Made by a program: the position numbers and the translations under genes
Origin: Sebaldella termitidis ATCC 33386
GTDB lineage: Bacteria; Fusobacteriota; Fusobacteriia; Fusobacteriales; Leptotrichiaceae
Assembly (NCBI RefSeq): GCF_000024405.1
Contig: NC_013517.1
Span: forward strand, 2,945,989-3,009,988
DNA: 64,000 nt
Direction of reading: 5' to 3'
Notes under the pieces: generated by a model
Seen by the model: the letters and a program-made list of their open reading frames with translations, nothing else
Told to the model about the DNA's origin: nothing
The model's database searches: none
Shown: piece by piece, positions 1 to 64,000 of the stretch
Position numbering within the stretch: position 1 is the stretch's first letter
Layout: each line of letters starts with the position of its first letter

Positions 1-417
1 ATCACTACCGCAGATAAAGAAACAGCTAAAAAGCTGAATATTCAGGATGAAAGCAAAATTTACTGTCTTGAACGGATAAGACTGGCGGATGAGGTTCCAA
101 TTATGATTGAAAAAACATATTTACCCCTGTCAAGATTTCCAAGACTTACAAAAAATGACTTTGTCAAAAATCCTATGTATACAGTTTTTATAAACGAGTA
201 CAATGTAACTTTTGAAAAAGCAGTAGAGAAATTTTCAGTTGCTTATCCCGGCAGAGATACAGCTAAAAAGCTTTTGCTCACACAGAATATTCCCTGCATA
301 AAACTGGAAAGAACAACATACGAAAGTGAAAGAGTTATTGAATACACAGTAGGCATTATAAGGGGTGACAGATTTCAGTTTGAAGTAACTCTGGACAATA
401 ACAGAAGACATTTTTAA
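1..417 (+). CDS. GntR-family regulator, C-terminal UTRA domain (5' truncated)
   Basis: The reading frame is open from the first base, so the gene begins upstream and only about 138 C-terminal residues are seen. The segment reads like a UTRA effector-binding domain: a typical LERIRLADEVPIMIE strand, then a PYLP-like KTYLPLSRFP stretch and a final VGIIRGDRFQFEV strand. UTRA domains of GntR (HutC-type) repressors bind small ligands, often sugar phosphates. The next gene, 45 bp downstream on the same strand, is agaS, so this regulator probably controls amino-sugar use and responds to a sugar phosphate (inference). The DNA-binding domain is outside the window. Confidence 0.85.
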   Translation: MTTADKETAKKLNIQDESKIYCLERIRLADEVPIMIEKTYLPLSRFPRLTKNDFVKNPMYTVFINEYNVTFEKAVEKFSVAYPGRDTAKKLLLTQNIPCIKLERTTYESERVIEYTVGIIRGDRFQFEVTLDNNRRHF

Positions 418-462
418 AACATTTATTATTTTATCTTATCAAAAAATTTTTAGGAGGAAGCC

Positions 463-1593
463 ATGGAATTAAAATATGAAACAATCAAAGAAATCAAACA
501 GCAAAAAAAATTATGGATTGAGCTGCTTGATTCTCTTAGCCAGAAAAACGGGGAGATCAGAGACTTTTTAAAATCAGTAAATGCAGATGAAAGAAAAATT
601 ATTTTTACAGGTGCCGGAACTTCAGAATTTGTAGGAAATACTCTCTTGCCTAATGTAAAAGATAATTTCCGATCTGTTGCCACTACAGATATAGTGGAAA
701 ATCCGGAAACTTATTTGAAAAAAGATGATAAAATTATGCTTGTTTCTTTTGCAAGATCAGGTAACAGTCCTGAAAGTCTTGCAGCTGTGGATCTTGCAGA
801 TCAGCTTGTAGACGATATAGCCCACTTTGTTATTACATGCAGTGAAGAAGGAGCTCTTTCACAAAATTCCAAAGGTAAGAAAAAAACTTATGTATGGTAT
901 ACTCCTAAAGCTTCCAATGATAAAGGATTTGCTATGACAAGCAGCTTTACATGCATGCTTTTAAGCGGACTTTACATTTTCGGAAACATTGACGGCTCGG
1001 AATTAAGAACTATGATAGAAAATACAATAAAAGAAATAGAAAATCAGGAGACAAACTTTGAAAAATATATAAAAGAACTCATCGGTCTGGATATAGAACG
1101 GATCGTATATTTGGGAAGCGGAACACTCAGAGCTCTTTCCGAAGAAGCAACACTAAAATGTCTTGAACTCACAGGCGGTAAGTTGAACGTTTTCTATAAT
1201 TCACCGCTTAGCTTCAGACATGGACCAAAATCAATAGTTAATGAAAAAACTTTAGTAATAAATCTTATGTCAAACTGTGATTACACAAGAAAGTATGAAA
1301 TTGACCTGATTAAGCAGATGCATGACGAAAAAAGCAAAAAATATCTTGCTGCCCTTGATGTAAAACACGACAAAGAAATAGAATCAAATGTAGTTTACTA
1401 TATTTCATTTAATAACTCTACACTTGCAGGGTATCCAGAGATAATTAATGCTTTTATTTATATATATTTCGCACAGCTCTTTGCATATACCAAATCTGAA
1501 AGCCTCGGCTTTAATCCTGACGATCCCTGCCCTACCGGAGAAGTAAGCAGAGTCGTTCATGGTGTTAAGATCTATCCTTATGAAAAAAAATAA
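463..1593 (+). CDS. agaS: AgaS-family SIS-domain sugar isomerase/deaminase
   Basis: The 376-residue protein has two SIS (sugar isomerase) domains. The first has the phosphosugar loop TGAGTSEFVG near residue 50 and SFARSGNSPES near residue 100. The second has LGSGTLRALSEEATLKCLEL near residue 215, followed by SPLSFRHGPKS. This arrangement and length match AgaS, a galactosamine-6-phosphate deaminase/isomerase (tagatose-6-phosphate ketose/aldose isomerase) of cytoplasmic amino-sugar catabolism. GGAGGAAGCC precedes the ATG. A GntR/UTRA gene lies immediately upstream on the same strand and a terminator follows. Substrate specificity (galactosamine versus another hexosamine phosphate) cannot be decided from sequence. 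Confidence 0.9.
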   Translation: MELKYETIKEIKQQKKLWIELLDSLSQKNGEIRDFLKSVNADERKIIFTGAGTSEFVGNTLLPNVKDNFRSVATTDIVENPETYLKKDDKIMLVSFARSGNSPESLAAVDLADQLVDDIAHFVITCSEEGALSQNSKGKKKTYVWYTPKASNDKGFAMTSSFTCMLLSGLYIFGNIDGSELRTMIENTIKEIENQETNFEKYIKELIGLDIERIVYLGSGTLRALSEEATLKCLELTGGKLNVFYNSPLSFRHGPKSIVNEKTLVINLMSNCDYTRKYEIDLIKQMHDEKSKKYLAALDVKHDKEIESNVVYYISFNNSTLAGYPEIINAFIYIYFAQLFAYTKSESLGFNPDDPCPTGEVSRVVHGVKIYPYEKK

Positions 1594-1600
1594 ATAATAT

Positions 1601-1648
1601 AAAAATCAGAACCTTCTGTAAAAACAGAAATACGGTTCTGATTTTTTA
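1601..1648 (+). terminator. Intrinsic terminator after agaS
   Basis: The inverted repeat AATCAGAACC (1604-1613) / GGTTCTGATT (1634-1643) is followed by a T-run. It lies directly downstream of agaS. Confidence 0.85.
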
Positions 1649-1684
1649 TATTATCTAAAGTTTATATCATACTTAATTTATAGA

Positions 1685-2113
1685 TTATTTTGATTTTCTT
1701 CGGCTTTTCATATCTTTTTCTACGAATCCCTTAGCTTCTTCCCTTGAAAGCTCTCTGTGTTTATTCATTTCCATGAACTGATCTGTCTTCCATTCCAAAA
1801 ACTGATTGTAATATTTTTCATATGTCTCTGGTTTTGAGTTTTGAAAAGTCATCAGAGATCTGTAATATAATTCAATATCCCCGTCAGTAAAAGAAGAAAA
1901 CTTTTTATTTTCCTGCATAAAAGCAAGTTCTTCTTTAGTAAATGTCATTTTTCTCACATTATCTCCATACTGCACTATTCCTGCCCCTATAAAAGCTATT
2001 AATAAAAAAATTATTCTTTTTTTCCATGACCATTTTTTTATTATCAGAGAATAAATTCCCCATATGATTGCCGCTGCCATAATAATTATACCAATAACCA
2101 TAATAAAATTCAT
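1685..2113 (-). CDS. Small membrane protein of unknown function
   Basis: The 142-residue protein has two hydrophobic helices at the N-terminus (about residues 3-25 and 33-48). A polar, charged C-terminal region follows, rich in K, E and aromatic residues (TFTKEELAFMQENKKF onward). It is probably anchored in the cytoplasmic membrane with a soluble tail. The start ATG at 2113 has an AGGAGGG ribosome binding site. I recognise no family. It is monocistronic between agaS and nox, which lie on either side. Confidence 0.7.
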   Translation of the reverse strand: MNFIMVIGIIIMAAAIIWGIYSLIIKKWSWKKRIIFLLIAFIGAGIVQYGDNVRKMTFTKEELAFMQENKKFSSFTDGDIELYYRSLMTFQNSKPETYEKYYNQFLEWKTDQFMEMNKHRELSREEAKGFVEKDMKSRRKSK

Positions 2114-2227
2114 TTTTCCCTCCTGTAGTAATTTTTATTTTGCTATTAAATTTAACATGTTTATTTACATATGTCAATTTTTCAAAAAATAAATATATCA
2201 TACTCACTTTAAAATTATTGCCTAAAA

Positions 2228-2268
2228 TAAAAAACCGAATTAGTTTTTATATAAAATCCGGTTTTCAT
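2228..2268 (-). terminator. Terminator of nox
   Basis: On the minus strand, AAAACCGGATTT and AATTCGGTTTT form a stem that ends in a T-run, 26 bp after the nox stop codon. Confidence 0.7.
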
Positions 2269-2293
2269 TTATTATTTTTATTTATATTCAGTT

Positions 2294-3625
2294 TTACTTT
2301 AATGCATTCAGACCTGCAAGATTTAGGAAATTCCAAGGCTTGTTAAAATGCGGCTGGAAGAAGAAATCTATAAATGCCAGTTCATCAATAGTCATATTAT
2401 TCTGTATGCATACAGATATTGTATTTATTGACTGAGTCAGATCAGCTTTTGAATTCAGCTGTGCTCCTATTATTCTTCTTGATTCCTTTTCAAAAACAAC
2501 CTTTAATGTTACTTTCTCATATGTAGGCATAAATTCCGGTCTGTAATTATCTACAGCATAAACTATATCCACATCTATTCCTTTTTTCTTAGCCTCTTCT
2601 TCTGTAATTCCTGTAGATGCCATATTATTTTCATATATTTTTATTCCTGAAGTTCCCTGTGTTCCCGGATGCTTTATTTTATCGCCTTCAAGATTAATTG
2701 CTGCAAGTGTTCCCATTCTTACTGCATTTGTAGCAAGAGGGATATACATATATTCTCTTGTCGGATTATAATAAACTGAACAGCAGTCTCCGGCAGCCAT
2801 TACATCTTTATCACTTGTTCTCATATATTCATCTACTTTTATCGCACCATTTGGAAGCATATCAAGCTGTCCCTTGAATATATCAGTATTCGGTCTGAAA
2901 CCTACACTCATAATTACCATATCAGCTTCATATGTATTTTTATCAGTAATTACTCTTTTTACAGTTCCGTTTTCACCTTCGAATTTCATTACCTTTTCAG
3001 ATACTGCTACTGTTATTCCGTGTTCTCTGAAAGTTTTTTCAGCTACATCAGTAAAATCTTTATCCAGATATTTACTTAGAATTCTGTCCTCTGCATCTAT
3101 AAGTACTACTTCTTTTCCTTCCTCTCTGAATGCTTCAACCAGCTCCACACCTATATATCCAGCTCCCACTACCACTACTTTTTTTGAGTTTTTAGCTGTT
3201 TCGATAATCTCATTTGAATGATTAAAATTTTTAGAAAGTAAGATATTATCCATGTCTATTCCTTCAATTCTTGGAATAATAGGCCAAGAACCAGAAGTAA
3301 TTATCAGTTTATCAAAAGTCTCTTCAAACTCCAGTCCTGTATCCAGATTTTTCACTACAGCTTTCTTTCCTTTTATATCTATACTGACAACATCATGTTT
3401 CATTTTTGTATTTACATTTAATTCTTTCAATTTTTCAGGTGAACAGTAAAACAATCCCTGAGGGTCTTTTACCACTCCACCCACATATAATGCAATTCCG
3501 CAAGATAAAAATGATATATTGTCGTTTCTTTCAAATACGGTTATGTCTGCATCAGGGTTTATTCTTTTAGCATTTAATATTGCAGCTGTTCCTGCATGTG
3601 TACATCCTACTACTATTATTTTCAT
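2294..3625 (-). CDS. nox: NADH oxidase / CoA-disulfide reductase family flavoprotein
   Basis: The 443-residue protein belongs to the pyridine-nucleotide-disulfide oxidoreductase family. It has an N-terminal FAD-binding motif (VVGCTHAGTAA, residues 5-15), a single redox-active cysteine in SFLSCGIAL (Cys42), a second dinucleotide fold VVVVGAGYIGVELVEAF near residue 150, an FAD motif MAAGDCCSVY near residue 280, and a C-terminal dimerisation domain. A lone cysteine at this position is typical of water-forming NADH oxidase (Nox) and of CoA-disulfide reductases. The likely role is NAD+ regeneration and oxygen removal in the cytoplasm of an anaerobe. The promoter carries a striking palindrome (see 3697-3751). 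Nox and CoADR cannot be separated by sequence reading alone. Confidence 0.9.
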   Translation of the reverse strand: MKIIVVGCTHAGTAAILNAKRINPDADITVFERNDNISFLSCGIALYVGGVVKDPQGLFYCSPEKLKELNVNTKMKHDVVSIDIKGKKAVVKNLDTGLEFEETFDKLIITSGSWPIIPRIEGIDMDNILLSKNFNHSNEIIETAKNSKKVVVVGAGYIGVELVEAFREEGKEVVLIDAEDRILSKYLDKDFTDVAEKTFREHGITVAVSEKVMKFEGENGTVKRVITDKNTYEADMVIMSVGFRPNTDIFKGQLDMLPNGAIKVDEYMRTSDKDVMAAGDCCSVYYNPTREYMYIPLATNAVRMGTLAAINLEGDKIKHPGTQGTSGIKIYENNMASTGITEEEAKKKGIDVDIVYAVDNYRPEFMPTYEKVTLKVVFEKESRRIIGAQLNSKADLTQSINTISVCIQNNMTIDELAFIDFFFQPHFNKPWNFLNLAGLNALK

Positions 3626-3696
3626 ATTTACATCTCCCTTTTGTGAAAAATTTACTTTTTTATTTTATACGCTTGTCATTAATTATTTATAGCTCT

Positions 3697-3751
3697 ATTT
3701 TACAACATTTTGTAAAATTGTCAAGCAAAGAAAATAATTTGATAATCAAAT
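3697..3751 (-). promoter_or_regulatory. nox promoter with two palindromes
   Basis: Read on the minus strand, -35 is TTGACA (3719-3724) and -10 is TAAAAT (3697-3702), with a 16-bp spacer. The -10 and spacer lie inside a perfect inverted repeat, ATTTTACAA-CATT-TTGTAAAAT (3697-3718). A second perfect palindrome, ATTTGATAATCAAAT (3737-3751), sits just upstream of -35. The layout suggests repression at the inner site and a second regulator site outside it. The regulator is not identified. Confidence 0.6.
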
Positions 3752-3770
3752 GAAACTATTTTTTCACAAG

Positions 3771-4784
3771 TTAAATTTCACATTCTTTGGAATTTTTTAA
3801 GATTTCACGAATAATGAGACTTCCTTTATTATTTTTCAAATTTTGTGAGCTTATGCTGTTCTTCCAGTATTTACTTCCTTTTACATTATGAAAAAGCCCC
3901 AATGTATGCCGTAAAAATAAATGAGTTCTTTCATTATTCATTTCCATCTTTTCCAAATAAGGAATCATTTTTTCCAGTACTTGATATCTGGAAATATTCT
4001 CTTCTCCGTTATTATAGAAAGAATTAACTTCTGCCAAAAGCATGGGATTATCATAAAATTCCCTGCCTATCATAACACCGTCCACATATTTAAGATGCTC
4101 TGTTATATCTTCCTTTGTTTTTATTCCACCGTTTATTTCAATCTGCATATACGGCTTTTCAGCTTTCAGCCTGTATACCTCATCATATCTGAGAGGTGGA
4201 ACTTCTCTGTTCTGTTTTGGATCAAGCCCCGCCAGAACTGCTATTCTGGCATGTACAGTATATCTGTCTGCCCCCGCCTTTTCTATAATATTTATAAAAT
4301 TCAGCATATCTTCATATTTATCAAAAAGTGTTTTTTCGGCATTATCAGGAAGTATTCCTTTACCGTCTATCCCTATTCTGTGTTTTATAGTAACAGCTTT
4401 TCCTGTAGCCTCTTTTATTGCTTTCAGGATATCCAGAACAAGTTCCGGGTAAGCCATGAGACATGCTCCCATCATATTTCCGGAAACTCTGTCTGACGGA
4501 CATCCCACATTTAGATTTATTTCATCATAAGCATAATTTTCAGCTGTTTTTACAGCTTTATATGCATCCTCAGGAGTCGTAGCAGCTATCTGAAGCGCTA
4601 TCGGATGTTCTGCTTCGTCAAAGCCCAAAATACGCTCCAGATCGCCGTGTATAATTGCCTGTGCAGTGACCATTTCCGTATATAACAGAACATCTTTATT
4701 TATCATACGGACAAAATTTCTAAAATATCTGTCTGTTTTATCTACCATGGGTGCTACACTTATTACAGGCTTTTTTAATTTCAT
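3771..4784 (-). CDS. dusA: tRNA-dihydrouridine synthase, DusA type
   Basis: This enzyme reduces uridines in the tRNA D-loop using FMN and NAD(P)H. It is a TIM barrel with SVAPMVDKTDRYFRNF at the N-terminus, NLNVGCPSDRV around residue 95 (the catalytic Cys is in the GCPS motif), KHRIGID, and the FMN-phosphate-binding GGI and GVMIGRE motifs. The RTHLFLRHTLGLFHNVKG segment in the C-terminal helical domain favours DusA. The start is set at the ATG at 4784 because GGAAGG lies 7 bases upstream of it; a longer frame would begin at TTG 4799 and include that ribosome binding site. The protein is 337 residues. Confidence 0.92.
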   Translation of the reverse strand: MKLKKPVISVAPMVDKTDRYFRNFVRMINKDVLLYTEMVTAQAIIHGDLERILGFDEAEHPIALQIAATTPEDAYKAVKTAENYAYDEINLNVGCPSDRVSGNMMGACLMAYPELVLDILKAIKEATGKAVTIKHRIGIDGKGILPDNAEKTLFDKYEDMLNFINIIEKAGADRYTVHARIAVLAGLDPKQNREVPPLRYDEVYRLKAEKPYMQIEINGGIKTKEDITEHLKYVDGVMIGREFYDNPMLLAEVNSFYNNGEENISRYQVLEKMIPYLEKMEMNNERTHLFLRHTLGLFHNVKGSKYWKNSISSQNLKNNKGSLIIREILKNSKECEI

Positions 4785-4869
4785 TTTATTTCCTTCCAAT
4801 CATTCTGTCCCTGTTTTTTGATTAATATTTAAATTTAAGATATCTATAAAACAAGGTACTAATCTATAA

Positions 4870-6057
4870 TTATTTTTCCAAATATTCTTTTATTACTGCA
4901 GCCATTGTTTTAGCCGAAATTCTCAGGCTTTCCTCATCAATATTGAATTTTGGATGGTGATGCGGATACCAGACATCTCCTTCCGGTTTTGCTCCCACAT
5001 AATAATATGCTCCCGGAATCTTTTCCAGATAATAGGCCATGTCCTCAGACCCTGTTACCTGTCCGCAGTCTAAAAAGTCTTTTACTTCATTAAGCTCCGA
5101 ATTTTTTATAGCATTAACCACAAGCTCCGTCATTTCCGGATTATTTACCAGAACCGGATAATCATGCGAATAAATCAATTCATAAGTACATTTATAGGCT
5201 TTCATTATTCCGTCCAGTATTGTTTCAAATTCTTCTTTTACCTGCTCTCTTACCTCGCCGGACAGTGTTCTTACATCTCCTTCAAGCTCTACATGATCAT
5301 TTATTACATTAAATGATCCCTTTCCGTCAAAAGAACCGATAGTTACCACTGCTGTTTCCAGAGGATTAACTCTTCTGCTTACTATGGACTGGACACCCAC
5401 CACAAAGTGTGAAGCTGCCACTATAGGATCATTTGACAGATGCGGCATTGACCCGTGTCCTCCTTTTCCGTTAATCCTTACTTTAAAATATGATCTTCCC
5501 GCCTGCGTTACTCCCGAATGATATCCCACAGTACCGAGAGGTGCTGTTGTCATTACATGAATACCGAATATCGAATCTACATCATCTAAAATACCTGATT
5601 CCATAATTGTCTTTGCTCCGCCGGGAGGTGTCTCTTCTGCAGGCTGGTGTACAAACTTTATTGTACCGTCTATGTCCTCTTTCATCCCTATGAGAATATC
5701 TGCAAGAATCATAAGGTATGCAGTATGGCCGTCATGTCCGCAGGCATGCATAACTCCGGGGTTCTGCGATTTATATTCTATATCATTTTCTTCCTGAATG
5801 GGAAGTGCATCAAAATCAGCTCTTACTGCTGCTGTTTTTCCGGGATTTTTCCCTTTCAGAGTTACTACTATCCCGTTTCCTCCGCCTATATTAGTTACTA
5901 TCTCCACATCTTTCCCTTTATAAAAATCAGCAATATATGCAGCTGTCCCCGTTTCATGAAAAGAAAGCTCCGGATGCATGTGCAGATACCTTCTTATCTG
6001 TACTATCTCATCATATCTCCTGTCAATTTCCTGATAAACCTTTTTTATATCTAACAT
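4870..6057 (-). CDS. M20-family amidohydrolase (N-acyl amino acid / hippurate hydrolase type)
   Basis: This 395-residue cytoplasmic metallopeptidase has ADFDALPIQEEN near residue 80 and HACGHDGHTAYL near residues 104-114, with Cys106 and His108 as likely metal ligands. It also has HQPAEETPPGG, a dimerisation domain (GGHGSMPHLSNDP), and a final HHPKFNIDE motif. These are standard for the M20D subfamily (HipO, AmaA, YxeP-like), which hydrolyses N-acyl amino acids or similar amides. The start has AAAGGAG upstream. The gene overlaps no neighbour and is followed by dusA in the same direction. The exact substrate is unknown. Confidence 0.9.
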   Translation of the reverse strand: MLDIKKVYQEIDRRYDEIVQIRRYLHMHPELSFHETGTAAYIADFYKGKDVEIVTNIGGGNGIVVTLKGKNPGKTAAVRADFDALPIQEENDIEYKSQNPGVMHACGHDGHTAYLMILADILIGMKEDIDGTIKFVHQPAEETPPGGAKTIMESGILDDVDSIFGIHVMTTAPLGTVGYHSGVTQAGRSYFKVRINGKGGHGSMPHLSNDPIVAASHFVVGVQSIVSRRVNPLETAVVTIGSFDGKGSFNVINDHVELEGDVRTLSGEVREQVKEEFETILDGIMKAYKCTYELIYSHDYPVLVNNPEMTELVVNAIKNSELNEVKDFLDCGQVTGSEDMAYYLEKIPGAYYYVGAKPEGDVWYPHHHPKFNIDEESLRISAKTMAAVIKEYLEK

Positions 6058-6070
6058 TTTTTCAGCTCCT

Positions 6071-6586
6071 TTATTTATAATTTATTACTTCTGTTATTTT
6101 ATAAGCATTATTTTCTTTTGTAATCTGAATAATAATAGCAGAGTCATCATCCTGAATATATCTGAGAGCATAAATTCCATAACCTGAATCAGGGTCATCC
6201 ATAAAAAAGTCTATTAAAAAATTATCATAATTCAGATTATTCAATATTTTTACAAATCCTGCGGGATTCATTCCTTCATCTGCAAGCAATCCCTGAATTT
6301 CCCCGGTATTTATATCTTTTGAAAATGCAGATTTATAATTCGATATATTTATATTTTTATAATTCTTTATCAATATTTCTCTTGTATCAAAAATATCTTT
6401 TACTGTTTCTTCAGCCTCTTTCTCACTGCTTACTTTGAATTTCGATTCTTTTTGATATATAATAAGGTTTTGGGCTGCTGTTTTATAATCCTTCCCGTCT
6501 ATATATTTTATTATATTTTCTGTTGTCATTTCCGGGAAAATAACAAAACTCAGCAACAATACTCCTACAAATACCAGCTTCTTCAT
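6071..6586 (-). CDS. Secreted protein of unknown function
   Basis: The 171-residue protein begins with a signal peptide (MKKLVFVGVLLLSFVIFPE) with no clear lipobox, so export to the periplasm is likely. The remainder is rich in I, N, K and D. It has two repeated-looking segments ending in IIIQITKENNAYKITEVINYK, a pattern seen in small beta-rich periplasmic proteins. AGGAGG precedes the ATG. The gene ends 13 bp before the M20 hydrolase start, so the two may be co-transcribed. I recognise no family. Confidence 0.7.
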   Translation of the reverse strand: MKKLVFVGVLLLSFVIFPEMTTENIIKYIDGKDYKTAAQNLIIYQKESKFKVSSEKEAEETVKDIFDTREILIKNYKNINISNYKSAFSKDINTGEIQGLLADEGMNPAGFVKILNNLNYDNFLIDFFMDDPDSGYGIYALRYIQDDDSAIIIQITKENNAYKITEVINYK

Positions 6587-6734
6587 TTTTCCTCCTAAAA
6601 TTTTATTTTTACGCTTAATATAAATAATACCTGAATTAACAATAAAAATCTAGTCTTTTTCGCTAAAAAAATTAAAATCTGTTTCCCGCATTCTTCAATA
6701 GAGATTTATGATTAAAAACAGAAATCCGCAGATA

Positions 6735-6764
6735 AGAAAAAACCGGTTTATTTGAACCGGTTCT
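6735..6764 (-). terminator. Terminator of the nrd operon
   Basis: Two AACCGGTT arms (6741-6748 and 6755-6762) form a stem, followed on the minus strand by TTTTT. It lies just downstream of nrdF. Confidence 0.85.
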
Positions 6765-6777
6765 TTTAGAAAATTTA

Positions 6778-7773
6778 TTATATATCAAGATCTGTGTCAG
6801 CTCCAAAATCGAAATCATCATCATGCAGATGAACTATTTCCAAAGCTTTTTCATAATTTGTCGATTTTTTAGAGAAAAAGTCATGCTGTGTAGTTTCCAC
6901 GTTAAGTCCGTTTAATACTATAGGATTCACTTCTTTCACCTCAAACTCTTCATCGAATCCCAGATTCATCAGCGCTTTATTCGCATTATATCTTATATAT
7001 TCTTTTACATCACCAGATAAGCCTATTTCTGTATATACCTCATCAGTGTATTTTAATTCATTTTCATACAGCACATACATGAGCTCCTTTAGATTTTTCT
7101 CTATTCTCTGTTGATCTTCAGGAGTAAATTTTTTGAAGAATTCCTGTGCCAGAAGCCCTACAAATACTCCGTGTATTGATTCATCCGCTATTATTTTTTT
7201 TATTATATCACAGCTGGCCCCCATCTGTCCCTGGCCTGCAAGCCACAGAGGAAGAAAAAATCCGCTGTAGAATAAGAATGTTTCCAGTAGTACAGACGAA
7301 CTCAGAGCCATGAATATCTCCTCGTCAGTAGCGTCCTTTTTATCTAATTTTCTATAATAAGAATCTATTGTTCTTGCCTTAAACTGAAGATATTCATTTT
7401 CCTGCACCCAGTTAAATATTTCATTTATCTCCGGAGTTGTTGCCACAGTAGTAAATATTGTTGAATATGACTTCGCATGAATAGTTTCCATCATACACAT
7501 ATAAGACAGCACAGATTTATTCTGAAGCGAATCTATATGATCTATTACTTTCGGCATTCCAGTGTGACTCTGTAATGTATCAAGAAGTGTAAGTCCTCCC
7601 AGTGCTTTCTTATATGCCTCTCTCATTTCCTGCTCCAGTGAATTCCATGAATCTATATCCTTTGAAGGTATATATTCCGTATCTATCCAAAATTGTTTCA
7701 GGTTCTGCTCCCAAAACATTTCCACATAATCATTTTCCGGTGTATTCCAGTTAACCGCAATGTATTTTTCCAT
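6778..7773 (-). CDS. nrdF: Class Ib ribonucleotide reductase, small (radical) subunit
   Basis: NrdF carries the dimetal-tyrosyl radical that starts ribonucleotide reduction. The 331-residue sequence has the ferritin-like ligand segments MCMMETIHAKSYSTIF (Glu and His ligands) and IIADESIHGVFVGLLAQEFF (Glu and His ligands), with NWNTPENDYVEMFWEQN at the N-terminus. The start is placed at the ATG at 7773, preceded by AAGGTGG. A longer frame from 7821 overlaps nrdE and has no better ribosome binding site. The gene follows nrdE after 22 bp and is the last gene of the operon. NrdI upstream implies a dimanganese cofactor is possible (established for the family). Confidence 0.95.
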   Translation of the reverse strand: MEKYIAVNWNTPENDYVEMFWEQNLKQFWIDTEYIPSKDIDSWNSLEQEMREAYKKALGGLTLLDTLQSHTGMPKVIDHIDSLQNKSVLSYMCMMETIHAKSYSTIFTTVATTPEINEIFNWVQENEYLQFKARTIDSYYRKLDKKDATDEEIFMALSSSVLLETFLFYSGFFLPLWLAGQGQMGASCDIIKKIIADESIHGVFVGLLAQEFFKKFTPEDQQRIEKNLKELMYVLYENELKYTDEVYTEIGLSGDVKEYIRYNANKALMNLGFDEEFEVKEVNPIVLNGLNVETTQHDFFSKKSTNYEKALEIVHLHDDDFDFGADTDLDI

Positions 7774-7795
7774 ATTTATTTCCACCTTTCCTTTT

Positions 7796-9886
7796 CTAAA
7801 CCGCGCACGATACGCATTCATCTATTGTAGCTTTTCTCGTTCTTGTATAATATAGTGATTTAAGACCCATTTTATGGGCATATACATAATATTTAGCCAG
7901 ATCTCTTGTATTATCACTGCTGTTAGTATATAAAATTGTTGATATCCCTTGATCAACGTGTCTCTGAATAACAGAAATCAGTTTTATCAGACTTTTTTGA
8001 TCCATGTCATATGCTGACTTGTAAAAGAAATAATTATCATTTGTCAGGTAAGGCATAGGGTAAAATGTTGTGCTGTCTCCGTACTCTCTTACTTCTATAG
8101 TATCTACTATAGGCATTACAGATGCTGTAGAGCTTAATATATAAGAAGTAGACTGATTCGGAGCTATTGCCATTCTGTATGCATGATACATACCGTTTTT
8201 CATAACCTGTCCTTTAAGGATTTCCCAGTCTTCCTTAGTAGGAATATGAATCCCGTCAAAAAGTTCTTTTACTTTTTCTGTTTTAGGCATATATTCGTGT
8301 TCTGTATATTTATCAAAATAAGTTCCTTTAGCATATTCTGATTTTTCAAAGTCTTTAAATCTCTTATTTCTGTCTCTGGCTATTTCCATTGATTTTTCTA
8401 TTGAATAATAATTTACGATCATGAAAAATACATTACAAAAATCCAGTGCTTCTCTGCTTTCATACATTATAAAGTTTTTTGCGAAGAAACCGTGAAGATT
8501 CATTGCCCCAAGCCCCACACTGTGCAGCTCCTCGTTTGCTTTTTTTATAGAAGGAACCATGTCTATATTTGTGAGGTCAGAAACCATTGTAAGAGATTCC
8601 ATTGCTGTTTTTACAGCCTCTTTTATTCTCTTATTTTCCATTACAGTCACTATATTCAATGACCCAAGATTACATGAGATACCTCTTCTTATTGTGTCTT
8701 CTTCATAATATGTTCCTATATCCGAAACTTCTGAAAGCTGCATTATCTCTGTACAAAGATTTGAAAATTTTACTTCTCCTATATCTTTTAAAGCATGTTC
8801 ATTATTTGCATTATCTTTAAAGAATAAATATGGATAACCGCTTTCTTTTTGTGTCTGTGCTATTTTCACAAGCAGATGTCTTGCATTCAGCTTTTTCTTT
8901 TTCACATTGGGATTATCTACCAATTCCTCGTACATTTCATTCATATCCATATCATCAAGATATTTTCCATATTCCTGAAACACCGTATGAGCATGAAATA
9001 CATAATAAGGCTCGTCTTTTTCTGCCAGCTCCATAAATTTATCAGGTATTATAACTCCTATTGACAATGACTTTATTCTTACCTTTTCATCTACGTTTAT
9101 CTTCTTACAGTCAAGAAATTCTTCTATATCCGAATGAAATACATTCAGATATACAGCTCCTGCACCGGCTCTCTGACCAAGCTGATTTGCATAAGAGAAA
9201 ATATCTTCAAGTATTTTCATTATAGGAAGCACTCCGCTTGCTCTTCCTTCCACTCCCTTGATAGATTCTCCCCTTCCTCTCAGCTTTGAGAGATTAAGTG
9301 CCACTCCTCCGCCTATTGATGAAAGCTTCATGGCAGAATCAACAGCATAACCTATTCCGTTCAGGTTATCACCGATTTCATCCAGAAAACATGATACTAA
9401 TTCTCCTGATCTTTTCTTTCCGGAATTCAAAAATGTTGGTGTAGCAGGCTGATATTCTTGATTTATCAGCATTTCGGCATATTCCAGCGACTGTGTAAGG
9501 TTTCCCTGTCCAAGATACAATGAAATAACCGCTATTCTGTCCTCATATCTCTCCAAAAACTTTTCTCCGGAATCATCTCTCAGTGCATAGCTCTGATAAA
9601 ACTTAAATGCACTCATAAACGACGGAAATCTGAATTTTTTATCATATACCAGCGTAAATACTTTTTGTATTTCTTCAAAGGTATACATCTTGTAAAAATC
9701 AATATAATAATCATTTTCTATGAGATAATCAATTTTTTCTTTCAAAGTATAGAAAAAAACAGTATTTTTATTTACATAATCCAGAAAATATGATTTTACT
9801 GCTTCTTTATCTTTCTCCAGCTGAAACTCGTCATCTTTTTTTATCATTATCTCATTATTGAGAAATATCCATTTTTTTGCTATCAT
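7796..9886 (-). CDS. nrdE: Class Ib ribonucleotide reductase, large (catalytic) subunit
   Basis: The 696-residue protein reduces ribonucleoside diphosphates in the cytoplasm. Visible features are NSGKKRSGELVSCFLDEI (first active-site Cys), ISCNLGSLNIV (second active-site Cys and the NLxS loop), the radical-transfer tyrosines near the C-terminus, and the tail DECVSCAV with the CxxC-type pair that receives electrons from the NrdH-like protein. The N-terminal ATP-cone is short, as expected for class Ib. The ATG overlaps the nrdI stop (ATGA) and has AGGAGG upstream, so translation is probably coupled. Confidence 0.95.
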   Translation of the reverse strand: MIAKKWIFLNNEIMIKKDDEFQLEKDKEAVKSYFLDYVNKNTVFFYTLKEKIDYLIENDYYIDFYKMYTFEEIQKVFTLVYDKKFRFPSFMSAFKFYQSYALRDDSGEKFLERYEDRIAVISLYLGQGNLTQSLEYAEMLINQEYQPATPTFLNSGKKRSGELVSCFLDEIGDNLNGIGYAVDSAMKLSSIGGGVALNLSKLRGRGESIKGVEGRASGVLPIMKILEDIFSYANQLGQRAGAGAVYLNVFHSDIEEFLDCKKINVDEKVRIKSLSIGVIIPDKFMELAEKDEPYYVFHAHTVFQEYGKYLDDMDMNEMYEELVDNPNVKKKKLNARHLLVKIAQTQKESGYPYLFFKDNANNEHALKDIGEVKFSNLCTEIMQLSEVSDIGTYYEEDTIRRGISCNLGSLNIVTVMENKRIKEAVKTAMESLTMVSDLTNIDMVPSIKKANEELHSVGLGAMNLHGFFAKNFIMYESREALDFCNVFFMIVNYYSIEKSMEIARDRNKRFKDFEKSEYAKGTYFDKYTEHEYMPKTEKVKELFDGIHIPTKEDWEILKGQVMKNGMYHAYRMAIAPNQSTSYILSSTASVMPIVDTIEVREYGDSTTFYPMPYLTNDNYFFYKSAYDMDQKSLIKLISVIQRHVDQGISTILYTNSSDNTRDLAKYYVYAHKMGLKSLYYTRTRKATIDECVSCAV

Positions 9887-10251
9887 CTTATTTCCTCCAC
9901 TTTTCTTATAAATGTTTCTACTTCCGAATTCAATCCTGCCAGTTCAAATTTTAAAATAACAGGTATATTGTAATGTTCTGATATTTTATCTGCTGCCAGG
10001 GCATATAATTTCCCCCAGTTCATATTGCCGCTTGACGATACACTCAGTATCTTTTCATTATTTTTCAAAAGAAATTTTTCTGTTGTTTTTGAGACTTCAC
10101 CGAAATTAGTGGTGAATGTCACAAGATGTCCTTTGTTTTCAGCAACAGTTTCTTCATTTATTTTAATAAAAATCCAATTTTTTAAAGGCCGTATTTTATT
10201 TATAAATCTTTCTACATTGCCTGTTTTAGAGTCATAATATATATATTTCAT
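9883..10251 (-). CDS. nrdI: NrdI flavodoxin-like activator of NrdF
   Basis: The 122-residue flavoprotein supplies oxidant to assemble the dimanganese-tyrosyl radical in NrdF (known for the family). It starts with YYDSKTGNVERFINKI, a flavodoxin-like phosphate loop, and contains VTFTTNFGEVSKTTEKFL and SVSSSGNMNWG, both typical of NrdI. It is cytoplasmic. Its stop codon overlaps the nrdE start by four bases. Confidence 0.92.
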   Translation of the reverse strand: MKYIYYDSKTGNVERFINKIRPLKNWIFIKINEETVAENKGHLVTFTTNFGEVSKTTEKFLLKNNEKILSVSSSGNMNWGKLYALAADKISEHYNIPVILKFELAGLNSEVETFIRKVEEIR

Positions 10252-10282
10252 ATCATAACCTCGCTTTCCTTAGATAATAAAA

Positions 10283-10316
10283 GGCGACAAGGTAATATCC
10301 AATATCTTTTGCCACC
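10283..10316 (-). other. Intercistronic hairpin between nrdH and nrdI
   Basis: On the minus strand GGTGGCAAAAGATAT pairs imperfectly with a segment ending in TTGTCGCC and is followed by TTTTATTAT. It resembles a weak terminator or an mRNA-processing hairpin. It could lower nrdIEF expression relative to nrdH. Confidence 0.5.
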
Positions 10317-10324
10317 TGTTATAT

Positions 10325-10564
10325 TTATAAAGAGTCCATAATTTCTTTTAATTCTTCCGGTTTGAACCCTACAGTTCTTCTTAATTCCTGATCATGTTCA
10401 AATAATATTACTGTGGGAACTGATCTGATTTTATATTTTACAGCCAGCTCAGGACTGTCAAACGGATTTACTTTTTCATACTCCACACCGCTTTTATCTA
10501 ATAAATCTGACACCATTGCACATGGATTGCAGTCATTTTTTTCAAATTTTATTATCTTTTTCAT
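10325..10564 (-). CDS. nrdH: NrdH-like glutaredoxin/thioredoxin
   Basis: The 79-residue thioredoxin-fold protein has a CNPC active site (residues 12-15), a cis-proline in SVPTVILF, and a final GFKPEELKEIMDSL helix. As the first gene before nrdI-nrdE-nrdF it is the probable electron donor to NrdE. Classical NrdH has CxxC with a WSGF motif near the C-terminus. Here GFKPEEL is present without WS, so the symbol is assigned by context plus fold. AAGGGAAG precedes the ATG. Confidence 0.8.
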   Translation of the reverse strand: MKKIIKFEKNDCNPCAMVSDLLDKSGVEYEKVNPFDSPELAVKYKIRSVPTVILFEHDQELRRTVGFKPEELKEIMDSL

Positions 10565-10583
10565 ATATATCTTCCCTTCGCAA

Positions 10584-10630
10584 ACACTATATATAGTGTT
10601 TTTTAATATTTATAAATCTATATGTAGTAT
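10584..10630 (-). promoter_or_regulatory. Two NrdR boxes upstream of the nrd operon
   Basis: Box 1 is the perfect palindrome ACACTATATATAGTGT (10584-10599). Box 2, AATCTATATGTAGTAT (10615-10630), matches box 1 at 12 of 16 positions. Their centres are 31 bp apart, the known spacing for the ATP/dATP-sensing repressor NrdR. They lie 20-66 bp upstream of nrdH, where they would cover the promoter. Confidence 0.9.
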
Positions 10631-11142
10631 ACAAACTATTTATAAAAAATTCAAACTATATTTTCATTTTATTTGTATATACTAACTAAAAATGATGTTT
10701 CAATATTGATTTCATTACTTTTCAGGAATATATATATTTTTTATATTTGTACATTTAGATTTATTCATAAAAAAATATGGTTCTCATAAATAAAGCCCTT
10801 GAATATACTGATAAAATACATATCTTTTTTTAACACAGCAAGTAAAATCAATGATAAAAATAATCATTTTTTTTATTTGCTCCAAATATTTCACTTATAC
10901 TGAGATATAATCTTATATATTGATGCCGGATATTTTTCTGTAACACAGAATTAACTGATATGATACTGCCGGCAGGCAGCAGGAAGAGAGAAAATTTCTC
11001 TGAATGATACAGAGTATAATATTTACTTAATACAAACAGATTAAAATAGAAAATTAGTTTTTATTCTGAAAATTATTTTTGAATGCCTTAAAATATATCT
11101 TTCATTTATTAAATATAATTATCATAAAAATTACAAATAAAA
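10631..11142. other. Non-coding stretch between nrdH and ybaB
   Basis: This is about 500 bp of AT-rich sequence with stop codons in every frame. Apart from the NrdR boxes and the ybaB terminator at its edges I see no gene, repeat or RNA element. A GC-richer patch (CTGCCGGCAGGCAGCAGG, around 10965-10985) stands out without a clear structure. Confidence 0.5.
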
Positions 11143-11162
11143 AAAACACCATTACGGTGTCG
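11143..11162 (-). terminator. Terminator of ybaB
   Basis: Minus-strand ACACC-GTAAT-GGTGT is followed by eight T residues. It lies 15 bp after the ybaB stop. Confidence 0.85.
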
Positions 11163-11176
11163 TTTTATATCAATCT

Positions 11177-11533
11177 TTAGAATAAACCTGGAATATTTAC
11201 TCCGCCTGTTACAAGCTCCATTTCTTTTTCTGCAAGCTCTTCGGCTTTTTCCAATACTTCGTTTACTGCATTTATGATCATATCTGCTACTATAGAAGCA
11301 TCTTCATCCTCTACAGCATCTTTTAATATATCTAATGATAAATTCATTTCTAAAATCTGCTTTTGACCATTTGCTTTTATAGTTACTGCTCCGCCGCCTA
11401 CTGATGTCTCCACTGTTTTATCTTTTAGCTCTTCTTGTATTTTTAGCATTTCCTGCTGCATTTGCTGAGCCTGTCTAATGATATCTTGCTGTCCGCCTTG
11501 TGATGCCCCTGGTTTTTTTATTTTTCTAACCAT
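11177..11533 (-). CDS. ybaB: YbaB/EbfC-family nucleoid-associated protein
   Basis: This 118-residue DNA-binding protein has the family layout. An N-terminal helix carries QAQQMQQEMLKIQEELK, the central strands include VGGGAVTIKANGQKQILEM, and a C-terminal helix is followed by a short glycine-rich tail ending in VNIPGLF. It forms dimers that coat the nucleoid. In many genomes it sits next to dnaX or recR; here it follows five tRNA genes on the same strand. GAGGAGG precedes the ATG. Confidence 0.93.
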   Translation of the reverse strand: MVRKIKKPGASQGGQQDIIRQAQQMQQEMLKIQEELKDKTVETSVGGGAVTIKANGQKQILEMNLSLDILKDAVEDEDASIVADMIINAVNEVLEKAEELAEKEMELVTGGVNIPGLF

Positions 11534-11592
11534 TGTTTATTAAGCCTCCTCAGAATTATAACTATATATTTTCAAAATTTTTTTAAAAAAAA

Positions 11593-11677
11593 TGGTGGTG
11601 AGAGAAGGATTCGAACCTTCGAAGGCGTAGCCGTCAGATTTACAGTCTGATCCCTTTGGCCGCTCGGGAACCTCACC
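11593..11677 (-). tRNA. tRNA-Tyr (GTA)
   Basis: This is an 85-nt cloverleaf with a long variable arm and encoded CCA. The acceptor GGTGAGG pairs with TCTCACC. The anticodon loop CTGTAAA gives GTA. It is the last of five tRNAs transcribed from 12.1 kb. Confidence 0.95.
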
Positions 11678-11688
11678 AGAAAATTAAA

Positions 11689-11764
11689 TGGTGCCGCTTG
11701 TCGGATTCGAACCAACCACCTGCTGATTACAAGTCAGCTGCTCTACCAAATGAGCTAAAGCGGC
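11689..11764 (-). tRNA. tRNA-Thr (TGT)
   Basis: This is a 76-nt cloverleaf with acceptor GCCGCTT/AAGCGGC, anticodon loop CTTGTAA (TGT), T-loop GGTTCGAATCC and encoded CCA. Confidence 0.95.
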
Positions 11765-11780
11765 ACAAATATTAAATTGT

Positions 11781-11857
11781 TGGCGGGAGTGACGGGGCTC
11801 GAACCCGCGACCTCTGGCGTGACAGGCCAGCGCTCTAACCAGCTGAGCTACACCCCC
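11781..11857 (-). tRNA. tRNA-Asp (GTC)
   Basis: This is a 77-nt cloverleaf with acceptor GGGGGTG/CACTCCC, anticodon loop CTGTCAC (GTC), a GGTTCGAGCCC T-arm and encoded CCA. Confidence 0.95.
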
Positions 11858-11898
11858 ACAGGGTGTCTTGAAATTATATAAACCAAATATTTCTTAAA

Positions 11899-11974
11899 TG
11901 GTGGTCGCTACTGGGCTCGAACCAGTGACCCCCTGCTTGTAAGGCAGGTGCTCTCCCAACTGAGCTAAGCGACC
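11899..11974 (-). tRNA. tRNA-Val (TAC)
   Basis: This is a 76-nt cloverleaf with acceptor GGTCGCT/AGCGACC, anticodon loop CTTACAA (TAC) and encoded CCA. Confidence 0.95.
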
Positions 11975-11990
11975 GTAAAGGATTTAAGTT

Positions 11991-12065
11991 TGGTACGCCC
12001 TAGGGGGATCGAACCCCTGTTACCGGGATGAAAACCCGAGGTCCTGACCACTAGACGAAGGGCGC
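11991..12065 (-). tRNA. tRNA-Glu (TTC)
   Basis: This is a 75-nt cloverleaf, first in the tRNA cluster. The acceptor is GCGCCCT/AGGGCGT with a G-U first pair, the anticodon loop is TTTTCAT (TTC), and CCA is encoded. Confidence 0.94.
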
Positions 12066-12119
12066 ATAGTTTGAGGTGCTTGTTATCAAGCTTTTTCATA
12101 TCCTCTCAAGACGAATAAG

Positions 12120-12148
12120 ATAATATCATAAAAAAAAACTTTCGTCAA
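12120..12148 (-). promoter_or_regulatory. Strong promoter of the tRNA cluster
   Basis: On the minus strand TTGACG (12143-12148), a 17-bp spacer and TATTAT (12120-12125) form a near-consensus sigma-70 promoter. It lies about 55 bp upstream of tRNA-Glu and can drive all five tRNAs and possibly ybaB. Confidence 0.85.
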
Positions 12149-12500
12149 CAATATTTTTGATATTTTTTTGTTTTTTTTCTTACTGTCTTCTAGAACCCTT
12201 GAAAACAAAGGATTTATTTTTTATAAAAAAAATGTTTTTTTTGCATTTTACAGCTGTTTTCCTATACAAATAATATCTGTTTTTTTTCAAAATAATGTAT
12301 TTTTTTATATTTGATAAGTAAATAAATTTTTCAAAATTTCTTATTATTTATAATTTTATTTTTTTCATACATATATAGTAGATATATTTTTTATCTGCTG
12401 TTTTTATATTCTGAAAATTACTTTTACAGTGCTTTCTTACGCTTTTTTAATAACAGAATATTTTTCTAAGGCTTTTCTATGATTATTTATATTGTTTTTT
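12149..12500. other. T-rich non-coding stretch
   Basis: The + strand here is mostly T-runs broken by short mixed segments, with no open frame. It separates the divergent tRNA and ompA-like transcription units. The only signal I see is a TATAAT at 12504-12509 for the downstream lipoprotein gene. A clear -35 is not visible. Confidence 0.5.
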
Positions 12501-12555
12501 TGGTATAATTTATAGTGTATGTTAAGAATTAAAAATTTGATAGGGAGGTAATACA

Positions 12556-13203
12556 ATGAAAAATAAATTTATAATGACTTTAGCCTTAAGTTTAATAGTT
12601 GTCTCTTGTACAACTACAAATCCTGAGACAGGGAAAACACAGGCAAGTAAAACTACAATAGGTGCAGGGGCAGGAGCTGCTGCCGGTGCCGTACTAGGAC
12701 AAATTATAGGTAAAGACACTAAAGGAACTGTAATAGGTACAGCTGCCGGTGCTGCAGTAGGAGCAGTTATTGGTAATGTTTTTGATAAACAGGAAGCTAA
12801 GTTAAGAGAGGATCTAAAAGGAACAGGTGTCGAGGTTACAAGAACAGCTGAGGGTGAAATTAAGCTGGTAGCTCCGGAAAATGTTACATTTGCTACTAAC
12901 AGCAGTACTATTTCTTCGAGATTCACTAATACTCTTGATTCCATCGCGTCAGTATTAAAAGAATATCCTGATTCTAATATTACAGTATCGGGACATACAG
13001 ACAGTACAGGAAATGATGCTATTAATAACCCGCTTTCTGTAAACAGAGCAAATAGTGTTGCTAATTACCTTAAACAGGAAGGTATTGCTTCCAGCAGAAT
13101 AACTGCTGTAGGTTACGGAAGCAAACAGCCTGTAGCTTCTAACTCTACTTCTGACGGACGTGCACAAAACAGAAGAGTTGAAATAAAAATAACTGCAAAA
13201 TAA
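12556..13203 (+). CDS. OmpA-family lipoprotein with glycine-zipper segment
   Basis: The 215-residue protein starts with a lipoprotein signal (LIVVSC, lipidated Cys at about residue 18). A glycine-zipper/2TM-like segment rich in GAGAGAAAG and GTAAGAAVGAVIG follows at residues 36-75. The C-terminal OmpA peptidoglycan-binding domain (about 105-215) contains ITVSGHTDSTG and the closing NRRVEIKI. It resembles YiaD: anchored in the outer membrane and bound to peptidoglycan, linking envelope layers. GGGAGGT precedes the ATG. It indicates a diderm cell. Confidence 0.92.
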   Translation: MKNKFIMTLALSLIVVSCTTTNPETGKTQASKTTIGAGAGAAAGAVLGQIIGKDTKGTVIGTAAGAAVGAVIGNVFDKQEAKLREDLKGTGVEVTRTAEGEIKLVAPENVTFATNSSTISSRFTNTLDSIASVLKEYPDSNITVSGHTDSTGNDAINNPLSVNRANSVANYLKQEGIASSRITAVGYGSKQPVASNSTSDGRAQNRRVEIKITAK

Positions 13204-13213
13204 GATTTATAAC

Positions 13214-13262
13214 AAAAAACAGACTTGACCGGTTTATAAAGCCGTTAAAAGTCTGTTTTTCT
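13214..13262 (+). terminator. Terminator after the OmpA-like gene
   Basis: AAAACAGACTT and AAGTCTGTTTTT form a long stem with a T-run, 15 bp after the stop codon. Confidence 0.85.
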
Positions 13263-13302
13263 ATTTTAAAAAATAAATCTGCCTTAATAGCTGCAATAAA
13301 AT

Positions 13303-13713
13303 CTATAATATTTTTTCCACTATAATAAACCTTCTGCCATCCTGTTCATATTTTTTGTTTGTCTTCTTAAAACCAAATTTTTCATAAAATCCTGTTTTTT
13401 CTATTCTTGAATTACACCATATCTTTTTTATATTATTTCTTCCTGCATAATCAATAACCTCATTAAGAAGCATTGTTCCGTATCCTTTTCCCTGCTCTGC
13501 TGCAAGAGTGGCAAATTTTCTGAATTGAATACTGTCATTTTCTGTAAATAAAGATATTACTGACATTAATTTATCATCTGCATAAAGCCCTAAATGTATC
13601 CCCTTTTCATCCTCTTCCAGCTTTACATATTCTATATCCTTTTCAGGATACATAACTTCATATCTTAATTTCCATACCCTGCTAAGCTCTGTTTCCTTTA
13701 TCTGTAATTTCAT
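13303..13713 (-). CDS. GNAT-family N-acetyltransferase
   Basis: The 136-residue single-domain acetyltransferase has the acetyl-CoA pyrophosphate loop EQGKGYGTMLLNEV near residue 75, preceded by the beta-strand FRKFATLA. A C-terminal SRIEKTGFYEKFGFKKTNKKYE segment is typical of small GNATs. It transfers an acetyl group from acetyl-CoA to an unknown amine. AGGAG precedes the ATG. It is monocistronic. Confidence 0.85.
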   Translation of the reverse strand: MKLQIKETELSRVWKLRYEVMYPEKDIEYVKLEEDEKGIHLGLYADDKLMSVISLFTENDSIQFRKFATLAAEQGKGYGTMLLNEVIDYAGRNNIKKIWCNSRIEKTGFYEKFGFKKTNKKYEQDGRRFIIVEKIL

Positions 13714-13869
13714 ATTTTTCTCCTGTTATAATTATTAGATTTTTTTTGATAATTGATTTTAATATTATAATTACAAATAAGTCAACTTTATTTTTGAACA
13801 GCCTTTTTTCATTTTCCCCATTGATAAATTAACCTATAAATGATATACTTTACACTTAGGAGGTATAAC

Positions 13870-15624
13870 ATGAAATTCTTTGATTTCATAAAAAGTTTTT
13901 TCATTTTTACAATAAAAGAAATATACTCGTTTTTTTTAAAATTATTACTTGCAATAGTTGTTTTTACAATTGTTTTTCTTATTTTTGCAGCTTCAATGGG
14001 GAAAATCCTTGAACAAAAAAATACTGTAAATAAGAATTATGAATATGTTGTATTTAATCCTTATGATCCTACCGAGGACAAATTAAATAACAAACTCTTT
14101 GTAAATTCCAAATATAATGTAAATTTTTATAAAATAGTCAATTCTGTAGATTATATAGCCCAGGATCCTAAAGTCAAAGGTGTTATTATTAATCTAGACC
14201 AGATTTCACTGAATTCTTCACAGATTGAAGAACTCATACCAAAATTTGAAAAAATAAAAAAGAGCGGAAAGAAGATATATGCCTATGGAAGCTATATCGA
14301 TAATAATAAATATTCACTGGCAGTAAATGCAAGTGAAATCAGCATGGTTCCGTCAGCATCAGCAGATTTGTCAATTACAGGCTATCATTATTCAAGTCTG
14401 TATTATAAAAATCTTTTTGACAAGCTTGGAATTGATATTAAAGTTATCCATATTGGTGATTTTAAATCATACGGTGAGAATTATACAAGGACTTCCATCT
14501 CTGACGAGCTGAAAGGCGAGCTGACAAGAATTTTTGACAGAAGACTTGATATATTTACGGAAAATATTTCTAAAGCAAGAAAAATTGATAAAAATAAGCT
14601 TTCTGCTGATGTCATGAATGGCGACAGTTCTTTCCTCACTCCGTTTAATGCGAGGGACAGAGGATTTATTGATAAGCTGGAGTATTCTGGTCAGCTTTTT
14701 CAAAGACTTGGAATAACAGATGAAAATATCATTGATATATATGATTATGCGGCTAAGATGCGTGTACCTGAGAAAAAGGACAAAATAGCTGTTATTTATG
14801 CTGAAGGCCCTATTATGTATGATGAAAATACAGGAAACAATATTGCTATCACACCGGTTAGTATTGCTGAAAAGATAAAACAGCTGAAAAAAGTAAATAA
14901 CCTTAAAGGTGTGGTATTAAGAATAAATTCACCGGGTGGTTCTGCCTTAAGTGCCGAGCTTATCTATCAGATGTTTTCTGAAATGCCTGTTCCTGTTTAT
15001 GTTTCTATGGGAAGTACCGCAGCTTCAGGCGGCTATTATATAGCAATGGCAGGAGATAAAATTTTTGCAGACAAAAGTACTATTACCGGTTCTGTTGGTG
15101 TAGTAAGTACTATTCCAAAAATAAAAAAGGCAGCCGGTAATCTGGGGATAGACAGCAGCAGTATCACCAAAGGTAAATATTCTGATTTATATGACCCTTT
15201 TGTAGATTTAAGTGAAGAAAGTACGGAAAGATTACGTACAAGTATGCAGGATACATATAAAGAGTTCAAGTCAAGAGTTGAAAAAAACAGAGGCATCTCA
15301 GCTGATAAACTTGAGGAATATGCTCAGGGTAAAGTATGGCTCGGTGATGAAGCTAAGGAAATAGGGCTTGTTGACCAGATCGGCTCACTTGATGATACAA
15401 TACAGGCAATGGCCAAGGATCTGAAATTACAAAATTACAGTGTAGAAGAAATCTTTGTAAAAGAAGATTATAATAAAGTTCTTCAAAGACTTTCGGGATA
15501 TATCACAGCACAGGTAACTCTTATGGATATACCTAAAGTAATGAATGAAATAGAATTTTTAAAGCAAAATTCTGCAAAACCGCTTTATTATCTGCCATAT
15601 GATATTAAATCACTTGTTTATTAA
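13870..15624 (+). CDS. sppA: Signal peptide peptidase SppA, long (67K) type
   Basis: This 584-residue membrane-anchored serine protease degrades cleaved signal peptides. One N-terminal transmembrane helix (about residues 20-45) precedes two ClpP/crotonase-like S49 domains. IGDFKSYGENYTR in the first domain carries the catalytic Lys, and GSTAASGGYYIAMAGDKI in the second carries the nucleophilic Ser. RINSPGGSALSAE is the conserved substrate loop. The length and two-domain form match the proteobacterial type rather than short Gram-positive SppA. The start is set at 13870, after AGGAGGT; the frame opens ten codons earlier without a ribosome binding site. Confidence 0.93.
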   Translation: MKFFDFIKSFFIFTIKEIYSFFLKLLLAIVVFTIVFLIFAASMGKILEQKNTVNKNYEYVVFNPYDPTEDKLNNKLFVNSKYNVNFYKIVNSVDYIAQDPKVKGVIINLDQISLNSSQIEELIPKFEKIKKSGKKIYAYGSYIDNNKYSLAVNASEISMVPSASADLSITGYHYSSLYYKNLFDKLGIDIKVIHIGDFKSYGENYTRTSISDELKGELTRIFDRRLDIFTENISKARKIDKNKLSADVMNGDSSFLTPFNARDRGFIDKLEYSGQLFQRLGITDENIIDIYDYAAKMRVPEKKDKIAVIYAEGPIMYDENTGNNIAITPVSIAEKIKQLKKVNNLKGVVLRINSPGGSALSAELIYQMFSEMPVPVYVSMGSTAASGGYYIAMAGDKIFADKSTITGSVGVVSTIPKIKKAAGNLGIDSSSITKGKYSDLYDPFVDLSEESTERLRTSMQDTYKEFKSRVEKNRGISADKLEEYAQGKVWLGDEAKEIGLVDQIGSLDDTIQAMAKDLKLQNYSVEEIFVKEDYNKVLQRLSGYITAQVTLMDIPKVMNEIEFLKQNSAKPLYYLPYDIKSLVY

Positions 15625-15651
15625 TTTGGAAGATTTATAAATAAATTAAGA

Positions 15652-15712
15652 AGGAACCTTTGAAATTACACAATATTTTTCTTGTGTTATTTTCACTGGT
15701 TCCTGTTTTACT
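15652..15712 (+). terminator. Long imperfect hairpin after sppA
   Basis: GGAACC...GGTTCC arms with an inner ACACAA/TTGTGT pair make an imperfect stem of about 21 bp with a TATTTTTC loop, followed by TGTTTTACTTTT. It probably terminates sppA. Confidence 0.7.
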
Positions 15713-15763
15713 TTTCAGATAATTTTACTCTGTAATTACCTGAAAAATTCCAAAAAATACAAA

Positions 15764-15867
15764 TCCGGAAATTTAATATCTAAATTTCCGGAATCTCATA
15801 CGATTTTCCTGTATTATTTTATGAAGTCACAAGAGCTAGTTTGCTCTCATAAAATCCTATAATACAG
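15764..15867. repeat. Two further strong inverted repeats
   Basis: TCCGGAAATTTA and TAAATTTCCGGA (15764-15775 and 15781-15792) form a perfect 12-bp stem. A second structure pairs CTGTATTAT (15810-15818) with ATAATACAG (15859-15867), and inside it ATTTTATGA (15816-15824) with TCATAAAAT (15848-15856), with a smaller AGAGC/GCTCT stem at the tip. They lie downstream of the degraded minus-strand gene and may be its terminator region. Confidence 0.6.
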
Positions 15868-15886
15868 CCTTTATTTATTAATTTTT

Positions 15887-16148
15887 TTACATTATACTTT
15901 CAATAGCAGGTATAATAAACTTTCCATCCAATGTTTCATGCAGTATCATTTTGACAATATTCTCCTTTGGGGGATTTGTTATCAGTGTCTGCTTACAGAA
16001 TCGTATATGGTTTGTTCCGTTTACTATTTGTGCAGCACAATATAAAATTAGCACCCGCCGTATCCTTCATTATTTCTAAAAATACTATTGTCAGTTTTTG
16101 TGGTAAATTACATGGTTCCATTTTTAAAATCTTCCAGTTACCTGCCAT
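15887..16148 (-). pseudogene. Frameshifted small gene, possibly cystatin-like fold
   Basis: A minus-strand frame begins ATG at 16148 (MAGNWKILKM...) and runs through AGANFILCC to a stop at 15993. From about 16010 the next frame continues with TNPPKENIVKMILHETLDG and ends at 15887. Together they would make one protein of about 86 residues broken by a single frameshift. The MAGxW start, the central AGxNF strand and the late proline-rich turn recall small bacterial cystatin-like proteins, but this is a weak resemblance. The opposite-strand 102-codon frame at 15967-16275 is then its shadow. Confidence 0.35.
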
Positions 16149-16275
16149 AGCGGTTATCTCTTGGTATTTTTTATACCACTGTCCAAATCAAATCTTATTA
16201 TTTTTCTCAAATATTTTAATAAAAATTATTTTATTCAATAAAAAAGATCTTGAGATATTGTTTTATACGCATTAA

Positions 16276-16439
16276 GCAGGAAGACTCCGTTTCAATAACA
16301 AAATCTATTTTAAGAATTATAAAAGTATAATTTTATTTTTATCAGATATTTTTTAATTTAAATTCTACAAATAAAATTATATTTATAAAATAAAACAGCA
16401 TAATAAATTTATAGAATCCTTATATTTATTTATAACAGT
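16276..16439. other. AT-rich spacer
   Basis: I see no feature here. The sequence is almost wholly A/T and closed in all frames. Confidence 0.4.
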
Positions 16440-16934
16440 TTATTTTCCATCATTACTGTAACACTCTATTATTTCTCCGAAATACATATAATGATAATCT
16501 TTTTGAGGATAATTAGCACTCTTAACATCCTCGGGAAATTCCTCGCCGTTCATGAGCTGTTTAAATCTTATTTTACATTCATAATACATGTCACACCCTT
16601 TTATTACAGGTGATTTTGTTAATTTAGAAGGGACAAATTCCACTATTTCAGATTTATCTATATCTATGCCTGATTTTGTGCCGCATATACCCAGTTCTTT
16701 ATTTAAATTACTCCCAAAAGGAATACTCACTGTGAAATCTTCTCCGTTTTCCAACAGCTCATTCGTATATCTGTGCGGTCTTACCAAAACCATAAAATAA
16801 GGTTTATTCCACATAATTCCCATATATCCCCATCCTATAGTCATTGTGTTCACCTTAGTTCTTGATCTGACGCTTAAAAATGCCCCGTTTTTTATTTTTG
16901 ACATTGTTTTTTCCATATTCATAGTAAAATCCAT
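16440..16934 (-). CDS. Flavin reductase-like FMN-binding protein
   Basis: The 164-residue protein has the flavin reductase (split-barrel) pattern: an N-terminal GAFLSVRSRTKVNTMTIGWGYMG strand pair, NKPYFMVLVRPHRYTNELLE near residue 45, FTVSIPF, and the CGTKSGID turn. Such proteins bind FMN and act as NAD(P)H:flavin reductases or simply as flavoproteins. They are common in anaerobes. GGTGAT precedes the ATG. It is monocistronic. No partner oxygenase is nearby. Confidence 0.85.
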   Translation of the reverse strand: MDFTMNMEKTMSKIKNGAFLSVRSRTKVNTMTIGWGYMGIMWNKPYFMVLVRPHRYTNELLENGEDFTVSIPFGSNLNKELGICGTKSGIDIDKSEIVEFVPSKLTKSPVIKGCDMYYECKIRFKQLMNGEEFPEDVKSANYPQKDYHYMYFGEIIECYSNDGK

Positions 16935-16964
16935 AATATCACCGCTTTCAATAATTTATAAACA

Positions 16965-16994
16965 TAAAAAGACCTCTTAATTATAAGGTCTTTT
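16965..16994 (-). terminator. Terminator of the receiver-domain gene
   Basis: The inverted repeat AAAGACCT / AGGTCTTT lies just after the stop of the receiver gene, with T-rich sequence on the minus strand. Confidence 0.75.
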
Positions 16995-16996
16995 TC

Positions 16997-17359
16997 TTAT
17001 ATATTTAATCTTTTTATTTCTTTTAAGAGCTCTCCTTCAGAAAAAGGTTTTGATAAAAAAGCCTTTGCCCCTGCTTCTTTTCCCAGTTTAACATAATTTG
17101 ACAGCGCTACCATAGTGCTGCAAATTATAATATTGGCATTCGGATCAAAATTAGTAATCATTTGTGTAGCACGCAATCCGTGAATTTTAGGCATATTTAT
17201 ATCCATTGTTACCAGATCAGGCCTTCCTTCTTTATATAATTCCACTGCTTCTGCACCGTTTTCAGCTTCTGTTACTTCAAATCCGTTTCTTTCCAATATC
17301 TCTCTGATATCAGCCCTGATATAGGGTGTATCATCAACCACCAATGCTTTTTTAGCCAT
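16997..17359 (-). CDS. Stand-alone response-regulator receiver domain (CheY-like)
   Basis: The 120-residue protein is only a receiver domain: the acidic pair DD at residues 9-10, phospho-acceptor Asp53 in VTMDINMP, a Thr in IIICSTMVALSN, and the conserved Lys in AFLSKPF. No output domain follows. The start is placed at the ATG at 17359, after AGAGGTGG; a GTG nine bases earlier falls inside that site. It begins 11 bp after a HAD phosphatase gene on the same strand, and no histidine kinase or chemotaxis gene is near. It may act by protein-protein contact. Confidence 0.88.
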   Translation of the reverse strand: MAKKALVVDDTPYIRADIREILERNGFEVTEAENGAEAVELYKEGRPDLVTMDINMPKIHGLRATQMITNFDPNANIIICSTMVALSNYVKLGKEAGAKAFLSKPFSEGELLKEIKRLNI

Positions 17360-17370
17360 TTCTACCACCT

Positions 17371-18168
17371 CTACAAAAATAATTCAATTAATTTTTTGGC
17401 TTCTGCATCAGAATCGCAGGTACCTATTATTTCATTGTCTGGGAGTGCTTCTTTAAGCTGATAAAGTGCATTTCCCATAACATATCCTTTTCCTACCATT
17501 TTTAACATTTCATAATCATTAAAACCATCACCGAAAGCCACTACTTCAGACATTTTAATTTTTTCCTTTTTCATTAAAATCTTTATTGCATTGCCTTTAT
17601 GAACTTCTATATCAAATACCTCCAGACATTCCGGAGTAACCATTGCTATATTTACATTGCCGTCTGTCAGTAAGAATAACTCTTTTTCCAGTCTCATCAA
17701 ATGCTCGTGATCCCCTATGAAAAAAAACTTTGAAACTGACATCTGTTTTGCTTCTTCTACAGTTATTTTATGCGGCAGAAAATATTTCAGATCCTTGAAA
17801 GGATCCATTGTCATTTCTTCTGTAATATACCATACATTGTCAGAATACAGATTTAGAAATATTTCTTCCCCGTATTTTTTATAATCCATTTCCAGAATTT
17901 TTCTTATATACTTTTTTTCCAGATCATTTGCATATATTGTTTCCCCGTTTTCATCATTTATTCTTGCACCGTTTGATGTAATCAAAGGAACTTTTATTCC
18001 TATTGTTTCCATTATTCTTTTTGTATCAGGATAAGATCTTCCCGTTGCAATAAAGAATTTTACTCCTTTTTCCCTTATTTTGTTGATCACTTCTTTTGAA
18101 AATTCAGAAACTTCCTTTTCATTGTTTAATAAAGTACCGTCAAGGTCTGTTACGACTGCCCTGTACAT
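17371..18168 (-). CDS. Cof-type HAD-superfamily phosphatase
   Basis: The 265-residue hydrolase has the nucleophile motif VVTDLDGTLLNN near residue 6, the second motif FFIATGRSYPDT, a large C2-type cap, the lysine in VHKGNAIKIL, and the acidic motif VVAFGDGFNDYEML. This is the Cof/YidA group of sugar-phosphate and nucleotide phosphatases. The substrate is not predictable. The gene is followed by the receiver-domain gene at 11 bp and the two probably form an operon. Confidence 0.9.
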   Translation of the reverse strand: MYRAVVTDLDGTLLNNEKEVSEFSKEVINKIREKGVKFFIATGRSYPDTKRIMETIGIKVPLITSNGARINDENGETIYANDLEKKYIRKILEMDYKKYGEEIFLNLYSDNVWYITEEMTMDPFKDLKYFLPHKITVEEAKQMSVSKFFFIGDHEHLMRLEKELFLLTDGNVNIAMVTPECLEVFDIEVHKGNAIKILMKKEKIKMSEVVAFGDGFNDYEMLKMVGKGYVMGNALYQLKEALPDNEIIGTCDSDAEAKKLIELFL

Positions 18169-18287
18169 TTTGAGCTCACCTCTTGTTTTTCCTTTATTCT
18201 ACCACAATTTACCTGAAAAAGAAACTTTTTTAATTTATTTGCTTCTGTTTATATTTCATTCCTTGAGTTCAAATATTTCAATAAAAA

Positions 18288-18312
18288 AGCAAGTCTGTTT
18301 TTAGACCTGCCT
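18288..18312 (-). terminator. Terminator of the methyltransferase gene
   Basis: On the minus strand GCAGGTCT and AGACTTGC form a stem followed by TTTTTT. Confidence 0.8.
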
Positions 18313-18337
18313 GTTATTTGTTAACTGTTGATTATTG

Positions 18338-19171
18338 TTATTTATATGCTGCTGCACATATCACATTGCTGTTTTCTGTGAAATTTTTCCCTGATATATC
18401 ATCATAAAACCCGCATTTATGAAAACCAGCCTCTCCAAGATCTCGGTGAAGCTCTTCTGCAGAAAAAGCTTTATTCCAGAGATTATAACATTTTACACTT
18501 TCTTCCTCCAGAATTACATATTGTTCAAGAAAAACCGCTGCTTCATAATATCTGTTGAATGAATAAAGGCAAACATACGGATTTTCGCTCCAGTATCCTC
18601 CGTTATTATATGACCAGCTTGTATTCTCCTCTTTCATTTGATATTCCTTTTCTGAAAAAACATCGAATATAAGCATTCCTCCCGGTTTTAGAGCTTTATA
18701 TATTTTTTTTAACAGTATTTCCCTTTCTTCAGGATTTAATACTCCGAAATCACAGTAAATCAGTGTTATAATATCAAATTCTTCTGAATATTCCATCTCC
18801 AGATAGCTTTTTTGATAATATTTTATATTACTTCTTTTTTTTACAGTATTCTCTTTCGCATAATCTATTGAACGCCCGGAAATATCTATTCCTGTTACAT
18901 CAAATCCTCTTTCTGCAAATAATTCCGCATAAATTCCCGGTCCGCACCCAAGATCCAAAAGTTTTTTTCTATTTTCTCCATCCGTTATTTCTTTTATCCA
19001 GTCAACAGATTTTTTTATAAAATCAAGTTTTCGTGTAGCACTTTCTAATTCAGTATTTAGGTGTGCAGCAAGCATTCCTTTTGATATATGGGGATCATCC
19101 CAAAATTTAAGTCCTGTTACTTCATAAGCTGCAGGTCTTTTTTCTAAATATTTTAGTAATAATCTATTCAT
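18338..19171 (-). CDS. SAM-dependent class I methyltransferase
   Basis: The 277-residue protein has the SAM-binding motif LLDLGCGPGIYAELFAERGFDVTGIDIS near residues 70-100 and a motif II-like stretch FDIITLIYCDFGVL near residue 130. LKPGGMLIFDVF, typical of methyltransferases, follows near residue 165. The N-terminal FWDDPHISKGML and the C-terminal region fit the family annotated as class I methyltransferases of unknown substrate. It is cytoplasmic and monocistronic, with its own terminator. Confidence 0.88.
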   Translation of the reverse strand: MNRLLLKYLEKRPAAYEVTGLKFWDDPHISKGMLAAHLNTELESATRKLDFIKKSVDWIKEITDGENRKKLLDLGCGPGIYAELFAERGFDVTGIDISGRSIDYAKENTVKKRSNIKYYQKSYLEMEYSEEFDIITLIYCDFGVLNPEEREILLKKIYKALKPGGMLIFDVFSEKEYQMKEENTSWSYNNGGYWSENPYVCLYSFNRYYEAAVFLEQYVILEEESVKCYNLWNKAFSAEELHRDLGEAGFHKCGFYDDISGKNFTENSNVICAAAYK

Positions 19172-19439
19172 AAAGTTGTTTTCTCCTATAATTTTTTAAT
19201 TTTATTTCAGTTTGTCTGTTTTTTTTACATTCCATATCTCCCCATTATCATTTATCCTTTGGAAACAAAAATTCATCATTATATTAATAAATAAACTCAA
19301 GTTATCAAATTCAACGTTATTGTACCATATTTTTTTATAACTGAAAACTCCGAAATCAAATTTCCCGCTCTTCTTTTCTTTGAAATGCTTTCTTTTTTTT
19401 TCATTTTAGTTTATAATATGGTTAATGAGGTGATTTTAT

Positions 19440-19928
19440 ATGAATGATTTTAGTGAATATTTAAACTATTCTGATGAAGCTGACAAAGCTAAGCAGTTAA
19501 AAATTATGGATAAAATAATACTTAGTAAAGAAACAGAAGAAAAGGTCAAAGCTGTAAGCAAAAAAATCTCTTTTGTCATTTTTGCCGAACCTTACTGTCC
19601 TGACTGCAGAGCTTTTGTTCCCTTTATGGAGAAGTTCGCAGAGCTTAATCCTTTTATCCATGTTACATATTTGTCAAGAAAGGATAACCTTGAGCTCCTT
19701 GCTTCATTATCAAAAGAAGCAAAAATCCCCAGCATGTTTTCATATGTGAACGGTAAAGCTCATCTTGTTTATCTGGAACTTCCGAACTTTGTCTGGGAAA
19801 AAATAAAGGATGGAGAAGATTCAAGCGAGCTCCGTTATAATTATCGTACAGGAGTCTATAATAAAGAGGTAGAGAAAGAAATCCTTAATATTGTTTTGAA
19901 AGCAGATAAGGAAAATGACCTGCCTTAA
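19440..19928 (+). CDS. Thioredoxin-family protein
   Basis: The 162-residue protein has a thioredoxin-like active site CPDC (residues 53-56) in FAEPYCPDCRAFVPFMEKF and a cis-proline in AKIPSMFSY. An N-terminal helical extension of about 40 residues and a tail of about 30 residues lie outside the core fold. There is no signal peptide, so it should be a cytoplasmic thiol-disulfide protein. GAGGTGA precedes the ATG. The following gene encodes a flavodoxin-like NAD(P)H oxidoreductase, but a terminator separates the two. Confidence 0.85.
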   Translation: MNDFSEYLNYSDEADKAKQLKIMDKIILSKETEEKVKAVSKKISFVIFAEPYCPDCRAFVPFMEKFAELNPFIHVTYLSRKDNLELLASLSKEAKIPSMFSYVNGKAHLVYLELPNFVWEKIKDGEDSSELRYNYRTGVYNKEVEKEILNIVLKADKENDLP

Positions 19929-19943
19929 TATAATAATACTAAA

Positions 19944-19977
19944 AACAGGGACTATTTTGTTCCCTGATTTTATATCT
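19944..19977 (+). terminator. Terminator after the thioredoxin-like gene
   Basis: CAGGGA...TCCCTG arms are followed by a T-rich segment, 16 bp after the stop codon. Confidence 0.65.
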
Positions 19978-19997
19978 AATAAAAAAGGGTGATTATT

Positions 19998-20552
19998 TTG
20001 AAAAACAATTTGATTATTTGCTGTTCACCTATTTCAGACAGCTGCAGTAATAAAATAAAAAACGGATTGATTGGTATTTTAAAAAAGAGAGATGAGAATG
20101 TAGAAGTAAGAGATCTTTACGCTCTCCAGTTTGACCCTGTCATCACTGAAAATGATATATCTTCGGCTTTTCAGGGAAAATACAGAGAAGATGTAATGAA
20201 AGAACAGGAATATTTGAAGAATGCCGACAGCGTATTTCTTATTTTCCCTATTTATTCATCAGCAATGCCTGCCTTAATGAAAGGATATATTGACAGAGTT
20301 CTTTCCCAAAACTTTGCCTACAGCTATAACAGCGACGGGAGCATTAATAAATTAATGACAGGAAAAACTATTTCAACTTTTTCACCTATGGGAGCAGCAT
20401 TGAAATATTATGAGGAAAGCGGTGTCAAATCTGCTATGGATGCTATTTTTTCAGCAACTTTCTTATTTAGAGGCTTTGAAATTTCCAGTATCAATTATTT
20501 TGGTTCTGATAATCGTGAAAAAATGCTGTCTGAGCTTGAGAATTTAATATAA
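19998..20552 (+). CDS. Flavodoxin-fold NAD(P)H-dependent oxidoreductase
   Basis: The 184-residue protein is of the NAD(P)H dehydrogenase (quinone)/azoreductase-like flavodoxin family. It has an N-terminal CSPISDSCSNK phosphate-binding turn, VEVRDLYALQFDPV, FPIYSSAMPALMKGYIDRVLS (the conserved FMN-binding region), and a TGKTISTFSPMG strand. It probably reduces quinones or flavins with NAD(P)H in the cytoplasm. I start it at TTG 19998, which has AAGGGTGA just upstream; a GTG at 19989 lies inside that ribosome binding site. Confidence 0.85.
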   Translation: MKNNLIICCSPISDSCSNKIKNGLIGILKKRDENVEVRDLYALQFDPVITENDISSAFQGKYREDVMKEQEYLKNADSVFLIFPIYSSAMPALMKGYIDRVLSQNFAYSYNSDGSINKLMTGKTISTFSPMGAALKYYEESGVKSAMDAIFSATFLFRGFEISSINYFGSDNREKMLSELENLI

Positions 20553-20578
20553 AATTTTTTTAAATCTATAATTTAAAA

Positions 20579-20626
20579 CTGTCCGGCATACTGAAAGAGA
20601 ATTTCAGAGAGCCGGACAGCTTTTAT
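20579..20626 (+). terminator. Terminator after the flavodoxin-like gene
   Basis: A perfect 9-bp stem CTGTCCGGC (20579-20587) / GCCGGACAG (20611-20619) lies between this gene and the convergent rib operon, with a moderate T-rich tail. Confidence 0.7.
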
Positions 20627-20675
20627 ATTAACAAGTATATTTAATTTTAGGATTTTTCTTTTCCGATTTTATTAA

Positions 20676-21878
20676 TTATAATTCCTGTTTTAAAATATGT
20701 CCCATTTTATATTTTTTTGTTTTCAAATAATTTCTGTCTACATCATTTGATTTTATTTCCAGTTCTTCTCTGTCAGATACTTTTATCCCGTATTTTTCCA
20801 GTCCGTTTATTTTTTGCGGGTTATTTGTCATAATTGAAACTGATTTTATTTCCATATCCTTTATTATTTGTGCTGCTACGGCATAATCTCTCATGTCATC
20901 GCCGAACCCCAGTTGATGATTAGCCTCTATAGTATCATATCCTTCATCTTGAAGATTATAAGCTTTCAGTTTGTTTATAAGTCCTATTCCTCTGCCTTCC
21001 TGTCTAAGATAAATAAGTATCCCCTCTCCTTTTTCCTCAAGTTCAGCCAGAGCTCTTTCCAGCTGCTCTCCGCAGTCACATCTTTTAGAGCCGAATACAT
21101 CCCCGGTAAGACATTCAGAGTGCAGTCTTGTGCTTACATTTTCTTTTCCTTTTATTTCTCCTTTTATCATGACAACATATTCTTTCTTTTCTATTTTATC
21201 ATTGTAAGCAGCTATTTTAAAATTGCCGTATTTAGTAGGAAGATTGGCGGTAACTTCTCTTTGAACCAGTTTTTCATTTATTTTTCTATATAATATCAGA
21301 TCCTCGATTGTTATTATTTTAAGATTATTGTCTCCGGCAAATTTCAAAAGATCATCTCTTCTTGCCATCGTACCGTCATCTTTTAATATTTCTATTATTA
21401 CCCCGACTTCCTGAAAACCTGCTATTCTGCATATATCCACTGCTGCCTCGGTATGTCCCTTTCTTTCAAGAACACCGTTTTCTTTTGCTATCAGGGGAAA
21501 TATATGTCCGGGCTTTCTAAAATCATTTTCTCCTTTGGCATTATCAGCAAGATCTTTAATTGTGGCAAGTCTGTCCTGTACTGATATCCCTGTAGTAGTA
21601 TTCTCATATGAATCCACAGATACTGTAAAAGCTGTTCCGTGACTATCAGTATTTTTTTCTGCCATATAATAAAGCCCCAGTCTGTCTGCTCTGTCCTTTG
21701 TGAGCGGTACACACATAAGTCCTCTTGCCTCTTTTACCATGAAATTTACCACTTCTTCACTTATCGTTTCCGCAGGAATAAAAAGATCCCCTTCATTTTC
21801 CCTGTTCTCATCATCTACAATAATAACCGGCTTTCCATTTCTAATGTCCTCAAGAGCTTCATTTATAGTATTAAACAT
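20676..21878 (-). CDS. ribBA: Bifunctional DHBP synthase / GTP cyclohydrolase II
   Basis: The 400-residue fusion provides both entry reactions of riboflavin synthesis. Residues 1-200 are 3,4-dihydroxy-2-butanone-4-phosphate synthase (VIIVDDENRENEGDLFIPAE, metal-binding HTEAAVDIC). Residues 205-400 are GTP cyclohydrolase II (STRLHSECLTGDVFGSKRCDCGEQL with the zinc cysteines, then YLRQEGRGIGL). It is the last gene of the riboswitch-controlled rib operon, 14 bp after ribE, with GAGGAG before the ATG. Confidence 0.96.
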   Translation of the reverse strand: MFNTINEALEDIRNGKPVIIVDDENRENEGDLFIPAETISEEVVNFMVKEARGLMCVPLTKDRADRLGLYYMAEKNTDSHGTAFTVSVDSYENTTTGISVQDRLATIKDLADNAKGENDFRKPGHIFPLIAKENGVLERKGHTEAAVDICRIAGFQEVGVIIEILKDDGTMARRDDLLKFAGDNNLKIITIEDLILYRKINEKLVQREVTANLPTKYGNFKIAAYNDKIEKKEYVVMIKGEIKGKENVSTRLHSECLTGDVFGSKRCDCGEQLERALAELEEKGEGILIYLRQEGRGIGLINKLKAYNLQDEGYDTIEANHQLGFGDDMRDYAVAAQIIKDMEIKSVSIMTNNPQKINGLEKYGIKVSDREELEIKSNDVDRNYLKTKKYKMGHILKQEL

Positions 21879-21892
21879 GTTATTTCTCCTCT

Positions 21893-22528
21893 CTAAAAAC
21901 CATTTTTGCTCAAAAATTCCTGTGTCAATCCTGTTTCTTTTTCTGAATTAAGTATTTTTTCTACATATTTTGCAAATAAGTCTGTTTCTATATTAACCAG
22001 GTCTCCGTTTTTTTTACTTCCCAGTATAATATTTTTTATGGTATGAGGAATCAGAGATACACTAAAGGTATCATTTTCTGCATCAATTACTGTCAGACTT
22101 GCTCCGTCCAATGTAATTCTTCCTTTTTCCACTACATATTTCATATATTTTTTGTCCATCTTTATTTTATAATGTCTGGCTATTCCATTTGTTTCTACCG
22201 AGATAATCTCACCTTCACACTCAACATCTCCTGTCACCAGATGTCCTCCAAGCGGCTTTGAAAGAGTCAAAGATTTTTCAAGATTAACTTTATCTCCTGA
22301 ACGCAGTCTTTTCAGATTTGATCTGTTTATTGTTTCGTACATCGCATCTGCCGTAAATAAATTTTTTTTATATCCTGTTACTGTAAGACAAACTCCATTC
22401 ACAGCAATACTGTCACCTATATTTACATTTTCCAGAACCTTTTCCGCTTCTATTTCTATCTCAAGTCCCTGATTTTTATTTTTTATATTTGCTATTTTCC
22501 CTATTTCCTCTATTAATCCTGTAAAAAT
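21893..22528 (-). CDS. ribE: Riboflavin synthase alpha chain, non-AUG start
   Basis: This enzyme dismutates two lumazines to riboflavin. The 211-residue reading needs a start at ATT 22528: the conserved N-terminus FTGLIEEIGKIANI follows directly, and AAAGGAG lies 8 bases upstream. No ATG, GTG or TTG occurs in frame between the ribD stop (22547-22549, same frame) and the internal ATG at 22402. That internal ATG would delete about 42 residues of the first barrel. ATC at 22531 is the other option. Both lumazine-binding barrels are otherwise intact (GVCLTVTG and GASLTVIDAEND, SLIPHT). It lies between ribD and ribBA. Confidence 0.88.
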   Translation of the reverse strand: MFTGLIEEIGKIANIKNKNQGLEIEIEAEKVLENVNIGDSIAVNGVCLTVTGYKKNLFTADAMYETINRSNLKRLRSGDKVNLEKSLTLSKPLGGHLVTGDVECEGEIISVETNGIARHYKIKMDKKYMKYVVEKGRITLDGASLTVIDAENDTFSVSLIPHTIKNIILGSKKNGDLVNIETDLFAKYVEKILNSEKETGLTQEFLSKNGF

Positions 22529-22546
22529 GATATCAGCTCCTTTCTG

Positions 22547-23638
22547 CTATACTTCCTGCAATTCAAATTCCACTCCTATATTATTTCCGTATAAATTATA
22601 TTTTATGTTTCTGAGTATTATCGAATCACTGATCTTCTCAGTTGAAAAACCGCTTATAAAACTTTTTCCGCTGCTGTCTCCGAGAATTTTATCAGAAATA
22701 AATATCTCGCCGCCATCTATCAATTTCTCGCTAAAAGCCTTTGAAATCATTTTTTCTCCACCTTCAAGCAAAACAGAATCTATCTTGGCTCTCCCAAGTT
22801 CTCTCAGAATATCTGAAACAGAAAATTCATAATCCGGCAGCGTTATGAATTTTATGCCAAATTCATTTTCCAATTCTGAATATTTGGCTGTCCCTGTATT
22901 ATTTTCCGAAGTTATAATTATAGTTTTTTTATCATAATTATTAGATATTATATTAAGCTCTGTATTTACCTTTAAGTGCGGATCTACTATGATTCTCAGC
23001 GGATTGACACCGTTTTCTATTCTTGCGGTTAATCTTGGATTATCATTTAATACTGTTCCTATTCCTACCATTATTCCCATAAATTTATTTCTGTAAAACT
23101 GCACTTTTTCCCTTGCGGTCTCATTGCTTATCCACTTGGAATCACCATTTCTTGATGCTATTTTGCCATCCAGCGTTATAGCACATTTTAAAAATAAATA
23201 AGGTATTTTTTCTTTTATATATTTGAAGAAAGCTTTATTAATATTGTCACACTCTTCTTTTAATACACCAGTATGTACTTCTATATCATTCTCTTTCAGC
23301 ATTTCTATTCCCTTGCCTGAAACAAGAGGATTGGGATCTATCGAACCCACAAAGCATCTTTTTATTCCGGATTCAATTATTTTTTTTGCACATGGCGGTG
23401 TTTTCCCATAATGGGAGCAAGGCTCCAGAGTTACATATATATCCGCTCCCTCTGCACTTTTTCCTGCTTCATCCAGTGCATAAACCTCTGCATGAGGCCC
23501 GCCGTATACTCCATGATAGCCCTTTCCTACCACTGTACCGTCTTTTACAACTACAGCCCCTACTAAAGGGTTGGGATTCACATGTCCTAATCCTTTTTCA
23601 GCAATCTCCAAAGCCATTTCCATATATTTTTTATCCAT
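22547..23638 (-). CDS. ribD: Bifunctional riboflavin deaminase/reductase
   Basis: The 363-residue protein catalyses steps two and three of riboflavin synthesis. The N-terminal deaminase carries the zinc motif GPHAEVYALDEAG and TLEPCSHYGKTPPCAKKII. The C-terminal NADPH-dependent reductase begins near residue 145 (LFLKCAITLDGKIASRNGDSKWIS) and has LLEGGEKMISKAFSE. Length is as expected. GAAAGGAAA precedes the ATG. It follows ribH by 56 bp and is followed by ribE in the same reading frame after the TAG stop. Confidence 0.96.
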   Translation of the reverse strand: MDKKYMEMALEIAEKGLGHVNPNPLVGAVVVKDGTVVGKGYHGVYGGPHAEVYALDEAGKSAEGADIYVTLEPCSHYGKTPPCAKKIIESGIKRCFVGSIDPNPLVSGKGIEMLKENDIEVHTGVLKEECDNINKAFFKYIKEKIPYLFLKCAITLDGKIASRNGDSKWISNETAREKVQFYRNKFMGIMVGIGTVLNDNPRLTARIENGVNPLRIIVDPHLKVNTELNIISNNYDKKTIIITSENNTGTAKYSELENEFGIKFITLPDYEFSVSDILRELGRAKIDSVLLEGGEKMISKAFSEKLIDGGEIFISDKILGDSSGKSFISGFSTEKISDSIILRNIKYNLYGNNIGVEFELQEV

Positions 23639-23694
23639 ATGTTTCCTTTCAATACTTTAACTCAATACAGCTGTTTATATTTATTGTCAAAGTA

Positions 23695-24162
23695 TTAGTT
23701 TTCAATCTGCTTTATTAAATTTACCATTTCTATTGCTGACATTGCTGCTTCAAAACCTTTATTTCCTGCTTTCGTCCCGGCTCTTTCTATAGCTTCTTCT
23801 ATATTATTTGTAGTAAGTACTCCGAAAATAACCGGAATTTCACTGTCCAAAGCTACATGAGCCACACCTTTGGAAACTTCAGCACTCACATAATCAAAAT
23901 GTGGTGTAGAACCTTTTATTACAGCTCCAAGTGTTATTACTACATCATATTTTTTTGAGTTTGCCATTTTTTTAGCTATCAATGGTATCTCAAAAGCTCC
24001 CGGAACCCATGCTGTTTCTATATTTTCCAAATTTGTTTCATGTCTTGTCAGACCATCCACTGCTCCTTCCAGCAATTTGGAAGTTATAAATTCATTAAAT
24101 CTTCCTGCTACAATTCCCACTCTCAAACCTTTTCCACTAAACATTCCTTCTAGTTTTTTCAT
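23695..24162 (-). CDS. ribH: 6,7-dimethyl-8-ribityllumazine synthase
   Basis: The 155-residue enzyme joins the RibD product with DHBP to give lumazine and normally assembles into capsids. Motifs include [51 protein letters not shown] (catalytic His region) and [23 protein letters not shown] precedes the ATG. It is the first gene after the FMN riboswitch. Confidence 0.96.
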
Positions 24163-24296
24163 TTTCTATTCCTCCTGATAGTTTTTTGAAAAACATAAGC
24201 AACAGTTTGGATTTTAATAGTCTTATTGGCAGCTTATCTCATTTTATTTTCACCATATTTTAGATATAAATAAGCCGAAGCACTATTATTATAAAT
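24163..24296. other. ribH leader downstream of the riboswitch terminator
   Basis: This is the segment between the riboswitch terminator and the ribH ribosome binding site. I see no further structure of note. Confidence 0.4.
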
Positions 24297-24330
24297 AAAA
24301 AAATCCGGATCATAAATCAAATCCAGAGCG
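24297..24330 (-). terminator. Expression-platform terminator of the FMN riboswitch
   Basis: Minus-strand CTGGAT and ATCCGG arms form a stem (one G-U pair) followed by seven T residues. It sits 36 bp downstream of the aptamer, as expected for transcriptional control. Confidence 0.75.
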
Positions 24331-24365
24331 TATATATCAAAAAAGCGATATATTTTATTTACTTA

Positions 24366-24474
24366 CTTCTTTCATCCAGACTTTACTGTCGGTACTGGAA
24401 TTACACCAGTTCATGCTTAAATATAAGCTCGTGGACTTTACCACCGGTCGGGAATTTAACCCTGCCCTGAAGTT
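24366..24474 (-). promoter_or_regulatory. FMN riboswitch (RFN element)
   Basis: On the minus strand the conserved RFN blocks appear in order: CTTCAGGGCAGGGT, CCCGACCGGTGGTAAAGTCC, CACGAGC, GAACTGGTG with CCAGTACCGACAG, and AGTCTGGATGAAAGAAG. FMN binding to nascent RNA should favour the downstream terminator and shut off ribHDE-ribBA. Confidence 0.96.
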
Positions 24475-24616
24475 TATTTGTTTTTCTAAGTTTATAATAT
24501 AATATTTTTCTTATTATGTCAAATATTTTCTCATTGCTTTTTTAAATCCAGCAGAAAGATAATTAATTTATATAAAATATCAGTTTTACGGAATAAAACT
24601 GGAGGATAAAATTTTT

Positions 24617-25183
24617 CTAATCCTCCATAACTTTTTTCAATTCTTCCTTACTTGGACTTACTTGCAAATATCTGTGTATTTTCTTCAGGAAGTGTCATCT
24701 CCACGATTGTCTCACTTTTGTCCTTACACAAAATTATTCCTATTATTTTATTTTCATCTTCATTTTTTATTTTTCTGTCATAATAATTGACATACATCTG
24801 CATTTGCCCCAGATCCTGATGTTTTAATTCTCCTATTTTCAAATCTATTAATCTGTTATCCTAATATTCTTTTCTAATTCTTCAGACAGTGTCTGAAGAA
24901 TTGATCTTTTTGAATATATTATGTAAAACTTTCTCATTTGTGTTAAATTTGTGAAAGACAATCCCTTACCAAATTCTTTTGTCAATATTTTGGATATATT
25001 TTCCACAAGCTGTTTTCCATATTCTGCATGTTTTTCTCCTTTCTGTTTTTCTTCTACTATTCTTCAGCCTACTTCATAATAAGTATAAGTCATTATGCTA
25101 TCTACAGTTCTTTTGACTTTATTTCTTGCATTATTTAATAACTCAACTACTTCTTTATAAAATTTCTGATTTCCTAGCCGCAT
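24617..25183 (-). pseudogene. Decayed PDDEXK nuclease of the DUF1016 (YhcG) family
   Basis: From 25183 the minus strand reads as the DUF1016 N-terminal domain (YKEVVELLNNARNKVKRTV, then EEKQKGEKHAEYGKQLVENI), interrupted by TGA where the family has Trp (EVG-stop-RIVEE). It runs to LQTLSEEL. The middle of the protein, including most of the nuclease core, is missing. The C-terminal part resumes as LIDLKIGELKHQDLGQMQMY and ends with a frame slip, then PSKEELKKVMED. Intact members are about 330-370 residues. The 64-codon frame at 24648-24842 is just the largest surviving piece. Confidence 0.85.
24877..24903. repeat. Perfect 27-bp palindrome inside the DUF1016 remnant
   Basis: Two 13-base arms (AATTCTTCAGACA and TGTCTGAAGAATT) flank a single G. 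It sits about 55 bp from the point where the internal deletion of the pseudogene seems to lie. Confidence 0.85.
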
Positions 25184-25344
25184 ATAATCCCCTTTTAAAT
25201 TTTTTATTTAATTATTAGTATTGTATAATTTTTCATTTACTATAGTATACTTAATTTCTGCTTTAAGAATAATATCGCTTATTCTCATTTTACTTTTTCT
25301 ATGGTACTATATTAATATAATTTGTACTAAGAAAGGAATATAAC

Positions 25345-26577
25345 ATGAAGACTTTTGAACAAAAACTGGATGATTATGCAAAATTAATCACCAAAATAGG
25401 ACTTAATATACAAAAAGACCAGGATTTTATTATTACTGCTCCTGTTTCTGCAGTAGAATTTATAAGATTAATAGTAAAAGAAGCATATTCACTTGGAGCT
25501 AAGGAAATTTATTACAGATGGTATGATGATGAATTATCTCTGATACGATATAATAATGCTCCGGATAGTGTCTTTGACACATTTCCGAAGTGGATGGCTG
25601 AAGGGTACACAGAGCTTGTAAAAAATGGTGCTGCTGTATTGTCTGTATTTGTTTCTGACCCTGAATTGCTGAAAGACGTTGATCCTGATAAAATAAAAAG
25701 AGACACTATTACGAAATCAAATACTTTCAAAGAATATAAAGATTATGTTATGAACGGCAGCAGTAACTGGTGTGTAGTTTCTGTTCCGAGTATTCCGTGG
25801 GCGAAAAGTGTCTATAAAGATGAAAAAGATTCTGAAGCTGTTTCCAAGCTCTGGGATTCTATTTTTGAAATAAATAGAATTAATACTGCCGATCCAATAC
25901 AGGCATGGAAAGATCATTTCGAAAAACTTGAAAAATTTAAAATATATCTGAATGAAAAGCAATTTGCAAAGCTTTACTATAAAGGTGAAAATACTGATCT
26001 TACTGTAGATCTGCCAAAAAATCATATTTGGCAGGGCGGCTGTGAACATACTACTAAAGGGCTCGTCTTTGCAGCTAATATTCCTACGGAAGAAGTTTTC
26101 TGTATGCCTTATAAATATGGTGTAAATGGTGTTTTGAGCAGTACAATGCCTTTAGAGTATAACGGTAATATTATTGATAATTTCAAGTTCTATTTTGAAA
26201 ATGGAAAAATAGTAAGCTTTGAGGCTGAAAAAGGATATGCTACACTCGAAAATCTTCTGAGCTCCGATGAGGCTTCAAGATATCTGGGAGAAGTAGCTAT
26301 TGTTCCTGTTTCTTCACCTATTTATAAAACCGGCCTTATTTTTTACAATACTCTTTATGATGAAAATGCAAGCTGTCACTTTGCTCTTGGAAGTGCCTAT
26401 CCAAACTGTATAAAAAATGGCGAAAACATGACAAAAGAAGAGCGGGAAAAAGCCGGTGTTAATGATAGTATCATCCATGTGGATTTTATGGTAGGAAATG
26501 ATAAGCTTTCCATTATCGGAGAAACAGAATCCGGTGAAAAAATTTCTATTTTCAAAAACGGTGAATGGGATATTTAA
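25345..26577 (+). CDS. pepS: M29-family aminopeptidase (AmpS/PepS)
   Basis: The 410-residue metallo-aminopeptidase removes N-terminal residues from peptides in the cytoplasm. It matches the M29 family from end to end: FEQKLDDYAKLITKIGLNIQ at the start, a central PTEEVFCMPYKYGVNGVLSSTMPL segment with the metal-binding Glu, and the C-terminal CHFALGSAYPNCIKNG and DSIIHVDFMVGNDKLSIIGE with His and Asp ligands. GAAAGGA precedes the ATG. It is monocistronic with a strong terminator. Confidence 0.93.
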   Translation: MKTFEQKLDDYAKLITKIGLNIQKDQDFIITAPVSAVEFIRLIVKEAYSLGAKEIYYRWYDDELSLIRYNNAPDSVFDTFPKWMAEGYTELVKNGAAVLSVFVSDPELLKDVDPDKIKRDTITKSNTFKEYKDYVMNGSSNWCVVSVPSIPWAKSVYKDEKDSEAVSKLWDSIFEINRINTADPIQAWKDHFEKLEKFKIYLNEKQFAKLYYKGENTDLTVDLPKNHIWQGGCEHTTKGLVFAANIPTEEVFCMPYKYGVNGVLSSTMPLEYNGNIIDNFKFYFENGKIVSFEAEKGYATLENLLSSDEASRYLGEVAIVPVSSPIYKTGLIFYNTLYDENASCHFALGSAYPNCIKNGENMTKEEREKAGVNDSIIHVDFMVGNDKLSIIGETESGEKISIFKNGEWDI

Positions 26578-26583
26578 AAAAAT

Positions 26584-26617
26584 AGCAGTATTACAATCGC
26601 GCAATACTGCTTTTTTA
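26584..26617 (+). terminator. Terminator of pepS
   Basis: AGCAGTATT (26584-26592) and AATACTGCT (26603-26611) form a perfect stem followed by TTTTTT. Confidence 0.88.
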
Positions 26618-26657
26618 TAAAAAAACTGTGCTAAAACTTTCACTTTGGCACAGTTTG
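26618..26657 (-). terminator. Terminator of gmhA
   Basis: On the minus strand AAACTGTGC (from 26656) and GCACAGTTT (to 26623) form a stem followed by a T-run. It lies back to back with the pepS terminator. Confidence 0.85.
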
Positions 26658-26669
26658 AATCAATCTATA

Positions 26670-27257
26670 TTAGTCCATATAATTCTCTGGGAATAAAACT
26701 CTTTCTACTCCTTCAATAATAATATGTAAAATCATCATATGTACTTCCTGAACTCTGTCTGATGTTTTTGCATTTATTATGAACTCGTAATCGCACATTC
26801 CTTTCAGCTGTCCGCCGTCTTTTCCAAGAAGTGCAACTGTCTTTAGTCCTTTTTCTTTTGCCACTTTTACTGCTTCAATTATATTCTTTGAATTTCCCGA
26901 AGTCGAAAGTCCTAAAAAGAAGTCTCCTTCCTGTCCGAACGCTTCTACTCCTTTAGAAAATATTGCATCAAATCCATAATCGTTTCCTACACAAGTTATA
27001 TGTGAAGAATCAGAAATGCTTATTGACGGTAATGCGGGTCTTTCTTTTCTAAATCTTCCAGTGAATTCTTCAGCAAAGTGCATAGCATCACAGTTACTTC
27101 CGCCGTTTCCTGCAATTAATGATTTTTTCCCGTTTTTATAAGCATCTGCCAATTCTGTAGCTATTTTCCCTATTGTTTCAAAATTTTTCTCATCCTTAAT
27201 AAATGCTCCAAGTACTTCATACTCTTCTAAAAATGATTGCTTTAAAATTTGATCCAT
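26670..27257 (-). CDS. gmhA: Phosphoheptose isomerase (GmhA-like SIS protein)
   Basis: The 195-residue SIS-domain protein matches sedoheptulose-7-phosphate isomerase, the first step of ADP-heptose synthesis for lipopolysaccharide core. It has LIAGNGGSNCDAMHFAEEFTGRF, SHITCVGNDYGFDAIFSKGVEAFG and GLSTSGNSKNIIEAVKVAKE, and catalytic residues in VQEVHMMILHIIIEGVE near the C-terminus. It supports an outer-membrane-bearing host. It follows a LysR-type regulator gene by 9 bp on the same strand. Confidence 0.9.
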   Translation of the reverse strand: MDQILKQSFLEEYEVLGAFIKDEKNFETIGKIATELADAYKNGKKSLIAGNGGSNCDAMHFAEEFTGRFRKERPALPSISISDSSHITCVGNDYGFDAIFSKGVEAFGQEGDFFLGLSTSGNSKNIIEAVKVAKEKGLKTVALLGKDGGQLKGMCDYEFIINAKTSDRVQEVHMMILHIIIEGVERVLFPENYMD

Positions 27258-27266
27258 ATTTTCCTC

Positions 27267-28148
27267 CTATTTTTTTATATCACTCATTATTTCATAGTTT
27301 TTCAAAAATTCCACAAATTTACTTATTCCTTCTTTATCTTCATTTTCCCTGATTAAAACTATCTGAAATCTGTCCTCTGATTTTTCAAAGCTGTGAATTG
27401 TTTTTAAAATTCCTTTTTCTACTTCTTCATAAACACTGTAATAAGGCAGTATCGCAAAACCTAGCCCTTGTTTTAGAAGGTTTTTCATAGTTTCTATACT
27501 CCCGTTTACTGCTATTCTCTTTTCAAGGTTAAATCCTATTATTTTTTCAAAAAAATCAAGATATTTAGTTGTCAAAAGTGTATCTCTTTTCAAAAGAGGT
27601 ACTTCTTTCAAGTCTTCATAAGACTCTACATCTACGGAAGTTACCACTACAAAAGGATATTCATCAGTTTCTATAACCTTTATTTCCTTATCTTCTATGA
27701 AATACTCTTCCATAAGAGCAATATCTACTGTTCCTTCCTTCAGATGCTTTACCAGTGATTCCTTGTTCTTTATGTATAAATCAAATTCTATTTCCGGAAA
27801 TTTTTTTCTGAATTCTATCATAATTCTCGGCAGTATCGGCTCACCAATATTATGTGTTGCACCAATTGATATTTTTCCCTTTTTATACTGAAGAATTTTC
27901 TTCATTTCATTTTCCATTCTTGAAATTCTTTCAAATACATCCTGTGACATTTTAAATAATTCTTTTCCAGCAAAAGTCAGCTTAAAGTTTTTTGAATTCC
28001 TCTCTATAAGCTGCAATCCCAAAGTATGTTCCAGTTTTTTTATCTGTATGGAAACAGCCGACTGACTTATATAAAGCTTTTTGGCGGCTTTTGTGAAGCT
28101 TTTTTCATTACACGCCTCAAAGAATATTTTTAAATGGTGTATATCCAT
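27267..28148 (-). CDS. LysR-family transcriptional regulator
   Basis: The 293-residue protein has the LysR winged helix-turn-helix at the N-terminus (IFFEACNEKSFTKAAKKLYISQSAVSIQIKKLE) and a periplasmic-binding-protein-like effector domain from about residue 90 (KGKISIGATHNIGEPILPRIM). AGGAG precedes the ATG. gmhA follows 9 bp downstream on the same strand, so the two are probably co-transcribed; whether the regulator controls gmhA is unknown. The effector is not predictable. Confidence 0.92.
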   Translation of the reverse strand: MDIHHLKIFFEACNEKSFTKAAKKLYISQSAVSIQIKKLEHTLGLQLIERNSKNFKLTFAGKELFKMSQDVFERISRMENEMKKILQYKKGKISIGATHNIGEPILPRIMIEFRKKFPEIEFDLYIKNKESLVKHLKEGTVDIALMEEYFIEDKEIKVIETDEYPFVVVTSVDVESYEDLKEVPLLKRDTLLTTKYLDFFEKIIGFNLEKRIAVNGSIETMKNLLKQGLGFAILPYYSVYEEVEKGILKTIHSFEKSEDRFQIVLIRENEDKEGISKFVEFLKNYEIMSDIKK

Positions 28149-28222
28149 AACACTCTCCTAATCATTTACAAATTATATTTAATTATATATCACTTTTAAG
28201 TATTTGTCCAGTAAGTTATTTT

Positions 28223-28897
28223 TTATAAATGCATTCTTTTTTCTAATTCTTCATCGTACTCTTCATAAAAATGTTTAAACATTAAACCAAATACTATTAG
28301 AGGTATCGATGCAAGCAGTGACCACGAAATTTTTCCGCTTATGATAATTTCAATGGATATAATAAATATCCCTATCAGTATCAAAAAATAATTAAAAACC
28401 TTTATTTTTGATTTCTTATGTTTTTTTATTTTGGAAAAAATAAGACCCAGTATAAAAAAACTTATTACTATAGGTATTCCTATCTTTACAGACCAAGTCA
28501 GTTTTTCATCATACAGGTCAAGAATCAAAAGAAACACTGTAAGACTGGTACTAAGCAATAAAAGATTTTTTTTCAGATTCCACCCGTCAGTAGCTATAAA
28601 AACTGCAATATTTGTAAGAATCAGCGAAGGAATAACAAAATATCCCCAAGTCAGTCTTCCGTTAATTGCAATATTTCCAAGCAATACCTCAAGAATAGAG
28701 ATAACTGATAGTGTAAGCATTATAAAATATAACCTGCTTTTTATTTTCTTTTTATTCATTTTGTACAGATTTATTTTTACCTCGGGATATTCTTCTTCCG
28801 GCTCCTGAGTTAATTCCTCATACATTACTTTAGTCTTGCATAATGGACACTCTTTTCTGCCCCTTTCTAATTCAACACCACATTTTACACAATACAT
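28223..28897 (-). CDS. Zinc-ribbon membrane protein (DUF6320-like)
   Basis: The 224-residue protein starts with a zinc ribbon (CVKCG...CPLC, residues 3-21), then an acidic linker. About six hydrophobic helices in three pairs fill residues 55-205; each pair is divided by a short GRLTWG, EKLTWSV or GKISWSL motif, suggesting an internal triplication. The tail is charged. It follows the acyltransferase-like gene by 8 bp. In other genomes such proteins accompany alcohol acetyltransferase-like genes (recalled, not verified). Function unknown. Confidence 0.75.
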   Translation of the reverse strand: MYCVKCGVELERGRKECPLCKTKVMYEELTQEPEEEYPEVKINLYKMNKKKIKSRLYFIMLTLSVISILEVLLGNIAINGRLTWGYFVIPSLILTNIAVFIATDGWNLKKNLLLLSTSLTVFLLILDLYDEKLTWSVKIGIPIVISFFILGLIFSKIKKHKKSKIKVFNYFLILIGIFIISIEIIISGKISWSLLASIPLIVFGLMFKHFYEEYDEELEKRMHL

Positions 28898-28905
28898 CTT
28901 TTCTC

Positions 28906-30117
28906 CTAATAATTGCTGATAATTTTAGATTTTATCCCTAATTTTCTTAAATATCTGAAATAATTTTTTTCGAGCTCATTATTCGAGCTCAGATTTCCAA
29001 AAGTCAGATATACTTTTCCATTATACCCTATCATTCCGATTTTAGCCTTGCATCTTTTGCTCGGCGGCGGTATAAATTCAATTTTTTCTATATATTTTAC
29101 CATCTCATCGTCTATTTTAAAATCACCCAAGTTTGAAAAGCCTGAAGTATAGCCTCTTTCCCCGTAATAATCAAATATAAACGGAAGAAATAAACGCTTT
29201 ACAAAGTATGGCACCACGCCTATAAGCTTATTTCTGCTGGGCTTCATAGCCTTATAAATACTTTTGTAAAATTCTTTTTTATTTATTTTTATCTCAAAAT
29301 AAGTATTTACATATTTTATTATTTCCTCTAGAGTATAATCACCTAATGTGGGATCAATGCTGGGTGTTATATTGATGAAGAAATTTCTGGTTGTTTCATT
29401 GTCAAATATTTTTCTCAGGTCTACCGGCACTCCTATAACAATACTTTCTTTTGATGCATTAAAAGTGTCCAGTATGACTTTAAAATATACACTTAATAAG
29501 AATTTTCCCGTACTGGTACCGTATTCTTTGGCTGTAGCTCTTATTTCATCAAGTGACATTTCACCTGTAGTAACATAGTAATAGCCTTTTTCCAAAACTT
29601 TGTAAGGGAAATGAAAGGCTTTTTTTATAGTTACTTCTTTACTTACTTTTTTCATATATTTCTCATAAAGATTCTCATATTCCGGTTTTTTGGCTTCATC
29701 CTTTTCTACCGGCAAATTATACTTCAAAATAAGATATTCTCTCAAAAGATCTCTCAAAAAATCAACTGCTCCCATACCATCAGTCAGAAAGTGAGCTATT
29801 TCTATTGATATTTTTTTCTTATAATACAATATTCTCAGAGGTGTCTCTTTCTTTACATATGTACATGGATATGTCATCTCTCTTGAAACAGAAAATTTTT
29901 TATTTTTTTGCTGGAGATAATTCCAAAATACTCCCTTTTTCAGTTCAACATTAAAAAAATCATATTTCTCAAGCAGATTATCTGCTGCTTTGATTAGTAC
30001 TGTTTTTTCTACATTTTCTTTTAAAACAGCCGACAAACGGAAACATGTAGATCGTCCTTCGCTGATAATAGATGAATAAGTCTTGGCGAAAGCATCTAAT
30101 TTATACCATTTTTTCAT
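28906..30117 (-). CDS. Condensation/alcohol-acetyltransferase-like protein
   Basis: The 403-residue protein has the fold signature of CoA-dependent acyltransferases of the condensation/AATase type, with an HxxxDG motif in EIAHFLTDGMGAVDFLRDLL near residue 125 and VIGVPVDLRKIF near residue 245. GYTSGFSNLGDF resembles the DFGWG-like channel region. It may esterify an alcohol or lipid in the cytoplasm or at the membrane. Its ATG overlaps the proC stop by one base (TAATG), and the zinc-ribbon gene follows, so translation coupling in an operon is likely. Substrate unknown. Confidence 0.75.
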   Translation of the reverse strand: MKKWYKLDAFAKTYSSIISEGRSTCFRLSAVLKENVEKTVLIKAADNLLEKYDFFNVELKKGVFWNYLQQKNKKFSVSREMTYPCTYVKKETPLRILYYKKKISIEIAHFLTDGMGAVDFLRDLLREYLILKYNLPVEKDEAKKPEYENLYEKYMKKVSKEVTIKKAFHFPYKVLEKGYYYVTTGEMSLDEIRATAKEYGTSTGKFLLSVYFKVILDTFNASKESIVIGVPVDLRKIFDNETTRNFFINITPSIDPTLGDYTLEEIIKYVNTYFEIKINKKEFYKSIYKAMKPSRNKLIGVVPYFVKRLFLPFIFDYYGERGYTSGFSNLGDFKIDDEMVKYIEKIEFIPPPSKRCKAKIGMIGYNGKVYLTFGNLSSNNELEKNYFRYLRKLGIKSKIISNY

Positions 30118-30920
30118 TATTTTTCACTTAATTTTACAGATTTTTCGGTACATTTATTTACAGCTTCTATCAGTGCCGCTCTAAAGCCGCCTTTTTCAAG
30201 TGCAGCTACTGCTTCTATTGTTGTTCCGCCAGGGGAGCAGACTTCATCTTTCAAAAGGCCCGGATGTTTTTTTGTTTTTCCTATCATGTGTGCAGAACCT
30301 GCCACTGCTTCCGAAAGTATTCTGTATGCTTTATCTCTCGGCATACCGTTTAGTACTGCTCCGTCAGCAAGCGCCTCAATAAAGATATCTACTACTGCAG
30401 GGATTGAACCGCTTATAGAGGTAAATACATGCATAAGCTTTTCATCTATTTCCTCTGCACCGCCAAAGCCTGTAAGCAATTCCAGAATTTCTGCCTTTTC
30501 TTCATGAGTAATATTCTTATTAAATACTACCCCAGTCATTCCTTCCAAAATCTGGGCCGGCATATTCGGCATTGTTCTGATTATTTTTTTATCATTTCCC
30601 AGTATTCCTTCTGCTCTATCCACAGAATACCCCGCTGCTATTGTTAAAATTTTCTTTTTTCCATCTATATTAGATTTTATTTTTTCCAGTATTTTATCAT
30701 AAATATTTGGTTTTACAGCCAGTATTATAAGTTCTGAAGATTCAGCAAGCTTATTTTCATTTTCTGCTGTGCTTACTCCGTATTTCTTTATTAGTGTATC
30801 TAATTTTAACTGATCTGGATCATAAATAAATATATCTTCTTTTTTTACTTTTTCAGAAACAATAAATCCTTCCAGAATAGCCTGTCCCATATTTCCGGTA
30901 CCTATAAATCCTATTTTCAT
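30117..30920 (-). CDS. proC: Pyrroline-5-carboxylate reductase
   Basis: The 267-residue NAD(P)H enzyme makes proline from P5C. It has GFIGTGNMGQAILEGF at the N-terminus, ILAVKPNIYDKIL near residue 68, RTMPNMPAQILEGMTGVVF, SGSIPAVVDIFIEALADGAVLNGM, and the C-terminal HPGLLKDEVCSPGGTTIEAVAALE signature. AGGAGG precedes the ATG. It lies 13 bp after a TSCPD-domain gene. proB and proA are about 14 kb away in the same direction. Confidence 0.95.
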   Translation of the reverse strand: MKIGFIGTGNMGQAILEGFIVSEKVKKEDIFIYDPDQLKLDTLIKKYGVSTAENENKLAESSELIILAVKPNIYDKILEKIKSNIDGKKKILTIAAGYSVDRAEGILGNDKKIIRTMPNMPAQILEGMTGVVFNKNITHEEKAEILELLTGFGGAEEIDEKLMHVFTSISGSIPAVVDIFIEALADGAVLNGMPRDKAYRILSEAVAGSAHMIGKTKKHPGLLKDEVCSPGGTTIEAVAALEKGGFRAALIEAVNKCTEKSVKLSEK

Positions 30921-30933
30921 ATTATGCTCCTCC

Positions 30934-31182
30934 TTAGTCTTTATTTAAATATGCTTCCAGAGCCAGCGAAAGCTGATCCGGACACGAGGTAACCTTTGAA
31001 CCGCAAGGTACTCCTTTTAGTCTTTTCAATGCTTCATGTATATTCATTCCTACAATAAGTCTTGCCATTCCCACAGCACTCCCAGGACATCCTCCTGTTA
31101 TTTCTACATTTTCTATAATATCATTATCGATTTTTAAAACCATTTCTTTTGCACAAACCTGCTCTGGTATATAAGTAAACAT
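30934..31182 (-). CDS. TSCPD-domain protein (TIGR03905 type)
   Basis: The 82-residue protein carries the TSCPD motif near residue 65 (VTSCPDQLSLALEAYL) and GGCPGSAVGMARLIVG near residue 31, as in the C-terminal domain found in some class II (B12-dependent) ribonucleotide reductases and in short stand-alone proteins. The conserved cysteines suggest a metal or redox role. It is the first gene of a likely operon with proC. Function unknown. Confidence 0.85.
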   Translation of the reverse strand: MFTYIPEQVCAKEMVLKIDNDIIENVEITGGCPGSAVGMARLIVGMNIHEALKRLKGVPCGSKVTSCPDQLSLALEAYLNKD

Positions 31183-31263
31183 TTTTCCTCCATTTTATTT
31201 TTTTCTACTTATAATTTTAACCTATTACCCGCTTATGTGCAAGCAAATTAATTCAAAATATAA

Positions 31264-31296
31264 AATAACACCGAAAGATCATTACTCGGTGTTATT
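31264..31296 (-). terminator. Terminator of the LacI-controlled operon
   Basis: AATAACACCGA (31264-31274) and TCGGTGTTATT (31286-31296) form a perfect 11-bp stem downstream of the TIM-barrel gene, with T-rich sequence on the minus strand. Confidence 0.8.
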
Positions 31297-31333
31297 CCTA
31301 AATTCACACAAAAACCTGTTTTTTACAGAATCA

Positions 31334-32185
31334 TTAAGCCTGTTTTTTTAATGATAAAAATTTCTTTACTACATTTGTAGCTGCCTCTGATACCACATTA
31401 TCAATTGATGTCCCTATTACCAGTATGTTTACCCCTGTATCTTTAAATGCTACATAATTAGTATCATTTATTCCGCCCTCTGCAAGTGTAGGAACTTTTA
31501 CCGAAGATACCAGTGCCGAAAGTCTCTCTTTAATTACAGGATGTATTTCTCCTGCAGCAGTCCCTTCATAGCTCATTCCTGTCATTAATCCTATCATGTC
31601 CACTCCGATTTTCTCCATTTCTTTCGCCGCTTCTGCTACTTCTTCCGGTGTCCTTGCTGATATTCCAAAAGTGTGAAGATCATCCGGATGTCCTATATAT
31701 GCATCTACTAATAAGCCGTATTTATGTGCATATTTCACCACATCCTTGAGATCCTCAAGGGTAGATTTATGTATGTGTACTCCGTCTGCACCACTCATTG
31801 CTATTTTAAAGAAGTCTTCTTCCTTTAATTCCAAAGGCAGTATTTCGGTAAATCCTCCCGGAACACCTACAGTTATATAAATATCTTCTCCAACTACGTT
31901 TCTTACTCCCTGTGTTACTTTTAGCATTTCATCAAGCGGTATTTCATGTCTTACCTGTTCTGCAGCATGCATTGTAATTACACCTTTATGTCCTCTTGCC
32001 AAGGCCACTGCCGGATGATTAGGTTCCAGAAGTCTCGCACCTCCAGCCACTGCTGCTCTTGCTATTCTTGCATCATCTCCTGTTATTCCCGTGCTTAATA
32101 TAGTTGTTCCCCCATGTTCTTCTACTGCATCCAATACTTTTTTCAGTGCCTTTCTTCTTTTTTGTTCTGAATCTCCTAAAATCAT
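31334..32185 (-). CDS. TIM-barrel protein linked to an EIIC-like transporter
   Basis: The 283-residue protein reads as a phosphate-binding beta/alpha barrel, with GADGVHIHKS near residue 134, IGHPDDLHTFGISA near residue 165, MIGLMTGM near residue 198, and the C-terminal phosphate loops PTLAEGGIND and VIGTS. The overall form recalls aldolase or epimerase families (I associate it with the poorly described DUF7916 group), but no catalytic set is decisive. It follows the transporter gene by 15 bp in the same operon, so it probably acts on the imported compound or its phosphate. Confidence 0.7.
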   Translation of the reverse strand: MILGDSEQKRRKALKKVLDAVEEHGGTTILSTGITGDDARIARAAVAGGARLLEPNHPAVALARGHKGVITMHAAEQVRHEIPLDEMLKVTQGVRNVVGEDIYITVGVPGGFTEILPLELKEEDFFKIAMSGADGVHIHKSTLEDLKDVVKYAHKYGLLVDAYIGHPDDLHTFGISARTPEEVAEAAKEMEKIGVDMIGLMTGMSYEGTAAGEIHPVIKERLSALVSSVKVPTLAEGGINDTNYVAFKDTGVNILVIGTSIDNVVSEAATNVVKKFLSLKKQA

Positions 32186-32200
32186 CTAAATCTCTCCTTT

Positions 32201-33760
32201 TTATGAATTATTTTTCTTTGCTGCTATTTTATTCGCAAGCGATGTTATCACAAATGCAGATCCTGCTGATATGATCATACTTATCGCAAACCCTGCTACA
32301 TTATTTGACATAATCGGTGCGAAAATTGACGGCACATAAGCTGTTCCTCTGAGATCGTACATTCCTACCACAATTCCCCCGAGACATCCGGAAATCATTG
32401 CACCTGCCATTACAAGCTTATCCGAAAACATAAACGGATATGAAGCTTCTACAAATGTCCCAAAAAAGACATTTATTAAAAGTCCCGGCGTTGCTATTGC
32501 TCTGTCACTTTTTTGTCTGGGGAATATTATATTTGCGAGCATTATTCCTGCTGAAACCATTACTAGACCTGTCATATCTATCGCTCCAAGGAAGCTTGTT
32601 CCTGTTTTCTCCATTTCTAGCAGTACTATAGGCAGTATTGCAGCGTGATATACTCCCCCTATTATTGCCGGCCAGATCAAAAGACCTGCGATTCCTCCTG
32701 CTAAAACAGGACTGATATTCAGCGCCATTTCTATAACCGCTCTTAAACCGTCCCCAAGCCACAGTGCTATCGGAGCTATGAAATAATAAACTACCAGTCC
32801 CGAAGCAAGTCCGGAAATTCCTCCTGCTACTATATTTGCAGTCGTAGCGGGAAAATTATAACTAAAGCACAGTTTTATCATATAAAAGCATAATATTCCA
32901 GCAAGAATTCCGCCTATCATACCTCCGATTATTCCGCCGTTTACTGATAAAACACCTGCTACTATACCGGAAACTATCCCTACCTCATCAAGACCGGAAA
33001 CCTGCTTTGCCGCTAAAGCTGCAATAATTACAGGAAGTGCTTTTATTAAAATATCAAATATCTCACTAAGCCCCTTCAAAAACGGAAGTTTGCTTGCTGC
33101 GAGCACTAAAGCCATTGTAATGAATCCGGGAATTGCCGCCATCATTACGCCTCTTATATTTATTCTGGAAAATACTCCCTTATCCTCCATTACTCCGTCT
33201 CTTTTCCCCGAACCTATTACTGGAGAATATTTTATTTTCCAAAATTTACTTAATGATGTTACAGCTGCTACTGCCCTTGTTCTGTTCGTCGTCCCCGTTG
33301 TTCCAGAAGACGATATTACATTAGCGCCCATTGCACTTATTGTTGCCATTGATGTTCCGCCTGTTCCCACTATAGGAATCTTTTTTTCAGCTGCAGCCAG
33401 AATAGCACTATTGTTTATTCCGTCAGGGTCACAGCTCATCACTATCAACCCGTCAATTATCCCATCTTTTATTTTTTCTGCCAGTTTTTTATCATATTCC
33501 AATGCGTCTTTATTTATTTCAGGAAGTTTCTTCTCTTCACTGGATAATAAAACACCGTTTTCCAAATAAAATAAACTAGCTAAAACATTATCATTTTTAT
33601 TATCCATAGAAGTCTTAGCCCCTACGAATTCTACATCCTCCAGATTCATGCCTGCTGAATCCAGCTGTACTTTTATTTCCTCAATCATTTTTTCAGGATC
33701 TTTTCCGCCGAGGTTATATAAATTTCCTCCGCTGCTTCCTACCACAGCTATTCTTTTCAT
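32201..33760 (-). CDS. EIIC-like membrane transporter with unusual N-terminal domain
   Basis: The 519-residue protein has two parts. Residues 1-170 are soluble: VVGSSGGNLYNLGG at the start, then SCDPDGINNSAILAAAEKK and VGTGGTSMATISAMG, which look like a Rossmann-type sensing or binding domain. Residues 200-510 hold about ten membrane helices with glycine-rich loops (SGIVAGVLSVNGGIIGGMIGG, FFGTFVEASYPFMF) resembling the fructose-family PTS EIIC. No EIIB P-loop cysteine (CPTGIAHT-like) or EIIA histidine motif is visible. It is first in an operon with the TIM-barrel gene and has LacI-type operators upstream. Confidence 0.75.
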   Translation of the reverse strand: MKRIAVVGSSGGNLYNLGGKDPEKMIEEIKVQLDSAGMNLEDVEFVGAKTSMDNKNDNVLASLFYLENGVLLSSEEKKLPEINKDALEYDKKLAEKIKDGIIDGLIVMSCDPDGINNSAILAAAEKKIPIVGTGGTSMATISAMGANVISSSGTTGTTNRTRAVAAVTSLSKFWKIKYSPVIGSGKRDGVMEDKGVFSRINIRGVMMAAIPGFITMALVLAASKLPFLKGLSEIFDILIKALPVIIAALAAKQVSGLDEVGIVSGIVAGVLSVNGGIIGGMIGGILAGILCFYMIKLCFSYNFPATTANIVAGGISGLASGLVVYYFIAPIALWLGDGLRAVIEMALNISPVLAGGIAGLLIWPAIIGGVYHAAILPIVLLEMEKTGTSFLGAIDMTGLVMVSAGIMLANIIFPRQKSDRAIATPGLLINVFFGTFVEASYPFMFSDKLVMAGAMISGCLGGIVVGMYDLRGTAYVPSIFAPIMSNNVAGFAISMIISAGSAFVITSLANKIAAKKNNS

Positions 33761-33780
33761 CTCTTTTCCTCCATAATTTT

Positions 33781-33796
33781 ATGATATCGTTGTCAT
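33781..33796. promoter_or_regulatory. LacI-type operator O1 at the transporter gene
   Basis: ATGATATCGTTGTCAT matches the other two operators at 13 of 16 positions. It lies 21-36 bp upstream of the transporter ATG, where it would block the promoter or early elongation. Confidence 0.8.
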
Positions 33797-34069
33797 AATT
33801 AATAATAAAAATTTATCAGAATTTTTCCGTATTCTCCTTTCCTGAAAATATTTTTTATCTTGGAGTACTAATTTATCTGCATATATTTTCTAATATAAAA
33901 TACTATAAAACTAATTTTTTTCTAAAACTTATCATTTTTATATTTACTATTTTGATAAAAAGGATAAAGTATAAATGTCTTAACATCATGTATAGTTCTT
34001 CTCAGTAAATATGTTAAAACATTATTCTGCCGGCATTTAAAATTAATATCAGTTTTATTTTTAAAACCT
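33797..34069. other. AT-rich leader between operators
   Basis: No open frame or RNA structure stands out between O1 and O2. If transcription starts at O2, this would be a long 5' untranslated region of the transporter mRNA. Confidence 0.4.
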
Positions 34070-34085
34070 TTGACATCGTTGTCAA
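34070..34085. promoter_or_regulatory. LacI-type operator O2 with possible promoter
   Basis: TTGACATCGTTGTCAA is a palindrome except for its two central bases. It lies 24 bp beyond the lacI-like stop codon. On the minus strand its TTGACA half could serve as a -35, followed after 16 bp by TAAAAA. Centre-to-centre distance to O1 is 289 bp. Confidence 0.85.
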
Positions 34086-34109
34086 AAATTTAAAAAACAA
34101 AATTGTAAC

Positions 34110-35099
34110 TTATTTTACGCTGCTTCTTATTACAAGTCTTGTTTTTACTCTTATCTCTTCTTTTTTTAAAGTATTCTGTATGTTTGAAAAATAATCAAAA
34201 ATAGCTTCTGACATCTTAAAATAATTCTGTTCAATAGTTGTAAGACTTGGATGATAAAATTCCGAAGTGGGTATATTATCAAAACCCATTACTGACACAT
34301 CTTCTGGCACATTTATCCCTTCTTCCTGAAGAGCTTTATAAACACCAAGGACTTTTTCATCTCCTGAAACAAAGAAAGCTTTTGGAACATTTTTGGATTT
34401 TATTCTTTTTTTTGTATATTCATAAGCATCTCTTATATGGGCTATTCCATACTTTACCTTTAATTTCTTTAATTCTGTATTTTTATTTTCATATGCTTTT
34501 ATAGCACCCTTTTCACGCTCAAGATTAGTAGGAGACTTATTTCCAAGAAGAAGCTCTACAATATCACAGCCTCTTGCCAAAAGATACTCTGTTCCCTCCA
34601 TCATTGCGGCATAATCATCATTTGTCACATAAGAACTGCTTTCATCATATGCCTTATCAAATATAATATATGGAACATCGCTTGCTTTCAGCAATGCTAC
34701 CCTTGGATCATCTTTCTTTTCATAAAACACTACTACTCCGTCTAGAAAACCTATTGAAGAATTTAACATTGAAATTTTTTCTATATCCTCGGCATTTGAA
34801 TATGTTTCCATGAGCAGTGTATATCCCATTTTATTCCCGCGCTCTACAAGTTCGTTTATCAAAATTTCTATCCATTGGGGAACCGGTAAATTTTTATTTT
34901 TTAATATGGAAACCAGAATATTTTTTTGTACTTTTTTTCTGAGACTTTGTGCATATATATTTGGTTTATAATTAGTCTCTTTTATTGTTTTCAGTACTTT
35001 TTCCTTTGTTTCAGGGGTAACGTGTTCTTCGTTATTAATTACCCGTGACACTGTTTTTGCAGATACTCCGGCTATTTTTGCAAGTTCTTTTATTGTCAT
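34110..35099 (-). CDS. LacI-family transcriptional regulator
   Basis: The 329-residue repressor has the LacI helix-turn-helix and hinge at the N-terminus (TIKELAKIAGVSAKTVSRVIN, then YKPNIYAQSLR) and a sugar-binding-protein-like effector domain (VMGFDNIPTSEFYHPSLTTIEQNYFKM). The start is set at the ATG at 35099, with GGGAGAG upstream; a GTG at 35102 directly precedes it. It probably represses itself and the downstream transporter and TIM-barrel genes through three matching operators. The effector is likely a sugar or a derivative. Confidence 0.93.
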   Translation of the reverse strand: MTIKELAKIAGVSAKTVSRVINNEEHVTPETKEKVLKTIKETNYKPNIYAQSLRKKVQKNILVSILKNKNLPVPQWIEILINELVERGNKMGYTLLMETYSNAEDIEKISMLNSSIGFLDGVVVFYEKKDDPRVALLKASDVPYIIFDKAYDESSSYVTNDDYAAMMEGTEYLLARGCDIVELLLGNKSPTNLEREKGAIKAYENKNTELKKLKVKYGIAHIRDAYEYTKKRIKSKNVPKAFFVSGDEKVLGVYKALQEEGINVPEDVSVMGFDNIPTSEFYHPSLTTIEQNYFKMSEAIFDYFSNIQNTLKKEEIRVKTRLVIRSSVK

Positions 35100-35129
35100 C
35101 ACACTCTCCCATATTCTTTTTCTTTCTTA

Positions 35130-35171
35130 AACTAAGTTTACCACATTTTTTTCAATTGTCAACGATATCAA
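35130..35171 (-). promoter_or_regulatory. Operator O3 and promoter of the lacI-like gene
   Basis: O3 (35156-35171) reads TTGATATCGTTGACAA on the minus strand. Its TTGACA half serves as a -35, followed after 16 bp by TAAACT as -10. Binding there would give autoregulation. Confidence 0.8.
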
Positions 35172-35370
35172 TTAAAATAAAATTATTTTTTCAAAACTTA
35201 ATAACATCTTACACAGTAAAATCAATGGCATATATTTAACTATTTATATCAAAAAAAATATTTTTTTAATTTTTTACTACTTTAATATTTATTTCAATTT
35301 CTAATTGTATTTATCCTTATAGTGGAAATTCTAATTTAGCTGATTGGAGAAAAAGAGAATAATAAAAAAA

Positions 35371-35401
35371 CAGGTTTTATCATAATAACAGATAAATCCT
35401 G
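35371..35401 (-). terminator. Terminator of the VanZ-like gene
   Basis: Minus-strand CAGGATTTATC and GATAAAACCTG form a stem followed by TTTTTTT. Confidence 0.8.
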
Positions 35402-35414
35402 AATTTATTATACT

Positions 35415-35855
35415 TTATACAGACTGATTAAGTAATTTGCCCTGTTTCTTATCTGAAATTCTGTGTCTGTATATAAAAAACAAAGCTATTCCTGTCGCGG
35501 CCAGCATGTATAAAATATCCAGAATATCAAAAGTTCCCGGAACGAACCAAAGCTGTCCGATTTCTGTAAGAACACTTCCTATACACGGAATCATAATTAA
35601 GAAAATATTTTTTAAATAAAAACTCAGAAACATTGTAAATGAATAAACCCATAAGCAGTCCGGCAGTGAAAACAGTACACTCTCCGGTATGTATTTTCTA
35701 TAGTAAAAAGTATACTCTCTTAATGAAGAGATAAGCTTATCCAGCTTGAAAAATTCAAACCATCTGAACATAAGAAGAGTATCACTTCTAAATAAAACAT
35801 ATATTACACCGCCAATAAATATTGTTAATATCACATGTATAAAAAATCTCTTCAT
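35415..35855 (-). CDS. VanZ-like membrane protein
   Basis: The 146-residue protein has four hydrophobic segments (about residues 7-25, 60-80, 83-102 and 108-128). VanZ-like residues lie in the last two helices: TEIGQLWFVPGTFDILDILYMLAA, with the conserved Glu, Gln and Asp positions of that family. VanZ homologues lie in the cytoplasmic membrane and their role is unclear; some raise teicoplanin resistance. AGGAG precedes the ATG. It is monocistronic. Confidence 0.7.
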   Translation of the reverse strand: MKRFFIHVILTIFIGGVIYVLFRSDTLLMFRWFEFFKLDKLISSLREYTFYYRKYIPESVLFSLPDCLWVYSFTMFLSFYLKNIFLIMIPCIGSVLTEIGQLWFVPGTFDILDILYMLAATGIALFFIYRHRISDKKQGKLLNQSV

Positions 35856-36154
35856 TTATAAACTCCTGTCTATAATAAATATATAATCCTATCCTGTATG
35901 GCTTTCCTGCACCTAGCTTATTAAAATTTTTTAAAATATATTTATTTTTTCAATACTTTTTGTAGATTATACAAGATATTTTCATAATTGTAAATTTTAA
36001 TTTCTATATTATTTTGAATATTTCCTAAGCTCTTTATCATATTTTTCTCTCTTTAAAAATTGCTTTATGTGTATTACTGCCGTCTTTTCATTTTTAACTT
36101 TCATAATTTATTCTCTAATTTTCATCACATAAAAAAACTAGTTTATAACAAAAA
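35856..36154. other. AT-rich spacer with a 31-codon frame
   Basis: The one open frame of note is minus-strand 36009-36104 (starts MKVKNEKTAVIH, basic and helical). It has no convincing ribosome binding site, so it may be a chance frame or the tail of a lost gene. Nothing else is visible. Confidence 0.35.
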
Positions 36155-36176
36155 GCAGGACTGTTCTTAGTCCTGC
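36155..36176 (-). terminator. Terminator overlapping the end of the 36.2-kb gene
   Basis: GCAGGACT and AGTCCTGC form a perfect 8-bp stem followed on the minus strand by TTTTTG. The gene's stop codon lies within the hairpin. Confidence 0.8.
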
Positions 36177-36610
36177 ATTTTTGTCTGTGATTCTAAGTAC
36201 GGTTCTATCCCCGTTAAATATCTTTTAGCATCTTCTTTTACATAATAACACCCATGAAATAAATTTACTTTTCCACGCAGTTTTTTCTTCAACTTTTGAT
36301 ATTTTATATTATTTACTCTGTACATTCCTTGTAGGGAAACTACTTTTCCTACATTACTTTTGGAATTATCAAATACTTTTTCTAATAATTCTTCTGAATT
36401 TTTTTCCTTTAATATAACATTTAAATATACATCATTAAAATCATATCCTATACTGCCTGCATTTATTAATTTCTCGTATGCCTCTTCTGCTGTTATATTA
36501 GAATTGACTAACTCTTCTCTGGATTTATTCCAAACTTCAAAATTAATATTTGAAAGTCCGGCTTGAAAAAATATTACTATACTTGCTAAAATTAACAACT
36601 TTCTTTTCAT
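36167..36610 (-). CDS. Secreted protein of unknown function
   Basis: The 147-residue protein begins with a signal peptide (MKRKLLILASIVIFFQAGLS). The mature part includes a helical segment (SREELVNSNITAEEAYEKLI) and a basic C-terminal region with a lone Cys near VNLFHGCYYVKEDAKRYL. The start is set at 36610 because AGGAGGAATTA lies before it; the longer frame from 36643 reads through that site. I recognise no family. Confidence 0.7.
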   Translation of the reverse strand: MKRKLLILASIVIFFQAGLSNINFEVWNKSREELVNSNITAEEAYEKLINAGSIGYDFNDVYLNVILKEKNSEELLEKVFDNSKSNVGKVVSLQGMYRVNNIKYQKLKKKLRGKVNLFHGCYYVKEDAKRYLTGIEPYLESQTKMQD

Positions 36611-36684
36611 TAATTCCTCCTGAAATAATTTTTTTATTATCAAGCTTCTTCTGTTAAATCATATATTTCAACACCAATTCATTT

Positions 36685-37089
36685 TTAAAAATTTACAATC
36701 CGGGGAGCATTTCCAGAACGGTCATAAAATTTTGCGGTTCCTCCTGATAATTTGAAAATTTTTAAAATACGATTATCTGCTGTTTGAAAACGCTTTTTTA
36801 AAACCTGATTATTTGAAATAATCATTTCTTTAGTTGCCATATCTTCTGCAAAGACTGCCTCAGCGTTTATTTGTATCCATGATTGCTGGTCAATCATGGC
36901 TGTAAAAGATATAAAAGGATTTTTTTGCAGATCTCTAAAAAGACTGGTTTCTGTGGAAGTACTAAAAAATAAAATTCCGTTATCTTCCATTGCTAATGCA
37001 ATCGGCCTGTTGTTTGGTCTGTTTTTATCGTCAACTGTTGCTGCGAAAATTACAGGGCTGTTTTTCAATACATTTATTATATTTTCCAT
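36685..37089 (-). CDS. Pyridoxamine-5'-phosphate-oxidase-like flavin protein
   Basis: The 134-residue split-barrel protein has the PNPOx-like pattern VFAATVDDKNRPNNRPIALAMEDNGILFFSTSTE, with a later FISFTAMIDQQSWIQINAEAVFAED strand pair. Such small proteins bind FMN or F420-like flavins, and most are uncharacterised. AAGGAG precedes the ATG. It is monocistronic and cytoplasmic. Confidence 0.85.
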   Translation of the reverse strand: MENIINVLKNSPVIFAATVDDKNRPNNRPIALAMEDNGILFFSTSTETSLFRDLQKNPFISFTAMIDQQSWIQINAEAVFAEDMATKEMIISNNQVLKKRFQTADNRILKIFKLSGGTAKFYDRSGNAPRIVNF

Positions 37090-37254
37090 TTATTACTCCT
37101 TCTCACATTATTTTTTTATAAAATAAGTATAACATAAATTAACAGCATAAAAAATAAAATCGCAAAAACCTTGGATATTAAATGAATAAATTAAATGAAA
37201 ATTGATCTTAGCTGCCTGCTATAATAATTTCATTTATTTTCCAAAATTAAAAAC

Positions 37255-37275
37255 AAGACCATTAATAATGGTCTT
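37255..37275 (-). terminator. Terminator of the DKNYY gene
   Basis: AAGACCATTA and TAATGGTCTT form a perfect stem with a one-base loop, followed on the minus strand by GTTTTTAA. Confidence 0.85.
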
Positions 37276-37278
37276 ACT

Positions 37279-37659
37279 CTAAAATCTTTCTCTTAATTCA
37301 TATTGTTTTCCTTTATCCTCTAAGATATATCCCGAAGAACCACATCCGTATCCTAAAAATACTTTAAAAGGTGGCTTTATCTCTTTTACTATCTTAAAAG
37401 TCTTAGCATCTATACCTTCCAGCAATTCTCCTTTATAGTATACATTATCTTTATCTTTACCTAATAAACTGTAATTTACTGCTTCTATCACTTCAAATGT
37501 ATCATAGTCAGCATTAACTTCTTTTTTGATTACACCGGTGTCTCCAAAATAATAAACTTTGTTATTTTCCTTCAAATATCCTCTATATTTGCAATTCAGG
37601 CTAAAACTTAGCTGACCGATCGAAAACAATATTAAAATAATTAAAAACTTACTTTTCAT
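37279..37659 (-). CDS. Secreted DKNYY-repeat protein
   Basis: The 126-residue protein has a signal peptide (MKSKFLIILILFSIGQLSFS) and a DKNYY-type repeat: LLGKDKDNVYYKGELLEGID near residue 70, with a weaker upstream copy around NNKVYYFGDTG. DKNYY domains occur in envelope-associated proteins of Fusobacteria and Bacteroidetes and have no known function. The start at 37659 is chosen for its GAGGAGA ribosome binding site. A CGCGSSG-like turn (YGCGSSGYIL) lies near the C-terminus. Confidence 0.75.
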   Translation of the reverse strand: MKSKFLIILILFSIGQLSFSLNCKYRGYLKENNKVYYFGDTGVIKKEVNADYDTFEVIEAVNYSLLGKDKDNVYYKGELLEGIDAKTFKIVKEIKPPFKVFLGYGCGSSGYILEDKGKQYELRERF

Positions 37660-38176
37660 TATTATCTCCTCAAACAATTTTTTTATTATAGAATATTTTT
37701 AATAAAACTATTTATATCTGGTCTTATTTGAAATAACTTATTTTTAATATCTTTTCTGTATTATTATTATACCTTATATATATTACTGATTCAAGAGCGA
37801 ATATTCATTTTATAATAAAAAATGTTATTTGTACTCAGAGAATACAGCTTTATTATAATTTTCACTACTTTTATTTGAAAAATCTAAATTATGAATTATA
37901 ACCTATGTTTTATTATTTAATATTATGTGTTTTAACTCCTAAAAAAATCCTTGTAATCATAATTCAATAAAGTTTTTTAGTATAAAAGTTTCTCTATCAA
38001 TGAATGAGCAAAAAAACAATCAACATAAGACGAAAGCTTTAATTGAATTAGTTTTTTGAACATATTAAATTTTTTGCTCTTATAAGAGCCTCCTTTTATT
38101 TTACTATTATACCATTCTAAAAAAGTTATGTTCCATTGAATTTGGTATTTCTTTTTTAAAAAGAGGAAATAAAAAA
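37660..38176. other. Non-coding accessory stretch with a coding-like fragment
   Basis: No full gene is visible. On the minus strand 37977-38157 stays open without an early start codon and reads like a protein C-terminus (QIQWNITFLEWYNSKIKGG, then FNMFKKLIQLKL). It may be the end of a deleted gene, perhaps of the mobile element whose start remains at 38.4-38.6 kb. This is uncertain. Confidence 0.3.
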
Positions 38177-38202
38177 GTAGCAGTATAATATAATACTACT
38201 AC
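38177..38202 (-). terminator. Hairpin terminator between remnants
   Basis: GTAG-C-AGTAT and ATACT-A-CTAC arms pair with one internal mismatch and are followed on the minus strand by TTTTTTATTT. Confidence 0.6.
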
Positions 38203-38422
38203 AAAAATTAATTGAAGAATATTCAAAAAATAAAAAATTTTTATTATATTCCTAGCACATTGTCAATAATAACATTTAATCTTTTTCAAAAATATATATT
38301 TTTTATAGGAAATAATTGATATTTTTATAAGAATTGACAGGAAAATAAAGGCTTTACTAGAAGTATCAAACTGCTTAGTACTTTAAACCTTATTCTCAAT
38401 TTCTCTTTTTCAATTGGATATT

Positions 38423-38578
38423 CTAAAGATCCAGTTTACTTCTATTTTCTTTGGAAGAACCACTATTCTCATATTTTTCACTATTTTTTCCATTTTGATA
38501 TAACTGGACTATTTGCTTTTTAAAAACTAACTTATTTATTCTACCTAGTTTAATGTAACCTATCCAGTCATAATCTTT
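38423..38578 (-). pseudogene. IS3-family transposase orfA remnant
   Basis: A minus-strand frame without a start codon reads GRINKLVFKKQIVQLYQNGK near its N-terminus, the typical beginning of an IS3-type OrfA helix-turn-helix. It ends at a stop at 38423. Downstream, another frame gives LQ..KKRN and KVLSSLILL, as in the OrfA leucine-zipper end. No terminal inverted repeats are recognisable. It is a decayed element between the lipoprotein gene and the DKNYY gene. Confidence 0.55.
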
Positions 38579-38593
38579 TTTGCTTCAAGACTT

Positions 38594-39694
38594 TTAGAGT
38601 GGTTTATAATATATCTCTTTAATTGATTGTTCTTTAAAAAATAATCCAAATAATTCGTCTGAATCTATAGTCAAATAAAAGCATCTTTTAAAACTGCTTG
38701 GTTTATCATTTATATAATCATAAACTACAGCCTCATAGTGATCTGAAACATAACCGGAAACATTTGATTGTAAATTAAAAATTATATTATTACCGATAAT
38801 ATGAATCTTATCATCATATAATACAGCTGTCGGCTTAGGAGTGAAAATCTCTTTTATGCTTATTTGAAAAGAATCAAACCCTATAATTCCTACTCCATCA
38901 GTATTGTCATTTTTTTTATAATATAAAGCAAAAATATTTTTCTGAGATTCATAATCAGCTGAATAAACTAACAGAACATTATCTGGTAAATCTTTTTTTG
39001 CAATAACTTTTTTAGCCTTTAGATCATATGCCTCAAGTATTACATTATTATCTGTTAAATAAGATATAGTTAATATTGAATCCCTTATTTGAAAATATGT
39101 AATACTTTGGTTTAATGGAAAAGATTTATTAGTAAATAAATACTCAATGACAACTTCTTTTGTCTTATCTTCCATATTATAAGATAAGATTTGAGATTTT
39201 TTTTCTTGATCATTTGGTACAATATAATATATTTTTGTTTTATCTATTCCAAGATTTCTTAATTGAAAGTTTTTCTCTTCCATTTTTATTTCATTTGTAT
39301 AAATTACTGAAATTTCTTTTGTTTTTCTATCATATACTTTTAATTGATTTATTTTCGTTTTCTTTGTTGTTTCATGAAATTCAAACCAAGCTACATAATA
39401 CTCATTTGATACAATATCAGTAATTTGTACATTTTGATCTGCAGTATACACTGTTTCTAAATTCTCTAATGAATCATTTATTGCTATTTTCGAATAATCT
39501 TTACTGTAATTAGAAATAAGCACTGTATAGTCTTTTTTATTTGGTATAATTTGTGACGGAAGATTTTTTTCATCATTAAATGTAATAATTTCTTTAGAAT
39601 TTTTTTGTATTTTTGTTCCTTTCATATTTTTTTCTGAATTTCCACAAGATATATAAGCAAAATTTAAAATTAATAACATAATAAATATTTTCAT
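38594..39694 (-). CDS. Lipoprotein with beta-propeller-like repeats
   Basis: The 366-residue protein has a lipoprotein signal (ILNFAYISCGNSEK, lipidated Cys near residue 17). The mature part contains several spaced strands with polar turns (VLISNYSKDYSKIAI, YYVAWFEFHETTKKT, IYYIVPNDQEKKS, ILTISYLTDNNVILEAYDLKAKK), resembling the repeats of a beta-propeller. It should sit on the periplasmic face of a membrane. The start at 39694 follows AAAGGAG. I do not recognise the exact family. It borders an IS3 remnant. Confidence 0.7.
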   Translation of the reverse strand: MKIFIMLLILNFAYISCGNSEKNMKGTKIQKNSKEIITFNDEKNLPSQIIPNKKDYTVLISNYSKDYSKIAINDSLENLETVYTADQNVQITDIVSNEYYVAWFEFHETTKKTKINQLKVYDRKTKEISVIYTNEIKMEEKNFQLRNLGIDKTKIYYIVPNDQEKKSQILSYNMEDKTKEVVIEYLFTNKSFPLNQSITYFQIRDSILTISYLTDNNVILEAYDLKAKKVIAKKDLPDNVLLVYSADYESQKNIFALYYKKNDNTDGVGIIGFDSFQISIKEIFTPKPTAVLYDDKIHIIGNNIIFNLQSNVSGYVSDHYEAVVYDYINDKPSSFKRCFYLTIDSDELFGLFFKEQSIKEIYYKPL

Positions 39695-39888
39695 ATCCAC
39701 TCCTTTAATAGCCCTGTACTTCCTCTCAATAGTTTTTTTTATTTTCTCTAAAATATATAGTGTCTTAACACTACTCTATTTTCATCATTATACATAAAAT
39801 TATTTTCCTATTCAAATCTAGTTCTTCTTATGTACCTCCTAATTTTTCTATTATAACATGCATATGAAATTTATGAGAAGCTTAAAAT

Positions 39889-39909
39889 AAAAGACCCTCT
39901 GAGGCTCTT
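39889..39909 (-). terminator. Terminator of the 60-residue gene
   Basis: Minus-strand AGAGCCTC and GAGGGTCT pair (one mismatch) and are followed by TTTTATTTT. Confidence 0.6.
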
Positions 39910-39979
39910 AAAATATTGTCACAGCACTTTCTCTGCTGAATTACTTACTCTAATGATATTATATATAGTTTGGATTATA

Positions 39980-40162
39980 TTAATTATGATAAACAATAAC
40001 TACAGAATTTCCGACAACAATAATATGATCAATTATATATTTATATTCCAGCAATCGAACAAGTTGTTTTCCTGCTTCCTCAGAAGTAACTGTCACTGAA
40101 TAGTAACCTGAGTAACTTATTATATTGAATATTAAAAATAATAAAAAAATGTTTTTTTTCAT
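39980..40162 (-). CDS. Small exported protein of unknown function
   Basis: The 60-residue protein has a signal peptide-like start (MKKNIFLLFLIFNIISYSGYY). A short mature part follows with VTVTSEEAGKQLVRLLEYKYI and a hydrophobic strand IIVVGNSVVIVY. TAGGAGG precedes the ATG and a terminator follows, so it is probably expressed. I recognise no family. Confidence 0.6.
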   Translation of the reverse strand: MKKNIFLLFLIFNIISYSGYYSVTVTSEEAGKQLVRLLEYKYIIDHIIVVGNSVVIVYHN

Positions 40163-40422
40163 AATACCTCCTAATTCTTTATTATTATTTTATACCATAA
40201 TCGTGGCATCTTTGTGAAGGTCAAAAAGCTTAATCACTCAGGTTCGAGATATTTTATTTTTTCAAAAAAATGTCAAAACTCCAGAAATAAAACATAACAA
40301 ACTATATAAAAAATTCTAACGGCATGGATATATCAAAGAGTCTCAGACATAGAAATACAAGGATTTCTTTTAATACATATTAATATGTAATAAAAAAATG
40401 AAAGAAAATACTGTGAATTTAT
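40163..40422. other. Intergenic stretch between divergent genes
   Basis: On the minus strand TTGACC at about 40215-40220, a 17-bp spacer and ATTATG could be the promoter of the 60-residue gene. The rest is AT-rich and closed. Confidence 0.4.
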
Positions 40423-40451
40423 TTGAAAAAAAATAAATTATGAATTATAAT
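40423..40451 (+). promoter_or_regulatory. Promoter of the epimerase-like gene
   Basis: TTGAAA (40423-40428), a 17-bp spacer and TATAAT (40446-40451) form a near-consensus sigma-70 promoter 36 bp upstream of the TTG start codon. Confidence 0.8.
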
Positions 40452-40487
40452 CATTATATATAAAACCATAGAAAGGGATGATGTCTT

Positions 40488-41135
40488 TTGAAAATTATTT
40501 TGATTGGTTCCACTGGATTTGTAGGTTCTCATATATTGGAGGAAGCTCTGGAAAGAGGGCATGAAGTTCATGCTATACTAAGAGATATTAATAAAATGAC
40601 TAAAACACACCCTAATTTATTCCTTATAAAAGCTGATGTAATGGAGGAAGCTGAACTTGAAGATATTTTCAATACAGGCTATGATGCTGTTATAAGTGCA
40701 TATAACCCCGGATGGTCGAATCCTGATATCTATAATGATTTTATACTTGGTTATAAATCTATACTAAATGCATTGAATGATGCCAAATTAAAGAGAATTA
40801 TCATTATCGGCGGTGCAGGAAGCCTTATTATGAACGGATCCAAATTAATTGATGATAATAAATTTCCAAAAGCAATATATAACGGTGCCAAGGCTGCCTC
40901 TGATCTGTTGGATATACTTTATGCCGAAGAAGATTCTCTTGACTGGACAATGATAAGTCCTGCAATTAATCTTATTGACGGCAAACGCACAAATACTTTC
41001 AAACTGGGAAAAGACTCCCCTGTATTTAATTCTGAAAATGAATCAGTTATTTCAGTTCAGGATCTTGCAGCAGCAGCCATTAACGAACTTGAAAAGCCCG
41101 AACATATAAGAGAAAGATTTACATTAGGAAGCTGA
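40488..41135 (+). CDS. NAD(P)-binding epimerase/dehydratase-like protein
   Basis: The 215-residue atypical short-chain dehydrogenase has the N-terminal dinucleotide motif ILIGSTGFVGSHILEEALERGH, VISAYNPGW, RIIIIGGAGSL near residue 105, and DWTMISPAINLIDGKRT. It belongs to the NAD(P)H-binding family close to YwnB. The start is TTG, with AAAGGGATG upstream. Substrate unknown. It is monocistronic and cytoplasmic. Confidence 0.88.
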   Translation: MKIILIGSTGFVGSHILEEALERGHEVHAILRDINKMTKTHPNLFLIKADVMEEAELEDIFNTGYDAVISAYNPGWSNPDIYNDFILGYKSILNALNDAKLKRIIIIGGAGSLIMNGSKLIDDNKFPKAIYNGAKAASDLLDILYAEEDSLDWTMISPAINLIDGKRTNTFKLGKDSPVFNSENESVISVQDLAAAAINELEKPEHIRERFTLGS

Positions 41136-41150
41136 TATTTAATAATTTAG

Positions 41151-41180
41151 GAGACTGTTTATCTTTTTAGTCTCTTTTTT
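41151..41180 (+). terminator. Terminator of the epimerase-like gene
   Basis: GAGACT (41151-41156) and AGTCTC (41169-41174) are followed by TTTTTT. Confidence 0.75.
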
Positions 41181-41245
41181 TATTTTTCAAAAAAAATTAA
41201 TTTTCAATATTATAATTCTTCATTTAATCATATGAATCATTTACA

Positions 41246-41274
41246 TTGTTAATTCTATTTTATCATTGTATAAT
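41246..41274 (+). promoter_or_regulatory. Promoter of the ferritin-like/VIT1 gene
   Basis: TTGTTA (41246-41251), a 17-bp spacer and TATAAT (41269-41274) lie 45 bp upstream of the ATG. Confidence 0.8.
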
Positions 41275-41319
41275 TTATTTAGAAGAAAAATATAATTTGT
41301 ATGTGAACGGAGGAATAAA

Positions 41320-42198
41320 ATGAATGATAAAGATTTCAGAAAAATGATTTTAGATCTCCAGGTCAATGAAATTACAGGCCGGGAAATATACTTACGTTTG
41401 TCAAAAAATATAAAAGATCTCCATAACAAGGCTCTTATTCTTGAAATAGCTGATGAGGAGCTGGTTCACTACAATATTTACAAAAGATACACTGCTGAAG
41501 ATGTGGAACCTGATAAAAAAAAAATTATATTTTATACTATGTTATCAAAAATTTTCGGCTATATTTTTACTATACGTCTGCTCGAACGTGAAGAAGACCG
41601 CAGTCTTGAAATTCTGCTTAACCCGGAAATTGCTGATTCTGTTATTGACACCAAGGATATACGCGAACAGGAGGAAGAGCACGAGGAAAGACTTATCTCC
41701 ATGCTGGATGAAGAAAAAGTAAGCTATATAAGTTCTATTATCTTGGGACTTAATGATGCACTTGTGGAAATAACCGGTTCTCTTGCCGGCTTTACTTTTG
41801 CTATGCAAAATACAAGAATTATTGCTTTGTCAGGTCTTATTACCGGTATTGCTGCTTCTCTTTCTATGGCATTTTCACAATATCTCGCTGAAAAATCAGC
41901 TGGAAAACATAACTATATAAAAGCCAGCCTTTACACAGGAATCACATATTTTATTACTGTTCTTTTACTTGTTTTCCCATTTTTAATTTTTCCTGATAAT
42001 ATGTACGGCACAGCCTTAGCTCTTACATTATTTGTAGTAATAATTGTAATATTTATTTTTACTTTTTATATTTCCATAGTTAAAAAAGTAAATTTTAGGC
42101 AAAGATTTATTGAAATGCTTAGTATCAGCATGGGTGTTACTGTTTTTTCTTTTCTGCTCGGAATTGTTGCAAAAAAACTGCTTGGAATTGATATATAA
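41320..42198 (+). CDS. Ferritin-like/VIT1 fusion iron transporter (MbfA-like)
   Basis: The 292-residue protein joins a rubrerythrin/ferritin-like diiron domain (residues 1-130, with ligands around NEITGREIY, EIADEELVHY and EQEEEHEERL) to a VIT1/CCC1 membrane domain with about five helices (GLNDALVEITGSLAGFTFAM, SMAFSQYLAEKSAG). This layout is known from the iron/manganese exporter MbfA. It probably senses and exports cytoplasmic iron or manganese during peroxide stress. GGAGGAA precedes the ATG. Confidence 0.9.
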   Translation: MNDKDFRKMILDLQVNEITGREIYLRLSKNIKDLHNKALILEIADEELVHYNIYKRYTAEDVEPDKKKIIFYTMLSKIFGYIFTIRLLEREEDRSLEILLNPEIADSVIDTKDIREQEEEHEERLISMLDEEKVSYISSIILGLNDALVEITGSLAGFTFAMQNTRIIALSGLITGIAASLSMAFSQYLAEKSAGKHNYIKASLYTGITYFITVLLLVFPFLIFPDNMYGTALALTLFVVIIVIFIFTFYISIVKKVNFRQRFIEMLSISMGVTVFSFLLGIVAKKLLGIDI

Positions 42199-42200
42199 AA

Positions 42201-42241
42201 AAATTACAGATACTAGGAAAAATCCTATATCTGTAATTTTT
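42201..42241. terminator. Bidirectional terminator between convergent genes
   Basis: AAATTACAGATACTAGGA and TCCTATATCTGTAATTT form a long stem with T-runs on both sides. It can serve both the iron-exporter gene and the convergent pro-linked operon. Confidence 0.85.
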
Positions 42242-42246
42242 TATTC

Positions 42247-42801
42247 TTAAAAATATTTTATTAGCAGCAATGCTGTAAGAAGCTTTGTATTTTCCTCGTC
42301 AGAAAGCTGCCAGCCGCCTTCTCCCGCTGAATAAACGACTTTTATTTTCTTTTTTCCAGCTGCATACATTCTCATATATCTTGTAAAGTCCTTGACAAAT
42401 TTATCTGAATCTACTGTTCTCTGGCTCGTACTGCTGATAACATTGGTTTCAATAGGATAGTATATGTCCTTCCCTTCCAGATTCACTGTGAGTTCTATTT
42501 CCCCGTTTTTATTTACTTTAGAATCCTTTACTTCAGCCTTTATCAGATCAAAATTAGTTTCTATCATAGAATAGAGCTTGTCATTTATCTCTTCTGCCGA
42601 TATACTGCTGTCAAATGTTTTTCCTTTATATGTCATTACATTATAAACCTGTCCTATTGCTGTTTGTGTATATTCCTGTTTTATCTCACTGCTTTTTAAA
42701 TATTCCGTAAGCATACCAATGACATACTTCTCATCTTCTCCTGGTGCTGCAAAACTGAATATTGATAATACTGCTAATAATAAAATAATTTTTTTCAACA
42801 T
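42247..42801 (-). CDS. Secreted protein, paralogue 2 of the proBA-linked module
   Basis: The 184-residue protein has a signal peptide (MLKKIILLLAVLSIFSFAAP). Its mature part aligns by eye with the 43.3-kb protein: EIKQEYTQTAIGQVYNVM against EIKRAYIQASIQEIYKVM, SISAEEINDKLYSMIETNFD against SISEDALINSVNEPLGKNFD, and LTVNLEGKDIYYPI against LTITIEGKNLVYPL, with a shared GxWxxxxxN ending. It is likely periplasmic. The start at 42801 follows GGAGTGA. It is last of a run proB-proA-paralogue1-EF-Tu domain-paralogue2. Function unknown. Confidence 0.75.
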   Translation of the reverse strand: MLKKIILLLAVLSIFSFAAPGEDEKYVIGMLTEYLKSSEIKQEYTQTAIGQVYNVMTYKGKTFDSSISAEEINDKLYSMIETNFDLIKAEVKDSKVNKNGEIELTVNLEGKDIYYPIETNVISSTSQRTVDSDKFVKDFTRYMRMYAAGKKKIKVVYSAGEGGWQLSDEENTKLLTALLLIKYF

Positions 42802-42835
42802 AACATAAATCACTCCTTTTTTCAATATTATAATG

Positions 42836-43255
42836 TTATTGTGTAATCCTATCTCCCTTTTGCAGTTCATTTTTTGAAGATTTTTTCAGCAGCAGACCAA
42901 TATTTTGTCCTGCTTCTGCGATATCCATACGTTTTCGGAAGCTTTCTATCCCTGCCACAGTATCTTCTGATACTGATCCGTTTAATTTTTTTATAAAAAC
43001 CTTATCTCCTTTTTTTATTACACCGCGTTTTACCAGGCCGGTTACCACTGTCCCTCTCCCAGTAATAGCAAAAACATCCTCTATCTCCATTTCAAAATTT
43101 CCGCTGCTGTAAAAATTATCTGATTCCATTCTATAATTACTGTTTCTTTCATAATTATCCTCTTTATTACTGTTACTTATTGAATTGCTCTTCAAAATAA
43201 ATGCTAACAGAAAAATTATAATAATAGCCATTAAGATTATTATTACTAATATCAT
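42836..43255 (-). CDS. Membrane-anchored EF-Tu domain II protein
   Basis: The 139-residue protein has one N-terminal transmembrane helix (residues 1-22), a polar linker rich in N, S and E, and then a beta-barrel (about 53-139) that reads like elongation-factor domain II: FEMEIEDVFAITGRGTVVTG, GVIKKGDKVFIKKL, then AGQNIGLLL. There is no GTPase domain, and no tRNA-binding domain III. If the helix is an uncleaved anchor the barrel could face either side. It lies between two related secreted-protein genes, spaced by 20 and 34 bp. Confidence 0.8.
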   Translation of the reverse strand: MILVIIILMAIIIIFLLAFILKSNSISNSNKEDNYERNSNYRMESDNFYSSGNFEMEIEDVFAITGRGTVVTGLVKRGVIKKGDKVFIKKLNGSVSEDTVAGIESFRKRMDIAEAGQNIGLLLKKSSKNELQKGDRITQ

Positions 43256-43275
43256 TCATAACTCCCTTCTTTATC

Positions 43276-43974
43276 TTACAAAGAATCCTCTATATTTTTA
43301 TTATAATATTTTACAAATACCATCCCGTTCAGTAATTTCAAAAAATTCTGATTATCCATTACCCAGCTTCCATTCTCCAGTTTATATATAAGCTTTATAT
43401 TCGTCTTTCCAATACTCATGGCATTCATGTCATCAAGTGAATTGCTTATGTACAAAACCGGCTCCAAAGTATCCTGCTGTATTTCCAATATATTTAATAC
43501 CAAAGGATAAACAAGATTTTTTCCTTCTATTGTTATCGTAAGCTCTATAGTATCAGGAAGCCATTTTATTCCTATAATACTTATTAACAGCTTATCAAAA
43601 TTTTTCCCCAATGGTTCATTTACCGAATTTATAAGTGCATCTTCGGAAATGCTTGGAACCATACTTTTATTGCCCACGCTCATGACCTTATATATTTCCT
43701 GAATACTGGCCTGTATATAAGCTCTTTTTATTTCCTCTCCCTTGACATATTTATTGAAGGAATCTCTTATTGCAGATTTATCATCAGTAAGATGAGTTAA
43801 CATCTCACTATTTGGAAAATTATTCACTTCCTCGTTTGTAATGATCAGCTGAAGTCTGTTGCTGCTTATCCAGTCAGAAGCAGTTGAAAGCTCGGAAAAA
43901 GTCCTTTCCCGCGCGGCATAGCCGGAAAAAACAGAAACTAATAATAATATCACTATATGGATACTCCTCTTCAT
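43276..43974 (-). CDS. Secreted protein, paralogue 1 of the proBA-linked module
   Basis: The 232-residue protein has a signal peptide (MKRSIHIVILLLVSVFSGYA). An extra N-terminal segment of about 60 residues (TASDWISSNRLQLIITNEEV) precedes the domain shared with the 42.2-kb protein. The shared domain carries EIKRAYIQASIQEIYKVM and LTITIEGKNLVYPLVLNI. It starts 15 bp after the proA stop, with AAAGGAGAT upstream, so it is probably in the proBA transcript. I recognise no named family. Confidence 0.75.
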   Translation of the reverse strand: MKRSIHIVILLLVSVFSGYAARERTFSELSTASDWISSNRLQLIITNEEVNNFPNSEMLTHLTDDKSAIRDSFNKYVKGEEIKRAYIQASIQEIYKVMSVGNKSMVPSISEDALINSVNEPLGKNFDKLLISIIGIKWLPDTIELTITIEGKNLVYPLVLNILEIQQDTLEPVLYISNSLDDMNAMSIGKTNIKLIYKLENGSWVMDNQNFLKLLNGMVFVKYYNKNIEDSL

Positions 43975-43989
43975 ACTTTATATCTCCTT

Positions 43990-45252
43990 TTATTTTCTTA
44001 TTTGACCGTTTCCTCTTATGATATATTTTATTGTAGTCAGCTCTCTTATCCCCATAGGCCCTCTCGAATGAAGTTTTTGTGTACTTATCCCTATTTCTCC
44101 GCCGTATCCAAATTCTCCGCCGTCAGTGAATCTTGTCGAAGCATTGATATATACTGCCGCTGAATCTACCTCATTAATAAATTTCTCCGCATTTTCCAGA
44201 TTTTCTGTTAATATTGCTTCTGAGTGCTGTGTACTGTATTTATCAATATGTGTGATTGCTTCTTCTATATCCTTTACTGTTTTTATCGATAAAATAAGCT
44301 CCAGATACTCTGTCTCCCAGTCCTCTTTAGTTGATTTTTTTACTTCTGTCCCGCTTTTCTTTATTATTTCAAAAGCCTTTTCGTCAGCTCTGAGTTCTAC
44401 TTTATCACCAGCTAAAACCCTGCTTAATTCCGGAAGAAGTTCTTCCGCTGCATTCTCATGGACCAGCAGAGTCTCTATTGTATTACAAGTACTGCATCTT
44501 TGAGTTTTTGCATTCTCTATAATAGGTATCGCCTTTTTTATATCTGCACTTTCATCCACAAAAATATGACAAAGCCCTGCTCCTGTTTCTATCACAGGAA
44601 CTGTTGCATTTCCTATAATAAAATTCTTTAATCCTTTTCCGCCTCTTGGAATTATCACATCTATATATTTATTTAATCTGATAAAATCCTTCACTATTTC
44701 TCTGTCAGTATTTTCTATTAACTGTACAGCTCCATCAGGAAGTCCTTGTTTTTTCCCTTCCTCCATAAAAATGTTTTTTAATACTTTATTGGAATTAATC
44801 GCATCACTTCCGCCTCTTAAGATAATCGCATTGGAAGACTTCAGTGCCAGTCCTGCCGAATCTATAGTTACATTTGGTCTTGATTCAAATATCATTCCTA
44901 TTACTCCCAAAGGTACTCTCTGCTTCAAGATCTGCATTCCGTCCGGATGCTTCCAGCCTTCCAGTATTTCACCTACAGGATCTTTGAAATTAGCTATCTC
45001 TATAAGGCTTTTAGCCATTCCGTCAATTCTTGAATCTGTCAGCTCAAGTCTGTCAAGAAGAGCACTGCTTATCCCTTTTTCTTTTCCATATTCCAGATCC
45101 TTTTTATTTTCAGCCTTTATCAGCTCTCTTTTCTCGATTAAAGCCTTTGCAACTGCTGTTAAAACAGCATTTTTTGTATTTGTATCAATAATTGCCAGTT
45201 TTTTTGAAGCTTCTTTAGCTTTTTTCCCCAGCTCCAATATATATTCATTCAT
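43990..45252 (-). CDS. proA: Gamma-glutamyl phosphate reductase
   Basis: The 420-residue enzyme makes glutamate-5-semialdehyde with NADPH, the second step of proline synthesis. It has PLGVIGMIFESRPNVTIDSAGL, NAIILRGGSDAINSN, IIPRGGKGL, and the active-site Cys region NAKTQRCSTCNTIETLLVHE. It ends with the glycine-rich FGYGGEIGISTQKLHSRGPM. AGGAGGA precedes the ATG. It follows proB by 11 bp, and three accessory genes follow it. Confidence 0.96.
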   Translation of the reverse strand: MNEYILELGKKAKEASKKLAIIDTNTKNAVLTAVAKALIEKRELIKAENKKDLEYGKEKGISSALLDRLELTDSRIDGMAKSLIEIANFKDPVGEILEGWKHPDGMQILKQRVPLGVIGMIFESRPNVTIDSAGLALKSSNAIILRGGSDAINSNKVLKNIFMEEGKKQGLPDGAVQLIENTDREIVKDFIRLNKYIDVIIPRGGKGLKNFIIGNATVPVIETGAGLCHIFVDESADIKKAIPIIENAKTQRCSTCNTIETLLVHENAAEELLPELSRVLAGDKVELRADEKAFEIIKKSGTEVKKSTKEDWETEYLELILSIKTVKDIEEAITHIDKYSTQHSEAILTENLENAEKFINEVDSAAVYINASTRFTDGGEFGYGGEIGISTQKLHSRGPMGIRELTTIKYIIRGNGQIRK

Positions 45253-45263
45253 AAAACTTCCTC

Positions 45264-46385
45264 CTATAATATAGTTAGATTATCTATATGTATTACATTA
45301 TCGTCATATTTATAACCAAGAACATTCTCTATTTCATCGCTTTTGTATCCCCTTATTATATTTATCTCATCTGATGAATAATTAGAAATTCCCTTTGCAA
45401 TAACATTTCCTTTGGAATTCAAAATCTGAACCACAGTTCCTTTTTCAAATTTACCTTCTATTTTTTTTACCCCTACGGGAAGCAGACTGTTTCCTGATAT
45501 AATGGCTTTTTCAGCTCCGCTGTCTATGTAGATATTTCCGTTCTTATTCGTACCGTAAGCAAGCCAATATTTTTTTGACTTAATTCTTTTATTACTCTTT
45601 ACAAACAATGTTCCTACCAGCTCATAATTTACTATTTTATTTATATTTTCCGGCTCACTTCCGCTCGCTATTACCAGATTAGTTCCTATCTTTGTGGCCA
45701 TTTCCGCTGCAATTATTTTAGTATACATTCCTCCGGTACCAAATTTTGATCCTTCCATACCAGCCATCTTTTTTACATCTTCATCAATCTTGCCTACGAG
45801 TTTTATCAGCTTCGCATCATCATATTTCTGAGGATTTTTATTATAAAGTCCTTCTATGTCCGAAAGTATAATAAGCAGGTCGGCATCAATAAGACCCGCG
45901 ACCAGTGCAGAAAGAGTGTCATTATCTCCTACCTTTATCTCATCAGCTACGACGGCATCATTTTCATTTACCACAGGAATTATTCCCTTTTTCAAAAGAT
46001 TCAGACTAACATTTCTTGCATTCAAATATCTGTTTCTATCAGAAAAATCAGCCTTCGTAAGTAAAAACTGTGCTATTATTTTATTATATTCCGAAAACAG
46101 ATTCTGGTATAAATGTGTCAAAGCTACCTGACCCACTGCTGCCACAGCCTGTTTTTCAGTAAGAGTTTTTGGTCTTTCAGACATTTTGAGTCTTCCCATC
46201 CCGGCTCCTACCGCCCCTGATGTTACCAATACCACTTCATACCCGTTATTACTAAGCAGGCTTATTTCCCTGACAAGTTTATTTATTTTGTCTATATTCA
46301 AATTCCCGTCTTCTTTAGTCAGTGTAGAAGTCCCCACTTTTATTACTATTCTTTTTAATGTCCCTAATAATTCCTTCCTATCCAT
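45264..46385 (-). CDS. proB: Glutamate 5-kinase with PUA domain
   Basis: The 373-residue enzyme phosphorylates glutamate in the first step of proline synthesis. It has an amino-acid-kinase fold with VIKVGTSTLTKEDG, VLVTSGAVGAGMGRL, PVVNENDAVV, FGDNDTLSALVAGL-like VGDNDTLSALVAG, and SKFGTGGMYTKIIAAEMA. A C-terminal PUA domain covers about residues 275-370 (AIISGNSLLPVGVKKIEGKF), typical of full-length ProB. AGAGGTG precedes the ATG. It is the first gene of a five-gene run. Confidence 0.95.
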   Translation of the reverse strand: MDRKELLGTLKRIVIKVGTSTLTKEDGNLNIDKINKLVREISLLSNNGYEVVLVTSGAVGAGMGRLKMSERPKTLTEKQAVAAVGQVALTHLYQNLFSEYNKIIAQFLLTKADFSDRNRYLNARNVSLNLLKKGIIPVVNENDAVVADEIKVGDNDTLSALVAGLIDADLLIILSDIEGLYNKNPQKYDDAKLIKLVGKIDEDVKKMAGMEGSKFGTGGMYTKIIAAEMATKIGTNLVIASGSEPENINKIVNYELVGTLFVKSNKRIKSKKYWLAYGTNKNGNIYIDSGAEKAIISGNSLLPVGVKKIEGKFEKGTVVQILNSKGNVIAKGISNYSSDEINIIRGYKSDEIENVLGYKYDDNVIHIDNLTIL

Positions 46386-46418
46386 TTTACACCTCTAAAA
46401 AGTAGTTTATGCTTGTAT

Positions 46419-46450
46419 ATGTCAACCCTTATTAATAAAGGTTCTGACAT
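46419..46450 (-). other. Imperfect hairpin in the proB 5' region
   Basis: ATGTCA (46419-46424) pairs with TGACAT (46445-46450), and inside it CCTT pairs with AAGG around an AT-rich loop. It lies about 35-65 bp upstream of the proB ATG, downstream of a possible TATAAT at about 46464-46469 on the minus strand. It may be an operator or an RNA element. Confidence 0.45.
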
Positions 46451-46591
46451 GTTTTCGTATATTATATGTATATTATTGTAATGTTTTTAATTTACAATAT
46501 TATATCATAATTTTACTATATCACAAATAAAAAAGAGCTTTACTGAAGTTAAGAAATAAGATGTGAAGACAAGAGATTAAAATATAAATTA

Positions 46592-46632
46592 AAAGGACTA
46601 AGTCCTGCAGATTACAGAATTTAGTCCTTTAG
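46592..46632 (-). terminator. Terminator of the 65-residue gene
   Basis: AAAGGACTAA and TTAGTCCTTT form a perfect 10-bp stem with a 19-base loop. T-rich sequence follows on the minus strand. Confidence 0.65.
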
Positions 46633-46686
46633 AGCTCTTAAAACTTCAGATCAATTTGTAAAGCTCATTTTTACTATTTTAGTACT

Positions 46687-46884
46687 TCAATTTGATAAGT
46701 TGCTGCAATATGATGTTCCGTCCGCCTTAAAAATTAGATACCAACCAGTTTCAGAAAAAAGTTTATCTTTATAAATTTCACTATTTTCAAGAGTAATTCC
46801 ATAATCAATGTTTCTTATATTGGCAACTCTCTTTTTAGTCAAAAGAAATTTTTTCAAAGATTCCAAATGTTCATTTTCTATCAT
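46687..46884 (-). CDS. Small hypothetical protein
   Basis: The 65-residue soluble protein has a helical N-terminal half (ENEHLESLKKFLLTKKRVAN) and a C-terminal part with SETGWYLIFKADGTSYCSNL. No signal peptide or known motif is visible. The start at 46884 follows GGGAGTGAG; a GTG at 46893 is too close to that site. It has its own terminator, which supports expression. Confidence 0.6.
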   Translation of the reverse strand: MIENEHLESLKKFLLTKKRVANIRNIDYGITLENSEIYKDKLFSETGWYLIFKADGTSYCSNLSN

Positions 46885-47025
46885 ATTTCTCACTCCCTAT
46901 CACATCTATATCTATAACATTATGTATTATAATTTATAAGTTGTCAATAGCAAATAATTTACCGATCGTACTTTTATTTTTAATTTATATCTTCAAAAGC
47001 AATAAAATCAAGTTTTTTTATAATA

Positions 47026-47622
47026 TCAAACTGTTTTTTTCTTAAATTTTTTTCGCATAATTTTATATCCTGCATATCCGGCACCTAAAATGAATATTGC
47101 TGCAACAAACATATCCGCAATATATTTCTCTATAAAAACTCTTGCCTGTTCATTTATCGCCACAAGATATCCAAGATAAGAAATAATCATAAATTTGAAG
47201 GCTCTTCCTGCAAATGAAGCCCATATGTAATTTCTGAATTTCATCTTTGTTACTCCTGCGGAATAAGTAAATACCTTATATCCTATAGGGAGAAATCCCG
47301 ATAACAGCAAAGTAAGCACACCGTGTTTTCTAAACTGTTTTTGTGAGATTACCTCCACTTTTCTGAGAAAACGGCTCTTTCCGCTTAATTTTTTCAATAC
47401 AGGCTTTCCAAAACGAAGACCTGCAAGATAAGCTATCAATGCTCCTATCCATGACCCTACAGATAATAAGATCCAGATAAGCACCCAGATATTTGGGTTA
47501 ATAAATATTAAATACCACACATAAGCATCCACGGGTACAGGAAGTCCCAAAGACTCAAGTCCTGCCCAGATTCCCACACCCGTAAAGCCTAAATGTTTTA
47601 ATAATAATATAAAATGTTCCAT
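47026..47622 (-). CDS. DedA-family membrane protein
   Basis: The 198-residue protein has about five membrane segments and the DedA/SNARE-associated pattern: GLESLGLPVPVDAYVWYLIF near residue 22, VGSWIGALIAYLAGLRFGKPVL, and FLPIGYKVFTYSAGVTKMKFRNYIWASFAGR. DedA proteins are half-transporters involved in lipid (undecaprenyl phosphate) recycling and membrane homeostasis. It starts 10 bp after the amylase gene stop, with GAGGCGG as ribosome binding site, so the two may be co-transcribed. Confidence 0.9.
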   Translation of the reverse strand: MEHFILLLKHLGFTGVGIWAGLESLGLPVPVDAYVWYLIFINPNIWVLIWILLSVGSWIGALIAYLAGLRFGKPVLKKLSGKSRFLRKVEVISQKQFRKHGVLTLLLSGFLPIGYKVFTYSAGVTKMKFRNYIWASFAGRAFKFMIISYLGYLVAINEQARVFIEKYIADMFVAAIFILGAGYAGYKIMRKKFKKKTV

Positions 47623-47632
47623 TTTTCCGCCT

Positions 47633-49078
47633 CTATTGTTTTTTTACCCATACAGCTGCTTTTCCGGCATTTACCTTAAATTCTGCCTCGCCGTTATCAT
47701 CTATATGAATTTCATCCTTTATGTTTTCAGTAATTTCATACCATACTTCGCCGGCATGCTCTTTCCCGATGTTTATTTTCTTAGTTCCTTCAGTATGATT
47801 TGACAGCAGCATAACCAGTCCCGAACCGGGATGATCTTCATTTCCTTTTCTTACCATTCCTATAAGATTAGGATCATCAAAATAATTTATCTGCTCACCG
47901 TAGGCATAGTTTTTTCTAGCATAGAGCAGTTTTTCTATTACCCATCTGTGCGGACTTTCTTTTCCTCCCACACCATAATAGTCTCCGTAAAATATGCACG
48001 GATAACCATCGGCTATAAGGAGTATCAATGCATAAGCCAGCGGCTTAAACCAGCTGTCTATCTGTGATTCAAGTGAACTGCCCCATTGTGAATCATGATT
48101 GTCCACAAAAGTAACAGAAAATAATTTTTTATTTATTACAAGGGAATTATTAAATACCTCCCTCAAATCATAAGCACTTCCATTTTTCGAGGCTGTAAAA
48201 AAATTGAAATGAAGCGGTACATCAAATAGATCTGCCTGATAGTTTACATTATCTAGATATTCCACAATGGATCCCAGATCTCCCTTCCAGTATTCACCCA
48301 CAGCATAAAAGTCTTCACCTCTTACCTTTCTTACTTCCTTCAAAAACTCTTCTATAAAATTATTATTTATATGCTTTATTGCATCAAGCCTGAAACCGTC
48401 CAGATTCAGCTCATTCGCGACCCATACACCCCATCGTTTCATCTCCTCGACTACATCGCCGCGTTCATAATCTATGTTTGCAAACATGAGATAATCATAG
48501 TTTCCATTTTCATCATCTACGCCCTGATCCCAGTTTTTACCGTCTCCTGTCATTTTATAAATAGCAGTTTTCTGATTTATATTATTGTAATCAGTTCCGT
48601 TAAAATGATACCAATGCCATTTAAAATCTGAGTATTTATTATTTCGTCCGTCAAAATTAAACTTCGTCCAGCCCTCTATTTCATACGGATCAGATATTGC
48701 CTTATTTCTGTCATTAGGATCTACTTCCTGAACCATAAATCTTTCCGTCTCATCAGCACCGGCCTTATGGTTCATAACAGCATCCAGATAAACTGATATT
48801 TCCCGTTCATGCAGAGCTTCAATTGCTGTTATCAGTTCTTCTTTAGTCCCGTACTTTGTAGCTACGGTTCCTTTCTGGTCAAATTCTCCGAGATCATATA
48901 AATCATATGCCCCGTATCCTACATCCAAATCAGAAGTCCCTTTAGTGGCCGGAGGTATCCACACTGCATTTATTCCTATATCTTTTAAATGTTCCGCATC
49001 ATCTGCCAGACGTTTCCAGTGCTTTTTATCTGCCGGCAGATTCCATTCAAAATATTGAATCATTACTCCATTTTCCAT
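47633..49078 (-). CDS. Cytoplasmic alpha-amylase (GH13)
   Basis: The 481-residue enzyme has the GH13 barrel with catalytic residues in LDGFRLDAIKHI (nucleophile Asp near residue 232), AVGEYWKGD (acid Glu near 262) and TFVDNHDSQ (Asp near 328). YLDAVMNHKAGADETE is the domain B entrance. No signal peptide is present, as in AmyS/MalS-like intracellular amylases, so it degrades internal glycogen or imported maltodextrins. AGGAGG precedes the ATG. MalQ is encoded 4.5 kb upstream in the same direction. Confidence 0.93.
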   Translation of the reverse strand: MENGVMIQYFEWNLPADKKHWKRLADDAEHLKDIGINAVWIPPATKGTSDLDVGYGAYDLYDLGEFDQKGTVATKYGTKEELITAIEALHEREISVYLDAVMNHKAGADETERFMVQEVDPNDRNKAISDPYEIEGWTKFNFDGRNNKYSDFKWHWYHFNGTDYNNINQKTAIYKMTGDGKNWDQGVDDENGNYDYLMFANIDYERGDVVEEMKRWGVWVANELNLDGFRLDAIKHINNNFIEEFLKEVRKVRGEDFYAVGEYWKGDLGSIVEYLDNVNYQADLFDVPLHFNFFTASKNGSAYDLREVFNNSLVINKKLFSVTFVDNHDSQWGSSLESQIDSWFKPLAYALILLIADGYPCIFYGDYYGVGGKESPHRWVIEKLLYARKNYAYGEQINYFDDPNLIGMVRKGNEDHPGSGLVMLLSNHTEGTKKINIGKEHAGEVWYEITENIKDEIHIDDNGEAEFKVNAGKAAVWVKKQ

Positions 49079-49355
49079 TTTTCCTCCTAAATTTTAATAA
49101 GGATTTTTTATATTAAGGATTATACTACTTTTGAAACAAAATTGATATAAAAACTTCAGCAGACAAATGTTGGTTATTGGATTTATAATGAAAAATATAC
49201 AAGAGATAAAATTATCTGAAAAAATTCAAATTTTACAATATATTTTTTATTATACGAATACAATAATTTGATTTTTTTCTTTCACCCTAATCAAATAATA
49301 TCAATCTAAATAGTTAATATACAATGATACGATTTCTGATTTAATATTTTATAAA
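49079..49355. other. Spacer upstream of the amylase gene
   Basis: A minus-strand TATAAT at 49122-49127 could be the amylase -10, without a good -35. I see no gene in this stretch. Confidence 0.4.
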
Positions 49356-49383
49356 AAGAACTGCTCTGAAAAGAGCAGTTCTT
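49356..49383 (-). terminator. Terminator of the ABC exporter operon
   Basis: AAGAACTGCTCT and AGAGCAGTTCTT form a perfect 12-bp stem with a GAAA loop (minus-strand TTTC), followed by TTTTTAT, 8 bp after the stop codon. Confidence 0.92.
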
Positions 49384-49390
49384 CTATACC

Positions 49391-51448
49391 TTACATATTC
49401 AATACAAAATTTTCTTTACTATTTTTCAAAACTTCATGAGTATACTCTTCTCTCATCTGTGACTGATACATTTTTGCATAAAGCCCGTCTTTTTCCACAA
49501 GTTCTTCGTGTGTTCCTCTTTCTACTATATTACCTTTATTCAGAACTATAAGCTGATCTGCATGTTTTACCGTAGAAAGTCTGTGCGCAATAATAAATGT
49601 AGTTCTGTTTTGTGATATTACGTTCAAAGCTTTTTGTATCATAATTTCAGTTTCAGTATCAATATTTGCAGTGGCCTCGTCCAGTATTAATATCTCCGGA
49701 TCATAGACCATTACCCTTGCAAAGGCAATAAGCTGTCTTTCACCAACAGAAAAATTTCTTCCCATATCCTCTACTGACTCGTGTATGCCGTTCGGCTGCT
49801 TATCAATAAAGCTCTGTGCGCCTATCTGACTCATTATCTCAAGAACTCTTTCTTCAGTAACATCATTATTATTAAAAGTTATATTTGAAAATAATGTCCC
49901 GCTGAAAAGCACAGGATCCTGAAGAACCATTCCCACATGGGCTCTGTAAGTCTGTACAGGATAATCCCTCAAAGATCTTCCGTCTATTACAATATCACCT
50001 TTCTGATAGTCATAAAACCTGAGCAGAACATTCATAAGCGAACTTTTCCCGCTTCCTGTATGACCCACGATTCCTATTGTATTCCCGGCAGGTATAATGA
50101 GATTTATATTTTTTAAAACATAATTTTCATTATCATAAGCAAAACTAAGATTTTTGAACTCCACATTTCCTTTCAATTCCAGATTTTCAGTACTGAATTC
50201 TAATTCCTTAGACGGAACATTCAAAAACATATCAAATATTCTTCTCGCCGAAACAATTGCCCTTTCGAATCTGTTCAAAACCCCGAAAAACCAGAACAAC
50301 GGTGCAAATGCGCTGTCTACATACTGTACAAACGCAAATACCGTACCTACTGATAAAATCATACTTCCGCTCAAAAATTCCCTTCCAAAATACACAAGTG
50401 TCAGTGTAATAGCCAGACGGCGTACAGTATGAGCCATACCGTCAGTATAAAGCGCACTTAACACAGCAAATTTCCTCTTATATTCCAGATAATCATCTGC
50501 CAGTACGTCGAATTCTGCTATTGACTCATCCTCATGTGTAAAGGCCTGAACTACTTCTATTCCCTGAAACTGTTCATTCATCATTGCGTTCATATTGGAC
50601 TGTATTTCCCTTGTTTCCTTAAAGTTTTCCGAAACATATTTTCTGTAAAGATACAGCCAGACTGCAATAATAGGAAGTATCAGCAATGCATAAGATGCAA
50701 GCTTTACATTCAGCAGAAACATTGCTATATATATAAAGACTACCTGCACTACAGCCTTAACTATTTCCAGAAGTGTATTTTCATATAATCCAAATATTGC
50801 ATTACTGTCGTGAACAATATAAGATACCACCTTTCCGTCAGGATAATCGCTGAAATACTGTACAGGAAGCTTCTGAAGCTGCTTGAATGCATCTTTCCTC
50901 AGATCAAACACTACCTTTGTTGCCAGTATTCTCAGGCTGTATCCGCATGTGTACATAAGACATGCAGCAGCCATATACAGTATAAAAATTGACAGTACCG
51001 CAAGTGTTGCCGATCCGACATACGGTTCATAAAAATTCCACACTTCATCTTTTGTAAGTATATTAAATCCGACATTACTTTCTTTATTATTTATAAAAAG
51101 TCTGTTATCCTTTATTTCTGCTTTCTCATCTGCAATATCAGAATTTATAAGCACATATCCTTCCTTAGTCAGAATTATGCTGTTTTTTTCTAATATATTA
51201 AGCTTACTGTTTTCCTCAATTCTGGTATAATATTTCCCCTTATAAAAAACTGATTTTTTTTCATCCTGTATTGTATTACTTACTGAAACAGGTCTGAACA
51301 TCCCCATAATATATTTATCTATAATTATCTTTGTCATCATTGTTCCCACTATAAATATAGTAGTGGAAAGCATTAAGGCAAAAAGACTGTAAAATAAAAA
51401 TCTTTTATATGGTTTTGTATAGGCCCACAGCTGTTTCCATATATACAT
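49391..51448 (-). CDS. ABC exporter half, BmrD-like (catalytically intact Walker B)
   Basis: The 685-residue half-transporter has an N-terminal membrane domain with six helices. A large insertion sits between the first two (about residues 40-135), as in BmrD/YheH. The nucleotide-binding domain has Walker A GHTGSGKSS, Walker B with catalytic Glu (LILDEATANID) and a degenerate signature FSVGERQ. Pairing with the upstream half, whose sites are complementary, gives one consensus and one degenerate ATP site, the mark of heterodimeric multidrug exporters. The start overlaps the upstream stop by one base. Confidence 0.93.
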   Translation of the reverse strand: MYIWKQLWAYTKPYKRFLFYSLFALMLSTTIFIVGTMMTKIIIDKYIMGMFRPVSVSNTIQDEKKSVFYKGKYYTRIEENSKLNILEKNSIILTKEGYVLINSDIADEKAEIKDNRLFINNKESNVGFNILTKDEVWNFYEPYVGSATLAVLSIFILYMAAACLMYTCGYSLRILATKVVFDLRKDAFKQLQKLPVQYFSDYPDGKVVSYIVHDSNAIFGLYENTLLEIVKAVVQVVFIYIAMFLLNVKLASYALLILPIIAVWLYLYRKYVSENFKETREIQSNMNAMMNEQFQGIEVVQAFTHEDESIAEFDVLADDYLEYKRKFAVLSALYTDGMAHTVRRLAITLTLVYFGREFLSGSMILSVGTVFAFVQYVDSAFAPLFWFFGVLNRFERAIVSARRIFDMFLNVPSKELEFSTENLELKGNVEFKNLSFAYDNENYVLKNINLIIPAGNTIGIVGHTGSGKSSLMNVLLRFYDYQKGDIVIDGRSLRDYPVQTYRAHVGMVLQDPVLFSGTLFSNITFNNNDVTEERVLEIMSQIGAQSFIDKQPNGIHESVEDMGRNFSVGERQLIAFARVMVYDPEILILDEATANIDTETEIMIQKALNVISQNRTTFIIAHRLSTVKHADQLIVLNKGNIVERGTHEELVEKDGLYAKMYQSQMREEYTHEVLKNSKENFVLNM

Positions 51449-53202
51449 TATTCCACCTCCTCTGATTCCTGAGTTGTCATTGTATTTTGCTCCATAAACT
51501 GATCATAATACCAGCCCCTAAGCTCCATGAGCTCTTCGTGAGTCCCTTTCTCCACTATAGTACCTTCCTGAAGAACAATTATGTAGTTCGCATCCCTTAC
51601 TGCCGATAATCTGTGAGCCACTATAATTTTTATCATCTCCGGATAATATTCCGCAATATTTCTGATTATATTTTCTTCCGTTTTCCCGTCAACGGCTGAT
51701 AATGAATCATCCAGAATCAAAACATTCCCGGCTCTCACAAAGGCCCTCGCCAGAGACAGTCTCTGCTTCTGCCCACCTGAAAGCATAACTCCCGATTCAC
51801 CGGTTACTGTTTCAAGACCGTTTGTTAATGTTCCTATATCCTTTGTAAAATCTGCATGCTCTATAGCTGCCATTATATCTTCACGGGAAGCATTCATATT
51901 TCCTAATCTGATATTTTCATAAACGGTTTTTGAAAAGACAATATGCTCCTGAGGCACATAAGCTATATGTTCTCTTATATTTTCCGCATTATACTCCGAT
52001 ATGCCGCAGTTATTTATCAGAATTTTTCCTTCTCCTAATTTATACTGACGTAAAAGCTGACGAATAATAGTAGTTTTCCCACTTCCTGTTGTCCCCACTA
52101 TTCCCAGTGTTTCACCGGTTTTTACAGCTATACTGAATGAATTAAGGCTTTTTACCTGAGAACCTGGATAAGAAAAACTGTAATTATCAAATTCTATACT
52201 TTCGATTTTCTCCAGACTCAAAGGATTTTCCGGAATAATTATATCACTTTCTTCATTATAGACAGCATCTATTCTTTCATAAGACCCGCTGCCTCTCTGT
52301 AATGTGTTAATAAAAGCACCAAGTGCGAAAACAGGCCATTCCAGCATCATTACATAAACAAAATACGTAACCAGTTTACCTGTTGTCATATTGCTTTTGA
52401 ATACATCCATAATTCCAAAATAGATTGCAAGTGTGGCAGCAATAGTAAATACACCTATAAATAAAGGCTCATACAGTGAAATAATCTTTGAAAAAGCTAT
52501 ACTTTTATCATAAGTTACCTGTGATTTTGAAAGAAGCTTTTCTATATCTTCTCTTTCTTTTGCATATGCTCTTATTACTCTTACTCCTACTATGGATTCA
52601 AGCACACTATTACTCAGAACACTCGTAGACTGCTGTCTTTCCTCATAAAGTTTCTCTATTGTTTTCTCCAGTTTATCTACACCAAATGGTATTATAAGAA
52701 TGGGAATCAAAACAATTATAGAAATTTTCGGATTAATAACAAACATACTGGAAATGAGCAGTGTCAGATAAAGTGAAGCTTCAGCCAGCATCAAAAATCC
52801 AAAATCCACTGCTTCGCTTACAGCATTGACATCCTCTGTTGCTCTGGACATAAGGTCACCTGTCTGATACTTCTTAAAAAATTTTCCGTCCATTCTGATA
52901 ATATGTCTAAAAAATTTCTTTAGTACTTTAAAAGAAAGAATATTGGCATTCTGAATAAAAATATAGTTCCATATACCTGTCGTAATATAACCTATTACTA
53001 TTATGGAAACTAATACTATTGTTATCTGTGTCAGTTTTGACCCTGTGAGCGTTCTCATTGTCATCTGATCTATTGTATATCCTGTGATCCATGGAACAAT
53101 CAATGAAAATACGTCTCCTATCAGCAGCATTAAAAGCACTAACAGATATCTCCATTTCATCTCTTTTATGAACCAGCCCAGCTGCCTAAATATTTTTATC
53201 AT
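51448..53202 (-). CDS. ABC exporter half, BmrC-like (degenerate catalytic residue)
   Basis: The 584-residue half-transporter has six membrane helices and a nucleotide-binding domain with Walker A GTTGSGKTT (370-378), intact signature LSGGQ (474-478) and Walker B LILDDS, where Asp499 replaces the catalytic Glu. Length and the Asp match BmrC/YheI of the BmrCD drug exporter. AAGGAGGAG precedes the ATG. The 5' region carries a leader ORF and terminator, as at bmrBCD in Bacillus subtilis (known ribosome-mediated attenuation). It probably exports drugs or lipids. Confidence 0.93.
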   Translation of the reverse strand: MIKIFRQLGWFIKEMKWRYLLVLLMLLIGDVFSLIVPWITGYTIDQMTMRTLTGSKLTQITIVLVSIIVIGYITTGIWNYIFIQNANILSFKVLKKFFRHIIRMDGKFFKKYQTGDLMSRATEDVNAVSEAVDFGFLMLAEASLYLTLLISSMFVINPKISIIVLIPILIIPFGVDKLEKTIEKLYEERQQSTSVLSNSVLESIVGVRVIRAYAKEREDIEKLLSKSQVTYDKSIAFSKIISLYEPLFIGVFTIAATLAIYFGIMDVFKSNMTTGKLVTYFVYVMMLEWPVFALGAFINTLQRGSGSYERIDAVYNEESDIIIPENPLSLEKIESIEFDNYSFSYPGSQVKSLNSFSIAVKTGETLGIVGTTGSGKTTIIRQLLRQYKLGEGKILINNCGISEYNAENIREHIAYVPQEHIVFSKTVYENIRLGNMNASREDIMAAIEHADFTKDIGTLTNGLETVTGESGVMLSGGQKQRLSLARAFVRAGNVLILDDSLSAVDGKTEENIIRNIAEYYPEMIKIIVAHRLSAVRDANYIIVLQEGTIVEKGTHEELMELRGWYYDQFMEQNTMTTQESEEVE

Positions 53203-53305
53203 TTCTTTTCTCCTCCTTAAAACAATATTTTATTTTTTGCCTTTATTCTCTCTTTTTAGCACTCACTCCCATCTATAATTTCTAATTTATTAAAATTTTT
53301 ATAAT

Positions 53306-53332
53306 AAAAAAAGTAAGGTTTAGCACCCTACT
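53306..53332 (-). terminator. Attenuator terminator before the ABC exporter genes
   Basis: Minus-strand AGTAGGGT-GCTAA-ACCTTACT forms an 8-bp stem (one G-U pair) followed by seven T residues. It lies about 70 bp after the leader ORF stop and about 105 bp before the exporter start codon, so it would end transcription ahead of the structural genes. Confidence 0.85.
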
Positions 53333-53363
53333 AAAATTTTATTGCCTGTTTTTAAATAAAACT

Positions 53364-53426
53364 TTGAGCTGCGCCTCTAAAATAGAGGCTGCATACCCCT
53401 ATTTATATATGAGAACAAAGGCTCAA
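53364..53426 (-). promoter_or_regulatory. Alternative RNA stems in the exporter leader
   Basis: A perfect 7-bp hairpin GCCTCTA-TTT-TAGAGGC (53373-53389) is extended by TGC/GCA. TTGAGC within the leader ORF (53421-53426) is complementary to GCTCAA (53364-53369). A further stem AAAGTTTTATT / AATAAAATTTT begins at that GCTCAA segment and reaches the terminator. These pairings cannot all coexist, as expected for an attenuator switch. Confidence 0.65.
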
Positions 53427-53492
53427 CACTGATACGTCTGCTTTTGTTCTGTTTGTATTTGATTTTTTTCCCGCAAATAATTTAATATCCAT
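53403..53492 (-). CDS. 29-residue leader peptide of the ABC exporter
   Basis: A 29-codon frame starts with ATG 53492 and ends with TAA 53403. It begins MDIKLFAGKK and ends LSLCSHI. A strong ribosome binding site (GAAGGTGAG) sits at the right distance, and a consensus promoter lies upstream. The peptide has no signal sequence. Because its last codons overlap TTGAGC, which can pair with a downstream segment before the terminator, ribosome position could decide whether the terminator forms. This is the arrangement of BmrB, although the peptide sequence is not one I recognise. Confidence 0.75.
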   Translation of the reverse strand: MDIKLFAGKKSNTNRTKADVSVLSLCSHI

Positions 53493-53536
53493 GTTCTCAC
53501 CTTCTTTCTTTATAATTTTAAAATTTATCTCCCAAA

Positions 53537-53566
53537 ATCTTAACATATACATATCTGTGATGTCAA
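53537..53566 (-). promoter_or_regulatory. Promoter of the exporter leader
   Basis: Minus-strand TTGACA (53561-53566), an 18-bp spacer and TAAGAT (53537-53542) lie about 45 bp upstream of the leader ATG. Confidence 0.85.
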
Positions 53567-53587
53567 GGTTTTTTTATTGTTTTTAAA

Positions 53588-53603
53588 GGGATTGAAATAT
53601 CCC
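53588..53603 (-). terminator. Short terminator of malQ
   Basis: Minus-strand GGGAT-ATTTCA-ATCCC is followed by TTTAAAAA. It separates malQ from the exporter promoter. Confidence 0.55.
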
Positions 53604-53627
53604 GATGTTTAATATTTAAGCTTATTT

Positions 53628-55118
53628 TTATCTTCCGTAAAGCTTAGTTATTCTTTTTATTTCATCAGATAGAACTGTTGTCAAAGCTTCTTCCTTCATT
53701 CTCCATTTCCAGTTACCGTCAGCAACTCCCGGTATATTCATTCTAGCTTCACTGTCCAGTCCCAAAAAATCCTGCATCGGAGCCAGAGCCATATTAGCTA
53801 CTGATCTCCAGGCAGCTTTTATAAAACGCCAGTGGATCTCATTATCTGTATAAATATCAAAGTAATCCCTTACATATTCTTTATCATGCTCACTTGCCTT
53901 AGAATACCATCCTGTAATCGTATCATTATCATGTGTCCCGGTATACACTACACAATTATGATCATAAGAATGTGTAAGATAATCATTTTCTTCATCCGAA
54001 TCAAAAGCAAACTGCAATATTTTCATACCCGGAAACCCTGTTTCATTTCGCAGCTCTACTACTTCATTTGTAAGATTTCCAAGATCTTCAGCTATTATTG
54101 GCAGATCACCAAGTGCAGCTTTTATGGAATTAAAAAAATCTATTCCCGGTCCCTTTCTCCACTCACCTATTATAGCAGTTTTTTCTCCTGCCGGTACTGC
54201 CCAATACGACTCAAATCCCCGAAAATGATCTATTCTTATGATATCTGCCGTCTTAAGATTAGCTCTCACTCTTTCTATCCACCATTTATAACCGCCCTCC
54301 TTTAATTTCTCCCAATCAAACAAAGGATTACCCCAAAGCTGTCCTGTTTCGCTGAAATAATCAGGCGGAACACCTGCCACATCAATCGGCTTTCTTTCTT
54401 TATCAAATAAAAATATTTCCGGATTTGCCCATGCATCTGCACTGTCAAAAGCAACAAAAATCGGAATATCTCCTATTATACTGATACCTTTTGAATTAGC
54501 ATAGCCTTTTATCTTTGCCCACTGATTGAAAAAAAGATACTGCACAAAATTATTATACTCTATATCATCTTTCAGAAGTTTTTTATATTTTTTCAAAGCA
54601 CTTTCTTTTCTGAGCAGTATATCTTCGTCCCACTTTGACCACTCCTGACCCTTAAAATAGTATTTCAAAGAAATAAACAGCGAATAATCCTCCAGCCAAA
54701 AAGAATTTTCAGATTTAAAAATTTCTATTTCAAATTTCATCTGCTCATTATCTGCTTTTTTATAATTTTCATAAGCCTTTCGAAGTAAAGGAAGCTTATT
54801 CTTATAAAGAAGTCCGTAATCTATGCTTTTAGGATCACTGCCCAGCTCAGCTTTATCTGCATCTGCAGTTTCCAGTAAACCTAAATTAATTAAATTTTCC
54901 AGATCAATCAGATAAGAATTTCCTGCAAAAGCTGAAAAACACTGATATGGTGAATCCCCATATCCGGTAGGTCCCAATGGAAAAACCTGCCATAGCTTCT
55001 GATTTGACCTGTCTAAAAAATCAATAAACTCTATTGCACTGTTCCCTAATGTGCCAATACCATATTTTCCATATAGTGATGACGGATGCAGTAAAATCCC
55101 CGAGCTTCTTGGAAACAT
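53628..55118 (-). CDS. malQ: 4-alpha-glucanotransferase
   Basis: The 496-residue GH77 enzyme transfers alpha-1,4-glucan segments in maltodextrin and glycogen metabolism. It has SSGILLHPSSLYGKYGIGTLG at the N-terminus, QVFPLGPTGYGDSPYQCFSAFAGN, the nucleophile region DIIRIDHFRGFESYWAVPAGE, the acid IIAEDLG and YTGTHDNDT. Length matches short bacterial MalQ. AGGAGG precedes the ATG. With the intracellular amylase nearby it likely recycles oligosaccharides. It is cytoplasmic. Confidence 0.95.
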   Translation of the reverse strand: MFPRSSGILLHPSSLYGKYGIGTLGNSAIEFIDFLDRSNQKLWQVFPLGPTGYGDSPYQCFSAFAGNSYLIDLENLINLGLLETADADKAELGSDPKSIDYGLLYKNKLPLLRKAYENYKKADNEQMKFEIEIFKSENSFWLEDYSLFISLKYYFKGQEWSKWDEDILLRKESALKKYKKLLKDDIEYNNFVQYLFFNQWAKIKGYANSKGISIIGDIPIFVAFDSADAWANPEIFLFDKERKPIDVAGVPPDYFSETGQLWGNPLFDWEKLKEGGYKWWIERVRANLKTADIIRIDHFRGFESYWAVPAGEKTAIIGEWRKGPGIDFFNSIKAALGDLPIIAEDLGNLTNEVVELRNETGFPGMKILQFAFDSDEENDYLTHSYDHNCVVYTGTHDNDTITGWYSKASEHDKEYVRDYFDIYTDNEIHWRFIKAAWRSVANMALAPMQDFLGLDSEARMNIPGVADGNWKWRMKEEALTTVLSDEIKRITKLYGR

Positions 55119-55284
55119 ATAAAACCTCCTGATATTTTAATTTATCTGCTTTAACATTTCATCTATCATGGTTTTAATATAACATATCTCCTATTATTTG
55201 TCACTTAATTTAATTATTTTATGTATAAATTTTGTATTTCAAATTACTTTCAACGATATATTTTGAATATACAATTATTTTAAA

Positions 55285-55314
55285 TTGACATTTATTTCAT
55301 TTATCTGATATAAT
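55285..55314 (+). promoter_or_regulatory. Promoter of the DUF1858 gene
   Basis: TTGACA (55285-55290), an 18-bp spacer and TATAAT (55309-55314) form a consensus promoter. Its position rules out translation from the upstream ATG at 55318. Confidence 0.88.
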
Positions 55315-55341
55315 TAGATGAAATTAGGAGGTGTCGTTATA

Positions 55342-55554
55342 ATGGCAAAAGTTACTAAAGAAATGAATATCATGGAGGCTGTGGAAAAATACCCTATTAT
55401 AGCACAGGTGCTTATGAGATATGGTTTGGGTTGTGTGGGATGTATAATATCTACAGCGGAAACTCTTGGTGAAGGGATTGCTGCCCACGGCTTGAATGCT
55501 GATATTATCATCGAAGAAGTTAACATGATTTTAGATAAACAGGAAGCTGAATAA
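55342..55554 (+). CDS. DUF1858 disulfide-type small protein
   Basis: The 70-residue protein has the hydrid-cluster-associated redox-disulfide (DUF1858, TIGR03980) pattern: NIMEAVEKYPIIAQVLMRYGLGCVGCI with the CxxC pair at residues 31 and 34, then TLGEGIAAHGL. Such proteins are common in anaerobes and probably have a thiol-redox or metal role. The start at 55342 follows AGGAGG. The -10 element lies at 55309-55314, so the transcript begins close to 55320. Confidence 0.88.
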   Translation: MAKVTKEMNIMEAVEKYPIIAQVLMRYGLGCVGCIISTAETLGEGIAAHGLNADIIIEEVNMILDKQEAE

Positions 55555-55581
55555 TCTTGCTTTAATATTGAAAAATTGTTC

Positions 55582-55631
55582 CCTCTTTAAGTATACACTG
55601 ACTTTTCGGTGTTATTTAAAGAGGTTTTTAT
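55582..55631 (+). terminator. Terminator of the DUF1858 gene
   Basis: CCTCTTTAA (55582-55590) and TTAAAGAGG (55616-55624) form a 9-bp stem with an inner small stem, followed by TTTTTA. Confidence 0.85.
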
Positions 55632-55712
55632 TTGGGGAAATACTTATTTTCAATACCTGTACCAGCTCCGCAATCACTTTATATGCATTTTTACTAATAT
55701 TGAAAAATTCTT

Positions 55713-55742
55713 CTTGACAATAAAGCATATTTTATGGTATCA
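55713..55742 (+). promoter_or_regulatory. Promoter of tRNA-Ser and tRNA-Arg
   Basis: TTGACA (55713-55718), an 18-bp spacer and TATCAT (55737-55742) lie about 60 bp before tRNA-Ser. Confidence 0.8.
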
Positions 55743-55803
55743 TCTTTCTTGCGATGATTAGAAAAGAGGTTACTTTTCTGTAATTGCAGAATTTTATATC
55801 TGT

Positions 55804-55895
55804 GGAGAAGTGGCAGAGTGGCCGAATGCGCTCCCCTGCTAAGGGAGTATCCGGGGAAACTTGGATCGAGGGTTCAAATCCCTCCTTCTCCGCCA
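55804..55895 (+). tRNA. tRNA-Ser (GCT)
   Basis: This is a 92-nt type II cloverleaf with a long variable arm and encoded CCA. The acceptor is GGAGAAG/CTTCTCC and the anticodon loop CTGCTAA gives GCT. Confidence 0.95.
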
Positions 55896-55909
55896 TTTTT
55901 TTATTTTAT

Positions 55910-55986
55910 GTACCCATAGCTCAATTGGATAGAGTGTCTGGCTACGGACCAGAAGGTTAGGGGTTCGACTCCTCTTGGGTACGCCA
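55910..55986 (+). tRNA. tRNA-Arg (ACG)
   Basis: This is a 77-nt cloverleaf with acceptor GTACCCA/TGGGTAC, anticodon loop CTACGGA (ACG, normally edited to ICG) and encoded CCA. It lies 15 bp after tRNA-Ser and borders the prophage region, so its 3' end is a candidate attachment site. Confidence 0.95.
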
Positions 55987-55989
55987 TCA

Positions 55990-56018
55990 CTAAACCCTAA
56001 CCAATTTAATTTGGTTTT
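55990..56018 (+). terminator. Terminator of the tRNA pair
   Basis: AACCA and TGGTT arms around an AT-rich loop, followed by TTTAAG, lie just after tRNA-Arg. The stem is short. Confidence 0.45.
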
Positions 56019-56220
56019 AAGTATAGATGATATGAGTAGAAATTATTCTGCTCTTTTTTTATTTCTCTTAACAGCAATATTCTAGCTACTTTCAGACTTT
56101 AATAATTACACCTGTTTTGCTTTTTTGAAATATAAATATACTTTAATGTTCGTTATATTGATTTTTTGCAACAAAAAAGTTATAATTTGTCTAACATCAA
56201 TTAAGCTGAGGTAAAAAAAT

Positions 56221-56496
56221 ATGGAAAATTATTATTACTTTTTTAAAGGTATAAGGAAAACAGAGAAAATCTGGGAATGGTTTGAAATCGTATATGGTAA
56301 GAATCCCCGCGTGGAATTAATCCATGTTGCACCTGTCACATTTTCTGTAGATAATACAGTATATACTATTCGATATAAAAGTAAGTGGGATAAGATTTAC
56401 TGCATTAGACTGCACGGAAGAGATTCACACAATCATTGTGATTACCTACTTAAAATAGAAAAATTCCTGAATAAGTTGAAAGAAACAGCTTATTAA
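56221..56496 (+). CDS. Hypothetical 91-residue protein at the prophage edge
   Basis: The 91-residue soluble protein is rich in aromatics (ENYYYFFKGIRKTEKIWEWF) with a KWDKIYCIRLHGRDSHNHCDYL segment carrying several His and Cys residues. It has no signal peptide or helix-turn-helix I can identify. It is transcribed against the phage genes and lies between tRNA-Arg and the lysis region, where phages often carry accessory (moron) genes. GAGGTAAA precedes the ATG. Confidence 0.6.
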   Translation: MENYYYFFKGIRKTEKIWEWFEIVYGKNPRVELIHVAPVTFSVDNTVYTIRYKSKWDKIYCIRLHGRDSHNHCDYLLKIEKFLNKLKETAY

Positions 56497-56497
56497 A

Positions 56498-56520
56498 AAA
56501 AGAACCTTATAGGTTCTTTT
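56498..56520. terminator. Bidirectional terminator at the prophage end
   Basis: AAAAGAACCT and AGGTTCTTTT form a perfect 10-bp stem with a three-base loop between two convergent genes. Confidence 0.85.
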
Positions 56521-57139
56521 ATTTTTCCGATTCATAGTATTTATAGATTACATCTATTAATGTTGTCCGGACTTTCTTCAGATGATTTTCTACTTTATTC
56601 TTGAGAAAATCATAATTTGTTTCTTGCTTCTCTATCTCTTCTATGAATATCTTTTTTATATCCTCATTCAAATTTATGTTTTTATCTATAAGATCTACTA
56701 TTCTTTTGTCTTGTGTCATCTGATAGACTTTACTATGAAGATCTGTTTTAAATTTATTTACTTGATTATCTATTTTAGAGTTTAAATGATTTATATTCTC
56801 TTTAAAATGATTATGATCTATTATTTCAAATAATCCCCCTTGCAATGTATTTAGTTCTTCCAGTATGACAGCATTCAAAGATATTTTCATTCCACTAATA
56901 TTATTATCAAGTTTATTGTCTATTATATCTAAGTGATTAAACACTTTCAAGAATTGTTTATCATTCATTTTGTCATTCATTTTTATCTGTCTTGAATTCC
57001 TGTCTAATTTATCTACTATTGTATCTATCTTTTTTAAAAATGCATCCTGAAATTTCTTAGACTGCAATATAAAAACAACTGCTATTATTATTAAAATACC
57101 GTTTTCCGCTGCCAATTTCACTAATACTCCTATCGTCAT
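56519..57139 (-). CDS. Phage membrane-anchored coiled-coil protein
   Basis: The 206-residue protein has one N-terminal transmembrane helix (residues 7-26: AAENGILIIIAVVFILQ) and then long amphipathic segments rich in K, D, N and I (IDTIVDKLDRNSRQIKMND, NHLDIIDNKLDNNISG), consistent with a coiled coil. It is the last gene of the prophage lysis region. It could be a spanin-like or superinfection-related envelope protein; nothing decides this. AAGGAG precedes the ATG. Confidence 0.6.
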   Translation of the reverse strand: MTIGVLVKLAAENGILIIIAVVFILQSKKFQDAFLKKIDTIVDKLDRNSRQIKMNDKMNDKQFLKVFNHLDIIDNKLDNNISGMKISLNAVILEELNTLQGGLFEIIDHNHFKENINHLNSKIDNQVNKFKTDLHSKVYQMTQDKRIVDLIDKNINLNEDIKKIFIEEIEKQETNYDFLKNKVENHLKKVRTTLIDVIYKYYESEK

Positions 57140-57167
57140 ATTTTATGCTCCTTATAGTGTTAAAGTA

Positions 57168-57485
57168 TTATTTTGCTTCTATTACATCCTTATTCTTGTT
57201 AAACACCGCATTTATTAACCATTCTATTACTTTCTGAGGTATGAATTTCAATATACTATTTTTATAAAAGTTTTGTTTCATCAACCATTTTAAGGCGAAT
57301 TCTAATTTTTCCCTGCCTTTCAAATGTAGCACAGCTTCTGCTTTTATGGTACTGGCAAGCATTAATACTTGTGTTTTCCTATAAGTCCACAGGAACCAAC
57401 CTAAACCAATTACTCCTAAAATTAAAACTGTGTTCAGTATAGGATTTTGCATATAAAATGTTGTTGCTATTTTCAAATAATTCAT
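57168..57485 (-). CDS. Small phage membrane protein, possible holin
   Basis: The 105-residue protein has one clear membrane helix (PILNTVLILGVIGLGWFLW, about 15-33), then a charged helical part with KAEAVLHLKGREKLEFALKWLM, which recalls the C-terminal region of LLH-type holins. Its position next to the amidase gene supports a holin role (inference). AGGAGGAATAA precedes the ATG. Confidence 0.55.
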   Translation of the reverse strand: MNYLKIATTFYMQNPILNTVLILGVIGLGWFLWTYRKTQVLMLASTIKAEAVLHLKGREKLEFALKWLMKQNFYKNSILKFIPQKVIEWLINAVFNKNKDVIEAK

Positions 57486-57496
57486 ATTTATTCCTC

Positions 57497-58138
57497 CTAA
57501 TATAATTTTATTGTTCCGTCTATTTCTCCAATAGTTTTATTCCCCTGTACCAGATATATTTTTGTATCTGGTTTTTCTGGTTGTTCCGGCTCTGTTCCTT
57601 CAGAACTATCACCTAAATATTCATGTACGCTCTTAACAATTGCAGCCACATAGTTATCCATCTTATCAAGCCCAGCTTTCAGATCACTATCATTGTCTAT
57701 AAAAAAGCCTTCCGAGATAATGCATGGGGCTTTCGTCCTCTGCAATAATCCCATTCCTCTATTTTGCCATGGAGTTTTAGCCCCTCTGTTTTTTAGTCCT
57801 AAAGCTTCTGAAACATTTTTAGAAACTATAGTAGCTAATTCTTTTCCTTTTGTACTTCCAGGATAATAAATAGCTTCTGTGCCTGTTCCTTTATCATCTT
57901 CTGAATCATTGCAATGAAAAGATATTATGATTTCAGGATTAAAACTGTTTATTTTAGCTATATCTTCTATACTGTTATTCCCTCTATTCTCTAATAAAAT
58001 TTCATACTGTCCTTGCAATTTCTGTACAATTTTAGGTACTAGTTCACTATTATACTTTAGCTCTGTATATCCGTTATTTGGATTTACTGCTCCTGTGTCC
58101 TTTCCACCATGTCCTATTATCAAACATATTTTTTTCAT
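57497..58138 (-). CDS. N-acetylmuramoyl-L-alanine amidase (phage endolysin)
   Basis: The 213-residue enzyme of the amidase_3 family cleaves peptidoglycan stem peptides. Zinc ligands are visible in LIIGHGGKDTGAVNP (His10), the Glu region YTELKYNSELVPKIV and SFHCNDSED, with catalytic Glu in CIISEGFFIDN. A proline- and glutamate-rich linker near residue 180 leads to a short C-terminal beta segment that may bind the wall. There is no signal peptide, as in holin-dependent endolysins. GAGGAGG precedes the ATG. Confidence 0.9.
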   Translation of the reverse strand: MKKICLIIGHGGKDTGAVNPNNGYTELKYNSELVPKIVQKLQGQYEILLENRGNNSIEDIAKINSFNPEIIISFHCNDSEDDKGTGTEAIYYPGSTKGKELATIVSKNVSEALGLKNRGAKTPWQNRGMGLLQRTKAPCIISEGFFIDNDSDLKAGLDKMDNYVAAIVKSVHEYLGDSSEGTEPEQPEKPDTKIYLVQGNKTIGEIDGTIKLY

Positions 58139-58659
58139 TTTTCCTCCTCTCCTGTTAATTCTTCATATCTGGCATATTTTTCATCATAATCAGATGTTAA
58201 TTCTGCTATTTCTTTCTTTAGCCCACCAATAACAAATTTTCTATTCTGTGCTTCAGCTTCTTTCAAAGTTTGCTCTCTTAAAAATCTCTCTTTATCTATC
58301 CCTTCAAGTTCATTATTTAATACTGATATCTCTTTTTCTTTATCATGTATCCATTCATTTTTTTGAGAATTCCAATCGTGAAACTCTGATGGTTTTTCTT
58401 TAATTTTGACTTCGTTCCCTTCGAAATACTCGCCTTCTTGCAGTTCTTCTTGTCCAGCTCCCACTCTTTCAGCTCTTGTCATTTCTCTTATCTCTCCGTT
58501 TTCAATAACTGGATTTATCAATTTAGTAAATGAATAATAATGTTCTTCTAAATAATCAGGATAAAATCTTTTTGGATTTTCAATAAATTCTTCCTCATTT
58601 GTAATGTAAGGTGTTGCGATCAATTCTAAAGCTTTGTTGTAGATATATACGTTTTTCAT
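58135..58659 (-). CDS. Phage tail-fibre-associated protein with coiled coil
   Basis: The 174-residue protein starts with a short structured part (KNVYIYNKALELIATPYIT), has a central EYFEGNEVKIKEKPSEFHDWN segment resembling tail-fibre assembly proteins, and ends in a charged coiled coil (about 105-174). It overlaps the amidase start by four bases and follows the tail-fibre gene by 16 bp, so a chaperone or fibre-tip role is likely. The family assignment is uncertain. Confidence 0.6.
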   Translation of the reverse strand: MKNVYIYNKALELIATPYITNEEEFIENPKRFYPDYLEEHYYSFTKLINPVIENGEIREMTRAERVGAGQEELQEGEYFEGNEVKIKEKPSEFHDWNSQKNEWIHDKEKEISVLNNELEGIDKERFLREQTLKEAEAQNRKFVIGGLKKEIAELTSDYDEKYARYEELTGEEEK

Positions 58660-58675
58660 TTTTCCTCCTTCTATA

Positions 58676-59725
58676 TCATAAAAAATATGTTATTGATCCA
58701 TATTTCGGCTGGCTTAATGTCCCACTACCTATAAAAATAGCTTGTCCGTTTGGTTTGATTATGACCGGAACTGTTTGTGTCTCACCAACACCGGGTACTA
58801 AAGCAAGATGTATGTTATGCTTTGGTCTCCATCCTACTGGAAGAACAAACAACACCTGTCCTGTTGTTCTTCCGTCAAAAGCGGTTCCGGAATCTATGCT
58901 TAAAATTGCAATATCTCCTTTTTTCTCAAGATAAAGTTCAGTCACTCCCGGTAAACTCATGCTCTCAATTACAGTCGTTTTTAAATCATCTATTTCATTT
59001 AATAAATTAAAGTTTGAAAAAGCTTTATACTTTGATAAATCAGCATAGTTTAATGTATTTGTCTCTGTACATAAATATAAATACATTGTAGTCTGATCAT
59101 AATATGCTTTTCCTTCTTCTTTTGTTGTCTCTATCTGTATTTCTCCGCCATACTCTACTCCAAGAATTTGAGCTAATCTATGACCTTCTAATGCCATCAT
59201 TTCTTCTGTTCCATATTGTGTTATGCCTGATGTTTTATTTGTTGCTGGCAATAATGAGCTGTCAATCGTAAATGATGTGCCATTATATATAAAATACAAA
59301 ATTTTTCCTTTTTGGATATCATTAATTTCAAAATCAGAATAAGTTAAATCATTTAGAATTTTCTTTGCATTATAGATTTCATCATTTATTGATAATTTTA
59401 TGAACGATTTATTATTTGTCTCTGGCACCAATATACCAATTTTCATCTCATTAAATATTGATTTATTTGTGAAATTATCAATACTTATTTTATATGTATT
59501 GGCACCGCCAGAATCTTCAAAACTAGCAGTTAAATCCAAATAAACTCCCAATTTATGTGCATTATTTACATGTTCTGCTAAAATACCATCACCAGTTTGT
59601 GTAACTGCTCCAGGTTCTTCCGTCATTCTTACAATACCCTCAGCCCTTCCGGGAGCCTGCACTTGTTTAAAATCATTAGGAAATTCTACAATTCTATCTT
59701 CTAATTCTGTATATATTATTGACAT
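58676..59725 (-). CDS. Phage tail fibre protein
   Basis: The 349-residue protein begins with SIIYTELEDRIVEFPNDFKQVQAPGRAEGIVRMTEEPG, of a kind found at the N-terminus of myovirus fibres. The middle is beta-rich with repeated turns (NTYKISIDNFTNKSIFNEMK). It ends with a compact domain (VLFVLPVGWRPKHNIHLALVP, IKPNGQAIFIGSGTL) that resembles fibre-tip jelly-roll domains. It should recognise the host surface. AGGAGGT precedes the ATG. Confidence 0.75.
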   Translation of the reverse strand: MSIIYTELEDRIVEFPNDFKQVQAPGRAEGIVRMTEEPGAVTQTGDGILAEHVNNAHKLGVYLDLTASFEDSGGANTYKISIDNFTNKSIFNEMKIGILVPETNNKSFIKLSINDEIYNAKKILNDLTYSDFEINDIQKGKILYFIYNGTSFTIDSSLLPATNKTSGITQYGTEEMMALEGHRLAQILGVEYGGEIQIETTKEEGKAYYDQTTMYLYLCTETNTLNYADLSKYKAFSNFNLLNEIDDLKTTVIESMSLPGVTELYLEKKGDIAILSIDSGTAFDGRTTGQVLFVLPVGWRPKHNIHLALVPGVGETQTVPVIIKPNGQAIFIGSGTLSQPKYGSITYFL

Positions 59726-59738
59726 ACTACCTCCTATT

Positions 59739-60422
59739 CTATTTTATTTCTTGATTTTCATTATGTAAAACTAAAGCATTATATTGATTAACACCATAAA
59801 AAGGACTTTTCATAAACTTCCTTTTTATTACTACTCCATTATCATTCAAAGTTATTTTTACTGCATTTCTATACCAAAATTCATCATTATAAATTGCTAA
59901 ACCATAACTTTTAGTTTTCAGATAAGCCACATATTCTACCTCATCAATTACAATTCCAGCAGCTTTTATAATTAATAAATATTCTCTCAATAACGAAACA
60001 TCTATTGCATAATCAATAAAAACCCTCATTCTTCCTTCTTTTATATCTAAGTCAGGAGTTAGAGGTGTATAAATATGTATATATTGCTTTGATATGTTAA
60101 AGAATACAGATAAAAAATCTACTAAATTGTCATGAGTTGTTTTTATATAGTTTTTATTCACATAAGCTTTTACAAGTGCAATATACTGAATTTCTGATAA
60201 ATTTGATGGCTTTTCTAATCCAGTGATTTGTTCTAATAATTCTATATGTATTCCTCTCCAATTATCAATTTCAAGCATATTAAATAAATCATTTGTTATA
60301 TTTAAAATTAAATTTTGACCTTCTAAAAAAATATTGTATAAAGCTATATTATTTTTTGCATTTTTATCAATTATATTAGAATGCAAATTCAATAAATCTT
60401 TTGCTTCAAGATTCTTTTTCAT
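59739..60422 (-). CDS. Phage baseplate/tail protein, gpI- or YmfQ-like
   Basis: The 227-residue protein lies right after the baseplate J gene and before the fibre, the position of P2 gpI. Sequence features are a helical N-terminal half (ILNITNDLFNMLEIDNWRGIHIELLEQITGLEKP) and a later VFIDYAIDVSLLREYLLIIKAAGI segment typical of DUF2612/gpI-like tail proteins. It should join the baseplate to the fibres. The ATG overlaps the upstream stop by four bases. Confidence 0.7.
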   Translation of the reverse strand: MKKNLEAKDLLNLHSNIIDKNAKNNIALYNIFLEGQNLILNITNDLFNMLEIDNWRGIHIELLEQITGLEKPSNLSEIQYIALVKAYVNKNYIKTTHDNLVDFLSVFFNISKQYIHIYTPLTPDLDIKEGRMRVFIDYAIDVSLLREYLLIIKAAGIVIDEVEYVAYLKTKSYGLAIYNDEFWYRNAVKITLNDNGVVIKRKFMKSPFYGVNQYNALVLHNENQEIK

Positions 60423-61603
60423 GTTGTCTCCTCTATTATAATATTGTTAATGTCGAGACTTGCAAATTCATCAACATCCAAAATAATGTCATTTTGTACA
60501 TAAACATTTCCGTCTGTTGATATTTCTACATCAACCTCATCAATAAAGCTTATTATTTGTATACGCGATCTTATTTTTTCATAATTCAATTTATAACCAA
60601 AATCATCATTATCTAATTCTTGATTAACTGATTCATAAATCAATAATTTCAATTCATCATCTGTTAACTTCTGCTTGAAGACTATGTTGCTAATTCTTAT
60701 ATATAACAAAATTTCATCTGCTTCTTGAATTTTTATTTGTGAAATTTGTCCATCTTCTGAAGTCACATTAAAAGCTACATTTCCTACTGTTTCAATACCT
60801 GCACTTATTGTTTGAAAAATTATCTCAGCAATTTCTTGATCAATAACTCCACTTGCTATTATTTTTATTTGTGTCGGCTCTAATTCATATACAGAATCAT
60901 ATTCTTCTGTCGCATTTTGATAAACTTCTACTTTTCTTAATTTAGAATTATTTTTCAATGCATTTTTTATACCTGGAAGACTAGGATCTCCAGTTCCGTT
61001 ACCACCGAATATTCTTTCTCTTAATTCCGCATCACTCTCAATACCTTTACCTCCTTCAATGGGAGTAACATTCATTACAGCATTTACATATTCATTATTT
61101 GATATAACTATATTGACATCTCCAATTGAAGCATTATAATCTGTTCCAAAACCAATTGATTGAATTTTAACTACTCCATACCCTGTCAAATCCAACTGTA
61201 CATCTTCTATAGTTGAATAAATATAATTCCCACTTTTAGCAACTTGAAATCCTTTTTTTACTATATAAAAGGCTGTGCCGTCTATTTCTAATTCACCGCT
61301 TGCATAACTTCCCTGACTTCTTTCAATTCCAGCTTCTAAAGCATAATTATCTAAAACAGTTCCGGAAGCTGTTTGTGGAAACATAGAACCATAGATTAAG
61401 AGCAACAATCTACTTATTTCTTCACCTACATATGACCATACTTCAAACATTTCTCCTATTTCTTCAGAACTATCAATTTCAAAATCAGGATCTATATATT
61501 TTTGAGCCGCTAAAGTGTATAAAACTTTATAATCTTCAAAATATGGAACTACTAAACCATCAGCTGTTACTCCATATTTATTTTTAAATTCTTCTATTGT
61601 CAT
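60419..61603 (-). CDS. Phage baseplate wedge protein J (gp47-like)
   Basis: The 394-residue protein matches the baseplate_J family, with SGTVLDNYALEAGIERSQGSYASGELEIDG near residue 80, then PIEGGKGIESDAELRERIFG and a long beta/alpha region ending near VYVQNDIILDVDEFASLDIN. This protein forms the inner wedge of contractile-tail baseplates. The gene overlaps both neighbours by four bases (ATGA type), so translation is coupled. Confidence 0.92.
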   Translation of the reverse strand: MTIEEFKNKYGVTADGLVVPYFEDYKVLYTLAAQKYIDPDFEIDSSEEIGEMFEVWSYVGEEISRLLLLIYGSMFPQTASGTVLDNYALEAGIERSQGSYASGELEIDGTAFYIVKKGFQVAKSGNYIYSTIEDVQLDLTGYGVVKIQSIGFGTDYNASIGDVNIVISNNEYVNAVMNVTPIEGGKGIESDAELRERIFGGNGTGDPSLPGIKNALKNNSKLRKVEVYQNATEEYDSVYELEPTQIKIIASGVIDQEIAEIIFQTISAGIETVGNVAFNVTSEDGQISQIKIQEADEILLYIRISNIVFKQKLTDDELKLLIYESVNQELDNDDFGYKLNYEKIRSRIQIISFIDEVDVEISTDGNVYVQNDIILDVDEFASLDINNIIIEETT

Positions 61604-61962
61604 TCTGTCACCGCATTGAACCTTTCTTTTTCATTATCTGCTGAAAAGTCACACGCAATTTCAAATGTTTTTTTTCTATTTTTATCTAATTCGTTTTCTA
61701 TAACAATTACAGAATTATTTATTACATTCTTATCTTCATAAAGAGTAGAATATATCTCAGATTGCGTATTAATATAAATTTCTTTTTCCCCTAGAGTTCC
61801 AGGCAACCAAGAAATACCTTCCTCTGGCTTTAATGTATAAGTCCCTTTATTTTTTCGGATTCTCGCATGTATTCGTTGTCTTATGCTATCTATTTTCCTT
61901 AACTTTACTATATCATTATTAATTATAACTATTTCGCCATTTATAAATTTATACATACTCAC
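61600..61962 (-). CDS. Phage baseplate wedge protein W (gp25/DUF2634-like)
   Basis: The 120-residue protein occupies the gpW/gp25 position before J. It has TYTLKPEEGISWLPGTLGE near residue 42 and a C-terminal ENELDKNRKKTFEIACDFSAD strand, consistent with the lysozyme-related small wedge fold. It initiates sheath assembly in related phages. It overlaps J by four bases. Confidence 0.75.
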   Translation of the reverse strand: MSMYKFINGEIVIINNDIVKLRKIDSIRQRIHARIRKNKGTYTLKPEEGISWLPGTLGEKEIYINTQSEIYSTLYEDKNVINNSVIVIENELDKNRKKTFEIACDFSADNEKERFNAVTE

Positions 61963-61964
61963 CC

Positions 61965-62585
61965 CTATTCCGGTTTCTGCGTTTTGCTACTTCCTATTGT
62001 AATTCCACCATGTAAATGATTTTTACCGCTTATGCCATCTGAAATATGATCCTCTGCTGTACTACTTCCTTTAATAGTTAAATTTCCTTCATGAGTCCAT
62101 TCTCCGCTTGTTAAAATTTTACCTTCTTCAGTTATCCTTATATATGTTCCAGAAGTATGTAAAATATAAAAATCTTCCGGATATTTATTTTCATCTGCAA
62201 AACCACCTACAACAATTCCATCATTGAAAGAAAACTGCCTGTAATCTTGCGTCGCTGTTGGTTCTTTATGCTTTAAAAATAATATTTCATCAATACTTCT
62301 TTCAGAAAAATCAACTTTCACTACATCTCCTATTGCATAAGGAACATTACACATAAATTTACCAGCTGAAAAAATAGGTTTTATTGGTACATTATCTGTA
62401 TCAGGAGGAAAAACTTGTTCTCCTTGTTGTAATGCCGGTTGTAAGAAAGTGATACTACAGGTCATTTTTACATTATTTACTCTTGTTATTTTTGCAAGTA
62501 ATGTTGTATGTATCTCATCTTTCGCCCCTTGTTTTGTTTTTTCAGATATTTCATTTAAGATAATTACATCATCTCTTGTACTCAC
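61965..62585 (-). CDS. Phage baseplate spike (gpV/Gp138-like)
   Basis: The 206-residue protein has an N-terminal OB-fold-like region (TTLLAKITRVNNVKMTCSIT, then PYAIGDVVKVDFSERSIDEI) and a beta-helical middle (TYIRITEEGKILTSGEWTHEGN). It ends in a KNHLHGGITIGSS segment whose HxH motif matches the iron-binding apex of P2-type membrane-piercing spikes. The start is GTG 62585, after AGGAGG. The gene overlaps the upstream gene by four bases. Confidence 0.85.
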   Translation of the reverse strand: MSTRDDVIILNEISEKTKQGAKDEIHTTLLAKITRVNNVKMTCSITFLQPALQQGEQVFPPDTDNVPIKPIFSAGKFMCNVPYAIGDVVKVDFSERSIDEILFLKHKEPTATQDYRQFSFNDGIVVGGFADENKYPEDFYILHTSGTYIRITEEGKILTSGEWTHEGNLTIKGSSTAEDHISDGISGKNHLHGGITIGSSKTQKPE

Positions 62586-63553
62586 TTTTTGCTTTCCTCC
62601 TTTTTTTTATCTTTCTCTATTTTTTTATTCAGTTGCTCCTGCGCATCATTTCTTACTTCAGTCAGCTCTTCACCTATTTTCCTTGATAATAATGTTACAT
62701 CAACAACTTCTACTTCTATATGGAACTCTCCCGTTTCAAATTCACCAATATAAGTCACTTTATCAACTATCATTTCACCTAAATTTTGAATATTTATCTT
62801 AACATTAGGTTTAATATTTCCATTCATAAAAGTTTTAAATTTATACCCTAAGTCAGTTTCCTCAATCTTATCTATTATTTCAGAGAAATCTATATCAATA
62901 AGATCATTAAGAGAAGATAAAGCAGGTGTAAAATATAATAGATCTTCTTCAATATAAAAAATACTTTGTGAGTTTTTCGCAATATCCTCTAACAATTTCT
63001 TTAAATTTCCTTGTTCTGAATATCCCCGTGGATAAGGCAAATCAACTGTTAATTCTATCTTTCCTATTCCTAATCCTATCAAGTTTGCTATATTTTTTAT
63101 AACTTCACTATAATGAATTCCCTCGGCATATTTTACATTTACTATTGTTTTGTACCATTTATCATTAGCTTGCCCACATATGATTTTATACCCAATATCA
63201 TTCCCTTCAAAAAATGGTTTTATATCTTCAACATACCCTTTGAACAATATATCAAATTGTGTATTTTCATATCCAGCACTTAAAAAAACAACAGGCTTTC
63301 TACTCAAAATATCTATATCTACTTGGTTTTGTTCTCCAGTATCTTCAGTCCCTATCTCTTTAGCTCCAATATTAAAAAGTGTTATTTCTAAAGTATTGCT
63401 ATATCCTGTTCTATCTTTTTCAATATTAAAAGATAAATCAAAGTTTTTTAGATCGTATATAAGTGATCTATCATCCTTTATAAATTCTACTTCCATTAAT
63501 TTCCCAAATGGTTTATCATAATTAAATTTTTTTACATCTACATTAAGACTCAT
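62582..63553 (-). CDS. Phage tail/baseplate hub protein (gpD/XkdQ-like)
   Basis: The 323-residue protein resembles the phage late-control protein D/XkdQ group: FDLSFNIEKDRTGYSNTLEITLFN near residue 37, VFLSAGYENTQFDILFKGYVEDI, then LKKLLEDIAKNSQSIFYIEEDLLYF and a last beta domain. A lysine- and glutamate-rich tail follows. It forms the hub under the spike. It starts inside the end of the previous gene, with GGAGAT upstream. Confidence 0.75.
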   Translation of the reverse strand: MSLNVDVKKFNYDKPFGKLMEVEFIKDDRSLIYDLKNFDLSFNIEKDRTGYSNTLEITLFNIGAKEIGTEDTGEQNQVDIDILSRKPVVFLSAGYENTQFDILFKGYVEDIKPFFEGNDIGYKIICGQANDKWYKTIVNVKYAEGIHYSEVIKNIANLIGLGIGKIELTVDLPYPRGYSEQGNLKKLLEDIAKNSQSIFYIEEDLLYFTPALSSLNDLIDIDFSEIIDKIEETDLGYKFKTFMNGNIKPNVKINIQNLGEMIVDKVTYIGEFETGEFHIEVEVVDVTLLSRKIGEELTEVRNDAQEQLNKKIEKDKKKEESKK

Positions 63554-63962
63554 TTTTTATCTCCATTAAATATAGTTTTATTATCCCGTTTTTGAGATTT
63601 TCAAGTGAAACTTCCTTGGAAATATTTTTATTATTATTCGGGATCGCAAGCATATGTATATTCTCTAAATCTGTAAATCTATACTTTATATTTTCAAAAA
63701 AGTTATAAAATGTAACAACATTTGTAGTTGATATCAAAGTTTTATCCACATCATATATATTTAATATTATTGGAATTTCATTTGTAAATAAATCAAATTT
63801 CGGTTTTATAGCCAAAAGCTTGAATTTAAATCTTATTTTATCCAAAATATTCAATTCTATACTGCTTGTTTTTGCATCAATATTTTTGTAGTCGAATGGA
63901 ATTTCATATACTGTGACATCTTTATTTTTTATAAGATCTATATAATTATTTATAAACAACAT
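63543..63962 (-). CDS. Phage tail protein of unknown function
   Basis: The 139-residue protein is beta-rich (VYEIPFDYKNIDAKTSSIEL, IPIILNIYDVDKTLISTTNVV). Its place directly upstream of the hub gene fits an XkdP-neighbour or tail-tube-initiator protein, but I recognise no motif. The start is set at ATG 63962, which overlaps the previous stop (TGATG); the frame also allows a TTG one codon earlier. Confidence 0.6.
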   Translation of the reverse strand: MLFINNYIDLIKNKDVTVYEIPFDYKNIDAKTSSIELNILDKIRFKFKLLAIKPKFDLFTNEIPIILNIYDVDKTLISTTNVVTFYNFFENIKYRFTDLENIHMLAIPNNNKNISKEVSLENLKNGIIKLYLMEIKNES

Positions 63963-64000
63963 CAATCAAACCACCCCGTTAAATCTTTTAAAAATGTTTT
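63962..64000 (-). CDS. C-terminal end of an upstream phage gene (partial)
   Basis: The minus-strand frame entering from the right edge reads KTFLKDLTGWFD and stops at TGA 63962-63964, overlapping the next ATG. The packing matches the other phage genes. The protein cannot be identified from 12 residues. Confidence 0.45.
   Translation of the reverse strand, partial: KTFLKDLTGWFD

Follow-up and report, generated by a model that had tools for sequence, protein, structure and literature searches.

In Bacillus subtilis, control of bmrCD lies with bmrB, a leader of 53 codons whose translation, like drugs that target the 50S subunit, has been shown to promote readthrough (PMC4191407); terminator and antiterminator both lie within that leader ORF and are predicted to form alternative pairings (PMC4191407). 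The patAB attenuator of Streptococcus pneumoniae, according to the part of its report available to us, was uncovered through terminator mutations that give constitutive expression (PMC4319486), and in Escherichia coli the toiL upstream ORF of topAI senses several classes of ribosome-targeting antibiotic, with stalling at different sites (PMC12121999). Here we describe, on the minus strand of a 64,000-nucleotide stretch of the genome of Sebaldella termitidis ATCC 33386, a bacterium of the termite gut (the window), a leader that is, judged by its sequence, a real and conserved leader-ORF attenuator candidate. We think it rather probable that it acts as a translation-coupled transcription attenuator limiting the expression of a BmrCD-type multidrug exporter, a reading in which we infer the control by the ribosome, the antibiotic signal and the antiterminator pairing (3:4, below).

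The two genes behind the leader encode a BmrC-like half exporter of 584 aa (51448..53202, minus strand), with an intact LSGGQ signature and a Walker B motif, LILDD, in which Asp replaces Glu, and a BmrD-like half exporter of 685 aa (49391..51448, minus strand), with an extracellular-domain insertion, a degenerate signature (FSVGE) and the catalytic Glu kept. For both subunits the closest solved relatives are B. subtilis BmrC and BmrD (YheI/YheH), by a wide margin: E-values are 6.1e-133 for the BmrC-like subunit (next family 2.2e-110) and 3.5e-152 for the BmrD-like one (next 5.0e-122). LILDDSLSAVD aligns to LILDDSLSAVD of BmrC, and FSVGERQL to LSSGERQL of BmrD, where LILDEATA is kept, so that the match to BmrC and BmrD in length, degenerate signature and Asp-for-Glu replacement claimed by a sequence-only reading of this DNA is borne out by alignment. 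The extracellular domain sets BmrCD apart (PMC10632425), and residues 2-669 of the BmrD-like subunit align to BmrD 2-670, full length, insertion included; the alignments of plasmid-collection homologues, among the matches listed, begin no earlier than residue 139. By its relatives, its insertion and its degenerate site, the pair is a BmrCD-type heterodimeric ABC exporter as predicted from sequence. No BmrC-like subunit was found at E <= 1e-100 in 92 Fusobacteriales genomes outside the genus, and a BmrD search of 391 Clostridia-type genomes at E <= 1e-130 returned nothing. The operon (49391-53202) is flanked by starch genes, malQ upstream and an alpha-amylase gene downstream, a setting that, together with the absence of BmrC-like subunits at this threshold from the other Fusobacteriales searched, points to acquisition by transfer or to loss in other lineages.

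Ahead of the exporter we find, on the minus strand and as the sequence-only reading had described, a promoter, a short ORF of 29 codons preceded by a ribosome binding site, a hairpin and a terminator. The promoter is of sigma-70 type, TTGACA-N18-TAAGAT (53537..53566; hexamers at 53566-53561 and 53542-53537), its hexamers and 18-nt spacer identical across the four genus genomes; promoter-like sites as such are no more frequent than in shuffles (4 found, 5.5 expected). The leader ORF, MDIKLFAGKKSNTNRTKADVSVLSLCSHI (53403..53492), starts with ATG at 53492, immediately 3' of the ribosome binding site AGAAGGTGA, and ends in TAA at 53405-53403. Minimum-energy folds place a hairpin within it (53412..53450; AGAACAAA at 53450-53443 with TTTGTTCT at 53419-53412), which was not found in the most distant genus genome. 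The intrinsic terminator, AGTAGGGTGCTAAACCTTACT-TTTTTTT (53305..53332), consists of a stem-loop at 53332-53312 and seven T at 53311-53305; stem and T tract are kept in 4/4 genomes, and the stem has a predicted energy of -9.6 kcal/mol in each. Terminators exceed the chance level (2 found against 0.2 expected in shuffles), and the fold of the leader RNA is more stable than those of its shuffles (z = -3.1).

A same-strand intrinsic terminator within a long 5' leader occurs at only 2 of the 58 predicted genes of the window, bmrC and ribH. The latter, encoding lumazine synthase, follows an FMN riboswitch (110 bits; 24360-24478) with its own terminator (24327-24304), all on the minus strand, and serves as the positive control for this screen. 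At the exporter leader, no Rfam family reached its gathering score within 53200-53640, and the peptide matches no NCBIfam or Pfam family. Two further features were seen in the leader region. In the minimum-energy fold of the full-length RNA (53531-53305, minus strand), the region of the ribosome binding site pairs with the terminator 3' arm and T tract, which may reflect merely the meeting of purine-rich and pyrimidine-rich sequence. An ATG ORF of 7-9 codons lies 3' of the terminator (~53273-53244, minus strand; MGVSAKKRE in S. termitidis) in three genus genomes and is absent from the fourth, G003.

We compared the S. termitidis locus with its counterparts in three other genomes of the genus (G001, G002 and G003), a set of which three members are close and G003 is the most distant. 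The sequence-only reading had staked its switch on conservation of the small ORF in related genomes; the orthologous upstream regions hold both ORF and terminator in all four. More broadly, every genome shows at this position malQ (4-alpha-glucanotransferase; 53628..55118, minus strand), the constant upstream neighbour, followed by promoter, leader ORF, hairpin, terminator and exporter; a small conserved protein gene (KVTKEMNIMEAVEKYPIIAQVLMRYGLGCVGC...) precedes malQ on the opposite strand in relatives (L022 745-1011, L021 1651-1887). The homologous leader peptides have 29 (G002), 29 (G001) and 31 (G003) codons, the last, MDIKLFEKYNNRIANRVVADRSVISFYTYDK, being 45% identical to that of S. termitidis, and the residues invariant across the genus are MDIKL, N-R, A, V and S. 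Between S. termitidis and G003 the ORF carries a single indel, of 3 nt and in frame, and although the end of the G003 ORF is shifted by 1 nt, its stop codon still falls within the AAATAG motif of the RNA segment that we call segment 1. Identity between these two genomes is 91% over the stop codon and segment 1, 82% over the hairpin and 100% over the T tract; it is 57% over leader codons 6-29, 52% over the spacer and 48% in the post-terminator region, and the value of only 52% for the terminator is an artefact of the alignment, in which a 1-nt insertion in the loop went unrecognized. The dN/dS of the leader ORF, 0.46 to 0.91, comes from ~28 codons and is too noisy to decide on selection on the peptide. 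No arrest motif is conserved across the genus, the R-x-K of the S. termitidis peptide being lost in G001 and G003.

The element appears confined to these genomes: it was not found in 92 further Fusobacteriales and 391 Clostridia-type genomes, a leader-peptide profile gave clear matches in the four genus members only, and the leader DNA had no match in plasmids. Weaker covariance-model matches in other Fusobacteriales resemble ordinary gene-end terminators or coding sequence rather than leader attenuators, and the short leader-DNA matches outside the genus that we inspected are look-alikes of ribosome binding sites, promoters or A/T-rich sequence.

The two complementary stretches to which the sequence-only reading had drawn attention, TTGAGC within the ORF (53426-53421) and GCTCAA (53369-53364; together 53364..53426, minus strand), are indeed present, but their pairing is not kept throughout the genus: it is exact in two of the four genomes, contains a G-U pair in G001 and is broken in G003 (ATTAGC/GCTTAA), for which reason we set it aside as the main switch. 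The better conserved competing hairpins around the leader stop codon are, on sequence grounds, more likely to be the switch. Segment 1, AAAUAGGGGU (53395..53404; genus form AAAUAGRGGU), overlaps the stop codon and can form a 10-pair helix with segment 2, GCCUCUAUUU (53380..53389; genus form [G/A][C/U]CUCUAUUU), which constrained folds and pairing conservation identify as the partner of either segment 1 or segment 3. AAAUAGRGGU and UAGAGG vie for one shared partner, CCUCUAUUU. The alternative hairpin 2:3, GCCUCUA-UUU-UAGAGGC (53373..53389, minus strand; common core CUCUA-UUU-UAGAG), would be the terminator-permitting state. Helix 1:2 excludes helix 2:3, and all four genomes preserve each of the two: over the set 97.5% of cells are paired in helix 1:2, against 32.5-65% in slid versions, and 100% in helix 2:3, against 28.6-64.3%. 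The slid versions move the partner along; the shuffle control is uninformative with n=4 sequences. Covariation is thin, with one double change, G-C to A-U in helix 2:3, and with three of the four genomes close to one another.

Constrained folds of the four leaders describe two states. State A combines helix 1:2 with a proposed antiterminator, 3:4, in which GGCGC.GCU.AAAGUUUUAUU would pair with AAUAAAAUUUU.AGU...GUGCU (53322..53375, minus strand), segment 4 including the terminator 5' arm; in state B, 2:3 is paired and the terminator forms. The 3:4 fold exists in 4/4 genomes at -8.3 to -12.0 kcal/mol but is not above shuffles, nor is the sequestration of segment 4. An antiterminator between segment 2 (CUCUAUU) and AGUAGGG was dropped, having zero probability in all folds shown.

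Folding the RNA with a ribosome on the ORF, a check named in the sequence-only reading, gave a divided answer. With the ribosome footprint blocked and the RNA taken before the terminator 3' arm is made, the probability of helix 2:3 in S. termitidis and G002 rises from 0.14 and 0.00 with P-site codon 25 to 0.95 and 0.92 with codon 27; in G001 and G003, equilibrium folding prefers 2:3 at many stall positions. Nor does the difference between stalled and stop-codon ribosomes exceed that in dinucleotide shuffles of the spacer: for the four genomes, 41/200, 34/200, 142/200 and 127/200 of these switch at least as much as the real leader. With masked folding in agreement for just two genomes, and with shuffles switching as often, the antiterminator step is one that we infer; and since shuffles switch alike and G001 and G003 favour 2:3 at many positions, folding alone is no proof, and it is conservation and layout that carry the argument. 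In full-length RNA the terminator prevails almost wherever the ribosome stands; any switch must therefore be kinetic. In 4/4 genomes the pre-terminator fold faces a higher computed barrier on its way to the terminator when it starts in state A, with 1:2 paired, than when it starts in state B, by 0.7 to 3.7 kcal/mol (10.3 against 9.0, 9.7 against 8.3, 7.6 against 3.9 and 9.3 against 8.6 kcal/mol), the state-B saddle of G003 lying at -1.4 kcal/mol.

In the mechanism that we propose, the leader ORF would be translated behind RNA polymerase. A freely running ribosome at the stop codon would cover segment 1, which overlaps that codon, and so remove it, favouring state B: 2:3 would pair, segment 4 would be left free, the terminator (4:5) would form and the exporter would stay off. 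Slowed translation, most likely through a ribosome-targeting antibiotic, would hold the ribosome upstream and let 1:2 pair, whereupon segment 3 could bind segment 4 and polymerase could read through into bmrCD. We favour attenuation because of the layout and synteny in four genomes, the survival of the ORF through divergence, the mutually exclusive conserved helices, the masked folds of S. termitidis and G002, the barriers and the BmrCD-like nature of the exporter, and because the window's only other leader terminator belongs to an FMN-riboswitch gene and B. subtilis bmrCD itself has a leader-peptide attenuator (PMC4191407). More tentatively, and with considerable doubt, we suggest that this may be antibiotic-sensing attenuation of a BmrCD-type exporter in Fusobacteria, independent in origin from bmrB and built as a five-segment switch with its first segment set on the leader stop codon, which would act as a generic sensor of translation rather than through peptide-specific arrest; any ribosome failing to reach the stop codon, whatever the drug, would then turn the exporter on.

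The same terminator and mutually exclusive hairpins would also fit if a small molecule or an RNA-binding protein set the choice between 1:2 and 2:3, the ORF being incidental or an aid to basal translation. That switching by ribosome position does no better than shuffles, and that a riboswitch gene is the window's sole other gene of this kind, speak for such an attenuator; we nevertheless judge it unlikely, given the lack of an Rfam match at gathering score and of an extended conserved aptamer, and given that a homologue of 45% identity retains the ORF, its ribosome binding site and the placement of a stop codon within segment 1. The shuffle result and the dominance of the terminator at equilibrium, with antibiotic control so far a prediction, would also fit a fixed partial terminator that simply keeps the exporter low, beside a short ORF with no regulatory role. 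Such a brake, however, could do without a conserved ORF and without a pair of competing helices at the stop codon, yet these are kept, and there is in our estimation just an outside chance that nothing more is at work.

If translation does set the switch, its cue could also be a shortage of amino acids, sensed for example at Ser or Leu codons near the peptide end, instead of drugs. The S. termitidis peptide ends in SVLSLCSHI, in which Ser occurs three times and Leu twice, and classic trp-type logic, in which a held-back ribosome means readthrough, would fit; these residues, however, are not kept (the G003 peptide ends in SVISFYTYDK), and what is regulated is a multidrug exporter rather than a biosynthetic operon, which makes an amino-acid cue quite improbable.

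Our search of the literature available to us found no leader-peptide resistance attenuator described for Fusobacteria, which is not proof of absence. Should the translation-coupled reading be true, it would place such an attenuator in that phylum, and related multidrug exporters of two phyla would obey one regulatory logic assembled from different components, suggesting strong selection tying the BmrCD-type exporter to ribosome inhibition. The three described systems resemble the Sebaldella leader in different respects. Like it, toiL is a short leader ORF, for which antibiotic sensing has been shown where here it is presumed; toiL, however, controls translation initiation and Rho-dependent termination in a toxin-antitoxin operon, whereas the Sebaldella leader places an intrinsic terminator before an exporter. 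The patAB leader, in the part of its report available to us, likewise sets a predicted terminator, antiterminator and anti-antiterminator ahead of a heterodimeric ABC exporter (PMC4319486), but that part describes no leader ORF (PMC4319486). With bmrB the candidate has in common the same kind of exporter pair downstream, a short leader ORF (here predicted to be translated) and a terminator with alternative pairings. The bmrB ORF, however, has 53 codons and contains its terminator, while that of Sebaldella has 29 and is followed by its terminator ~70 nt past the stop; in Sebaldella the deciding helix overlaps the stop codon, the RNA pairings are different and the peptide is probably so too, and antibiotic induction, shown for bmrB, is here a prediction. 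Read from its sequence, the Sebaldella element thus resembles bmrB in its logic and in the type of exporter behind it, but is laid out differently.
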